From: an uncultured cyanobacterium
Lineage (GTDB): Bacteria; Cyanobacteriota; Cyanobacteriia; Cyanobacteriales; Microcystaceae
Assembly: GCA_903887375.1 (NCBI GenBank)
Contig: CAISPN010000015.1
Coordinates: forward strand, 1-45,082
Length of the DNA: 45,082 nt
Direction: 5' to 3'
The translations under genes were made by a program, and so were the position numbers. How positions within the stretch are numbered: position 1 is the stretch's first letter; the number at the start of each line of letters is the position of its first letter. Shown here one piece after another: positions 1 to 45,082 of the stretch. The notes under the pieces are model-generated. The model was not told where the DNA came from. It worked only from the letters and a program-made list of their open reading frames with translations, and ran no database searches.

Positions 1-1177
1 CCAATCAATCCTAGCTTCTCCAACTGCAACAGTAGCAGCACAGGCTGTCTCTGACGTTTCTACCCAAACTGCTACTACTTCAAGTAACAATCTACCCCCA
101 CAGATCCACATAACCAATCCGACAGTCTCTGAAAAAGATGGCAAGGTTAACTTCCTGTTAACTCGTACAGGAGATGCCAGTAAATATCTAGCCGCGCGCT
201 ATTTCACCATAGACCAAGGAGCCAAAGCTGGATTAAATTATCTTGCAGCAGCAGGACAATTAGTCTTCGAGCCAGGTCAAGTTAGCAAAACAATCACTGT
301 AGAGCTACCACAAAACCAAATCTATACTGGCAAACAACAATTCCAAGTAGAAGCGGCAATCACTAAAGAAAGCTCTACCCCAATTTCAAGCTGGTCTGTT
401 GCGCTAACAGATACTAATGGCTCTCTAGTAAGACAGTGGACTCATGAGCTTACTCCTACGGTAGCTTTACCTACTGATCCAGTAAATCCCTTAAGCAACA
501 CTACAGGAGAGTTTGATTTCTATGTAACAGCCGATAAAAATGGCCAAGCAACTCTATCTTTCAACGTCACTGGAGATCCTAAAGCTAATGGAATTTATGT
601 TCAAAATGCTAATGGAAAATGGGTAAACTTTGTTAATAATGGCAGTACTGGGGTTGTAATTAGCGACAACTCAGATGGGACTAAAACTGTTAAGCTCAAC
701 TTCCAAGATGGCGGTAGGGGGGATTCAGATGCTTCTGTTAATGGAGTAATTAAAGTCAACTTAGCAATAACAAATTCTCCCTTAAAAACAGTAGTTGGTA
801 CTCCTTTAAAAGATACTTTGACAGGTAGTAGTCAAGCAACCCAAATAATAGGTCTAGGTGGCGGGGATACTCTTACAGGTAATGCTGGATTGGTTAATGA
901 GTTTACTTATACTTCTGCAACTGAAACAGGTAGTATCATCACCAACTTCCAAACTGGTAAGGATGTAATTAACTTGCGAGAAGTGTTAGATAGTTTAAAT
1001 TACCAAGGCAGTGATCCTATCGCAGATCATTATGTGGGCTTTAAACACATAGCTAGCGGCACTTTTGTAACCCTAGATAATGATGGTTTAGGTACTAAAG
1101 ATATTGCCCGCAACTTTATCTTTGTTAAAGGAGTGAGCGAGAATCAGTTGCACAGCCTGAATAACTTTGTGTTCTAG
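1..1177 (+). CDS. Calx-beta / choice-of-anchor-U / RTX-type secreted protein, 3' part
   Basis: The gene is cut by the window start; reading from position 2, the frame is open without a stop to TAG at 1175-1177, giving about 391 residues. A Calx-beta-like segment comes first (about residues 35-125, with SEKDGKVNF and the LVFEPGQ strand). A segment like the choice-of-anchor-U domain follows (about 160-255, with GIYVQNANGKW and the DGGRGDSD...NGVI signature). The last 120 residues look like the C-terminal type I secretion target region seen after RTX repeats (GLGGGDTLTGNAG, then ITNFQTGKDVINLREVL). The likely role is a calcium-binding surface or secreted protein exported by a type I system; the substrate is unknown. 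An internal ATG at 818 is not the start, because the frame is open far upstream. Confidence 0.8.
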   Translation, partial: QSILASPTATVAAQAVSDVSTQTATTSSNNLPPQIHITNPTVSEKDGKVNFLLTRTGDASKYLAARYFTIDQGAKAGLNYLAAAGQLVFEPGQVSKTITVELPQNQIYTGKQQFQVEAAITKESSTPISSWSVALTDTNGSLVRQWTHELTPTVALPTDPVNPLSNTTGEFDFYVTADKNGQATLSFNVTGDPKANGIYVQNANGKWVNFVNNGSTGVVISDNSDGTKTVKLNFQDGGRGDSDASVNGVIKVNLAITNSPLKTVVGTPLKDTLTGSSQATQIIGLGGGDTLTGNAGLVNEFTYTSATETGSIITNFQTGKDVINLREVLDSLNYQGSDPIADHYVGFKHIASGTFVTLDNDGLGTKDIARNFIFVKGVSENQLHSLNNFVF

Positions 1178-1187
1178 TTTAAAATCT

Positions 1188-1225
1188 CTCAGTTTGGTAG
1201 TATACACATATGCAACTAAACTGAG
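1188..1225 (+). terminator. Stem-loop after the RTX-type gene
   Basis: Arms 1188-1200 and 1213-1225 are complementary (CTCAGTTTGGTAG against CAACTAAACTGAG, with one G-T pair and one mismatch) around a 12-nt loop. It starts 10 nt after the stop codon. No run of T follows, so a Rho-independent terminator is possible but not certain. Confidence 0.45.
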
Positions 1226-1338
1226 AAAATGCAACTTTAGATCTCAGATAGCCCAAATATTTTAGATTTTCTTTAGAGCAAGATCACTTTTAAGCAATTA
1301 ACCTAGAAGTGAAGGGATGAATCAATAGTGAAATAACC

Positions 1339-2757
1339 ATGACTCAGAGAACTTTCGGTGTAATTGGCTTAGCAGTGATGGGTGAAAATCTGGCTTTAAA
1401 CGTCGAAAGCCGTGGTTTTCCCATTGCAGTCTATAACAGAACCTTTGCCAAGACAGAATCATTCATGCAAGAAAAGGGAGCCGGTAAAGATATCAAGGCT
1501 GCCTCTACCCTAGAAGAATTCGTACAACTTCTAGAGCGTCCACGTAAAATCCTAGTGATGGTCAAAGCAGGTGCGCCAGTTGATGGTGTGATTCAAGAGC
1601 TTAAACCCCTGCTAGAGCCAGGAGATATGATTATCGATGGTGGTAATTCACTTTATGAAGATACAGAAAGACGCACCAAGGAACTAGAAGCAACCGGACT
1701 AGGTTTTGTTGGTATGGGAGTCAGTGGTGGCGAGGAAGGCGCGCTGCATGGACCTAGTCTCATGCCAGGTGGTACTGAAAGTGCCTACAAAGATTTAGAA
1801 CCTATCTTGACTAAGATTGCTGCCCAAGTTGATGATGGACCTTGTGTTACCTTTATCGGTCCTGGTGGAGCTGGTCACTATGTAAAAATGGTACATAATG
1901 GCATTGAATATGGTGATATGCAGCTGATTGCTGAAGCTTATGATGTTCTAGCCAATGGACTAGGACTCAATAACCAGCAATTACATGAAGTATTTAAGCA
2001 ATGGAACGAAACTCAAGAGCTCAATTCCTTTCTCATTGAGATAACAGCTGATATTTTCAGCTATATAGATCCCCAAAGCCAAAAGCCCTTGATCGACATG
2101 ATTGTTGATGCTGCAGGCCAAAAAGGAACTGGCTTATGGACGATTATTAACTCCTTAAAGCTAGGCGTTCCTATACCTACTATGTATGCTGCTGTCTATG
2201 CCAGAAATATCTCATCGATCAAAGATGAAAGAACAAGTGCTTCTAAGCAGTTAACAGGCCCTAGTACTAAATTTGAAGGAGATATCTCCTCTTTTATTCC
2301 TAAAGTCAGAGATGCACTTTATTGCTCTAAGATATGCTCTTATGCTCAAGGTATGGCCTTGATTGCCAAAGCCTCTAGTGATTTCAATTACAATATTAAT
2401 TTGCCGGAAGTTTCACGAATCTGGAAAGGTGGCTGTATTATCAGGGCGGGTTTCTTGGATAAAATCAAAAAAGCCTTCCAAGATGATCCTCATCTAGCTA
2501 ATTTATTGTTAGCACCTGAATTTAAACAGAGCATATTAGATCGTCAACAGTCTTGGCGTGAAGTTGTCTCTTTAGCTAATAATTTGGGAATATCAGTTCC
2601 AGCTTTTAGCGCATCTTTAAGTTACTTTGATAGCTATAGAAGAGAGAGACTTCCCCAAAACCTCACTCAAGCTCAGCGCGATTATTTTGGCGCTCATACC
2701 TACGAGAGAATCGACAGGCCCAGAGGTGAGTTTTTCCATACTCAGTGGCAGTCGTAA
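1339..2757 (+). CDS. gnd: 6-phosphogluconate dehydrogenase, decarboxylating
   Basis: Converts 6-phosphogluconate to ribulose 5-phosphate, CO2 and NADPH in the oxidative pentose phosphate pathway, which cyanobacteria use in the dark. The 472 residues match the usual length. The N-terminal Rossmann motif GLAVMGENL is at 10-18, the substrate loop SGGEEGALHGPS at 129-140, and the catalytic lysine is K183 in GHYVKMVHNG, the canonical number. The C-terminal all-helical domain is complete and ends with the GEFFHTQW tail. It stands alone, 161 bp after the previous gene. The ATG start fits the family N-terminus. Confidence 0.97.
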   Translation: MTQRTFGVIGLAVMGENLALNVESRGFPIAVYNRTFAKTESFMQEKGAGKDIKAASTLEEFVQLLERPRKILVMVKAGAPVDGVIQELKPLLEPGDMIIDGGNSLYEDTERRTKELEATGLGFVGMGVSGGEEGALHGPSLMPGGTESAYKDLEPILTKIAAQVDDGPCVTFIGPGGAGHYVKMVHNGIEYGDMQLIAEAYDVLANGLGLNNQQLHEVFKQWNETQELNSFLIEITADIFSYIDPQSQKPLIDMIVDAAGQKGTGLWTIINSLKLGVPIPTMYAAVYARNISSIKDERTSASKQLTGPSTKFEGDISSFIPKVRDALYCSKICSYAQGMALIAKASSDFNYNINLPEVSRIWKGGCIIRAGFLDKIKKAFQDDPHLANLLLAPEFKQSILDRQQSWREVVSLANNLGISVPAFSASLSYFDSYRRERLPQNLTQAQRDYFGAHTYERIDRPRGEFFHTQWQS

Positions 2758-2819
2758 CAGGCTCATCTGGCCGCAGTTTTGGGGTAGAATGATTAACTAT
2801 TGAGAAATTAAGTTATTGC

Positions 2820-3638
2820 ATGAAACCCTATCTTGCGGCCGCTATCCAGATGACTAGTAAGCCAGACTTACAGTATAACTTGACACAAGCAGAGGACTTG
2901 ATTGAGCTAGCTGTTCGTCGCGGCGCAGAATTAATTGGTCTACCAGAGAACTTTTCTTTTTTGGGCAAAGAAGAAGAAAAAGTTGGTATGGCCGCGGAAA
3001 TTGCCAATCAGACCGAAAAGTTTTTGAAAACCATGGCGCAGCGTTTTCAAGTTACCCTTTTAGGTGGTGGTTTCCCTTCACTAGTCGATGGTGAACCTAG
3101 CAAAGTTCATAATACCGCGGTTTTAATTGACAAAAATGGGCAAGAGCTTGGCCGCTATAGTAAGGCTCACCTGTTTGATGTGAATGTACCAGATGGAATT
3201 ACCTACCGTGAATCCAATACAGTAGTCTCTGGTAAAGAGTTGCCCAAAGTTATAGCTTCCGAGAAATTGGGCAATATAGGCTTGTCAATCTGTTACGATG
3301 TCCGTTTTCCTGAACTTTATCGATATCTTTCAGCTCAAGGGGCTGAGATACTGGTAGTACCTGCTGCTTTTACAGCCTATACGGGCAAAGATCACTGGAG
3401 AGTTCTCCTAAGAGCAAGAGCCATTGAGAATACCTGTTATGTTATAGCGCCAGCACAAACTGGAAATCACTACGAAAGAAGATATACCCACGGACATGCC
3501 ATGATCGTCGATCCCTGGGGTCTGGTTCTAGATGATGCTGGCGAATCAATCGGTATGTCTATTGCCGAAATTAACCCAGAGCGCTTACAAGGAGTTCGCA
3601 GACAGATGCCATCTTTGCAACATAGGTTGTTTCTTTGA
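2820..3638 (+). CDS. Carbon-nitrogen hydrolase (nitrilase family, Nit1/Nit2-like amidase)
   Basis: A cytosolic amidase of the nitrilase superfamily. The Glu-Lys-Cys triad is visible: E43 in LPENFSF, K115 in RYSKAHLFD and C158 in SICYDVRFPE. The RFPELYR and HGHAMIVDPWG context is that of the Nit1/Nit2 branch, whose characterised members hydrolyse deaminated glutathione or omega-amides (metabolite repair). The 272 residues are full length. The gene lies 62 bp after gnd and 36 bp before bioB, so it may be cotranscribed with bioB. The exact substrate cannot be read from sequence. Confidence 0.88.
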   Translation: MKPYLAAAIQMTSKPDLQYNLTQAEDLIELAVRRGAELIGLPENFSFLGKEEEKVGMAAEIANQTEKFLKTMAQRFQVTLLGGGFPSLVDGEPSKVHNTAVLIDKNGQELGRYSKAHLFDVNVPDGITYRESNTVVSGKELPKVIASEKLGNIGLSICYDVRFPELYRYLSAQGAEILVVPAAFTAYTGKDHWRVLLRARAIENTCYVIAPAQTGNHYERRYTHGHAMIVDPWGLVLDDAGESIGMSIAEINPERLQGVRRQMPSLQHRLFL

Positions 3639-3674
3639 TGCTAAAATTAACTAACTTTTTATATAGATAAGCTT

Positions 3675-4730
3675 ATGGTGGTATCTCTTAGTAAAGATCT
3701 TATAACTCGCCTAGATCAATTGGCTGAGCGTATAATTTCAGGCTATAGGATTTCGAGAGCCGAGGCGATCGAATTGAGTAAAATAGAGGGGCAGGACAAT
3801 ATTCTAGAGCTATGCAGAGCTGCTAATAAGATTCGCCAAGCTCTCTGCGGTAATAAAGTAGATCTTTGTAGTATAGTCAATGTCAAGTCGGGAAACTGCT
3901 CTGAAGATTGTGGTTTTTGTGCCCAATCTTCCCATCATCCTAATCCCGATTCTCCAGTATATGGACTCAAAAGTGCTGAAGAGATAATAGCCCAAGCCAA
4001 AGCAGCTGAGGCGGCAGGAGCTAAGAGATTTTGCCTAGTTAGCCAAGGCAGAGGACCTAAATACGCCAATGTCAAATCAAAAGATTTTGCCACAATACTA
4101 GAAACAGTCGAAAAAATCATAGAGCAGACAAATATTAAGCCCTGTTGCGCTTTAGGCGAGGTTACGCAAGAACAGGCTTTAGCTCTAAGAGAAAAAGGAG
4201 TAACCCGCTACAACCATAACTTGGAAGCTAGCTCTTCTTTTTTTGGAAATATTGTATCTACCCATAGCTGGCAAGATAGAGTTGAAACCATCAAAAATCT
4301 GAAAAAAGCCGGTATCCAAGCCTGTAGTGGTGGCATTATCGGTTTAGGAGAAAGCTGGGATGATAGGATTGATTTGGCTTTTGCTCTAGCCGAACTGGAA
4401 GTTGAATCTGTTCCCCTCAATTTATTAAACGCAAGAGAAGGAACTCCCTTAGCCAATCAAAAAAGGTTAGATCCCTACGAAGCGCTCAAGTCAATTGCTA
4501 TATTTCGTTTTATACTACCAGAGCAGATTCTGCGCTATGCCGGCGGCAGAGAGGTCGTCATGGGAGAGCTACAAAACCTAGGCCTAGAATCTGGTATTAA
4601 CGCCATGCTTGTTGGGAATTATTTGACAACTTTAGGCCAGCCCCCTGAAGAAGATTATAAAATTCTCAACTCACTTGGATTAGAAGGGGGGGAGGCGCCT
4701 ATTCCGGGTGAATACCAAAAGAGAACGTAG
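3675..4730 (+). CDS. bioB: Biotin synthase
   Basis: A radical-SAM enzyme that inserts sulfur into dethiobiotin, the last step of biotin synthesis. The CX3CX2C cluster motif is C75-C79-C82 in GNCSEDCGFC. YNHNLEAS and the ACSGGIIGLGE segment, both typical of BioB, are present. At 351 residues it is a normal length. Its 3' end overlaps bioY by 23 bp in another frame, so synthesis and transport of biotin are probably translationally linked. ATG 3675 gives a usual N-terminus. Confidence 0.97.
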   Translation: MVVSLSKDLITRLDQLAERIISGYRISRAEAIELSKIEGQDNILELCRAANKIRQALCGNKVDLCSIVNVKSGNCSEDCGFCAQSSHHPNPDSPVYGLKSAEEIIAQAKAAEAAGAKRFCLVSQGRGPKYANVKSKDFATILETVEKIIEQTNIKPCCALGEVTQEQALALREKGVTRYNHNLEASSSFFGNIVSTHSWQDRVETIKNLKKAGIQACSGGIIGLGESWDDRIDLAFALAELEVESVPLNLLNAREGTPLANQKRLDPYEALKSIAIFRFILPEQILRYAGGREVVMGELQNLGLESGINAMLVGNYLTTLGQPPEEDYKILNSLGLEGGEAPIPGEYQKRT

Positions 4731-5376
4731 AAAAAGAAGAGCTCCGAGCAGCGCTCCATCACGCAGGCCAAAAAAAGACATTGCTGCTGCCGCCCCAATT
4801 CCTTGGTTAGCACAATGTATTTGGCCTTTCATTGGCTTGATGCTAACTATATTCAGCACATTTTTTCAAGCTTCAGTGATTGCTATACCCGCAGATTGGG
4901 GCAGTGGTCTGTCCAAGCATTATCTTGGGGTGACCTACCAAGTTGGGGCTGTGTTGTTAACCGGCTGTCTAGCAGGTAGAGATGCAGCTATAGTGGCCCA
5001 AATAGCTTATTTGATTTTGGGTTTGACCTCTTTGTCTGTATTTGCTCAAGGTGGAGGCTTAGATTATTGGCGAGAACCCTCTTTTGGTTATATATTGGGG
5101 TTCGTGCCAGGGGCTGGGCTATGTGGTTGGTTGGCTTTTAGGCGGCGTAATTCATTAGAAAATTTAGCTATTAGCACTTTTTGTGGTTTAGTTGTCATCC
5201 ATATTGTCGGGATCATTTACCTAATATTGATTTCCATATTTACTGGAAGTCCTGCAATTTCAGCCCTACCCGAGCTACTGCGACATTATTCATTTTTATC
5301 CCTACCTGGACAGTTTGTAATTATCTGTATCACTGCCTTAATCTCTTTCCTGCTTAGGTCCGTTTTGTTCTATTAG
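4708..5376 (+). CDS. bioY: BioY biotin transporter (ECF substrate-binding component)
   Basis: Membrane S-component for biotin uptake, working with an ECF module or alone. The 222 residues begin with a basic tail (RERRKRR at 5-11), then about six hydrophobic segments. The family stretch GVTYQVGAVLLTGCLAGRDAA lies near residue 75 and the PSFGYILGF stretch near 128. The start overlaps the end of bioB and lspA follows after 1-4 bp, so this looks like a bioB-bioY-lspA operon. The basic N-terminal extension is longer than in many BioY proteins; a later start is possible but no better one is evident. Confidence 0.9.
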   Translation: MNTKRERRKRRAPSSAPSRRPKKDIAAAAPIPWLAQCIWPFIGLMLTIFSTFFQASVIAIPADWGSGLSKHYLGVTYQVGAVLLTGCLAGRDAAIVAQIAYLILGLTSLSVFAQGGGLDYWREPSFGYILGFVPGAGLCGWLAFRRRNSLENLAISTFCGLVVIHIVGIIYLILISIFTGSPAISALPELLRHYSFLSLPGQFVIICITALISFLLRSVLFY

Positions 5377-5380
5377 AGTG

Positions 5381-5854
5381 ATGTTAAAAAATAAGTTTTT
5401 TTGGTTAATTGCTTTAGCAGGACTATTTCTAGATCAGATTTCCAAGTTATTGATTATCAAAAATTTCCCTCAAGGAACATTTCCCCTATTACCGGGTATA
5501 TTTCATCTGACCTATACTGTCAATACTGGAGCTGCTTGGAGTGTATTTCAAGGGGGAGTAAATTGGCTCAAGTGGCTTTCTTTTTTGGTTAGTCTAGGCT
5601 TAATGCTCTTTGCTTACTTTGGAAATAAGCTAAAAATGATAGAGCAGATTGGTTATGGTTTGATATTATCTGGCGCTATGGGTAATGGACTAGATCGCTT
5701 TATTCAAGGATATGTCATTGATTTTCTAGATTTTCGGCTCATTCATTTTCCTATCTTTAATATTGCCGATATCTGTATCAATTTAGGTATCATCTGCCTC
5801 TTATTGGCAGGAGTTATGGAGAAACCTAATAAAAGAAATATTCATAAAAAATAG
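5381..5854 (+). CDS. lspA: Lipoprotein signal peptidase (signal peptidase II)
   Basis: Inner-membrane aspartic peptidase that cleaves prolipoproteins before the lipid-modified cysteine. About 157 residues with four membrane helices. The conserved blocks are DQISKLL near residue 18, NTGAAWS near 48, and the catalytic aspartates D105 (GNGLDR) and D130 (NIADI). ATG 5381 is taken as the start; an in-frame GTG at 5378 directly before it is the alternative. It lies immediately after bioY and probably shares its transcript. Confidence 0.95.
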   Translation: MLKNKFFWLIALAGLFLDQISKLLIIKNFPQGTFPLLPGIFHLTYTVNTGAAWSVFQGGVNWLKWLSFLVSLGLMLFAYFGNKLKMIEQIGYGLILSGAMGNGLDRFIQGYVIDFLDFRLIHFPIFNIADICINLGIICLLLAGVMEKPNKRNIHKK

Positions 5855-5902
5855 ACCTTTTCAATTATAATTTGTTTAATTGTATATATCATAAAGAACC
5901 TC

Positions 5903-6805
5903 ATGTTTTTCCCTGCATTTCATTTAGCTGCCGTTGCTGAGTCCTGTAAAGATGGAGTAGATTTAGGTTTTCGGAGTTTAAATTGGCTACAACTGTTTGT
6001 CTTAGGGGTTGTGCAGGGAATTACTGAATTATTTCCAATCAGCAGTACTGCGCATTTGAGGATCGTTCCTGGGCTTTTGGGCTGGCCTGATCCTGGCTCT
6101 ATATTTAGTGCAATTGTTCAAATGGCTGGTTTAGCTGCGATTGTAGCCTATTTTTGGCGTGATATCAATAAACTAATTCGAGAGTCGGTGAGCGCTCTAA
6201 TTGAAGGAAATAGTAAATCTTTTTCCTTGCGTTTGACAATGGGAATCATTGTAGGAACTCTGCCAATTATAGTAGCTGGCTTGTTACTCAAGAAAACGTT
6301 AAATTCTTGCAATTCCCCTTTGCGCTCACTTTTGGTCATTGGGATTGCCTCAGTTGCTATGTCAGCTCTATTAGCTTTAGCCGAGTGGAAAGGTATCAGG
6401 CAGCGCTATTTTCAAAAACTTACTCTTCTAGATGGGCTGTTGGTTGGAATTGGCCAAGCCTTTGCCTTGATTCCAGGGGTATCACGTTCTGGCTCAACTT
6501 TGACTACTGGTCTTTTTTTGGGGATGGAGAGAGAGACTGCGGCTCGTTTTTCTTTCCTTTTGGGTATTCCAGCTATTATTTTAGCTGGGACCTCACAATT
6601 GCATGAATTGCTCAAAGCTGGATTAACCGGAAGTGATTGGTTGATGCTTGGCTTTGCTCTTTTAGTATCTACAATCTCAGCTTTTTGCGCCGTTTTTTTT
6701 CTGCTGCGTTATTTAGAAAAATATAGTACTTGGCCTTTTGTTGTCTATCGTTTTTTGATGGGCGTATTTTTAATATATTTTTCCCTCAATGGTAGGGTTT
6801 CTTAA
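5903..6805 (+). CDS. uppP: Undecaprenyl-diphosphatase (BacA/UppP family)
   Basis: Integral membrane phosphatase recycling undecaprenyl pyrophosphate for peptidoglycan and O-antigen synthesis. Both signature regions are visible: E42 in QGITELFPISSTAH and PGVSRSGST at 191-199. About eight hydrophobic helices in 300 residues. The N-terminus (first 25 residues, including AESCKDGVD) is longer than in short bacterial forms and precedes the first helix. The gene is 48 bp after lspA and 14 bp before the next glycosyltransferase gene, so it may belong to an envelope-biogenesis run. Confidence 0.95.
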   Translation: MFFPAFHLAAVAESCKDGVDLGFRSLNWLQLFVLGVVQGITELFPISSTAHLRIVPGLLGWPDPGSIFSAIVQMAGLAAIVAYFWRDINKLIRESVSALIEGNSKSFSLRLTMGIIVGTLPIIVAGLLLKKTLNSCNSPLRSLLVIGIASVAMSALLALAEWKGIRQRYFQKLTLLDGLLVGIGQAFALIPGVSRSGSTLTTGLFLGMERETAARFSFLLGIPAIILAGTSQLHELLKAGLTGSDWLMLGFALLVSTISAFCAVFFLLRYLEKYSTWPFVVYRFLMGVFLIYFSLNGRVS

Positions 6806-6819
6806 GTAAGGTTAAAAGA

Positions 6820-7815
6820 ATGAACCAAAAAATGAGCCAAAAAGTAACTATTCTCAATGTTGATATAGATAATTTCACTCAAGAGCAGTTGTTAGAGAAA
6901 CTTGGTCAAGGAGGTCTTTTGATAACTCCTAATGTGCAACAGTTGATGATTTTGCAGAAAGACCCTGAGTTCTATAGAGCCTGCCAATTGGCGGATTATC
7001 GGGTATGTGATAGCAAAATACTCATATATACCGCGAAATTTTTGGGTACACCGATTATTGAAAAACTTTCTGGTTCTGATCTTTTACCCGCATTTTGTCA
7101 ATACTACAAAGACAATGAAGATATCAAGATATTTTTATTAGGAGCAGCCGAAGGTGTCGCTCAAAAGGCTCAAAGCAATATTAATCAAAAAATTGGCAGA
7201 TCGATCATTGTAGATGTTTATTCTCCTCCAATGGGTTTTGATACATCAGAGCAAGAGTGCAAAAAAGCTATTCAAGCTATCAACCAGTCCGAAGCTAATG
7301 TTCTGGTTATTGGACTAGGCTCACCGAAGGAGGCAAAATGGATAGCTATGTATGGCCCTCAACTAAAAAAAATCAAGACGATTTTACTTCTAGGTGCAAC
7401 TATTGATTTTGAAGCTGGTAACAAGCAACGCGCTCCCAAGTGGATGAGCGAAGTGGGACTGGAATGGTTTCACCGGTTGCTTTCTGAGCCAAGACGTATG
7501 TGGAAAAGATATTTAGTGGAGTCTTTACCTTTTTTCTGGCTGATTGGCAAGCAGAAACTTGGTCTCTATAGATGTCCCTTTGAACAGGCAAATTACGCTC
7601 ACTATAATGTTCCACTTGGTCAGATTCTCCTGCAAAAAAAATTGATATCCCCAGAAGATCTTGAAGAAGCACTTGAAATAATAAATAGAGGAGATAAGAA
7701 TGCAAGAATTAGTGAAATACTTTTAGAAAAAGGACTAATCAACCACAAGCAGCTTCAACAGGCCCTGGCTGAGCAGAAAAAGAGGATGATTTTTGCAAAA
7801 AATGAACTTTCTTAA
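6820..7815 (+). CDS. WecG/TagA/CpsF-family glycosyltransferase with C-terminal MshEN-like domain
   Basis: The first 250 residues are a GT26 glycosyltransferase, as in WecG and TagA, which add ManNAc-type sugars to polyprenyl-linked precursors. Visible motifs are PNVQQL near 37, the acid D64 in YRVCDS, GLGSPKEAKW at 165-174, and the C-terminal RAPKWMSEVGLEWFHRL block at 204-220. The last 65 residues are extra: two similar half-motifs, PLGQILLQKKLIS at 265-277 and RISEILLEKGLI at 296-307, each followed by a LeuXXAL helix. These match the MshEN pattern (LGxxLxxxGLIxxxQLxxALxxQ), a known c-di-GMP-binding module in type II secretion/pilus ATPases. The gene is close behind uppP, which recycles the lipid carrier. 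An alternative start is ATG 6832. Confidence 0.88.
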   Translation: MNQKMSQKVTILNVDIDNFTQEQLLEKLGQGGLLITPNVQQLMILQKDPEFYRACQLADYRVCDSKILIYTAKFLGTPIIEKLSGSDLLPAFCQYYKDNEDIKIFLLGAAEGVAQKAQSNINQKIGRSIIVDVYSPPMGFDTSEQECKKAIQAINQSEANVLVIGLGSPKEAKWIAMYGPQLKKIKTILLLGATIDFEAGNKQRAPKWMSEVGLEWFHRLLSEPRRMWKRYLVESLPFFWLIGKQKLGLYRCPFEQANYAHYNVPLGQILLQKKLISPEDLEEALEIINRGDKNARISEILLEKGLINHKQLQQALAEQKKRMIFAKNELS

Positions 7816-7924
7816 CGCTTTTTTGGGTGATTTGTGAAGAGCTATTACAAAAGCTGAGAAATCATTGCAGATCTCGATTAAAAGGAAAGGAAGATACTTT
7901 AACTGCAATGAACTTAGAAAGACA

Positions 7925-8170
7925 ATGAGTAACATACAAAAATACAAAATGGTCTGTACTTTGACCTTTGGCGATATCTATGGTCAAATCATCGCTTGGC
8001 TGATAGTGATATTTATTACTTTGGCTACCACTTTGGCACTCTGGAGTAGTACTAGGCAGATCTATGCTTTGGCAACTGTCGGTATTGTTTTGGTTCTCTC
8101 TCTCCCTTTCTTGCTTTTTTCATTTGTGACTACTTTGTTTAATCACATTGAATTTAAATCTGAGGAATAA
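7925..8170 (+). CDS. Small two-helix membrane protein, conserved-looking, function unknown
   Basis: About 81 residues with two hydrophobic segments (about 17-35 and 46-66). The N-terminus MSNIQKYKMVCTLTFGDIYG and the ending LFNHIEF resemble a small hypothetical protein I associate with cyanobacteria, but I cannot assign a function. The open frame extends to an ATG at 7865. I prefer the ATG at 7925 because the extra 20 residues are basic and unlike the rest. It lies between the GT26 gene and rplU, with 119 bp before rplU. Confidence 0.7.
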   Translation: MSNIQKYKMVCTLTFGDIYGQIIAWLIVIFITLATTLALWSSTRQIYALATVGIVLVLSLPFLLFSFVTTLFNHIEFKSEE

Positions 8171-8289
8171 ATACCAAATAAATTTGCCAAGTTTGACCCT
8201 TTAGAGTTAAGATGAGAAATTGTCGCTCGGATCAGGTATAAACAAAAGCTGTTTAAGCTACCTGTACGGGATAATAATGAGGTAAATTT

Positions 8290-8649
8290 ATGACCTACGC
8301 GATTGTAGAGACTGGGGGAAAACAACTGAGGGTAGAGCCCGGTCGTTTTTATGACATAGAACTGCTACATCTAGATCCAGAGAGTACTTATACTATAGAT
8401 AAAGTCCTGCTGGTTAGTCATGAGCAAGAAGTTACTGTGGGACTTCCTTTTGTAGAGGGAGCAACGGTTGAAGGCACTATAGTTAAGCATTATCGTGGAC
8501 GCAAGGTCTTAGTCTACAAGATGAAACCTAAGAAAAAGACCCGCAAAAAGCGTGGTCACCGTCAAGAAATCACCAGATTGATGATTAACTCTATCTCCCT
8601 CAATGGTTCTGCTTTGGCTGTTGAAGCAACTGCTGAAGTTACAAAATAA
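8290..8649 (+). CDS. rplU: 50S ribosomal protein L21
   Basis: Large-subunit protein binding 23S rRNA. It starts MTYAIVETGGKQ, the family N-terminus, and contains the basic KMKPKKKTRKKRGHRQ patch (about 77-92) that contacts rRNA. At 119 residues it carries a short C-terminal extension relative to the E. coli protein. rpmA follows 13 bp later and ribD 14 bp after that, giving a compact operon. The 119-bp upstream spacer is likely to hold the promoter, but I could not pick a convincing -35/-10 pair. Confidence 0.97.
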   Translation: MTYAIVETGGKQLRVEPGRFYDIELLHLDPESTYTIDKVLLVSHEQEVTVGLPFVEGATVEGTIVKHYRGRKVLVYKMKPKKKTRKKRGHRQEITRLMINSISLNGSALAVEATAEVTK

Positions 8650-8662
8650 ATAGGAAAGGAAA

Positions 8663-8923
8663 ATGGCTCATAAGAAGGGAACAGGTAGTACCCGTAACGG
8701 CCGCGACTCACGCTCCAAGCGTCTTGGAGTTAAGTGCTATGGCGGTCAGACTGTAAAAGCAGGTGGTATTATTATTCGTCAGCGCGGTACGAGAATTCAT
8801 CCAGGCAACAATGTTGGCAGAGGAAGTGATGACACTCTTTTTGCTCTAGCTGAGGGCATTGTTAAATTTGAATATAAAGTAGGTGGTCGACGCAAAGTTA
8901 GCGTTTATCCTGTTTCTGCTTAG
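8663..8923 (+). CDS. rpmA: 50S ribosomal protein L27
   Basis: Large-subunit protein whose N-terminal tail reaches the peptidyl-transferase centre. 86 residues starting [20 protein letters not shown], with GVKCYGG and [16 protein letters not shown]. The N-terminus needs no protease-cleaved extension of the Firmicutes kind. A purine-rich ribosome-binding site (GGAAAGG) sits just before the ATG. Confidence 0.98.
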
Positions 8924-8937
8924 TTTTTTTATATTCT

Positions 8938-10035
8938 ATGCATAGTGATTTTGACAGCGCCGTGATGCGGCGTTGTCTTGTCTTAGCGGGCCAAGCCGCT
9001 GGTCAAACATCTCCCAATCCTTTAGTTGGTTCTGTAATTGTCCAAAATGGAGTAATTGTAGGGGAAGGGTATCACCATAAAGCGGGTGAAGCTCACGCTG
9101 AAGTAGAGGCAATAGAGGCCGCCGCCAATGGTGATCTCCAAGGTGCCACACTCTATGTAAATTTGGAGCCCTGCAACCATCATGGGCGTACGCCACCATG
9201 CACTGAGGCTATCTTAAAGGCAGGAATTGCCAAGGTCGTAGTGGGTATGGTTGATCCTGATAAGCGAGTCTCTGGTTCTGGTATAGCCAAGTTACGCTCA
9301 GCAGGGGTAGAAGTTGTTGTGGGAGTTGAGCAAACTGCATCTGAAAATCTCAATGAAGCTTTTATTCATCGCAGTCTTTATCAAAGAGCTTTTGGTATTT
9401 ACAAATATGCCATGACCCTCGATGGCAAGATCGCCGCAGCTTCTGGGCATAGCGCTTGGGTGAGCAATAGTCAATCTCGCTCTTATGTGCATCATTTGCG
9501 CTCTACTTGTGATGCAGTGATAGTTGGTGGCAATACAGTAAGACTAGATAATCCACATTTAACCACCCATCAGGTAACAGAAAATAATCCCCTGAGGGTT
9601 GTCCTTTCAAAAAGCCTCTCTTTGCCTCTAGAGGCTAATCTTTGGCAACAGCAAGAAGCTAAAACCCTAATTTTCACTCAAGCTGACTGTGACCCCTACG
9701 CGCTTGATTATCTTGTTGGTTGTGGTTTGGAAATTATCCAATTGAACCATCTCACCCCTGAAGGGGTAATGAGTTGGCTTTATCAAAAAGGTCTAACAAA
9801 AGTGCTCTGGGAGTGCGGACCTACATTGGCTGCTGCCGCTATAAAAGATGGAGCGATTCAGAAAATTTTAGCCTTTATTGCGCCTAAAATTATAGGTGGA
9901 ACTCAAGCCCCTAGTCCAATTGCGGATCTTGGTTTAAGCATGATGAATGATGCTATCAATCTAGAAAAAATATCTTTAACTCAAATAGGAGCTGATTTTT
10001 TAGTAGAAGGATATCTCAGCTTGGGGTTAAAATAG
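8938..10035 (+). CDS. ribD: Bifunctional riboflavin deaminase-reductase
   Basis: Carries out the second and third steps of riboflavin synthesis. The N-terminal deaminase half has the zinc site H53-A-E55 and C79...C88 (EPCNHHGRTPPC). The C-terminal reductase half starts near residue 155 with YAMTLDGKIA and includes VIVGGNTVRLDNP. 365 residues is a normal length for the fused enzyme. It follows rpmA by 14 bp and is probably cotranscribed with the ribosomal genes. Confidence 0.96.
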   Translation: MHSDFDSAVMRRCLVLAGQAAGQTSPNPLVGSVIVQNGVIVGEGYHHKAGEAHAEVEAIEAAANGDLQGATLYVNLEPCNHHGRTPPCTEAILKAGIAKVVVGMVDPDKRVSGSGIAKLRSAGVEVVVGVEQTASENLNEAFIHRSLYQRAFGIYKYAMTLDGKIAAASGHSAWVSNSQSRSYVHHLRSTCDAVIVGGNTVRLDNPHLTTHQVTENNPLRVVLSKSLSLPLEANLWQQQEAKTLIFTQADCDPYALDYLVGCGLEIIQLNHLTPEGVMSWLYQKGLTKVLWECGPTLAAAAIKDGAIQKILAFIAPKIIGGTQAPSPIADLGLSMMNDAINLEKISLTQIGADFLVEGYLSLGLK

Positions 10036-10071
10036 TAGTTTAGTTTAAATAATTTTTAAATTTGGTCCTCT

Positions 10072-11193
10072 ATGAAACCTCAAATACATGATATTGCCTC
10101 ACACATCAATACATCTAGGCTGGAGTTAAATATTCCATCTTGTACCAAAGGGATCATTGAGACCTATACTGCCTATTTGCCTGTAACGGAAGCTACCCCA
10201 ATTGTCACCCTCAAAGAAGGTAGTACGCCACTGATTCCGCTCAACTATGTTTCTTCATTGATAGGGCGTGGTATTCAGGTTTTGATTAAGTATGATGGGC
10301 TCAATCCCACTGGTAGCTTTAAAGATCGCGGTATGACCATGGCCATCTCGAAAGCCAAAGAAGATGGAGCTCAAGCTGTAATCTGCGCTAGTACTGGCAA
10401 TACTTCTGCTTCTGCCGCTGCCTATGCCACTAGAGCTGGTCTGAAAGCTTTTGTGATTATTCCTCAGACTAAAGTAGCAATGGGTAAACTAGCTCAGGCT
10501 CTTCTCTATGGAGCCGAGGTCATTGGAATTGATGGTAATTTCGACCAGGCTCTATCGATTGTGAGAAATCTAGGCGAGAGCCATCCAGTGACTATTGTCA
10601 ACTCTGTTAATCCTTACAGATTGCAGGGACAAAAGAGCGCTGCTTTTGAAATAGTCGATGTCATGGGTGAATCGCCAGATTATGTTTTTATTCCAGTTGG
10701 CAATGGTGGCAACATCACGGCCTATTGGATGGGTTTTTCTGAATATTACAACGAGGGTAAATGCACTAAACTACCCAAGATGATGGGGTTTCAAGCAGCA
10801 GGTTCAGCTCCTTTGGTGATCAATCGTCCGGTTGTCAATCCTGAAACTATAGCTACAGCCATCCGCATTGGTAAACCTGCTAACTGGCATAAGGCCACAG
10901 CAGCTAAAGATGCCAGTGGTGGTGAGTTTAATTCAGTCACAGATGAAGAGATCCTCAACGCCTATCGAATATTGGCAGGAAAAGAGGGAATTTTCTGTGA
11001 GCCTGCTAGCGCAGCTTCAGTCGCTGGAGTAATCAAACATGCCAACAAAATAGTAGATAATGCAGTGGTAGTTTGTGTTTTGACTGGCAATGGATTAAAA
11101 GATGCTGATTGCGCAATCACCTACAGTGGTAATGAATTCAAAAAGGGAATAGCTCCTTCACTCGATGCTGTAGCCCATGTCATGGGATTCTAA
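10072..11193 (+). CDS. thrC: Threonine synthase
   Basis: PLP enzyme converting O-phosphohomoserine to threonine. The PLP lysine is K84 in TGSFKDRGM; the phosphate loop is VGNGGN and the CASTGNTSASAAAYA block follows the lysine. 373 residues fits the shorter class of threonine synthases. Residues 1-35 form an N-terminal extension before the TPIVTL core. The last 17 bp overlap the next gene, so the two are probably coupled. Confidence 0.95.
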   Translation: MKPQIHDIASHINTSRLELNIPSCTKGIIETYTAYLPVTEATPIVTLKEGSTPLIPLNYVSSLIGRGIQVLIKYDGLNPTGSFKDRGMTMAISKAKEDGAQAVICASTGNTSASAAAYATRAGLKAFVIIPQTKVAMGKLAQALLYGAEVIGIDGNFDQALSIVRNLGESHPVTIVNSVNPYRLQGQKSAAFEIVDVMGESPDYVFIPVGNGGNITAYWMGFSEYYNEGKCTKLPKMMGFQAAGSAPLVINRPVVNPETIATAIRIGKPANWHKATAAKDASGGEFNSVTDEEILNAYRILAGKEGIFCEPASAASVAGVIKHANKIVDNAVVVCVLTGNGLKDADCAITYSGNEFKKGIAPSLDAVAHVMGF

Positions 11194-12313
11194 CAATGAA
11201 ATAGTTATTACCGGTGTTGCTCTGCGCTCTTGTTTGGGAGATTTAGAACAAACATGGCAGCAACTTTGTGCTAATCAAACTGGCTTAAAACTCCTTAGTC
11301 CTTTTGCTCAATTGCCTGCCTACCCGCTGGGATTGATTCAAGATAACCCACTTACTATTTCTGAGATTATTGTCCCGGTGATTGAAGAGTTACTCTTGAG
11401 CGCTAAAGTTTCTGCTCCTTTGCCAACATGCGGCGTAGTAATTGGGTCTAGCCGCTCTTGTCAAGCTGGTTGGGAGAGTTTACTAAGCAAAAAAACCTTT
11501 ACCGGTTGGGAAAATATGTTTCCCTATCAGCCTGCTAATTTAGCTGCCGCCATGATTGGCAGTCATGGCCCTGTCATAGCGCCAATGAGCGCCTGCTCTA
11601 CAGGAATTTGGGCTATTGCCAGAGCTTACCAACTTATTGAGCAAAAATCTTGCCAAATGGTCATTGCCGGAGCAATAGATACACCCATTTCTCCTTTGAC
11701 AATCACTGGTTTTCAGCAGATGTCACTTCTATCTAAACATTGCTGCTCTCCTTTTGATCGTCAGCGTGATGGCTTAGCTTTAGGAGAAGGCTGTGCAATC
11801 TTGTTAATTGAATCTTTAGAATCTGCCAGAGAGCGAAATGTTCAACCGCTTGCCCAAATAAAGGGTTTTGCTTTAAATTGTGATGCTCAGCATATGACCT
11901 CGCCTGAGGCAAGTGGACAAGTGGCAACTTTGGCAATCAAAAAATGTTTGGACAATAGTGAATTGCTCCCCGAAGATATAGATTTAATTTATACCCATGG
12001 AACTGGAACCATTCTCAATGACCAGAGAGAATGCAAGATCATCGAGTCTATTTTTCCCTCTGATGTTCATTTGGCTTCAATTAAAGGCGCAATTGGGCAC
12101 ACTTTAGGCGCATCTGGGGCTATTTCTTGTGCTTTATCTTTACTTTCGCTCAAGCAGCAGATCGTTCCTCCAGCAGTAGGTCTAAATAATTCAGCCTTTG
12201 CCCTCAATTTGAGCAAGTATGCTACCAAAGCCAAATTGCATAATATATTAAACTTGAGCTTTGGTCTTGGCGGACAAAATGCTGCCTTGCTCTTGCAAAA
12301 ATTCAATCGCTAG
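11177..12313 (+). CDS. Beta-ketoacyl-ACP synthase, FabF-like paralogue
   Basis: A thiolase-fold condensing enzyme. The Cys-His-His triad is C140 (SACSTG), H274 (YTHGTGT) and H308 (IGHTLGASG), and the C-terminal NLSFGLGGQNAA loop is present. At 378 residues it is shorter than typical FabF (about 410), mainly before the active-site cysteine. In fatty-acid synthesis it would condense malonyl-ACP with acyl-ACP. Its divergence and its position overlapping thrC by 17 bp suggest a second KAS II-type paralogue rather than the main fabF, so I give no symbol. Confidence 0.85.
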   Translation: MSWDSNNEIVITGVALRSCLGDLEQTWQQLCANQTGLKLLSPFAQLPAYPLGLIQDNPLTISEIIVPVIEELLLSAKVSAPLPTCGVVIGSSRSCQAGWESLLSKKTFTGWENMFPYQPANLAAAMIGSHGPVIAPMSACSTGIWAIARAYQLIEQKSCQMVIAGAIDTPISPLTITGFQQMSLLSKHCCSPFDRQRDGLALGEGCAILLIESLESARERNVQPLAQIKGFALNCDAQHMTSPEASGQVATLAIKKCLDNSELLPEDIDLIYTHGTGTILNDQRECKIIESIFPSDVHLASIKGAIGHTLGASGAISCALSLLSLKQQIVPPAVGLNNSAFALNLSKYATKAKLHNILNLSFGLGGQNAALLLQKFNR

Positions 12314-12379
12314 AAAGGCTAATGAACATGGCCTTGCTAAAGTTCTTAAAACTTGCTAGAATTACCAAATTGCTAGTGG

Positions 12380-12466
12380 GGAGAGATGGCTGAGTGGTTG
12401 AAAGCGGCATCCTGCTAAGATGTTGTGGGGGTAACCCCACCGAGGGTTCGAATCCCTCTCTCTCCG
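12380..12466 (+). tRNA. tRNA-Ser(GCU)
   Basis: Full cloverleaf of 87 nt. The acceptor arms are GGAGAGA (12380-12386) and TCTCTCC (12459-12465) with discriminator G12466. The anticodon loop CTGCTAA (12412-12418) gives anticodon GCT at 12414-12416, reading AGC/AGU. There is a long variable arm (GTGGGGGTAACCCCAC region), as expected for a class II serine tRNA. The T arm is GAGGG-TTCGAAT-CCCTC (12442-12458). The CCA end is not encoded. Confidence 0.97.
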
Positions 12467-12480
12467 TTTCCTTAACATAC

Positions 12481-12509
12481 AAAAAAAAAGTAGGACTTGT
12501 ATCCTACTT
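12481..12509 (-). terminator. Rho-independent terminator of the RRM gene
   Basis: The stem AAGTAGGA (12488-12495) pairs perfectly with TCCTACTT (12502-12509) around a 6-nt loop. On the minus strand it is followed by nine T. It lies 26 bp past the stop of the RNA-binding protein gene. Confidence 0.88.
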
Positions 12510-12534
12510 AATTTAATTATTTAGGCTTTAGTTT

Positions 12535-12828
12535 TTAGTAGCGTCTGTTGCCGCCGCCACCGCCGCCACCGCCACCGCCTCTATCTTCCCGAGGCTTAGC
12601 AGGATTGACCTTTAGAGTGCGCCCCATCCATTCAGCTCCATCTAGAGCCTCGATGGCCTTTGCTTCCTCACTAGGACTACTCATCTCTACAAAAGCAAAG
12701 CCTCTCATTCGACCGGTTTCACGGTCAGTTGGGACATTAACTCTTTTTACTGAGCCATACTCAGCAAATACAGAGTTGAGATCTTCTTGTGTAACCTGAT
12801 AGGACAGATTACCAACAAAAATGGACAT
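12535..12828 (-). CDS. Glycine-rich RRM RNA-binding protein (cyanobacterial Rbp type)
   Basis: 97 residues. One RRM domain (1-80) has RNP2 IFVGNL at 3-8 and RNP1 RGFAFVEM at 42-49, followed by a short tail with ten consecutive glycines and NRRY. This is the cyanobacterial Rbp family, whose known members bind RNA and are often cold-induced or involved in mRNA localisation. The 162-bp upstream spacer could be a long regulated 5' leader. The tail is encoded by GC-rich GGN repeats, which create an artefactual polyproline frame on the other strand. Confidence 0.93.
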
Positions 12829-12990
12829 AAAATATTGTCTCCGTTCATCAGAATATATGCAGAGATATGAGATATCGGAGATAATCTTGCTTGAACTAAA
12901 CAGATAACCAGCTTGCCGACACTTATACTCGATATCTATCGTAGCGCAGTGTTACAAGCCTGGCCTCATTTTGCTCAATAAATTTTTACT

Positions 12991-14085
12991 TTAGCTTTGA
13001 TAGTAAGGAAAATCTATGTATCCTTGGGGCCCATCAGAGTACCATACTGCAGGATCACTAGGTGGATTGAGCGGCCAATTATGAGTAAAACGCTCTACCA
13101 AATCAGGATTACTGATATAGGCTCTTCCAAAGGCAATGAGATCGGCATTACCTTGATCTAAGGTAGTTTCGGCACTTGCTTGTTCATACCCGCAATTGCC
13201 TATGATAGAGCCTGAGAATAATGGACGAAATTCAGCCAAGATCATGGGAGTGCCTAGTCCATGAAAGCCAAAGCCTAGACCATCTATGATATCTAGAAAA
13301 GCTAACTTGTAAAAATCTAATTGCTCGGCATAGTAAAGGAAAGACTCACGGTAGTCAACTGAGCCCATGCCATTGAAAACCCCATTGGGTGAAAGTCTGA
13401 CCCCAATCCTGCTAGGGTCCCAAACCTTCAAAACTGTTTCGACTATTTCGCGCAGGAATTGAAACCGGTTTTCTTTGCTGCCACCATAGCGATCTTGGCG
13501 CTGGTTTGAACATGACTGAAGAAACTGGTCAATGAGGTACCCATTGGCTCCATGTATCTCGATAGCATCAAAGCCCGCCTTTTGGGCATTTTCTGCTGCT
13601 TGACGGTAATCTTCAACAATAGAGGATATTTCTTCTGTTTCTAGGGCACGTGGGACTTGATAGGGTTGTTTGCCTGTAGCTGTGTAGACTCCATCTTCTC
13701 CAGCAATAGCAATAGCCGATGGGGCAATAGGAAGAGATCCATCTTTTTGAAAACTAGAATGGGATGCTCTGCCTGTGTGCCAAAGCTGCAAGGCTATACG
13801 TCCTCCCTTATCGTGAACTGCCCTGACAATCTCTTGCCAACCGTCTATTTGCTCTTGATTATAAATTCCGGGCGTATTGGGAAAACCAATAGCCTGCTGA
13901 CTAATTGCAGTAGCTTCTGTAATTATTAGACCAGCTGAGGCTCTTTGTAGATAGTAGGTTTTCATTAGGCTATTAGGTATGCGCTCTATGCCAGCTCTTG
14001 CTCTAGTTAATGGAGAGAAAACTACACGATTGGGCAAGGACAAACAACCTAATTGTACTGGAGAAAGTAATTTTGAGCTATTCAT
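12991..14085 (-). CDS. Old-yellow-enzyme-family ene-reductase (NADH:flavin oxidoreductase)
   Basis: FMN-dependent reductase of activated C=C bonds, NemA/OYE class. 364 residues forming a TIM barrel. Visible motifs are SPLTRARAG near 24, LWHTGRASH near 101, the catalytic His-Asn pair in IHGANGYLIDQFLQ near 177-190, and RYGGSKENR near 198. The C-terminal IAFGRAYISNPDL is the phosphate-binding region. Its start ATG overlaps the stop of the upstream glycosyltransferase gene by 4 bp (ATGA), indicating translational coupling. The physiological substrate is unknown. Confidence 0.92.
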   Translation of the reverse strand: MNSSKLLSPVQLGCLSLPNRVVFSPLTRARAGIERIPNSLMKTYYLQRASAGLIITEATAISQQAIGFPNTPGIYNQEQIDGWQEIVRAVHDKGGRIALQLWHTGRASHSSFQKDGSLPIAPSAIAIAGEDGVYTATGKQPYQVPRALETEEISSIVEDYRQAAENAQKAGFDAIEIHGANGYLIDQFLQSCSNQRQDRYGGSKENRFQFLREIVETVLKVWDPSRIGVRLSPNGVFNGMGSVDYRESFLYYAEQLDFYKLAFLDIIDGLGFGFHGLGTPMILAEFRPLFSGSIIGNCGYEQASAETTLDQGNADLIAFGRAYISNPDLVERFTHNWPLNPPSDPAVWYSDGPQGYIDFPYYQS

Positions 14086-15857
14086 GGGCTATTTAATTTA
14101 TAAATTCTTACTCCATCAATATTATCAACTAGTTTATATTTCTCAGTGATTATCTTATTGAGTTCAGGGAAAGCTTCATGTTCTTGTGTTTTAGGATCGT
14201 GAAAGGTGAACATTTTTGGGCTAACAGCATCAACAAAAACAGAAGCTGAAGATTTAGCAAGGTCATCAATAAACCTTTTTAAGTAATATTTTTGCAAGGG
14301 AGAAGGTATTATTGCACTTGCAGGTACAGCATCTCTGACACCTTGAATTGTGGCAGTTTCCACATAAAGTTCAGGGGCCCAACCCCAAACAACCATAGTC
14401 TCACCAGGATGAATAATTTGGGTAATTGCTGTTTCCAAAGGACCATGGTAATGCTTTAATAATTGTTCTCGTCTGAGCAAATTTGGATCATCATATTTGA
14501 TATAAAACAAACCTTGAGCTATACCAACTATAATTATATACAGCAAAAAATTAATTAGTAATTTAATAGGTAAATTTCCTAAAGATTTTTTTAGGCTAGA
14601 ATTAATAGCAATGATTTGAAGTTCGCCTAAACATACACCAATTAAAAATCCACAGGGAATTATTAAAAATAGTAAGTAATGATAGAATTGATTTGCTGGC
14701 TTGAGAACAGCATAGAGAGAGAATATTAATTGTAATATACTATAATAAATTAAATAAAAAGATCTAGATCTTTTGGTTTTTTGAATTTTAAAATATTGAA
14801 AATATATCAAAATTGGAATTAAGACAATAAGCATCGCTGCAGCCAAACAAAATAATACACGTGTTGAGAAAAATAAATTAAAGATATAACCAAGATGATC
14901 TCCAATATGAGAAGATTTTGTGGAATTATTTACCACCTTTAAAGTACCAGAAGAATAATTTAATAAATTTTGCTGGATATAGCTTTTCCAAAAATCATCA
15001 ATTAATGAAAATCTTATTAAATAAGCAAAAATAATCAATGATGGTATCAAAAAAGATAAGCCTAATAAGACTATACTTTTGGAAAATTCTGTTTTATCTT
15101 GGCTTTGCTTCCAAATAATATGAATGGCCAACAAAACTATGGCAAAGGCTATAGGCAGTCCCTGAAATTTAGCAACAGGAATGGCTCCTAATAGTAATCC
15201 TGAGACTATTCTAAGTTCATTTTTAGGGTATCTGTAAGAAAAACAGATTGCCATTAAAGATAAAGTAAGCAACGCTATAGGCACATATTCACTAGCATAG
15301 TATTTGAGATCATAAATTGGCATTACAGAAAATGTAACTACTACTAAAAAAACAGATGATCTTGCTATTGATTTATTATAGATAATATTGAGCGAATAAT
15401 AAAGTGATAAAATTGAGATAAAAACAAGTAAAATAGCTACTAACCTAGCTGAAGCGTATTCAAGTCTTATTCCTAAATAAACTGGTAATTCTAACGGGAA
15501 TATATTTAAAGGGCCAGAGCTTCCGGTATCTACCGATTGCCAAAAAACTGGATCTTTGAATAGTTTAATTGCTCCTGCTATGAACTGAGATTCATCAGGG
15601 TTAACATTGGGGACCAACAGACTAGTCCATCGGCCTATTATGATAAATAAAATTATAGAAAATATAAAAATATTATCAGAAAGTAGATACCTATTTTTCT
15701 TGATAAATTTAAGATGATTTTGTGCTAGATATATAAACGATGTAAAAATAAGAAATAAAAAAGATAATCCAAAAAGAAATTTTTGTATATCTATAATATT
15801 GGGATTATTTACAAAGTTTAATAGTATCCATCTTATATCGACTAAGGTATTTTTCAT
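14082..15857 (-). CDS. GT-C-fold (GT39/ArnT-like) polytopic membrane glycosyltransferase
   Basis: 591 residues with roughly ten to twelve hydrophobic helices. The first luminal loop carries the acidic pair D88-E89 in VNPDESQF, the catalytic signature of GT39/GT83-type enzymes that use polyprenyl-phosphate sugars. The last 130 residues are soluble (WGWAPELYVE; FHDPKTQEHE). Family members glycosylate proteins or lipid A from the periplasmic side; the acceptor here is unknown. The gene is visibly more AT-rich than its neighbours, with AT-biased codons, compatible with recent transfer. It overlaps the ene-reductase gene by 4 bp. Confidence 0.8.
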   Translation of the reverse strand: MKNTLVDIRWILLNFVNNPNIIDIQKFLFGLSFLFLIFTSFIYLAQNHLKFIKKNRYLLSDNIFIFSIILFIIIGRWTSLLVPNVNPDESQFIAGAIKLFKDPVFWQSVDTGSSGPLNIFPLELPVYLGIRLEYASARLVAILLVFISILSLYYSLNIIYNKSIARSSVFLVVVTFSVMPIYDLKYYASEYVPIALLTLSLMAICFSYRYPKNELRIVSGLLLGAIPVAKFQGLPIAFAIVLLAIHIIWKQSQDKTEFSKSIVLLGLSFLIPSLIIFAYLIRFSLIDDFWKSYIQQNLLNYSSGTLKVVNNSTKSSHIGDHLGYIFNLFFSTRVLFCLAAAMLIVLIPILIYFQYFKIQKTKRSRSFYLIYYSILQLIFSLYAVLKPANQFYHYLLFLIIPCGFLIGVCLGELQIIAINSSLKKSLGNLPIKLLINFLLYIIIVGIAQGLFYIKYDDPNLLRREQLLKHYHGPLETAITQIIHPGETMVVWGWAPELYVETATIQGVRDAVPASAIIPSPLQKYYLKRFIDDLAKSSASVFVDAVSPKMFTFHDPKTQEHEAFPELNKIITEKYKLVDNIDGVRIYKLNSP

Positions 15858-16027
15858 GGTGATAAACTGATACTAAATGATAGTTTTATGATTCTAGGTT
15901 CTTTGGATTTATGCAGGAACCTTCTTCTTGGCTGATTATTGCAATTTTTTTGCTCAGCGCAAATTAATATAGAATTAACGACATAGAATGTAGTAATTGC
16001 CCATTTGAAATCTATCCCATTGCGCCT

Positions 16028-16879
16028 ATGCCTTGGCCCCGTATTGTTAGTACTATTATAGCAATTGTAATTGCTGTAATTATGATTATTCTTGGAGGAT
16101 GGTACTTTAGTACGGGACTGACTGTGCTAGTTTTTTTGGGTGAGTTGGAATACTTTAATATGGTCAGGGCTAAGGGAATTTCCCCTGCCACAAAGATGAC
16201 TATTTTTCTGTCAATTTGTCTTTTGCTTGTCTCTACCATCTCTCCTAGCTTGGCTGATGCGGTCTTTCCGCTTACTGGAACATTAATCTGCTTTTATCTG
16301 CTCTTTCAGGGAAAAATGGCAACTATTGCCGATATCTCCACATCCTTGCTTGGTCTTTTCTACGGTGGATATTTACCCAGTTATTGGATCAGGTTGAGGG
16401 TAGGTTTAGACATCAGCAAAACAGCTAGCCTTTTACCTGATACTTGGCATCATTTTCGCGACTTACCCTTATCCTTAACGGTTACGATTGTTGCTTTTGG
16501 TTGTATTTGGGCTTCAGATATTGGAGCTTATATCATGGGTAAATGGCTTGGCAAAACCAGACTTTCGGATATAAGCCCTAAAAAGACCGTTGAAGGTTTT
16601 CTCTTTGGAATTTTGGGTAGCATTCTGGTAGCAGAATGGGGAGCTTATGAACTGCAATGGCCCTATTGGCAGATTACCGGTCTTTTTCTTGGAGTTTTAA
16701 TCAGTATTGTTAGTCTTTTGGGTGATTTGACTGAGTCTATGATGAAAAGAGATGCAGGTTTTAAAGATTCAGGTCAATTGATACCAGGCCACGGTGGAAT
16801 CCTAGACCGCGCAGATAGCTATGTTTTTACTGCCCCTTTGGTCTATTATTTTGTGACTTTACTTCTGCCTATACTATGA
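16028..16879 (+). CDS. cdsA: Phosphatidate cytidylyltransferase
   Basis: Membrane enzyme making CDP-diacylglycerol from phosphatidate and CTP for phospholipid synthesis. 283 residues, about seven membrane segments. The family signature is near the C-terminus: SLLGDLTESMMKRDAGFKDSG (residues 235-255, GD and KRD acids) followed by PGHGGILDRADS. The KKTVEGFLFG block near 186 is also diagnostic. It is transcribed divergently from the GT39-like gene across a 170-bp spacer. Confidence 0.95.
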   Translation: MPWPRIVSTIIAIVIAVIMIILGGWYFSTGLTVLVFLGELEYFNMVRAKGISPATKMTIFLSICLLLVSTISPSLADAVFPLTGTLICFYLLFQGKMATIADISTSLLGLFYGGYLPSYWIRLRVGLDISKTASLLPDTWHHFRDLPLSLTVTIVAFGCIWASDIGAYIMGKWLGKTRLSDISPKKTVEGFLFGILGSILVAEWGAYELQWPYWQITGLFLGVLISIVSLLGDLTESMMKRDAGFKDSGQLIPGHGGILDRADSYVFTAPLVYYFVTLLLPIL

Positions 16880-16887
16880 AAATAATC

Positions 16888-16911
16888 AGGGTTGGCATCA
16901 CTACCAACCCT
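16888..16911. terminator. Stem-loop between convergent cdsA and psbM
   Basis: AGGGTTGG (16888-16895) and CCAACCCT (16904-16911) form a perfect 8-bp stem with an 8-nt loop. It lies 8 bp after the cdsA stop and 11 bp after the psbM stop. A T-rich run follows on the minus strand, so it probably serves both genes. Confidence 0.75.
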
Positions 16912-16922
16912 CATTTAGTAAA

Positions 16923-17033
16923 CTATCTGTTTCTCTCTAGCTTTCCAGTTTGAATATAAAGAATCAACAGAAAAACAGTAGGGACTAAAACAAATAGAAT
17001 ACTGGCGATAAATCCTAGGTTGTTAACTTGCAT
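16923..17033 (-). CDS. psbM: Photosystem II reaction centre protein M
   Basis: A 36-residue single-helix thylakoid protein at the monomer-monomer interface of PSII. It reads [20 protein letters not shown], a hydrophobic helix, then QTGKLERNR, very close to the known cyanobacterial PsbM. It was found by reading the minus strand and is too short for most ORF filters. The start lies 29 bp after the murD stop on the same strand, so cotranscription with murD is possible. Confidence 0.96.
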
Positions 17034-17062
17034 TTAATTGTTACCTCTTCAAACAGAACTAA

Positions 17063-18463
17063 CTACTCACCTTTTAGGATATCATTGCTCATTGCCAGTT
17101 TTTGAGATAAATGCCGAAAATGCTCTCCTCTATGCTCAAAACTTGAATATTGGTCAAAGCTGGCACAGGCAGGGGACAAAAGAACTATACCCGCTTTTGT
17201 TGCTTTGGCTAGCTCTAAAGATCTTGGAATTGCTTTTTCCATATTGTCTATCTTTTCATAATTTAGATAACCAACATCCTCCAGGCGTCGGGCAAAAAGC
17301 TCTGATGCTTGCCCTATCAATAAAACAGCAGCAGTCTTTGCTTTGATAATCTCTAACCAAGCCTTATCATCTCCTTCTTTGGCTTGTCCTCCGGCTATCA
17401 AAATAACTGATCCTTCGACTGCTTCTAGGCCAACTTGGGCTGCATCATAGTTAGTAGCTTTGCTGTCGTTGATATAGTCAACGCCGCTAATAGTACATAT
17501 TTTCTCAAGACGATGTATGACACCTGTAAAATTGCTCATAGCATCGATAATAGCTTCTTTATCGATATTTGCTAGCCGGGCAACAGCCACAGCCAGTAAG
17601 AGATTTTGCCAGTTATGATTACCAGGCATTTTGAACTGATTGATGGGCATGATTAATTCACCAAAGGACCTGATCCAATTATTCTCAATGTAAACGCCAG
17701 AATCATCTAGTAGCCTTTTAGTACTTGTCCAATGTATGTCTTCTGAAGAGTTAATCTTACTCAACAAATAGGGATCATCCCCATTGAAAACCTTGTGTTT
17801 GGATCGATCCAAAAGACTAGATTTAATCTTGAAATAGTTCTCCATTGTCTTATGGCGATTGAGATGATCTGGGGTGAATGTCGTCCAAACCCCAATTGTT
17901 GGAGATAATTTACTGGAAGATTCGATTTGGTAGCTGCTAATTTCCGCAATTACCCAATCTAGCTGCTCAGGCTGATTGAGTACCAGCTCACAAGCAGCAT
18001 AGCCAATGTTGCCACAAGCTGGAGCATTGAGCCCAAAAGAGCGAAAAATTGCCTCAATTAGGGCTGTAGTTGTTGTCTTGCCATTGGTTCCTGTTACGCC
18101 AACCCATGGTATATGAGCAAGATGGCGATAGGCCAGCTCTATTTCACCAATAACTTCAATTTGTTTTTTTTGAGCTTGCCCTATAAGGGGGATATCCCAG
18201 GGAACCCCTGGACTAACCACAATAAGATCTGGCTTTTGTTCGTCATCTAAAGTAGGTATATAGTTTAAACGAACTTCAATTCCTTCTTGGGCTAACTCCT
18301 GGGATTGTTTTTGTAAATTGGGGCTATCGTTGGAGTCACTGAGGACTACCTGATAACCTGTTTTGGAGAGAACTCTGGCTGCAGCGATGCCTGAGCGACC
18401 CACCCCAATAACTTCTGCTGTTTTGGTTGGGTTGGCTCTAAATGTAGAAAAAGTAGATTGCAT
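17063..18463 (-). CDS. murD: UDP-N-acetylmuramoyl-L-alanine--D-glutamate ligase
   Basis: Cytoplasmic Mur ligase adding D-glutamate to the peptidoglycan precursor. ATP-binding GVTGTNGKTTT lies near residues 122-132, with the N-terminal Rossmann domain (GVGRSGIAAARVL) and the DSKATN motif near 345. ATG 18463 is taken as the start (466 residues); the reading frame extends three codons further to a TTG. It is 29 bp upstream of psbM on the same strand. Confidence 0.96.
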   Translation of the reverse strand: MQSTFSTFRANPTKTAEVIGVGRSGIAAARVLSKTGYQVVLSDSNDSPNLQKQSQELAQEGIEVRLNYIPTLDDEQKPDLIVVSPGVPWDIPLIGQAQKKQIEVIGEIELAYRHLAHIPWVGVTGTNGKTTTTALIEAIFRSFGLNAPACGNIGYAACELVLNQPEQLDWVIAEISSYQIESSSKLSPTIGVWTTFTPDHLNRHKTMENYFKIKSSLLDRSKHKVFNGDDPYLLSKINSSEDIHWTSTKRLLDDSGVYIENNWIRSFGELIMPINQFKMPGNHNWQNLLLAVAVARLANIDKEAIIDAMSNFTGVIHRLEKICTISGVDYINDSKATNYDAAQVGLEAVEGSVILIAGGQAKEGDDKAWLEIIKAKTAAVLLIGQASELFARRLEDVGYLNYEKIDNMEKAIPRSLELAKATKAGIVLLSPACASFDQYSSFEHRGEHFRHLSQKLAMSNDILKGE

Positions 18464-18603
18464 AGTGAGCAAATATTTGCGAACTATAAAAATAGTATTA
18501 TGATAAAAATCTTATCATGTTTTCAAGTCAAAATCTCTGTATCTATGGCAAAATGCCGGGGCAACTGCGCACAATTTTTGTAGTACCAAAATTGCAAAGT
18601 TAT

Positions 18604-18903
18604 TCACATTTTCTTAGAATAGTTCTGAAATTTAATACCCTGTTGGAAAATATTAAATAACTCTAAAAAGCCACCGACTAAGGCGCAAGCCAGACCAATA
18701 ACCAAAACGCCTAAAACTGGAAAACCATTGCCAAAGATTGCCAGAAAACTCAATATATTCTTGTTTGCCTCAGCTATCGAGTAGCTCAAACTTGGTACAC
18801 GCTCTAGAGCATTGAGGATTAAAAGCAGCATCCCAATTAAAAACAAAGGACTAGCAAAGCTAAACAGCAGTGAGACCAAGAGAGACTTCAGTAACTTGAA
18901 CAT
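18604..18903 (-). CDS. Small hydrophobic protein, function unknown
   Basis: 99 residues with two long hydrophobic segments (about 8-32 and 50-85), including a glycine-rich FGNGFPVLGVLVIG stretch. I do not recognise a family. It lies between murD and the ATP synthase genes on the same strand, with 130-170 bp spacers on each side, so it is likely its own transcript. Codon use is like that of its neighbours, which supports a real gene. Confidence 0.6.
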   Translation of the reverse strand: MFKLLKSLLVSLLFSFASPLFLIGMLLLILNALERVPSLSYSIAEANKNILSFLAIFGNGFPVLGVLVIGLACALVGGFLELFNIFQQGIKFQNYSKKM

Positions 18904-19043
18904 GGAGGTGAATTGCTGGGAAATTCAAAAGTAAGATATTTTCCCGACTCCTTCTTACAAGATTAGTGATATTTCGCGCTATGAGACAAAATTGTCAAAA
19001 ATATTAAATTTTGCTTAAAAATCTTGATGAATATAAGTAACAA

Positions 19044-19070
19044 GTTTAGGGCCAATCGAGGGCCCCAAAC
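19044..19070 (-). terminator. Terminator of the atp beta/epsilon operon
   Basis: GTTTAGGGCC (19044-19053) pairs with GGCCCCAAAC (19061-19070) with one mismatch. It starts 8 bp after the epsilon-subunit stop codon on the minus strand, and a T-rich stretch follows. Confidence 0.7.
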
Positions 19071-19077
19071 ATTTAAA

Positions 19078-19491
19078 CTATTGAACTAAAGCACCTGTAG
19101 CCTGGTAGATAGCTCTAGCTTTTTTGTAAGCCGCTTCAGCTTGAATCTGACGCTGGCGATCTCCGCTATTGTTAGCTTGATCAAAAGAACTTTGTGCCGC
19201 AACAAACTCACTGCGAGCAGTTTCTTTATCAATTGTGCTACCAATTTGGGCAGTGTTAACTAGAATTTTGACCTCGTCTTTGGCAACTTCGGCAAAACCA
19301 CCAGTGACTGCTATAGAGACCCAATCTTTATCTGCTCGTACTCTTAAAACTCCGGTATCCAAAGCAGTCAAAATAGCGACATGCCCTGGCAAAATACCCA
19401 ATTGACCGGTTCTGCTAGGTAAAATAACCTCTTCGACAGGGCGATCCCAAACAACCTTATCTGGTGTAATTACTTTTACTGTTAAGCTCAT
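19078..19491 (-). CDS. atpC: ATP synthase epsilon subunit (cyanobacterial atpE, general atpC)
   Basis: F1 central-stalk subunit that couples rotation and regulates hydrolysis. 137 residues: the beta-sandwich domain (1-85, with [14 protein letters not shown] at 25-38) and the C-terminal helical hairpin. Its neighbour upstream is the beta subunit, the normal cyanobacterial two-gene operon separated from the other atp genes. The spacer of 59 bp contains a strong hairpin, listed separately. Confidence 0.96.
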
Positions 19492-19515
19492 TTGATTTTG
19501 ATTTATATTGAATCA

Positions 19516-19542
19516 GATTGAGCCCATTTTCAGGGCCCAATC
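19516..19542 (-). promoter_or_regulatory. Intercistronic hairpin in the beta-epsilon spacer
   Basis: GATTGAGCCC (19516-19525) and GGGCCCAATC (19533-19542) form a 10-bp stem with one mismatch and a 7-nt loop. It occupies the 59-bp space between the beta-subunit stop and the epsilon-subunit start. No T-run follows, so an mRNA-processing or attenuating hairpin is more likely than a full terminator. Confidence 0.6.
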
Positions 19543-19550
19543 AATTATTT

Positions 19551-21059
<1,509 letters not shown>

Positions 21060-21165
21060 TTAAAAAATTGTAAAGCCATGTTGATTCCATTATCACAGAT
21101 AGGGTACCTCTGAGAAAGCCTGCCTAGTTTAAAATTTTTATAAAGATGATTATTCTGAATTATTT

Positions 21166-22386
21166 ATGGTAGAGATGCCGATAGTGTTTGCTTTTACCGA
21201 TTGGCAACAAGCCCAAGTCTTTGCAGTACCGACCGAAGAAGACCCCCAAGTAGAAAAAATTGTTAACCAATATCTCAGAGATCTTCAAAAAAATGGCTAC
21301 AATATTGACCAACAGGAAATATGGATCCGTTCTCAATGGGCAGAATTAGTCAATATTAAATCTGATATACCTATTGCGGCTGCTTCTTTGACCAAAATCG
21401 CTACAACTTTGGCCGCTGTCAATAAATTGGATTTAGATCACCGTTTTGTTACTGAAATAGGCAGAACTGGAGAGGTAATAAATGGCGTGCTCAAAGGCGA
21501 TCTAGTCATTACAGGTGGAGGAGATCCTCTTTTTACCTGGGAAGAGGGTGTAGCCCTGGCCAATAAATTAGAGCAACTGGGAATCAAAAAAATTCAGGGC
21601 AATTTAGTTATTCTCAACAATTTCTCGATGAATTTTCAAAAAAAACCTCAAGCTAGCGCTGAGGCTTTGAAAAAATCCTTTAACTATCACCTCTGGCCTG
21701 CCCATCTACTCAAACAAGAACAAAAACTCGTTAAAACTAAACCCACTTTAACAATTCAAGGAAAGATCATACTAGCTGAGCAACCTCCAGCAAAAATAGC
21801 GCCTATTTTGCGCCATCAATCCTTGAGCCTCAAAGATATCATCAAACAGATGAATATCTATAGTAATAATCACATTGCCCAGAGCTTGGCCGATTCTATT
21901 GGTGGTGCGACAACTGTAGTCCAAACAGCCATAGAATTGGCGCAAGTGAGCCCTGAGCAAATTCATCTGGAAAATGGCTCAGGTTTAGGCGTTAATAACC
22001 GTATTTCTCCAAAGGCTATTACCCAAATCTGGATGACCTTAGAAAACCTATTGGCTAAACGCTCTAGCAAAATAACCGATCTTTTTCCCGTCTCGGGAGT
22101 AGATCATCAAGGCACCTTACAATTGCGCCATATTCCAGCAGGAGTTACCTTAAAAACAGGCACTCTCAATGAAGTGAGCGCTTTAGCTGGAGTTATACCG
22201 ACAAAAGAGCGAGGATTAGTTTGGTTTGCTATTCTCAATCACGGCAGTGGAATCAACCAGCTACGCCACCAACAAGATATCCTGTTACAAAAGCTCTCAA
22301 AACATTGGCAATTTGAAATTGATCCTAATAAACTCAAAAGCGTAAAGCCATTTTTGGGAGATCCTAGCCGCAATAGCCTGATGTAA
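21166..22386 (+). CDS. D-Ala-D-Ala carboxypeptidase/endopeptidase, PBP4/DacB family (S13)
   Basis: A penicillin-binding protein that trims or opens peptidoglycan cross-links. All three catalytic boxes are visible: SLTK (S74-K77), SNN (S233-N235) and KTG (K330). 406 residues is shorter than E. coli PBP4 (about 477), with the inserted domains reduced. The N-terminus is unusual. The only in-frame starts (ATG 21166, ATG 21175) give a poor signal peptide ([14 protein letters not shown]), and an in-frame TAA at 21130 with no start codon after it blocks a longer form. Confidence 0.88.
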
Positions 22387-22453
22387 ACAAAACTTTAGAT
22401 TCCCTATTTCTGATAAAATTTACCTACTATCTAAATACAAGGCAAGTAAATCT

Positions 22454-23095
22454 TTGGGAGTCGAATTACGCAGCTATGTCTATCTAGACAACCTACAGGC
22501 TCAACATGCCGCCTATATTGGAACTGTTGCTGTTGGTTTTTTACCAGTTCCTGGTGATGCCTCTCTCTGGATTGAAGTTTCACCTGGGATAGAAATTAAT
22601 CGCATTACAGATATTGCCCTCAAGTCAGCTCAGGTGCGCCCTGGTGTGCTTTTTGTTGAAAGGCTCTATGGACTTCTGGAAATCCATTCCAATCGCCAAG
22701 GTGAGACGAAAGCTGCAGGCAAAGCAATATTAGATTATTTAGGCGCTAATCCTGATGATTGCCTCAAACCGCAGGTAGTCTCAAGCCAAATTATTCGCAA
22801 TATAGATTCCTATCAAGCCCAATTGATCAATCGCTCCAGACGCGGACAGATGCTCTTAGCAGGAGAGACTCTCTTTGTTTTAGAAGTACAGCCAGCAGCC
22901 TATGCCGCTTTGGCAGCCAATGAAGCCGAGAAAGCAGCTTTAATAAATATCTTGCAAGTAAGCGCAATTGGCAGCTTTGGCAGACTCTATTTAGGCGGTC
23001 AAGAGCGCGATATCATTGCTGGCGCTCAAGCGGCAATCTCAGCTTTAGAAAATGTCAGAGGAAGAATTAATCCGGCAATAGGCAAAGCAGAATAA
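22454..23095 (+). CDS. ccmP: Carboxysome shell protein CcmP (tandem BMC domains)
   Basis: 213 residues with two bacterial-microcompartment domains, about 1-100 and 105-205. The first begins [20 protein letters not shown] and the second contains [10 protein letters not shown]. The sequence closely resembles CcmP of beta-carboxysomes, a trimer that stacks into a gated double layer thought to pass larger metabolites such as RuBP and 3-PGA. The family start MGVELRS is encoded here by TTG at 22454, 67 bp after the DacB-type gene. Like other satellite ccm genes it lies away from the main ccm operon. Confidence 0.93.
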
Positions 23096-23168
23096 AGCCC
23101 AGTTGCACCTAGCCATAATGATCCTTTAGAATGAACACCAGAAGTGATGCAGAAGCAGCAAAACCACT

Positions 23169-24365
23169 ATGTATTCAGATCCCAAGCCACCATTGAAAAT
23201 CTCCCCAATAAATAGTCTGCCCTTTCTGCTTTCGACTCTGGCTCATATTGCAATTTTGGCAATATTCCTGCCTAAAATATCTTCTATTTCATCTTCTTCT
23301 GATACTATTAAAAACGCTTTCAACAAAGTAAGTATTATTAATTTAACTCCTGCTGAAAGAGCCCAATTACCAAATCTCTCTACTGGCAATGTAGTTCCTG
23401 CCCAAAGTGTAGGAACCCTAGCCAATAATGCGGTAGTATCTCTACCGTTGCAAAAAAGCACCTTACCACCATTGCCTTCTCTGCCTGCACTTACTCCTTT
23501 ACCCAATAGCAGCAAATTACCACCATTACCAGTGCTGCCTGCACTTACTCCTTTACCCAATAGCAGCAAATTACCACCATTACCAGTGCTGCCTCCATTG
23601 CCACCAATTCCAACAGTGAAGCCTTTACCCTATTATCCTAGACAAATAGCACGGACTCTTCTTCCCCCTTTACCTACTTTTAATAACAAGAAGATAATAG
23701 CTAGAGAATCTTTACCTCAAGCCAAGTTGCGCCCCAAATTTGAAGCAATTAAACAGCCCCCCAAACCTGATGATTTAATTAATGAACGCTTCAAAACTAA
23801 CCAAACCCTCTCTCAAAGATTCAATAATCCTGGTAGTTTTGATACTTCTAATTCTCAATTGACCCCCCAAGAGCAATGGCGAGAGAAGCTGATTGCCCAA
23901 AGAACCGCTGAGATTCAACAAAATAGAGCCGCGCTTGAGCACAATGGCTCTAATACTACAGAACAAGATGCTATGGTCAACTATGCCAAATGGTCTGGTA
24001 ACCGTTTTGGTGAAATCAAATCCAAACCAATTATCTATCCTCTAGATGGCAATTATCCTAAAGAGGCCTGTAGCTCTCGATTAGAAGGAACTGCGGTAAT
24101 CGGTATCGTTGTAGATTCAACTGGCAATGTTGGACCTGAAATAGAGCTGATTAAAAGTTCTGGCTATCCTATTTTGAATCAGCAGGCTCTTGCGCAAGTA
24201 CAGCTGCTCAGACAAGTACCCAACACTACAGCAATAGCTCGTCCCTATCTAGCTCAGGTTAATTTTCAATATAATCCCGATATCTGTAAACAACCCAAGA
24301 GTAATATAGTTCAGCCTGAGCCAAGCTCCCCATCTCCAGAACCTACAGCCAAGAAAGAGCAATAG
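23169..24365 (+). CDS. TonB-family protein, proline-rich energy transducer type
   Basis: 398 residues. A single hydrophobic anchor (about 17-38, LPFLLSTLAHIAILAIFLP) is followed by a long proline-rich periplasmic spacer (about 90-170). The C-terminal domain (about 285-375) has the TonB pattern: YPLDGNYPKEACSSRLEGTA, then VVDSTGNVG, then KSSGYPILNQQAL. It would transmit proton-motive energy to outer-membrane transporters, but no exbB/exbD or TonB-dependent receptor is in view. The spacer contains perfect 54-bp tandem repeats. The 3' end is 7 bp from hldA. Confidence 0.8.
   Translation: MYSDPKPPLKISPINSLPFLLSTLAHIAILAIFLPKISSISSSSDTIKNAFNKVSIINLTPAERAQLPNLSTGNVVPAQSVGTLANNAVVSLPLQKSTLPPLPSLPALTPLPNSSKLPPLPVLPALTPLPNSSKLPPLPVLPPLPPIPTVKPLPYYPRQIARTLLPPLPTFNNKKIIARESLPQAKLRPKFEAIKQPPKPDDLINERFKTNQTLSQRFNNPGSFDTSNSQLTPQEQWREKLIAQRTAEIQQNRAALEHNGSNTTEQDAMVNYAKWSGNRFGEIKSKPIIYPLDGNYPKEACSSRLEGTAVIGIVVDSTGNVGPEIELIKSSGYPILNQQALAQVQLLRQVPNTTAIARPYLAQVNFQYNPDICKQPKSNIVQPEPSSPSPEPTAKKEQ
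23463..23594 (+). repeat. 54-bp tandem repeat inside the TonB-like gene
   Basis: Two full 54-bp units (23463-23516, 23517-23570) plus a 24-bp partial third. Each full unit encodes LPPLPxLPALTPLPNSSK (18 residues). The copies differ at only a few bases, so the duplication is recent and the copy number may vary between strains. Confidence 0.92.
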
Positions 24366-24372
24366 CATCTCT

Positions 24373-25416
24373 ATGACCCAAGATTTCATCCTAGATCAGA
24401 TACTGCCAATAGCACCCCGTCTGTTCTCTCTTATAGAGCAATTTAAGGATCAAAAAGTATTGGTCATTGGCGATCTGACCCTAGATGAGTTTCTCACAGG
24501 TGAAGTTGAGAGAGTTTCCCGGGAAGCTCCGGTGTTGATCTTGCGGCATGAATTTACCAAACAAGTCCCCGGTGGCGGAGCCAATGCTATCTACAATTTC
24601 GCCAAATTAGGAGCCCAGGTCAAAGCAGTCGGTTTGGTGGGACAAGATAGCCAAGCTCAAGTCTTAGTTGATATTTTTCTCAAATCCGGGATAGATGTAG
24701 CTGGAATCTTGGTAGATCCAGAAAGGCCAACTGTCACCAAAACTCGGATTGCTGGCCATGCCAGACAGTCAGTCACCCAGCAAATTGTCAGAATAGATCG
24801 TAAATCAGACCTGCCACCAGGCGATGCGCTGCAAAATCATCTAGCCGAATATATCAGCTCACAGTTAGCCAATGTCACAGCAGTAGTTTGCTCTGACTAT
24901 GGAGATGGAGTCTTAGGTAGAACTGTGATTGAGTCCGCTTGTAATCATCCCAGGGTCATTGTCGATGCGCAAAAAGATCTTTTTCGCTATCAAGGAGCTA
25001 CTCTTTTTACCCCCAATTTACCAGAAGCTGAAGCTGAAGTAGGCTATAGCCTCAATGATTTAGCTAGTTTAAAGCGCGCAGGCTTTGATATCTTAAGGCG
25101 GACCAAGGCTAAAGAAATATTGATCACCAGAGGTGAAGATGGGATGAGCCTGTTTAATCATGCCAATGAAGATCATCTCCATATTCCGGCTTTTAATAAA
25201 AGAGAAGTTTTTGATGTCACAGGAGCAGGCGATACAGTAGTTGCAGCATTGACTTTGGCTCTATGTGCTGGGGCTTCTACTTGGGAGGCGGCAATTTTAG
25301 GTAATCTGGCAGCCAGCTTAGTAGTACGACAATTCGGCACGGCTACTACTAAGCCCGAGGAGTTGCAACATGCTTTGTCTTTGCTGATTGAACAAGCCAC
25401 TGATAGCAGCAATTAA
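24373..25416 (+). CDS. hldA: D-glycero-beta-D-manno-heptose-7-phosphate kinase (PfkB/RfaE1-like)
   Basis: 347 residues of a ribokinase-fold sugar kinase. VIGDLTLDEFLTGEVERVSREAP (about 31-53) is the RfaE domain I N-terminal signature; GGGANAIYNFAKLGA (67-81) and DVTGAGDTVVA (281-291, catalytic D287) are the substrate and ATP sites. It lacks the cytidylyltransferase domain of bifunctional HldE. It should phosphorylate heptose 7-phosphate for LPS-core heptose; gmhB and a GT9 heptosyltransferase lie 3.6 kb downstream beyond an accessory island. Confidence 0.88.
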   Translation: MTQDFILDQILPIAPRLFSLIEQFKDQKVLVIGDLTLDEFLTGEVERVSREAPVLILRHEFTKQVPGGGANAIYNFAKLGAQVKAVGLVGQDSQAQVLVDIFLKSGIDVAGILVDPERPTVTKTRIAGHARQSVTQQIVRIDRKSDLPPGDALQNHLAEYISSQLANVTAVVCSDYGDGVLGRTVIESACNHPRVIVDAQKDLFRYQGATLFTPNLPEAEAEVGYSLNDLASLKRAGFDILRRTKAKEILITRGEDGMSLFNHANEDHLHIPAFNKREVFDVTGAGDTVVAALTLALCAGASTWEAAILGNLAASLVVRQFGTATTKPEELQHALSLLIEQATDSSN

Positions 25417-25459
25417 ATTAATTAGATAATGTCCAAAATCAAGACTATAGAAGCTTTTG

Positions 25460-25989
25460 GGAATTGTAGCAAAGCTGCATCATGATGAGATGTGGGATGA
25501 AGAAGATGGTTTCTTTTACGATGTGCTCAGTTGTAGGCCTGCTCCCGCTAGCAACAGTGGCAATATTTGAAGAAAAAGACATAGCCAAATTGGTTAACTT
25601 TCGCCAAAGAGCCCAAAAATTTGGAGAGCGTCACCAAGAACTGCTCAGTAATATGCATACTCAGGTATGTTTGGTGGGAATTCCAACTGGCGCGGACCTG
25701 TCTGGATGCCAGTAAATTTTCTGCTAACAGTTTCTCTTATGAGTATGAGGTAGTTCAAGAATTAGAAAGAAGATTAACTTCAATTTTTCTAGTAGATAAA
25801 AATGGACATAGGCCAGTCTATGGAGGATCTGCAAAATTTCAAAACGATCCTCACTGGAAAGACCTAATCCTGTTTTATGAGTATTTTCATGGCGATAATG
25901 GAGCTGGAATCGTTGCTAGCCAACAAACAGGCTGGACAGACTGTATTGCTCGTAAGGAAAGTGAGGTATTTTTAATACCAACAGATTAA
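25460..25989 (+). pseudogene. Decayed remnant of an MGH1-like (GH63-type) glycoside hydrolase
   Basis: Four fragments of one protein family lie in order but in three reading frames. From 25460: GIVAKLHHDEMWDEEDGFFYDVL. From about 25526: VVGLLPLATVAIFE and, further on, [13 protein letters not shown]...NMHTQ. From 25667: [20 protein letters not shown]. From about 25735: [10 protein letters not shown], then GHRPVYGG, then [21 protein letters not shown] recognise these as the C-terminal part of a roughly 900-residue glucosidase. Pieces are deleted between the fragments, and the N-terminal two thirds are missing. The open frames at 25482 and 25621 are by-products of this decay. Confidence 0.85.
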
Positions 25990-26091
25990 TCAGTTAATCT
26001 CTTTTTTTTGCTTTCCTGGTTAGAGAAAACATAGAGACTACAAATAGTATCACATATCTAAATAGAAGACTCTATTTTTTGCAACAGAGCT

Positions 26092-26442
26092 CTAGGGGTG
26101 GGGGGTAATAGCAATAATAGTAATTTGTTCTGTCTTTGGCCCATAACACCAAAAGATTCTATATGCTCTTGATGTTCGATTTTGCGCATAAGCTTCAAAC
26201 ACCTTACCCTCTTTGACAAAAGGATGAGCAATAGAATCATATTCATGGGTATGGAGTCCTGGGTGACGTGGATTCTCTTGAAGAAGCTCAATCGCCTTGG
26301 ATACCTGTTTAAACAACCCCTCTTGCTTAGATATTTTTTTCTTGGCAACTGCCTTACGACCTTCAAAAGCTTTCACTGCATCCATTTCAAGCTGGTTGTA
26401 TCTTGCTTGCGCCGTTTTGGTCCATATTATTTGAAAAGACAT
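26092..26442 (-). CDS. RelE/ParE-family toxin
   Basis: 116 residues. It begins FQIIWTKTAQARYNQL and ends with the RelE-type strand pattern FEAYAQNRTSRAYRIFW and ITIIAITPHP. Family toxins cleave ribosome-bound mRNA or poison gyrase. The ATG overlaps the last base of the antitoxin stop (TAATG), the usual coupling in toxin-antitoxin operons. It is slightly longer than typical RelE because of a basic KKKISKQEGLFK insert. Confidence 0.85.
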   Translation of the reverse strand: MSFQIIWTKTAQARYNQLEMDAVKAFEGRKAVAKKKISKQEGLFKQVSKAIELLQENPRHPGLHTHEYDSIAHPFVKEGKVFEAYAQNRTSRAYRIFWCYGPKTEQITIIAITPHP

Positions 26443-26741
26443 TATTCTTCTTCAGGAATTTGGGCGGCAAAGATAAAAGATTTCTCAAGCTCTGGTGGAT
26501 TAGAACTAAAATCTAAATCTTGCGCCTCTTTGAGTCCTTGTCGCAATAAGTTAAGTGCTTGTTCATTCTCATAAAGCCAAGCTTCATTCTCAGGAATAAT
26601 ACGAGCAAGACGGATTACCATATCGCCATCATCCATATACTGAACTATAGCAGCTCGATTAGCAAACTGTTTCCCAAGAACAATACGTCCTTTGGAATCT
26701 ATTTTCTTGGTTTGTAGCTCTGTTTGATTATTATGTTTCAT
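26442..26741 (-). CDS. AbrB/SpoVT-type antitoxin
   Basis: 99 residues. The N-terminal half is an AbrB-like swapped-hairpin DNA-binding domain (KIDSKGRIVLGKQF near 13-26; MVIRLARIIPENEAWLY near 41-57). The acidic C-terminal half (ALNLLRQGLKEAQDLDF) is the likely toxin-binding arm. It is the first gene of the pair and should repress its own promoter, where inverted repeats are seen. Confidence 0.85.
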   Translation of the reverse strand: MKHNNQTELQTKKIDSKGRIVLGKQFANRAAIVQYMDDGDMVIRLARIIPENEAWLYENEQALNLLRQGLKEAQDLDFSSNPPELEKSFIFAAQIPEEE

Positions 26742-26754
26742 GTTTTAATTATTT

Positions 26755-26804
26755 CCCATTTAGCGATTTTGAGTAAAATGGGTTTAACCCACCTAAGTAT
26801 TATA
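26755..26804 (-). promoter_or_regulatory. Promoter/operator of the toxin-antitoxin pair
   Basis: A perfect TATAAT reads on the minus strand at 26804-26799. Downstream, toward the ATG at 26741, are two overlapping inverted repeats: TGGGTT-T-AACCCA (26779-26791) and CCCATTT...AAATGGG (26755-26761 and 26776-26782). Their position just below the -10 suits autorepression. I see no good -35. Confidence 0.55.
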
Positions 26805-26818
26805 CTGTCTAAACCCCG

Positions 26819-26851
26819 CCCCGGAACTCTTCATGTTGCTTTGGGGTTTTT
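26819..26851 (+). repeat. Hairpin repeat, copy A
   Basis: CCCCGGAAC (26819-26827) pairs with GCTTTGGGG (26838-26846) around the loop TCTTCATGTT, then TTTTT follows. A second copy (same orientation, 23 of 27 core bases identical, all four differences transitions) lies at 28905-28937. The outer AAACCCC (26811-26817) could also pair with GGGGTTT. It may act as a terminator, but the second copy marks it as a repeat family. Confidence 0.7.
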
Positions 26852-26930
26852 GTAGGAGTCATTTCCGCACAGAGAAAATTAACTGCCTAAGAACGAAGAA
26901 GAAATAAACCAGAATTCTTTTTTAATAGAA

Positions 26931-27728
26931 TTAGCTATAGCAATGTGTCACTAAAGAAGAAGTACTATTTTTTAATGATAGATAAGGATTTTCTATGATT
27001 GATTGATAATTAAGAGAGGAAAATAAACTAAAGTCAGTTGGGCACTCCAGCGTCATATTGCAAAGCACTCTGTATTGTATAGGGGTTGGAGCACAGTTTA
27101 CTCTTTCAACTTGAACATAAATTGATTTGGGATTTTGTTCTAAAAAGTCGCAAATTTCTTCTGCTAAATATCGAGGACAGTACCCCAAATTATAATTGCC
27201 TTTTGTCCTTAATAAAAGAGCCTTTGGATCATAATCATTTTGTAGATCGTGAAGAACATATAAGCGCTCTGATAATTCTAACTTCAGAATTTCTTCTTGA
27301 GAATATTTTGGCATGTATTGAAGACCACGCACAAAAAAGTGAATATGATATTTTCCATCTTGCTCAAGTTCTGGACAGGGAAATATTTCTAGAGTATCAG
27401 TAGCTTTGCGTCCTCCACTGCGAACTAAAATACCAAATGGCTCTGCCTCATTCTCAGTAATATTTAAGGATTGAATGTATTCCTTGTAATCAGAACGAGA
27501 TGATCTTATTAAACGATTAGAAAAGAGAGGAAAAAGTTCTAATGATGTGTAAACTCTCTCTAGTTCTGGAAAAGAATGTAATAGTTGAAAGTTAGGCTCT
27601 TTTTGAGCTTCTTTAACTCCATGAGTATAAACAAAATGATAATTTTCACCATCAAAAGTTAGCTTTCCAATAGGATACCATCTACGATTTTGAGGATCTT
27701 GCCAAGCCAAAAAAAGCTGTTTTATCAT
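26931..27728 (-). CDS. HIRAN-domain protein with HipA-N-like N-terminal region
   Basis: 265 residues. Residues 1-110 resemble the HipA N-terminal region (PIGKLTFDGENYHFVYTHGV, then LELFPLFSNRL and EPFGILVRSGGR). Residues about 120-225 are a HIRAN domain (LQNDYDPKALLLRT, then NLGYCPRYLAEEI), a module known in helicases such as HLTF for binding 3' DNA ends. No catalytic motif is seen. Its ATG overlaps the kinase stop by 4 bp (ATGA), so it is made with the kinase. The likely role is partner or regulator of the kinase, inferred from the operon and the HipA-N resemblance. The HIRAN call is firm; the HipA-N call is tentative. Confidence 0.78.
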   Translation of the reverse strand: MIKQLFLAWQDPQNRRWYPIGKLTFDGENYHFVYTHGVKEAQKEPNFQLLHSFPELERVYTSLELFPLFSNRLIRSSRSDYKEYIQSLNITENEAEPFGILVRSGGRKATDTLEIFPCPELEQDGKYHIHFFVRGLQYMPKYSQEEILKLELSERLYVLHDLQNDYDPKALLLRTKGNYNLGYCPRYLAEEICDFLEQNPKSIYVQVERVNCAPTPIQYRVLCNMTLECPTDFSLFSSLNYQSIIENPYLSLKNSTSSLVTHCYS

Positions 27729-28642
27729 ATTTTTTTGCTAAACTCAATTAATCTATTTTGGTTAATTTCTAGTATTTTCTGAGCGAATTCAATAGCTTTT
27801 GGAGAGATGCGCTCTTGAGGAATACGGTTAAAAAGAGCTAAGGTACTATCTTGCGACACATTAGCGAGGAGATTAAGCCATATATTCGCGCTTTTGGGAT
27901 AAAGTTTGGCTGCCTCACAAAATGCCTCAAAAGTGCCAAGTGGTTTCGTATCTCCAACTCTAGCATATAAACAGGACTTGCATTTATTAGTATAAGCCTC
28001 TACAGTGTAACCTTCATCTCTAGTCGTAAGTCTGTTATAGCGTTTCTCGTCTGACTCAGTTCTTCCTAAACTAGAGGCATGGTCATAAGTCGGGGCTAAG
28101 TAACTTTTCTGTTGGAGATTTATGAAAGCCCAATTTTCATGGTGGCGATCACTATTCCCAATCCAAGCATCCAAAAGCAAATAGCCTATAAAAACATCTG
28201 TAGCTTTAGATATATCTTTTGGCGCTGTCCAATCCATAGGTAACAGCACATCGGAACTATTAAAAACCTTGAATATATTATCAACTGTGTGTTCGGATGG
28301 ACTGGCAGTACTTTTTGGATAGTTTAAAAGTAGTTTAGCTAAAATTTCATTGCCAGTAGTTAACGTACTGTTTTTTGTCGAAAGAAATGATGGTGAAATT
28401 ATGCCATTTTCATCGTTAAATTTAGCTAATTCATAATTAGCATGAGGTAGTTTTATTAGGTTACATAATTCTGCGGCAATTTTTTCTGCCCAGTCTTCTC
28501 CAGTATTTTCTCTACATTTTTTATAAAGACAGATACCCAAATCGGAATGTTTTAACCAAAACTTTTTTTTAGTTCCCATTGCTTCAGTTTCTTGACGCTC
28601 TTGGGAAGAAATATCAAATATGGTGAATTGTTGTCTACTCAT
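27725..28642 (-). CDS. HipA-like Ser/Thr kinase (C-terminal kinase lobe type)
   Basis: 305 residues from ATG 28642 (a TTG precedes it at 28645). The kinase core is visible: GNSDRHHENWAF with catalytic D165 and metal ligand N170, and PTYDHASSLG with the second acid D187. Near the N-terminus are FWLKHSDLGICLYKK and EKIAAELCNLI, the likely ATP-lysine and helix-C glutamate. It lacks the N-terminal subdomain of E. coli HipA, which appears instead in the partner gene. A CKSC pair lies near residue 220. HipA proteins phosphorylate tRNA synthetases or other targets to arrest growth. No HipB-like HTH antitoxin gene is adjacent. Confidence 0.83.
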   Translation of the reverse strand: MSRQQFTIFDISSQERQETEAMGTKKKFWLKHSDLGICLYKKCRENTGEDWAEKIAAELCNLIKLPHANYELAKFNDENGIISPSFLSTKNSTLTTGNEILAKLLLNYPKSTASPSEHTVDNIFKVFNSSDVLLPMDWTAPKDISKATDVFIGYLLLDAWIGNSDRHHENWAFINLQQKSYLAPTYDHASSLGRTESDEKRYNRLTTRDEGYTVEAYTNKCKSCLYARVGDTKPLGTFEAFCEAAKLYPKSANIWLNLLANVSQDSTLALFNRIPQERISPKAIEFAQKILEINQNRLIEFSKKI

Positions 28643-28645
28643 CAA

Positions 28646-29030
28646 AATTCAGAAAAAAAAACTTACCATTAAGCAACAAGTTACCCAAGGCATTAAAAAT
28701 TTCTTAAATTAAGACATAAATAATCATTATTCAGATGCTTCAGGCTAATACTATTGTCCAGATTAACTCTATGCTAATAGATCTCAAGCGGGAATGAACC
28801 TAATTACTCGATCACTTTCTTCAAATCGAGTGAGAAACCAGGCAGAACTTCTTCACCTGATAGTTGAGTCTGAGCAGGTTGAAAGATTACTTAGTAAATA
28901 CAGACTCCCGAAGCTCTCCATGTTGCTCTGGGGGTTTAATCTCTCACACCAAGTGAGCTATTTGGGATTAGAATTAAGCTGGCATCTGTTGTGTAAAATC
29001 AGTAAGGCTAACTAGAACAAGGAGTGACCT
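28646..29030. other. Spacer between the kinase and heptosyltransferase genes
   Basis: 385 bp without a convincing gene. The left part is AT-rich and should hold the promoter of the kinase/HIRAN operon (minus strand). A 7-bp inverted repeat, ACTCGAT/ATCGAGT (28806-28812 and 28825-28831), and hairpin repeat copy B lie further right. A strong ribosome-binding site AAGGAG (29019-29024) precedes the next gene. A 73-codon frame at 28794-29015 runs through the repeat and resembles nothing I know. Confidence 0.6.
28905..28937 (+). repeat. Hairpin repeat, copy B
   Basis: CTCCCGAAGC (28905-28914) pairs with GCTCTGGGGG (28925-28934) with one mismatch and wobble pairs, around the loop TCTCCATGTT; TTT follows. 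It is the same element and orientation as 26819-26851, on the other side of the kinase/HIRAN operon. Confidence 0.7.
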
Positions 29031-29996
29031 ATGCGCATACTAGCCCTGATTCCCGGTGGAATAGGAGATCAGATCCTCTTCTTTCCCACTCTTGAGACGC
29101 TCAAGAGTAAATATCCTAAAAGTATTATTGATGTTATTGTTGAGCCGCGCTCTAAAGGAGCATATAGGATATGTCCTTGGGCGCATGAAGTTTTACTTTT
29201 TGACTATAAAGATCGTAATGGCCCAGCAGACTATCTCAATTTGCTCGGGATCATCCGCGATCGCGAATATGATATTGCCTTAGCTTTAGGTACTAACCCG
29301 GCAGTAGGTTTTCTTCTCTGGCTCGATGGTATATCAACTAGAGTAGGTTATCAAAGAAGCGATAAATCCTGGTTTATCAACAATCCTGCTCCGCTCAATA
29401 GCGATCAGTATGCTGCTTCTATGTATCATGATTTGCTCAAAGGTCTGCAGATTGATACCCCTACTCCTGCTTTAAAAGTAGTTGTTCCCAAAGATGATAT
29501 CAACTGGGCAAAACTAGAAGGAGAAAGGCTCAATCTTGGCGATAGGGGCTATGTCATTATTCATGGTGGCTCCAGTCAACTGGCCCAAAAAAAAGGAATA
29601 GACAAGATCTATCCTATAGAGAAATGGCAAGTTGTCATTGATGATCTCAGGCAAAAACAACCAGATCTGCCGATAGTGCTGATCAAAGGGCCAGAAGATG
29701 ATAATTTAGTAAAACAGCTTCTAGTCAATAGATTCTATCTCAAGGTGACATCTCCGCCGGACCTGGGCAAGCTGGCAGCGATGATTGCTGGAGCGAATCT
29801 GATGCTTTGCACCGATAGTGGTCCAATGCATATTTCTATAGCTGTAGGCACACCAACTATTGCCCTGTTTGGACCAACTCAGGTCAGCAAACTAATTCCT
29901 AGCAATCAAAATCGTTATATCGGCATTCAGTCTCCCACCGGTAAAATTGGCGATATCCAACCAGAAACTTTATTGAAAGAAATTTGGCGTGTCTAA
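29031..29996 (+). CDS. GT9-family ADP-heptose:LPS heptosyltransferase-like protein
   Basis: 321 residues. MRILALIPGGIGDQILFFPTL is the GT9 N-terminus with the donor-binding GGIGD. The C-terminal domain has IIHGGSS near 178, VLIKGPEDD near 221 and the TDSGPMHISIAVGTPTIALFGPT motif near 262-284. It should transfer heptose from an ADP-activated donor to LPS core or a related glycan. It overlaps gmhB by 8 bp and follows a strong ribosome-binding site. Together with hldA this suggests an ADP-heptose pathway. Confidence 0.9.
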   Translation: MRILALIPGGIGDQILFFPTLETLKSKYPKSIIDVIVEPRSKGAYRICPWAHEVLLFDYKDRNGPADYLNLLGIIRDREYDIALALGTNPAVGFLLWLDGISTRVGYQRSDKSWFINNPAPLNSDQYAASMYHDLLKGLQIDTPTPALKVVVPKDDINWAKLEGERLNLGDRGYVIIHGGSSQLAQKKGIDKIYPIEKWQVVIDDLRQKQPDLPIVLIKGPEDDNLVKQLLVNRFYLKVTSPPDLGKLAAMIAGANLMLCTDSGPMHISIAVGTPTIALFGPTQVSKLIPSNQNRYIGIQSPTGKIGDIQPETLLKEIWRV

Positions 29997-30609
29997 ACCT
30001 GCAGTATTTCTTGATCGCGACGGTGTACTTAATATAGAGGTGGGTTACGTCCACCAAATAGAGGATCTTCAACTTATAGCAGGCGCTGCCAAAGCAGTAC
30101 GAACCCTCAACGATTTGGGTTTTTTTTGCTGTGTGGTGTCCAATCAATCAGGGCCAGCGCGCAGCTACTATCCCAAATCACATGTAGATAATCTACATCG
30201 GCGACTTGTTGAACTTTTAGAGCAAGAAGGCAGCGCCAGATTAGACGCTATATACTATTGTCCCTACCTCAGCCCTGCCGCCGGAGGAACCAATCCAGAT
30301 TTCTCTGCCTGGAGCAGTTGGCGCAAACCCAATACCGGTATGCTCGTTGCCGCAGCATGGGAACACGATCTAGATTTATCTCAAAGTTTTATGATAGGCG
30401 ATAAAGCCACTGATATAGATATGGCCCATAATGCTGGTCTTACTAGTATTCTAGTGAGAACCGGCTATGGCGAATCTGTACTCAGTGGTAACTATCAACA
30501 CAGCACAAAACCCGACTATAGTAGCTCAGATTTACTTGATGCTGTCGATTGGATTAAGAAGAAGACGCATCTTCGGCCACAGAAGAAATCTCGCCAGGAT
30601 AGGATTTAA
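29989..30609 (+). CDS. gmhB: D-glycero-beta-D-manno-heptose 1,7-bisphosphate 7-phosphatase-like HAD protein
   Basis: 206 residues starting at GTG 29989 inside the end of the GT9 gene. HAD motifs: FLDRDGVLN (nucleophile and acid), [16 protein letters not shown] and [12 protein letters not shown]. This is the GmhB subfamily, which removes the 7-phosphate after HldA. The zinc loop of E. coli GmhB (CxH...CxC) is reduced here to a single cysteine ([12 protein letters not shown]), so it probably lacks zinc. Its last 56 bp overlap the end of minE on the other strand. Confidence 0.87.
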
Positions 30610-30871
30610 TCCTTTTAATGGGAAGATTGGCAATAAGAGCGGTAAAGCGCTGATCGCTTTCTAGAGAAAACTCCATAGCATCAGAATCTATTTCTACATA
30701 GCGGTTGACCACTTCCATGATTTCTCGACGCATGGATTCTAGCATGGCAGGATTCAAGCTGGCTCGATCATGAGCAATGATTAACTTGAGACGACGTCTA
30801 GCATCTTCTCCACTTTTAACAGGCTGTAGCCAAGAGAGCACACGTTCTAACATTCCTTTTAATACCTCCAT
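30554..30871 (-). CDS. minE: Cell division topological factor MinE
   Basis: 105 residues. The N-terminal membrane and MinD-binding helix is MLERVLSWL; then [18 protein letters not shown] (the MinD-activating region), and a C-terminal topological-specificity domain. It stimulates MinD ATPase and drives Min oscillation. It lies 11 bp after minD. The tail beyond about residue 92 is extended and is encoded in the overlap with gmhB. Confidence 0.96.
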
Positions 30872-30882
30872 TGGTCTAGGCG

Positions 30883-31686
30883 TTAAAATTTACGAGTAAA
30901 AAAACGCAGAATACGTTGGAAAAAGCCCTCACGCTTGGGTTTCAAGTTTAAGAAGGGGACATTTTTGCCCTCCAAGCGAGATGCTATATTCTTGATAGCA
31001 GTTGCCGGCAGACTAGTTTGTTCTTCTAAAACTATTGGCTCACCACGGTTAGTAGAAACAATAATTTGTTGATCATCAGGCACTACTCCTAGCAGGGGTA
31101 TGACCAAAAGATCCATGATATCTTCAACTGAGATCATCTGATTGAGTTGGATCATTTCAGGACGAACTCTATTGACAATCAGCCTGATTGTTTTAATGTG
31201 CTCAGATTCCATCAATCCTATAACCCTATCAGCATCGCGAACAGCCGCCATCTCAGGTGTGGTGACTATGATCGCTTCATCGGCCGGGGCGATGGCATTG
31301 CGAAAGCCCATCTCAATCCCAGCAGGACAGTCAATCAATATATAGTCATACTGCGGTTTCAATTGCTCTACCAGTTCCTTCATTTGTTCAGGACTGATGG
31401 CTTCTTTGGTTCGGTTTTGGGCTGCTGGCAGAAGTACCAGATTGGGCACTCTCTTGTCTCTCACAAGAGCTTTATCTAAACTGCATTCTCCAGATAATAC
31501 ATCAAGAGCTGTATAGACAATTCTCTGTTCAAGTCCAAGGAGCAGATCGAGATTTCTCAATCCAAAATCCGCATCTACTAGAGCAACTTTACGGCCTAGA
31601 CTAGCTAGAGCAGTTCCTAGATTTGCGGTAACTGTTGTTTTACCAACGCCCCCTTTGCCAGAGGTAATCACAATGACTCGATTCAT
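30883..31686 (-). CDS. minD: Septum site-determining ATPase MinD
   Basis: 267 residues. The deviant Walker [11 protein letters not shown] sits at 9-18, Walker B LIDCPAG near 118 and VNRVRPEM near 171. The C-terminal amphipathic membrane-targeting helix ([15 protein letters not shown]) is intact. It recruits MinC and MinE to the membrane. Its start overlaps minC by 4 bp. Confidence 0.97.
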
Positions 31687-32564
31687 ATGTCTTTATATAG
31701 ATTAAGAGGAGACTTTAAGACTTTATTTAGAATAGAAGATTTTGCTGCTATTTCAACTTTTAATTTAGGGAATTCTGTCACAGTTTCTAACCAATATCCA
31801 GTTGATTGTTGAAATTCATGATTTTTCTCAAAGCTAAAAGCCTTAGATAGAGCAATTCCCTCTTTTGTTAGATAGGCAATTTCAGGTTGCAAATCATCAG
31901 GATCAGGCGGCGCTACTCGCGCTACTGTATCAGCAATGCGGACCTGTGTAGGTTCCATTTTTAATGCAAATATGCGGCTTTCTTTTTCTCCATGGGATCC
32001 CGCATGAGCCACCCCACGCAGATGACCCCAGATGATAATATCTCCTCTAGCTACGACAGAACTACCTGGATTAACATCACCTAAAACAATCACTGTTCCA
32101 TTATGACGAATCTCTACCCCAGATCTAATTGTAGCTTTGAGATAGAGAGGCTCTAAAATATTGTTTTGCTCATCACTGAGAGGAAAAGGAACAAGTAGAT
32201 TAAATTGTTCAACTGAATAGCCTGCTGTTGCTGCAGCTACTGCTGTTTGTCTACGACTTGTTTTAATTACCGCTAGTTGAAGCCCAAATTGTTTGAGAAT
32301 ATCTGCCAGATTCTGGAGTTGTCTTGAATCAAGAAGATGATCTCCTGCTTGTAATAAAACTGACTGTTGAGCTGACCATTTGCGATCACTATGTTGAAGA
32401 AAGTATTTTAACTCTTGCCATAGCTCTTGCCACTGATTGGAACTATTGATAACTTGATTAGGGACAGTCAGTATATACCTGCCCTCCTCTTGTTTCAACT
32501 CAATACGACGAAGCTGGGGAGGTGATATCGATTCAAATTCAGAACCAGAATTTTCAGAACTCAT
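31683..32564 (-). CDS. minC: Septum site-determining protein MinC
   Basis: FtsZ-polymerisation inhibitor. The N-terminal domain is followed by the C-terminal beta-helix with TIRSGVEIRHNGTVIVLGDVNPGSSVVARGDIIIWGHLRGVAHAG-type sequence at about 165-210. ATG 32564 gives 293 residues; a GTG two codons earlier is the alternative. It is first in minC-minD-minE. The N-terminal half is longer and more variable than in E. coli, as usual in cyanobacteria. Confidence 0.93.
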   Translation of the reverse strand: MSSENSGSEFESISPPQLRRIELKQEEGRYILTVPNQVINSSNQWQELWQELKYFLQHSDRKWSAQQSVLLQAGDHLLDSRQLQNLADILKQFGLQLAVIKTSRRQTAVAAATAGYSVEQFNLLVPFPLSDEQNNILEPLYLKATIRSGVEIRHNGTVIVLGDVNPGSSVVARGDIIIWGHLRGVAHAGSHGEKESRIFALKMEPTQVRIADTVARVAPPDPDDLQPEIAYLTKEGIALSKAFSFEKNHEFQQSTGYWLETVTEFPKLKVEIAAKSSILNKVLKSPLNLYKDI

Positions 32565-32661
32565 GAGCACAATAATTTTAGTCGAGCTGATGAAACAACA
32601 TTGAATTCTTTAGAACAAACCTCAGTAGTGTTTCAATCTTAACTAATTCTAGCCTTAAGAG

Positions 32662-32695
32662 AAAAAAAAAGCAGAGAGAAAATCTCCCTCTCTGC
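32662..32695 (-). terminator. Rho-independent terminator of the porin gene
   Basis: GCAGAGAG (32671-32678) pairs perfectly with CTCTCTGC (32688-32695). On the minus strand nine T follow. It is 26 bp past the porin stop. Confidence 0.9.
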
Positions 32696-32720
32696 CTATA
32701 TTTAATAAACAGACCAAAAA

Positions 32721-34475
32721 CTAGAATGTAAAGGTTGTCCGGATTACCCCAATCCAAAGATTATCAGAGGTATTATTGGTACCGTAGTTGTTTGGATTAA
32801 AGATCACATACATAGCTGGAGTGATCTGGATATACTTTCCAATGGGGAAAGCATATTGGATCTGAGCAATGTAGGAAGCGTTGCGATCTTGAGAACCACT
32901 ACCAGGGTAGGTTTTAGGGAAATAGTTACCGGCTGTACCTGCAGCATTGGTGATACCATCAACTCCAAAAGCACTTGGGAGTAGACCACCACCGAAGGTC
33001 AACACTGAACCGGGAATACCTAAATCCAGAACGTTTAAAGCAGCGTTCCAGGTCCAGACATTACCATTGCGGTTGTTGATATCGAGGCTGGGATTACCGC
33101 CAATGTAGCCCTGTCCATGAGCTTGAGCAGTACCACCCCAAGCAGTGAAGTTGAATCCTTTAAAAGGAGTGATGGTTGTCTCAAGACCAAATCTATCAGC
33201 AGATACAGATCCGCCGTTGAAAGGATTATTACCAATAGGACTTCCTACAGTAAAGAGGTTGGGTGAAACTGCATCATAGGTGTGAACATAGGTCAAACCA
33301 AATTTAAATTCTTTAGCTGGGGCTATGTTTAGCTGAGTACCTGCAGTAAAACCACCACCAAAAAGTCCATTAGTTTGTCCTTTAGTAGGATTGGGATTAG
33401 AAGCAGTAGAAGATTTAGCCAAGTAAAAGGCATCCAAACTGATTTCTTTGATGAATTTATAGTTCAAAGCCAAACCCGTACCATCAGAGCTGGAGCGATA
33501 TACTAAATTGTTATAGCGCTCAGCACGCGAAACTGAACCAGTTCCACTAGATTGCAGGTAGGGGTTATAGGTATCCATAACATCATCTAGGTTGAGAGAG
33601 TTGGCACCTATGGTGACAGTCAAGTTTCCGACCGGGAATTTGTACCATAAATCATCAATAACTAGATTGTTATTAGTACCATCATCATATGCCAGACGAG
33701 CAGCAGGTACTCCTGTAGCGGTAAATAGAGCTTGGTTACCGTTACCAGCTTGCAGACGAACTTTGAGTTGATCTTTACCACTAAAGCTAGTCAAGAAGTT
33801 CAAACGAACACGGTCAGTAAACAGCACATTGTCACTGAAGCTGTAGTTTTTACCAGCAGTGCCGTTATTTCTCCAACTTCCGTAAGTACCTTCAATTCCA
33901 GCGCCACCAGAATAAGCTTCAGCAATACTGAAAATCACCTCACCTACAAGTTTAGTAGTAGTGGAGAATTGATGATCTTCTAAGAAGGCAACTCTTTGCT
34001 CTAGATTGTCGATCCGCGCGCCAAGGGCAGCTAGTTCACTTCTGAATTCTTGGGCTAATTTTTTGAGTCTTTCTACATCTTCAGGACTGACAGCATTCTC
34101 ACGGATTAGACGCTCCATGCTATTCATACAAGCGTTCAAACCGGCTGCGAATTCCCAACGAGTTAAAGGTTGATTTCCTCTATAAGTGCGATCAGGATAG
34201 CCTACAATACAGCCATAGCGCTCAACCAAACTTCTGAGAGCTTCATAAGCCCAATCAGTTGGGGCTACATCGCGTATTTCATTGACGCTGGTAACCTGAG
34301 CAAAAGAATTATTTTCAAAATTTGTATCGATGGTTTTGCTATGAGGATGCTGAGCCTGCTGAATCTTTTTGAGGATGTCTTGGTTAAGATTATCATCAGC
34401 TTTGGCTTGAGTTGCTACAGTTGCCAAAGCAAGGCACCCCAGCAACATAGGCAGGGATTTGACTAATGGTTTCAT
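32721..34475 (-). CDS. SLH-domain OprB-type outer-membrane porin (iron-uptake porin class)
   Basis: 584 residues. The signal peptide (1-26) ends TQAKA, then one SLH domain (about 66-110: VAPTDWAYEALRSLVERYGCIVGYPD, then LTRWEFAAGLNAC), a coiled coil (about 125-160, LGARIDNLEQRVAFLED) and a beta-barrel ending in the aromatic F of IGVIRTTFTF. This is the cyanobacterial Som/OprB-like porin; relatives are implicated in iron or small-solute uptake. Its promoter carries a PHO-box pair, so expression may rise under phosphate limitation. Confidence 0.93.
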   Translation of the reverse strand: MKPLVKSLPMLLGCLALATVATQAKADDNLNQDILKKIQQAQHPHSKTIDTNFENNSFAQVTSVNEIRDVAPTDWAYEALRSLVERYGCIVGYPDRTYRGNQPLTRWEFAAGLNACMNSMERLIRENAVSPEDVERLKKLAQEFRSELAALGARIDNLEQRVAFLEDHQFSTTTKLVGEVIFSIAEAYSGGAGIEGTYGSWRNNGTAGKNYSFSDNVLFTDRVRLNFLTSFSGKDQLKVRLQAGNGNQALFTATGVPAARLAYDDGTNNNLVIDDLWYKFPVGNLTVTIGANSLNLDDVMDTYNPYLQSSGTGSVSRAERYNNLVYRSSSDGTGLALNYKFIKEISLDAFYLAKSSTASNPNPTKGQTNGLFGGGFTAGTQLNIAPAKEFKFGLTYVHTYDAVSPNLFTVGSPIGNNPFNGGSVSADRFGLETTITPFKGFNFTAWGGTAQAHGQGYIGGNPSLDINNRNGNVWTWNAALNVLDLGIPGSVLTFGGGLLPSAFGVDGITNAAGTAGNYFPKTYPGSGSQDRNASYIAQIQYAFPIGKYIQITPAMYVIFNPNNYGTNNTSDNLWIGVIRTTFTF

Positions 34476-34598
34476 ATCTTGTCTCTCACACCTAAAAATA
34501 AGTTAATTATTCAGAGAAATAACTCTGCAAGCTATTCTAATGTCTTTTATAAAATTAAGTCAACAAAATACCTAATCTTTTTAGATTTTTTGTGAGAT

Positions 34599-34630
34599 TT
34601 TATACAATAAAAGGTTAAGAATAGGTTAAG
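34599..34630 (-). promoter_or_regulatory. PHO box and -10 upstream of the porin gene
   Basis: On the minus strand two perfect CTTAACCT units (34630-34623 and 34619-34612) are separated by ATT, an 11-bp period. Seven bases below is TATAAA (34604-34599), with a TG just before it. CTTAACCT repeats with 3-bp spacing are the described SphR (PhoB-type) site in Synechocystis. The box covers the -35 position, as in class II activation. No clear third unit is visible. Confidence 0.78.
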
Positions 34631-34645
34631 CCAAAAACATTAATT

Positions 34646-35314
34646 TTACTTTTTTGGTCCATTGACTATAAAAGATACTCTCTTACCAATATTGGTGGCA
34701 TGATCTGCCATGCGCTCTAAATATCTTATAGTTAGTCCCATCAACAATATTGGTTCTACATATCCTTGAATATCCTGTTGAAAAGCAAGATTATTGTAAA
34801 TTCTGCTGTAGGCATCATCAACTGTATCATCTAAAGTTTTGAGTTGGTTGCCAATTTCAGAATCGAGATCAGCTAAGCCTACTAGACTTCTAGCTAGCAT
34901 TAATTGGGCATGCAGTGACATTTGCTCTATTTCCTTGAGACAATCAAGAGGTGGATAGGCAAAGGATCTCACTGCTATTTCAGCCAAATCTTTAGAGTAA
35001 TCACCAATTCGCTCCAAATCACGCACTAGTTGCATATAGGCGCTCAGAAAGCGAAGATCTTGGGCTACGGGAGATTGCATACTCATCAACCTAGAACATT
35101 CATTCTCGATCTGGCGATAATAGCGATCAATACGTTTATCAAGCAAAGAAACTTTCTCAATTGCATCGAAATTCTGCTCAAAAAGAGCCCGATGGCTCAA
35201 GCGAAAGGAATCTTCAACTAAAGTTCCCATTCTTAAAACATCTTGTTCAAGTTCTTTAAGAGCGCGGCGAAAGTAGTTTAACTCCAAAGGATACTGTGAT
35301 TGCACGGCAAACAA
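34646..35314 (-). CDS. phoU: Phosphate signalling protein PhoU (SphU)
   Basis: 222 residues of the all-helical PhoU fold: two repeats, with RDLERIGDYSKDLAEIA near 99-115 and RYLERMADHATNIGKRV near 197-213, each providing the metal-binding E/D motif. In Synechocystis the homologue SphU restrains the SphS kinase when phosphate is ample. The assigned start at 35314 is TTG; GTG at 35305 is an alternative. It lies 85 bp after sphS on the same strand. Confidence 0.94.
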   Translation of the reverse strand: MFAVQSQYPLELNYFRRALKELEQDVLRMGTLVEDSFRLSHRALFEQNFDAIEKVSLLDKRIDRYYRQIENECSRLMSMQSPVAQDLRFLSAYMQLVRDLERIGDYSKDLAEIAVRSFAYPPLDCLKEIEQMSLHAQLMLARSLVGLADLDSEIGNQLKTLDDTVDDAYSRIYNNLAFQQDIQGYVEPILLMGLTIRYLERMADHATNIGKRVSFIVNGPKK

Positions 35315-35399
35315 TAATTACTGAAAAAGGACCTTCTTATAAGTATAATTTGCACTTTTAAAAGTTTAAAAAAAACGAAAAAATATTTCAGTCAAAAAT

Positions 35400-36623
35400 T
35401 TAGATAGGCTCTCTTGGCAGTGTTATTTTTAATAAAGCTCCACCGGTAGTGGGATGATTTTGGGCAGAAATAGTTCCTTGATGAGCATGAACAATTTTTT
35501 CTACTATTGAAAGACCCAAGCCATTTCCTTGATCTGATTTGTTGTGACTACCTCGGTAAAAACGCTCAAAGACATAGGGAATATCTTCTTGAGAGAAGCC
35601 ATCGCCTTGATCAAACACATCTATCTCTATGGTTGTAGCAGAAGAATTGATCAGCGCATCAATCTTGCCATCAGGAGTACTATGGTTGATCGCATTATCA
35701 AAAAGATTAGTAAAGACTTGGATGAGCCTATCTTTATCAGCTTTAATGTAAATCTGCTCTGGTCCAGTATAAGAAAAAGTGATCCTTGATTTTGAGGCTC
35801 TTGGCTCTAATTGCTGCCAAGTACTTTCAAGCAAATCATGTAGCTCAACCTCTTGGTAATTTAGACTTGGAGCTTCGTAAAATTGACTTAGATCTAGCCA
35901 TGTTCCTACCAAAGTCATCAGACGGCTGGTTTGAGAGAGAATTAAGCCTGACCATTTTTTATCTTGCCCTTGTAAACGCTCAAAGAGATTTTCAGATAAT
36001 AGAGAAATAGAAGTTAAAGGCGTCCTCAATTCATGCATTAAATCTGACATTGAGCGCTCCCAGTTTTTGCGCTCTTTGCTGAGGGTTTGTTGATTTTCCA
36101 GAAATACCCCCACATCTCCATTTTCCAACACATAGGAGGTAGCCTTTAAGGAGATCTTTTGATCGTTAGTGGTGTAGTAGATTGGATAAAATACCCATGA
36201 AAGGTTGAGCGATTCATTGAGAGCTCTAGTTTTTTCAATCAACTGATCCAATTCAGAAGAGCGGACCAATTCCAAAAGTAAACGCACCTGTCCATTTTGC
36301 CAACGATCAATAGAAAGAGTTTTTCTGGCATATTCATTGCACCAGATCAAATTATTTTTGCTATCAACTTGCAGGTAACCTACTGGAGCTTTTAAGAGCA
36401 AATCTTGCCATATTTGAGATTCTCTCAGCAAGGATTTGTTTTTTTCTTTAAGATAAAGTATCTCTCTGCGCACTAAAGAGGCAATAGAAAGCTCAGCTCT
36501 TTTGCCTTGGTAATCTGAGAGAGAATCTAGAATATCTTTGAGCTGAAAATTAATCTCCCTTTGGCTTAAGTAACTAATCAGCCAACCAATTGCAACGCCA
36601 CAAAGTAAAATAAGCAAGGACAT
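35400..36623 (-). CDS. sphS: Phosphate-sensor histidine kinase SphS
   Basis: 407 residues. N-terminal hydrophobic anchor (1-20), a PAS-like region (about 75-185, LKAPVGYLQVDSKNNLIWCN), then the kinase core: phosphoacceptor H197 in MSDLMHELRTPLTS, N-box DNAINHS near 316, G-box DQGDGFS and GNGLGLSI. The short N-terminal helix plus PAS arrangement is that of SphS/PhoR. It lies 4 bp after the response regulator and shortly before phoU, which makes the phosphate role likely. Confidence 0.9.
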   Translation of the reverse strand: MSLLILLCGVAIGWLISYLSQREINFQLKDILDSLSDYQGKRAELSIASLVRREILYLKEKNKSLLRESQIWQDLLLKAPVGYLQVDSKNNLIWCNEYARKTLSIDRWQNGQVRLLLELVRSSELDQLIEKTRALNESLNLSWVFYPIYYTTNDQKISLKATSYVLENGDVGVFLENQQTLSKERKNWERSMSDLMHELRTPLTSISLLSENLFERLQGQDKKWSGLILSQTSRLMTLVGTWLDLSQFYEAPSLNYQEVELHDLLESTWQQLEPRASKSRITFSYTGPEQIYIKADKDRLIQVFTNLFDNAINHSTPDGKIDALINSSATTIEIDVFDQGDGFSQEDIPYVFERFYRGSHNKSDQGNGLGLSIVEKIVHAHQGTISAQNHPTTGGALLKITLPREPI

Positions 36624-36627
36624 AGCA

Positions 36628-37380
36628 TCAACCTATGCGATAGCCAAAACCTCGCACAGTAGTAATGTATTCAGGTTGACTGGGATCTTTTTCCAGCTTT
36701 TCTCTCAACCAGCGGATATGAACATCTACAGTTTTAGTATCACCTAGAAAATCAACTCCCCAGATCTGTTCAATGAGTTGCTCTCGAGACCAGACCCTAC
36801 GAGGAGAAGCCATGAACAATTCCAATACACGAAACTCCTTAGGAGAGAGGCTAACTGGCTGCCCGCGCAGAAAAACCTGATGTTCCTTGGAAAGCAAGGT
36901 TATCTCTTTAAAACGATAAACCAAGGAATTAGTAAAAGAATGAAATGTCTGACGGCGCAGTAAAGCTCGGGTGCGAGCCAGCAACTCTTTAGTACTAAAT
37001 GGTTTGGTTAAATAATCATCAGCCCCAGCATCTAGCCCCAAAACCCGATCAGGTTCAGTAACTTTGGCACTAGTAATCAAGATAGGCACAAAATTACCTT
37101 GATAGCGCAGCAATCTACAGATATCCAGACCAGCAACCTCAGGTAACATCAAATCCAGAATAATCAGATCAAAAATTGATTCTGGAGGGCGCTTTTCTAT
37201 TGGCTGGAGCAATTTTAGAGCCTCATCACCGTTACTGACACTGACAACATCATAGCCCTCTTTTTGCAGAGCGATAGTGGTCATATCCCTGATAATTTCT
37301 TCATCTTCAACCACCAAAATCCGCGGATTCTGGGTTAAAGCAGGAAACGTGGGATTTTCGGGAATCTCAACTAAATTCAT
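36628..37380 (-). CDS. sphR: Response regulator SphR (PhoB/OmpR family)
   Basis: A receiver domain (ILVVEDEE start, phospho-acceptor D76 in IILDLMLP, K in YLTKPFS) and a winged-helix DNA-binding domain ending VDVHIRWLREKLEKD...VRGFGYRIG. The frame is open 25 codons further to 37455, but that part is hydrophobic and unlike the family, so ATG 37380 (250 residues) is chosen. It probably activates Pho genes through CTTAACCT boxes such as the one before the porin gene. Confidence 0.9.
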   Translation of the reverse strand: MNLVEIPENPTFPALTQNPRILVVEDEEIIRDMTTIALQKEGYDVVSVSNGDEALKLLQPIEKRPPESIFDLIILDLMLPEVAGLDICRLLRYQGNFVPILITSAKVTEPDRVLGLDAGADDYLTKPFSTKELLARTRALLRRQTFHSFTNSLVYRFKEITLLSKEHQVFLRGQPVSLSPKEFRVLELFMASPRRVWSREQLIEQIWGVDFLGDTKTVDVHIRWLREKLEKDPSQPEYITTVRGFGYRIG

Positions 37381-37497
37381 AAAAATCTTGGGAAAAATTA
37401 TTAAGTTAACAAATCTTGAGCAAAATCTTGACAAAACTATAAGATTAGAGACCACATAGTGGTAGATTGTCTTAGGGATTGAATCAAGGATATTGCT
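37381..37497. promoter_or_regulatory. Divergent promoter region of sphR and the GHL10 gene
   Basis: Three copies of ATCTTG lie on the plus strand at 37385, 37413 and 37425; the last two are 12 bp apart within AAATCTTGAGC and AAAATCTTGAC. A plus-strand -10-like TATAAG (37438) follows TTGAGC (37416) by 16 bp. ACCAC-ATA-GTGGT (37451-37463) is a small inverted repeat just below it. No CTTAACCT unit is present, so autoregulation by SphR is not evident. Confidence 0.4.
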
Positions 37498-39366
37498 ATG
37501 CGCTGGAGTTCACTTAAAAAAGTTTTGCTTGTTGCCAGTTGTATAATTTTGCCATCAACCTCGCTCAAGCTACCTGCTAGTGCCCGCAACCACGGTTTAA
37601 TCATAGCACAGCGCATCACCAACTCAACCCCAACCAATAGCGATGAAATAGTCTCTCTGCAAGAGGCATTAGAGAATTTAATTGCCAGGGTTGAGAGCAT
37701 TCTCATTGCCTCTAAAGCCAAAAACCCTGATAAAAATCAAACAGCAACCGAGCAGGCTATTGCTCAATCTAAAAGTAAACTGATAGATTTTAAGCAACTG
37801 GTTGCTCAAAGAGATTATAAACAAGCTAGAGAAGTTTGGTTACAAGCTAGACGCCTTCTCTGGGACAACTATCCCACAGATGCCAGATATAACCAGTCAG
37901 AAATCAGAGCAATCTGGCTTGATCGTGGTACTTTGGTCAATGCCAGAACCGAAGAAGATTTGGCAACTATATTTGATCGCCTTGCTCAATCAGGAATTAA
38001 TACAGTTTTTCTTGAAACAGTCAATGCCTCCTATCCCATTTATCCCAGCCACATTGCCCCTGAACAAAACCCCCTCACCAGAGGCTGGGATCGCTTAGCT
38101 GTAGCTACTAAACTAGCTCACCAGCGCAATATGGAATTGCATGCTTGGGTGTGGATCTTTGCCGCCGCCAATCAAGGACATAATAAAATACTGAACCTGC
38201 CCAAAACTTATCTAGGCCCAGTTCTCTCACGCCATAAAGATTGGGCTAATCTGAGCAGAAGTGGTGATTTTTTTGACCATAGTAGCCATAACAAAAAGGC
38301 CTTTTTTGACCCAGCTAATCCCCAAGCTCAAAAATATCTACTTGCTCTTCTAGAGGAAATTGCCACCAACTATGATGTTGATGGAATTCAACTAGACTAT
38401 ATACGCTATCCTTTTCAATCTAAAAGTGTAAATGGTTCTTTTGGCTATGGTCCATCTTCGCGCTGGCAATTTAAAAATAAAATGGGCGTCGATCCGCTCA
38501 AATTAACCCCCAAAAGTCCTCTTTGGAATAGCTGGTTAAATTTTCGTATTGGACTTGTAGATAGCTTTGTAGAAAAAGCCTCCACCCAACTCAAAGAAAA
38601 AAGACCAGATCTAGTAGTTAGCGCTGCCGTTTTTCCCTATGAGCGCAGTGAACGGCTTTGGAAAATCCAACAAAATTGGGAGCTTTGGGGCAGCAGCAAC
38701 TGGGTCGATATGTTAACTGTGATGACCTATGCGATGGATACTGATTCTCTCGGAGAAAAAACTCAGCCTCTACTAGGCAATATCTCCGCTGGCTCGGCTT
38801 TGATTATACCGGGGCTGAGAATTCTCAAAGTGCCAGATCCTGTAATGCTAGATCAGTTTCAACTGATGCGCAATATGCCATCTCTTGGCTATGTTCTCTT
38901 TGCCGCTGAGGGATTTAATAGTAATACCAATTTGCAAGAAATCCTCAATCGTACTCAAGGTTCAGCCCTAGAAAATAAAGCTGAGCCCATACCCTATCGT
39001 CATCCTTTCAAATCGGCCTATTGGCGCTATCAATCACTCCAAAGTGAATGGAATTTACTCATCACTCAAAATCTAATTAAAATAAGCCCCGAGGATCTTA
39101 AAGCTTGGCAGAAGCAATCCCAAGAGATTTCTACTCTTCTAGAGAGTTTAGCCAAAGTTCCCACCAATGAGAAAGTTAAAAAGGCCCAAGATCAACTAGT
39201 TGATTTTAATAGTAACTTTATGCTCTGGCTAGAGCACCAAAAGAGTATTTCTAGCTACCAGATAGCCGCTTGGCAAAGCCGCATGGCCTCAATTGGCAGA
39301 TTAATTAGCTATGGCGAGAGAACCGTCTTGGCTGAAAACAGGCTCAAGCTGGGCTCTAATAAATAA
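37498..39366 (+). CDS. Secreted GHL10/DUF187 glycosyl-hydrolase-like protein
   Basis: 622 residues. A signal peptide (about 1-31, ending PASA) is followed by a spacer, then a TIM-barrel GHL10 domain (about 135-480): EIRAIWLDRGTLVN at the start, the MELHAWVWIFAAA strand, FDPANPQAQKYL, and DVDGIQLDYIRYPF with the likely catalytic acid. The C-terminal 150 residues are helical. Family members are putative peptidoglycan- or glycan-active hydrolases; the substrate is unknown. Confidence 0.88.
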   Translation: MRWSSLKKVLLVASCIILPSTSLKLPASARNHGLIIAQRITNSTPTNSDEIVSLQEALENLIARVESILIASKAKNPDKNQTATEQAIAQSKSKLIDFKQLVAQRDYKQAREVWLQARRLLWDNYPTDARYNQSEIRAIWLDRGTLVNARTEEDLATIFDRLAQSGINTVFLETVNASYPIYPSHIAPEQNPLTRGWDRLAVATKLAHQRNMELHAWVWIFAAANQGHNKILNLPKTYLGPVLSRHKDWANLSRSGDFFDHSSHNKKAFFDPANPQAQKYLLALLEEIATNYDVDGIQLDYIRYPFQSKSVNGSFGYGPSSRWQFKNKMGVDPLKLTPKSPLWNSWLNFRIGLVDSFVEKASTQLKEKRPDLVVSAAVFPYERSERLWKIQQNWELWGSSNWVDMLTVMTYAMDTDSLGEKTQPLLGNISAGSALIIPGLRILKVPDPVMLDQFQLMRNMPSLGYVLFAAEGFNSNTNLQEILNRTQGSALENKAEPIPYRHPFKSAYWRYQSLQSEWNLLITQNLIKISPEDLKAWQKQSQEISTLLESLAKVPTNEKVKKAQDQLVDFNSNFMLWLEHQKSISSYQIAAWQSRMASIGRLISYGERTVLAENRLKLGSNK

Positions 39367-39388
39367 ATCTATGTTATTATTCTAAATA

Positions 39389-39480
39389 CCCGGACTCATG
39401 CGATTGCAACGCCTTAACCTTGTCAGAATCGGAAGGTAGCAGCAATATGGGATGCTTGTAATAGGCGTGAACTCCGGGCC
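39389..39480 (+). ncRNA. ffs: Signal recognition particle RNA, small bacterial type
   Basis: The hallmark apical sequence is present: TGTCAGAATCGGAAGGTAGC with AGCAG opposite (39421-39442). The long arm closes with CCCGGA (39389-39394) against TCCGGG (39473-39478) and ACGCC (39409-39413) against GGCGT (39464-39468). About 92 nt, the 4.5S size. It lies between the GHL10 gene and a small membrane protein gene. A possible -10 is in the TATTCTAAAT stretch just before it. Confidence 0.92.
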
Positions 39481-39494
39481 TTTAGTGAGCATTT

Positions 39495-39722
39495 ATGGAT
39501 GAAAATCAAAAACTAGGTCTATTTTTGTTGTTGATACCCATTGGCGGAGTCCTATACATAGGCTTGATCTTGCTAGTGATGCTATCTTCAGCCTGGGCTA
39601 GAGAACATCCCTTATTAATGGGAGCGCTTTTTGTCATCCTACCTTCATTACTCTCAGGTTCCATTTGGCTCAAATCCTCTCTCCAATTTAAAAGCCAACT
39701 GCCTGATTCCCAGAAAAACTAG
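39495..39722 (+). CDS. Small two-helix membrane protein, function unknown
   Basis: 75 residues with two hydrophobic helices (about 8-32 and 40-58) and a polar tail. It begins 14 bp after the SRP RNA. The last 69 bp overlap the end of coaX on the other strand. I do not recognise the family. A real gene is favoured by the two clean helices and neighbour-like codons; the ribosome-binding site is weak. Confidence 0.55.
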   Translation: MDENQKLGLFLLLIPIGGVLYIGLILLVMLSSAWAREHPLLMGALFVILPSLLSGSIWLKSSLQFKSQLPDSQKN

Positions 39723-40388
39723 ATTGGGATCGTAGATAAAATTTGCCCTGCCTTGGCTAATGAGCTTATAAAGATATTCTCCATCCCCGCCAGTAAAGAC
39801 AATATGACTTTGGCCAAATTGAGATTGCCAATTTTTTATAAATTCATTTAATCCTGCCAATATAAAATGTATGATTCCACTTTGGATCGCCTCGCTAGTG
39901 CTATTAGCCCAGTATGGTGGCAATGTTTCAGGGATCTTTGCCTTCGGTAGAGCTCCTGTGGCTTGAGTGAGCAAATCAAATTGTAAACCCAATCCAGGTA
40001 AGATTGCTCCTCCTACAAATTCTCCAGAGTTAGACAGCGCGCTTAAAGTCAAGGCAGTTCCCGCATCAATAACTAGAGCTGGAGTGCCATAATTGGCCAT
40101 TGCTCCTGATAAAGCCAAAGCCCTGTCTATACCCAAAGTAGGATAGCTATTTTTTAAGTTGATATGATGTAGCTCAATTATTTGGGCGTTGGGATAATTT
40201 TGCCAAAGCAAGGTTTTTTTAGGGACAACTGAGGCAATCAGCACAGGAGAGCCAGCAAAATCAAAACCAGCTTGCTCATATTGGCTATGGTATGTCTTTA
40301 ATATTTCTCTACCTTGAAAATGGGCACAGTGAGTGCGGCTGTTACCCAACAAGAGCCCGTACCACTGCGAAGTCTCAGAAATATTCAA
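39654..40388 (-). CDS. coaX: Type III pantothenate kinase
   Basis: First step of coenzyme A synthesis. 244 residues of the ASKHA fold: LLLGNSRTH near 13-21, LGIDRALALSGA near 92, VIDAGTALTLSAL near 113 with the key acid, GAILPGLGLQFDLL near 131 and FTGGDGEYL near 208. The first motif is usually DxGNT; here the acid is replaced (LLLGNS), which resembles other cyanobacterial CoaX proteins. Its end overlaps the small membrane protein gene. Confidence 0.9.
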   Translation of the reverse strand: MNISETSQWYGLLLGNSRTHCAHFQGREILKTYHSQYEQAGFDFAGSPVLIASVVPKKTLLWQNYPNAQIIELHHINLKNSYPTLGIDRALALSGAMANYGTPALVIDAGTALTLSALSNSGEFVGGAILPGLGLQFDLLTQATGALPKAKIPETLPPYWANSTSEAIQSGIIHFILAGLNEFIKNWQSQFGQSHIVFTGGDGEYLYKLISQGRANFIYDPNLVFLGIRQLAFKLERGFEPNGT

Positions 40389-40441
40389 ATTTATCTGTAA
40401 ATCCTAATATAGTAATATTAACTGATTATTTTAGCTAGTTT

Positions 40442-41776
40442 ATGTCTGAGCAAGAGTTAATAATTCAAACTATTCAAACAAAAGCGCTTGATAGGCTCCA
40501 AGAGCTGCTCGATAGAGGATCAGATCCCGACACTCTGGTCCAAAACTCAATGAGCGCTCTACTCTATGCTCTAAAAAATAAAGACATAGCTATTGTCAAA
40601 ATATTATTAGAAGCCGGGGCTAATCCAAATTTGAGTCAATCCCCTCCAGGGCTGAGCCCCTTGATGCTGGCCGCTGCAACCGAGCAGGAAGAAGCTATAG
40701 ATCTTTTACTGAAATTTGGCGCTCAGCTCAATCAGGTCAATGAAGATGGCTCTCCCGCTTTGATGGCCGCTGCTTATCAAGGCAATATCCAGATTCTCTC
40801 AAGTTTACTTAAAGCGGGCGCTTTGCCCAATCTAGAAGATAAAGATGGTGATACGGCTCTCAATATTGCCATCAAGCGTGGACATCTTGAAGCAGTTGGA
40901 GTTTTGCTAGAAGCAGGCGGCGATCCTTATTGTGGTCTGGGCGCCTTGCAGATTGCTTTAAGGCAAAAACAACAGAACATTGTCAAGCTACTAGTTGATC
41001 GACAAATCAAGATTAATCAACCAAACCGTCAGGGGATCACAGCTCTAGATGTGGCAATTCGTACTCATCAGCATAGCTTCCTGGATTATGCTTTAAAAAA
41101 AGGCTACTCTCAAACCCTGGGCGATACTTTTTTAGCTGCAGTAGCTGAAAGAGAATTCTCCCTTGTCTTGCTTTTACTTGAATCAGGAATAGATATTGAA
41201 ACTAAAGATGAAGATGGCTCTAGTGCTTTGCATTTGGCTTGTTTAGAAGGCCATTTTGAGATAGCTAGAATTCTCCTAAGCGCCGGGGCTAATCCCAATG
41301 CTAAAGATAATATTGGCGATACTCCTTTAGTTTTAGCCAGTTTGCACGGGCATGGCTGGATTGTGCAGATTCTCCTAGAATATGGCGCAGACGCCAGCTC
41401 TGGCAATCCTTTATCTTTAGCTCTATCGCGCGATGATTGGCAAGTGGCTACTATTTTATTAATGGGAGGAGCTGATCCTAATATCATTCTTGAAAATGGC
41501 AAAACTGTTCTAGCCCATGCCGTGACTACAGACAAAATAGAACTAGTCAAGCTTGTTTTGCAAGCTGGCGCCGATGTCAATCTTGTAGATTATAGTGGCT
41601 CTAGCCCATTGATGTGGGCTAGCCACCAGGGCAATCTGGCGATAATCCGACAACTACTTTCGATTGATGGTATTGCTTTGGATTTAAAAAACCGCGGTGG
41701 TTATACAGCCCTTGGCATAGCCACTTCTAACAAAAATCAACAAGTTTTCGAGCTTCTTACTCAAGCAGGGGCTTGA
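40442..41776 (+). CDS. Ankyrin-repeat protein
   Basis: 444 residues made almost entirely of ankyrin repeats (about 12-13 units of 33, for example GASPLxLAxxxGH and VxxLLxAGADPN variants). A sample unit is DGSSALHLACLEGHFEIARI near 258. No signal peptide and no other domain, so it is a cytoplasmic scaffold of unknown partner. It converges on the NACHT gene, with the last 20 bp overlapping. Confidence 0.9.
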   Translation: MSEQELIIQTIQTKALDRLQELLDRGSDPDTLVQNSMSALLYALKNKDIAIVKILLEAGANPNLSQSPPGLSPLMLAAATEQEEAIDLLLKFGAQLNQVNEDGSPALMAAAYQGNIQILSSLLKAGALPNLEDKDGDTALNIAIKRGHLEAVGVLLEAGGDPYCGLGALQIALRQKQQNIVKLLVDRQIKINQPNRQGITALDVAIRTHQHSFLDYALKKGYSQTLGDTFLAAVAEREFSLVLLLLESGIDIETKDEDGSSALHLACLEGHFEIARILLSAGANPNAKDNIGDTPLVLASLHGHGWIVQILLEYGADASSGNPLSLALSRDDWQVATILLMGGADPNIILENGKTVLAHAVTTDKIELVKLVLQAGADVNLVDYSGSSPLMWASHQGNLAIIRQLLSIDGIALDLKNRGGYTALGIATSNKNQQVFELLTQAGA

Positions 41777-44084
41777 CTAGCCATTCTCTCTCTTCTAGTT
41801 CTTTTTGGGGTAGAAATAGAGTTTGCTCGATTGATTCTCTAACAGCCGGGGTGATCTCAGAGGCACTATTGAGACATTCAATCAAAAGCAAATTAGCTTG
41901 ATAATAACCATAAAGTAATTTTTCTTGATCGCTTGAGAATTTCCATTCCTGTTCAATATTGCGATATTTGTCAATGGCACCTCTCAAGTTTTGGAACCAG
42001 GTAAAATAGCGCTCATTCCACCAAGACTGAAATTCTTGTCTGCTTTGGTTGGGATTTGGCAGTTCATAGAGCAAATCTTGCAGCGATTTTTTTAATGGAG
42101 GATCTTGGATAATTTTGATGGCATTGCTCAGAGATTGTATACATAGATAGGTGGAATTCGGCCTAGCTGGATCAGTTGTACATTCAAGACAAATATGATC
42201 CAAGACAATATCCAGAATTACTCCTTGATCCAAACTACAAGATAAGGCAACTTGAGCGGCAAAATCAGGCTTGGTGATCAATGCCAAATAAAAACCCCGA
42301 GTAGCCGGAAAATTGGGATGAGTATCAGCTACCTTAGATGATCTGCGTTCTGCCCAGCTTAAAAAATCCTGAATATAGGAATCATGGGCAACTAGAGAAT
42401 CTATCTTTCGCTTCATCAAAAACAAGAGAGGATCCGCGCTTTTTAAAATAGCAGAGCCGAGGAGAAAAATCTCTCTCCAACGGGGATCTGCTATATGTTC
42501 GACTAAGTTTCTCAAGGCTTGATCGGTTCCTTGAAGATTGTAATCTGCTACGATTTTTCTGGCAGTTAAATATTCTTGAAAAGCAATATAGGAAAAAGAA
42601 TAGATACCTTGGGCTCTCTCGATGAAGACTCCATGCTGAAATTCGATTGATTTAAAGATTCTTTCGCCTTGGGCTTGCAATTCTTCAGGCTCAATTGGAC
42701 CATTGGGTAATTTAGCTACATATTCGGATATAAATCTCTCAATGGCCTGCTGTTTGAAAAAATAATCGTCATTTTCAAAAGTCAAATAAGCAATCTCAGA
42801 GAGTAGTTTTAGCTTTTGGGGCGGGCGCAATGACCTATAGAAAGGATCTCTTTGCAGATTGCGCGATTGATCCCATTTGACTAGCAGAATATCCAAACAT
42901 TGTTTATAAAATTCGGCTTGCTGTATGGGAAATACGCCACGATAGTCAAAGATCCAACAAGCCAGATGTAAAAACAAAGGGGTCATTACCAATGATCTAA
43001 ACTTGAGGTTTTCCGGCTGGTTCAAGCATTCGATCATTTGTTCTGCTTTTTGGACGGAATTTTCCAGCTGACCTTTGGACTTTGCCAGACCAACGAACCA
43101 TTTACGGACAAACTTTTCAATCTGCTCTTGGCTAAAAGGAGCAATCTCTACATCTATAAAACCCTTGAAGCTACTGATTTTAGAAGCGCTCCTACAGTTG
43201 GTGAGATAGACATTATCTGGATATCTTTCCAAAAACCGGCGTATTTCATTAAGTAGAGTCGCAGTATCTTTTCTATGCACTTCATCGATTCCATCTAGCA
43301 AGAGAAAAAAACGTCCCTCGCGCAGTAGTGGTTCGATATCTTCCTGGAGTTCACAAGAGAGAAATTCCTGCTTGATATAACTAAGTAGACTATGTTGTTC
43401 GCCTGAATCTTCCTTGATTCCATCTATATAGTCCCTTACAGGTATAAACACAGGAATCAATTGCGCTAAAAAAATATTCAAGTTGCACTGATGAGCCAAC
43501 GATTGCAAAAAAGTGGTCTTGCCTGATCCTGGTTTACCAAGGACTCTGACTTTTTTATATTTCTCTATGATGCTCATACCAGCAAGCTGTCTTTGGTAAA
43601 TATCGCCTAAACCCAAGCGGTCAAATTCTTCTATAGTTCCGGTTTTCAAGTTTTCGATTTCCAACCAACGCCTAGAGCTGATTTCTTCTAAAACATTGAG
43701 ATCTACATAGACATCATCCATGCTGACTGAGCGACTAGTATCAAGCAGATGAAGAGTGCCGCATTGTTCTATGAGTTTGGGTTTTCTCTTTTGTTTAATC
43801 AATTCAACCAAATGATCAATATCGAGCCTTTTGCGCTCAGCACTCTCAATCATTTCTTCAGGAGGATTAAGAGCAATTGAGCGCCAATCCAGACCTAGTA
43901 CTGAGCAAATTTCCATAAAGGTATATCGCTCTACTGGTTGACCTGTAAAGAATCGCCATATTGGTTGACGAGTTTTTAAATTCACCTCTAGCGCCAAAGC
44001 CTCTTGGGTCCAACCCTTATTAGCAAAAGATTTTTTGGCTTCCTTTATTCCCGAAGGTGACGCTTGTAGTGATCTTTTAGCCAT
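41757..44084 (-). CDS. HTH-NACHT NTPase (NLR-like)
   Basis: 775 residues. An N-terminal HTH-like domain (1-75: LQASPSGIKEAKKSF, GWTQEALALEV, RFFTGQPVERYTFMEIC) is typical of many cyanobacterial NACHT proteins. The NACHT STAND NTPase has Walker A GKPGSGKT (183-190) and Walker B LLLDGIDEV (261-269), then the conserved LTNCRSASK sensor region. The C-terminal half is helical without recognised repeats or effector domain. Bacterial NACHT proteins are known antiphage NLR relatives; that role here is an inference. Confidence 0.88.
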   Translation of the reverse strand: MAKRSLQASPSGIKEAKKSFANKGWTQEALALEVNLKTRQPIWRFFTGQPVERYTFMEICSVLGLDWRSIALNPPEEMIESAERKRLDIDHLVELIKQKRKPKLIEQCGTLHLLDTSRSVSMDDVYVDLNVLEEISSRRWLEIENLKTGTIEEFDRLGLGDIYQRQLAGMSIIEKYKKVRVLGKPGSGKTTFLQSLAHQCNLNIFLAQLIPVFIPVRDYIDGIKEDSGEQHSLLSYIKQEFLSCELQEDIEPLLREGRFFLLLDGIDEVHRKDTATLLNEIRRFLERYPDNVYLTNCRSASKISSFKGFIDVEIAPFSQEQIEKFVRKWFVGLAKSKGQLENSVQKAEQMIECLNQPENLKFRSLVMTPLFLHLACWIFDYRGVFPIQQAEFYKQCLDILLVKWDQSRNLQRDPFYRSLRPPQKLKLLSEIAYLTFENDDYFFKQQAIERFISEYVAKLPNGPIEPEELQAQGERIFKSIEFQHGVFIERAQGIYSFSYIAFQEYLTARKIVADYNLQGTDQALRNLVEHIADPRWREIFLLGSAILKSADPLLFLMKRKIDSLVAHDSYIQDFLSWAERRSSKVADTHPNFPATRGFYLALITKPDFAAQVALSCSLDQGVILDIVLDHICLECTTDPARPNSTYLCIQSLSNAIKIIQDPPLKKSLQDLLYELPNPNQSRQEFQSWWNERYFTWFQNLRGAIDKYRNIEQEWKFSSDQEKLLYGYYQANLLLIECLNSASEITPAVRESIEQTLFLPQKELEEREWLVKPLLE

Positions 44085-44716
44085 ACTGAAAAACTAATCC
44101 CGATTTTTCTAAATTTTCTGCAACAAAAAGCCCATAACAATAGAGCACGTTGGATTAATCCGTATAATTACTCCTTATCAAAATGAGTTATCCTTCTATT
44201 ACTCACGCAGCAATGTATAAGTTAATGTTGCTTTTATTTAATTGCGAAAAAAATCATAAACTTTATCGCAAAAACGACAAAACTATACTTTTTTTAGAAC
44301 ATCAAATATCTATAGTATGCTCAGAAAATAGACTATATGATATAAGTTACGTCTAATTACAAATTCTCTATTTTGGAGAAAATGTATATTTTTTTACTTT
44401 TTTTCCATAATTCATTAATAGGTATATCGCTCAAGTGCTACTTTTTGTATTAGTATTAGTTAGCCGATTTTGTGAAGTATATACAAACAAAAATTACAAA
44501 ATCAAACAAAATATACATTTCAAACATAAGAGATATTTTCGAACTTATATGTCCCTATAATAGTCTAATTAACTATATGCTCTATGTAAAGAATTACGCT
44601 GTTAGTGAACAAATCAAACACTTTAGACAACAAAAGCACGTAATTTGCAACAAAGCCATGTCAATATTGATTGTAATAAGTATTAATTACTAGTTAACTT
44701 CACCCCGGATGGAACC
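44085..44716. other. AT-rich spacer upstream of the NACHT gene
   Basis: 632 bp, clearly more AT-rich than the rest. It should carry the minus-strand promoter of the NACHT gene. A 73-codon plus-strand frame at 44472-44693 is lysine/isoleucine/asparagine-rich as expected from base composition alone, with no recognisable domain. I see no RNA gene or long repeat. Confidence 0.6.
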
Positions 44717-44974
44717 ATGCCATACTTGTTATCTCTCTTGAGCGATCAATTAATTGATACAGTAAATAAGGTAGATCAAGGGCTCTGCTACTATATCAAC
44801 AAGAGTAATTATGTTCAGACCATACGGGCTACCAATCAGGGGATATGTTACCTCGAATGTTTGGTTTTTCCAGGTGAGAGGGTTATTTTTGCCACCTTGG
44901 CTGACTCTTATTTGGAGATAAATTCTGACGGCTCGCAAGGCGATAAGATCGAATGTGAACTTCTCTATATCTAA
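44717..44974 (+). CDS. DUF1830-domain protein
   Basis: 85 residues. LCYYINKSNYVQTIRATN, then CLVFPGERVIFATLADSYLEI matches the DUF1830 pattern (CYVNxT...IxR, VVFPGqRLxFEA, LEI), a small family found in cyanobacteria with no known function. ATG 44717 is preferred. Confidence 0.75.
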   Translation: MPYLLSLLSDQLIDTVNKVDQGLCYYINKSNYVQTIRATNQGICYLECLVFPGERVIFATLADSYLEINSDGSQGDKIECELLYI

Positions 44975-44987
44975 TTCTATCTTTTAT

Positions 44988-45034
44988 CCCAGTTGAGACT
45001 GTTTGATCTAATATATTAGATAGTATCAACTGGG
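44988..45034. promoter_or_regulatory. Long composite palindrome before the last gene
   Basis: Outer arms CCCAGTTGA (44988-44996) and TCAACTGGG (45026-45034) enclose the perfect 16-bp palindrome ATCTAATATATTAGAT (45006-45021), with ACT/AGT pairing between. The right arm ends 6 bp before the next start codon. It could terminate the DUF1830 transcript or act as an operator or translation-control hairpin. Confidence 0.6.
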
Positions 45035-45039
45035 TGATT

Positions 45040-45082
45040 ATGGGATTTGATCCAGAACTCTATCAACATAAGCAATGGCTAG
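45040..45082 (+). CDS. Start of a gene cut by the window end
   Basis: ATG 45040 opens a frame MGFDPELYQHKQWL that runs off the window; GTG 45034 is an in-frame alternative. Only 14 residues are visible and I cannot name the product. Confidence 0.5.
   Translation, partial: MGFDPELYQHKQWL

Follow-up and report, generated by a model that had tools for sequence, protein, structure and literature searches.

A predicted SphR-binding Pho box between phoU and a som-type porin gene in an uncultured cyanobacterium, kept in its genus and accompanied by similar boxes at phoU-porin loci of relatives

A direct repeat of two units, CTTAACCT-ATT-CTTAACCT, lies between phoU and a som-type porin gene on the minus strand (34630-34612) of the window, by which we mean the whole 45,082-nucleotide stretch of uncultured cyanobacterial DNA analyzed here. 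The repeat is very likely a working Pho box bound by the response regulator SphR (PhoB), and we consider it likely that SphR at this site raises transcription of the adjacent porin gene when phosphate is scarce. An earlier sequence-only reading of the window had proposed a phosphate starvation-responsive porin, and that proposal is supported by conservation of the box in the genus, by a comparison of phoU loci with and without a porin, and by the presence of phoX in four of those loci.

The genes concerned run on the minus strand in the order sphR, sphS, phoU, a 170-bp gap, porin, minC, and minD, so that the Pho regulators do lie upstream of the porin on the same strand, as had been claimed. 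The sphR/phoB-type response regulator gene (37455-36628) and the sphS/phoR-type histidine kinase gene (36623-35400) are assigned by rank, with PhoB- and PhoR-type models placed first and the curated cutoffs not reached: the best model for the regulator was PhoB TIGR02154 (229.2 bits; cutoff, 296.2), and the best models for the kinase, PnpS and PhoR, also scored below their cutoffs. PhoU (35314-34646) exceeded the cutoff of TIGR02135 with 161 bits. The porin gene (34475-32721) encodes a 584-amino-acid outer-membrane protein of the som/OprB type with an SLH domain, and PF04966 (OprB) and PF00395 (SLH) were both over the gathering score. The protein scored 507.5 bits (cutoff, 100) for the NCBIfam family NF033921, "iron uptake porin," which agrees with its earlier placement in a class discussed for iron uptake; for this porin the words "iron uptake" rest on the family annotation. 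Elsewhere in the window, an Rfam scan of positions 29000 to 40000 returned a bacterial small SRP RNA gene (39387-39483; RF00169, 56.7 bits) and nothing besides, and an ankyrin-repeat-rich protein of 444 amino acids is encoded at 40442-41776.

The Pho box starts 15 bp past the end of phoU, and 136 nt separate it from the porin ATG (34475). Its 8-bp units of consensus CTTAACCT are spaced by 3 bp and recur with an 11-bp period, as in cyanobacterial SphR sites. The window site departs from the cyanobacterial Pho box of three tandem units in that its third unit, ATTGTATA, lacks a TTAA core; the SphR reading is weakened by this, since only two good units are present whereas the published Synechocystis sites have three. 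We scored sites with a unit matrix for which 26 of 30 rows in Table 1 of Su et al. 2007 (PMC1906773) were used, none of them a site at a gene named porin; the rows omitted were three from PCC 7942, which duplicate those of PCC 6301, and that of CCMP1375, a site whose function the authors thought unlikely. With this motif the porin-promoter box (P = 0.001) was by a wide margin the top two-unit site of the window (21.2 bits, against 12.7 for the runner-up). The exact box, as the sequence-only reading had described it, was found once (0 mismatches) in the genome assembly of 2,931,435 bases in 124 contigs, where a first-order Markov model of the window predicts 0.0027 exact matches by chance. When up to three mismatches were allowed, the genome contained 49 matches, compared with 38 for the reversed pattern, as might be seen if the repeat were a chance match in AT-rich DNA. 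Because these counts barely differ, only near-perfect matches carry weight. A chance match is contradicted by the rarity of the exact box, its conservation in the genus, and the comparison of loci given below, and we rejected this explanation, the probability of which we regard as negligible.

With up to one mismatch, four matches were present in the genome, one of which precedes a pstS-type gene. As a classical SphR target, this gene is the positive control to be expected, and its box likewise shows just two good units as judged by eye. OmpR-family regulators bind direct repeats, and the porin box might be read by another member of the family, such as RpaB, or by SphR acting as a repressor. 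PhoB and RpaB were both reported to bind the sodB promoter in a yeast one-hybrid screening in Synechocystis (PMC11126600). However, the unit and the 11-bp period fit the published SphR consensus, given as CTTAACCT with a 3-bp linker (PMC1906773), and a like box precedes pstS in the same genome, so that a different reader or a repressing SphR appears very improbable. No box was found in the 300 bp upstream of sphR itself (P = 0.88).

Further box-like sites were seen in the same genome. A near-perfect box, TTTAACCTATTCTTAACCT, whose sole difference is an initial T in place of C, lies at 5248-5266 of contig C121 (L127, 3749-3767). Approximately 240 bp downstream follows a glutamate synthase gene, a possible but unexpected target without an obvious phosphate link. 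On C66, a four-unit Pho-box-like array (L129, 502-542) precedes a type I phosphodiesterase gene (610-2337), which is probably a further member of the Pho regulon. On C13, eight TTTAACCT/TTTAAACT units with an 11-bp period (L133, 2273-2357) resemble a Pho-box array in extended form; 43 bp downstream of them comes the first start of an open reading frame for a 743-amino-acid FG-GAP repeat protein, which is cut by the contig end. A box-like site on C97 precedes a DUF2382 gene, for which a link to phosphate is not obvious.

The box has been kept at this porin in the genus, being present in the phoU-porin gap of all three members compared, namely the window and the loci L045 and L046. In L045 it reads CTTAACCT-TTT-GTTAACCT, with 15 of 16 letters retained, and stands 136 nt before the ATG as in the window. 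In L046 it reads CTTAACCT-AAT-CTTAACTT, again with 15 of 16 letters; the two units end 170 nt before the ATG and are followed by a third unit, GTTAATTA, which carries a third TTAA core.

We then scored 87 phoU loci against dinucleotide-preserving shuffles. These loci were the best 80 in a PhoU ranking of 541 relatives, the nearest named ones by phoU being the uncultured cyanobacterium isolates Ki2-D3_bin-0622 and PMM_0086, together with seven linked-porin loci from another set of 30 (L009, which is the window, and L012, L015, L018, L020, L030, and L034), the porin-less loci of that set not entering the controls. Among these best 80 of 541 plus seven, a three-unit box (P ≤ 0.01) was detected in 36 of the 53 phoU-porin loci and in 0 of the 34 without a porin seen after phoU (Fisher P = 9e-12), none of the 34 reaching even P ≤ 0.05. 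Eight of the 34 controls were Microcystis, and 12 had less than 5 kb available after phoU. With three close pairs reduced to a single locus each, the counts were 33/50 versus 0/34 (5e-11); the loci are related and their counts are not independent, so both Fisher values overstate independence, and loci with a long gap were tested in two places and the others in one.

Where the gap was shorter than 700 bp, the three-unit box was found on the porin strand in 18 of 28 loci at P ≤ 0.01, versus 2 of 28 on the opposite strand, and in 22 versus 8 at P ≤ 0.05. The 10 short-gap loci without it at P ≤ 0.01 were L012, L015, L018, L020, L054, L056, L057, L059, L064, and L111; L052 of Crocosphaera watsonii passes this threshold, yet with a low score. 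Where the gap was longer, 17 of 25 loci had a three-unit box at P ≤ 0.01 within 450 bp past phoU (reverse strand, 2/25), and 7 of 25 had none at this threshold in either place tested. Since the 450 bp upstream of the far porins were positive in just 1 of 25, the box of the long-gap loci belongs to the first gene after phoU, and control of the porin there assumes read-through, because the box mostly precedes another gene. The exception is L083, in which a TnpB-type gene sits between phoU and the box, and the three-unit box has stayed with the porin, within 450 bp of it. L090 is a second insertion case of the same layout with a weaker porin-side box (P = 0.016) and was excluded from the 36. In most long-gap loci, a same-strand gene of 188 to 750 amino acids intervenes between phoU and the porin. 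In four of them (L069, L080, L084, and L107) it encodes a PhoX alkaline phosphatase of 727 to 750 amino acids, and the preceding box has P values of 0.002 to 0.008 in three and of 0.018 in L084. Among the intervening genes of about 200 amino acids, both of those tested (L066 and L089) encode Crp-type regulators, which the remaining proteins of this size resemble in their first residues.

The linked porins also form a group by descent. In a tree of 80 porins, all 51 rows labeled as phoU linked fell into one clade with a support of 0.957; these rows include the window and a fragment from the genus member G001, count one gene twice (L018 and L156), and omit linked porins, L046 and L082 among them, of which the locus contains too short a piece. 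Eight rows without the label also lie inside the clade, namely L148, which lies as a second porin in tandem at the G009 phoU locus, six from elsewhere in the relatives, and L043, a long-branched porin of the genome to which the window belongs; the remaining 21 porins lie outside. We also surveyed 34 porin upstream regions from nine relatives and the window genome's own paralogs; L139, which yielded no sequence upstream, was dropped, and the survey covered those porin matches for which a locus was available. After exclusion of the phoU-linked L138, L144, L149, and L156, of L044 (the same gene as L042), and of L148, none of the 28 distinct unlinked upstream regions reached P ≤ 0.01 for three units, and four (L140, L142, L164, and L165) reached P ≤ 0.05; L140 and L164 reached P ≤ 0.01 for two units. 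Likewise, none of the four distinct paralogous porins of the window's own genome had a significant three-unit box. One porin gene of this genome (C101; L173, 2556-5147) lies directly downstream of a gene for a PstS-like binding protein (PF12849); in the tree its product has a long branch within the phoU-linked clade, and a significant Pho box is absent. In the genus member G002, a ZnuA-ABC-permease set for metal transport is followed by a porin gene (L174, 2434-6630), which suggests an operon in which a metal importer has a porin of its own.

The sequence-only reading had placed a TATAAA box 7 bp past the Pho box and about 125 bp before the porin start. The hexamer is at 34604-34599 on the minus strand, 123 nt from the ATG, and would be the -10 element of a Pho-dependent promoter, P1. 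Its geometry at the box would suit a promoter, but it is not kept in the closest relative, L045, in which the position reads TTGTCA. At the box-bearing loci more widely, TAnnnT stands 8 bp past the third unit in 17 of 33, many of them from Nostoc relatives (33 of the 35 loci with P ≤ 0.01 were counted, the near copies L077 and L117 being omitted). The earlier reading had missed this lack of conservation, and with it a sigma70-type promoter, P2, of the form TTGACT-18-TAGAAT (34563-34534, minus strand; 10 of 12 matches), the best of three sites in 34400-34700. The P2 hexamers are identical in L045 (spacer, 18) and L046 (spacer, 17), and the -35 element lies 48, 47, and 77 bp past the two-unit box in the window, L045, and L046, respectively; these values were taken from the unaligned gaps, MAFFT having misplaced the box and the -35 element of L046. 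Because TATAAA is unconserved while the P2 hexamers are kept in the genus, we suggest that the gene has two promoters: P1 at the box, which has a plausible geometry though it is unconserved, and P2, which is probably the conserved, basal promoter of the porin gene.

An alternative is that P2 is the main driver of an essentially constitutive porin gene and that the two-unit box is what is left, in weak or decaying form, of a site with three units. The third unit is poor in the window while L046 retains a third TTAA core, the P2 hexamers and not TATAAA are the same in the three genus members, and All4499 of Anabaena, by our assignment a linked porin, was reported to be among the two most abundant outer-membrane porins (PMC9705863). 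Decay, however, is not what the two units suggest, as both hold 15 to 16 of 16 letters in all three genus members, and the pstS box of the same genome has two good units as well. Therefore, we regard a constitutive porin with a remnant box as unlikely.

The leader of the porin mRNA contains a second candidate element, also overlooked earlier. The sequence GGTGTGAG (34492-34485, minus strand) is complementary to CUCACACC of the small RNA Yfr1, and the same genome encodes a Yfr1 (RF01116, 51.7 bits) containing this sequence. A complement of the motif near the start codon thus occurs together with a Yfr1 gene, and the leader is a predicted Yfr1 target. GTGTGAG was found no more than 60 nt from the estimated start in 47 of the 53 linked loci, and 7 to 19 nt before it in 45; further upstream it occurred twice in 21,773 nt. 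The motif is not peculiar to linked porins, being present in 13 of the 34 surveyed porin upstream regions, linked ones included. In Prochlorococcus, the mRNAs of two porins are reported to be acted on by Yfr1; for Nostoc, all4499 and alr4550 have been predicted as its targets (PMC6974561, PMC6778093).

With SphR as an activator, the elements of the locus would work together as follows. SphS would sense low phosphate and phosphorylate SphR, which would then bind the box and recruit RNA polymerase. Transcription might start at a Pho-dependent site just downstream, with TATAAA in the species of the window, or SphR might stimulate the conserved P2, which in phosphate-rich cells would supply basal porin expression. 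Yfr1, acting on the leader, would hold porin translation down and so tune its level. We tentatively extend this to the whole order, which may carry a dedicated, vertically kept lineage of phosphate starvation porins, in physical linkage with sensor genes of its own (sphR-sphS-phoU-Pho box-[phoX or Crp regulator]-porin) and under double control, by SphR at the promoter and by Yfr1 on the mRNA. Such a lineage, now annotated as iron porins, could be the missing outer-membrane entry of the phosphate system.

What the pore carries bears on that proposal. It is quite possible that the porin is regulated as described and that its job under phosphate limitation is to supply iron or ions in general, for instance to iron-dependent enzymes; this alternative concerns the cargo and is therefore compatible with SphR control. 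PhoX is an iron- and calcium-dependent enzyme, and its gene sits in the locus of four relatives. The family is named for iron uptake, a slr1908 mutant of Synechocystis contained approximately 40% less iron (PMC8707739), a knockdown of the PhoB-induced Slr1908 was reported to grow worse under low iron (PMC11126600), and the all4499 transcript was reported to rise on iron deprivation (PMC9705863). On the other hand, the neighborhood of SphR, SphS, and PhoU points to phosphate, about 80% of the uptake of inorganic ions in Synechocystis has been ascribed to three porins of this kind (PMC8707739, citing Kowata), and in the Anabaena porin study no relation to iron uptake could be established (PMC9705863). 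In a Nostoc strain, the type and specificity of the porins for the outer-membrane phosphate step were said in 2020 to "remain obscure" (PMC7564538). The linked porin clade offers a concrete candidate for this step, which in PCC 7120 would be All4499; it would also connect a pore family with an iron annotation to phosphate starvation and so bear on iron/phosphorus colimitation.

Our literature search, which left aside supplements and most subscription papers, did not find a conserved sphR-sphS-phoU-box-porin locus described in the text available. One report counts against our reading: the Trichodesmium porin Tery_4515 has a predicted box and showed no rise under phosphate deficiency (PMC6411698). 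In contrast, a som gene of Crocosphaera watsonii was reported to be induced under phosphate limitation (PMC12260270). The outer-membrane pore PhoE of the Escherichia coli Pho regulon is alike in function (PMC12260270), although the E. coli Pho box differs in sequence from the cyanobacterial one (PMC1906773).

For Anabaena/Nostoc sp. strain PCC 7120, phoU, sphS, and sphR are listed as all4501, all4502, and all4503 (PMC7564538). All4499 is a porin (PMC9705863) whose tag adjoins these three, and it is therefore the probable linked porin of this strain. It is of the OprB type, its tag order beside phoU-sphS-sphR matches the linked order in L115 of Anabaena subtropica, and it is a predicted Yfr1 target like the window porin (PMC6974561). 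It differs in having been studied for metals, and between phoU and the porin L115 has a gene that resembles the Crp-type ones of L066 and L089.

The marine picocyanobacterium Prochlorococcus has a Pho-responsive porin with a predicted site, which we liken to the window porin by description; we take PMM0709 to be this PhoE. Su et al. list transporter and porin candidates, and their Table 2 includes PMM0709 among genes that have a predicted SphR site (PMC1906773). PhoE protein was reported to increase more than 15-fold at low phosphate in strain MIT9312, whereas PhoE was not seen in NATL2A in that study (PMC3349580).

A close parallel in mechanism comes from Synechocystis sp. strain PCC 6803, in which the iron-selective Slr1908 is an SLH/OprB porin like that of the window (PMC8707739). 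PhoB (slr0081) was reported to bind the slr1908 promoter, phosphate deficiency in the presence of iron induced the gene 7.5-fold, and induction was reduced in a phoB mutant; PhoB bound less well or not at all once any one of the three TTAA cores was mutated, and porin genes with putative PhoB sites in other cyanobacteria are said to be listed in a supplementary table (PMC11126600). The site motif of that paper has three units, versus two in the window, and in the text available slr1908 is not said to adjoin Pho regulators, as the porin gene described here does. Pho-regulated porins are already known, in Slr1908 and Prochlorococcus PhoE, and what the present comparison adds to them is a conserved locus and a predicted double control.
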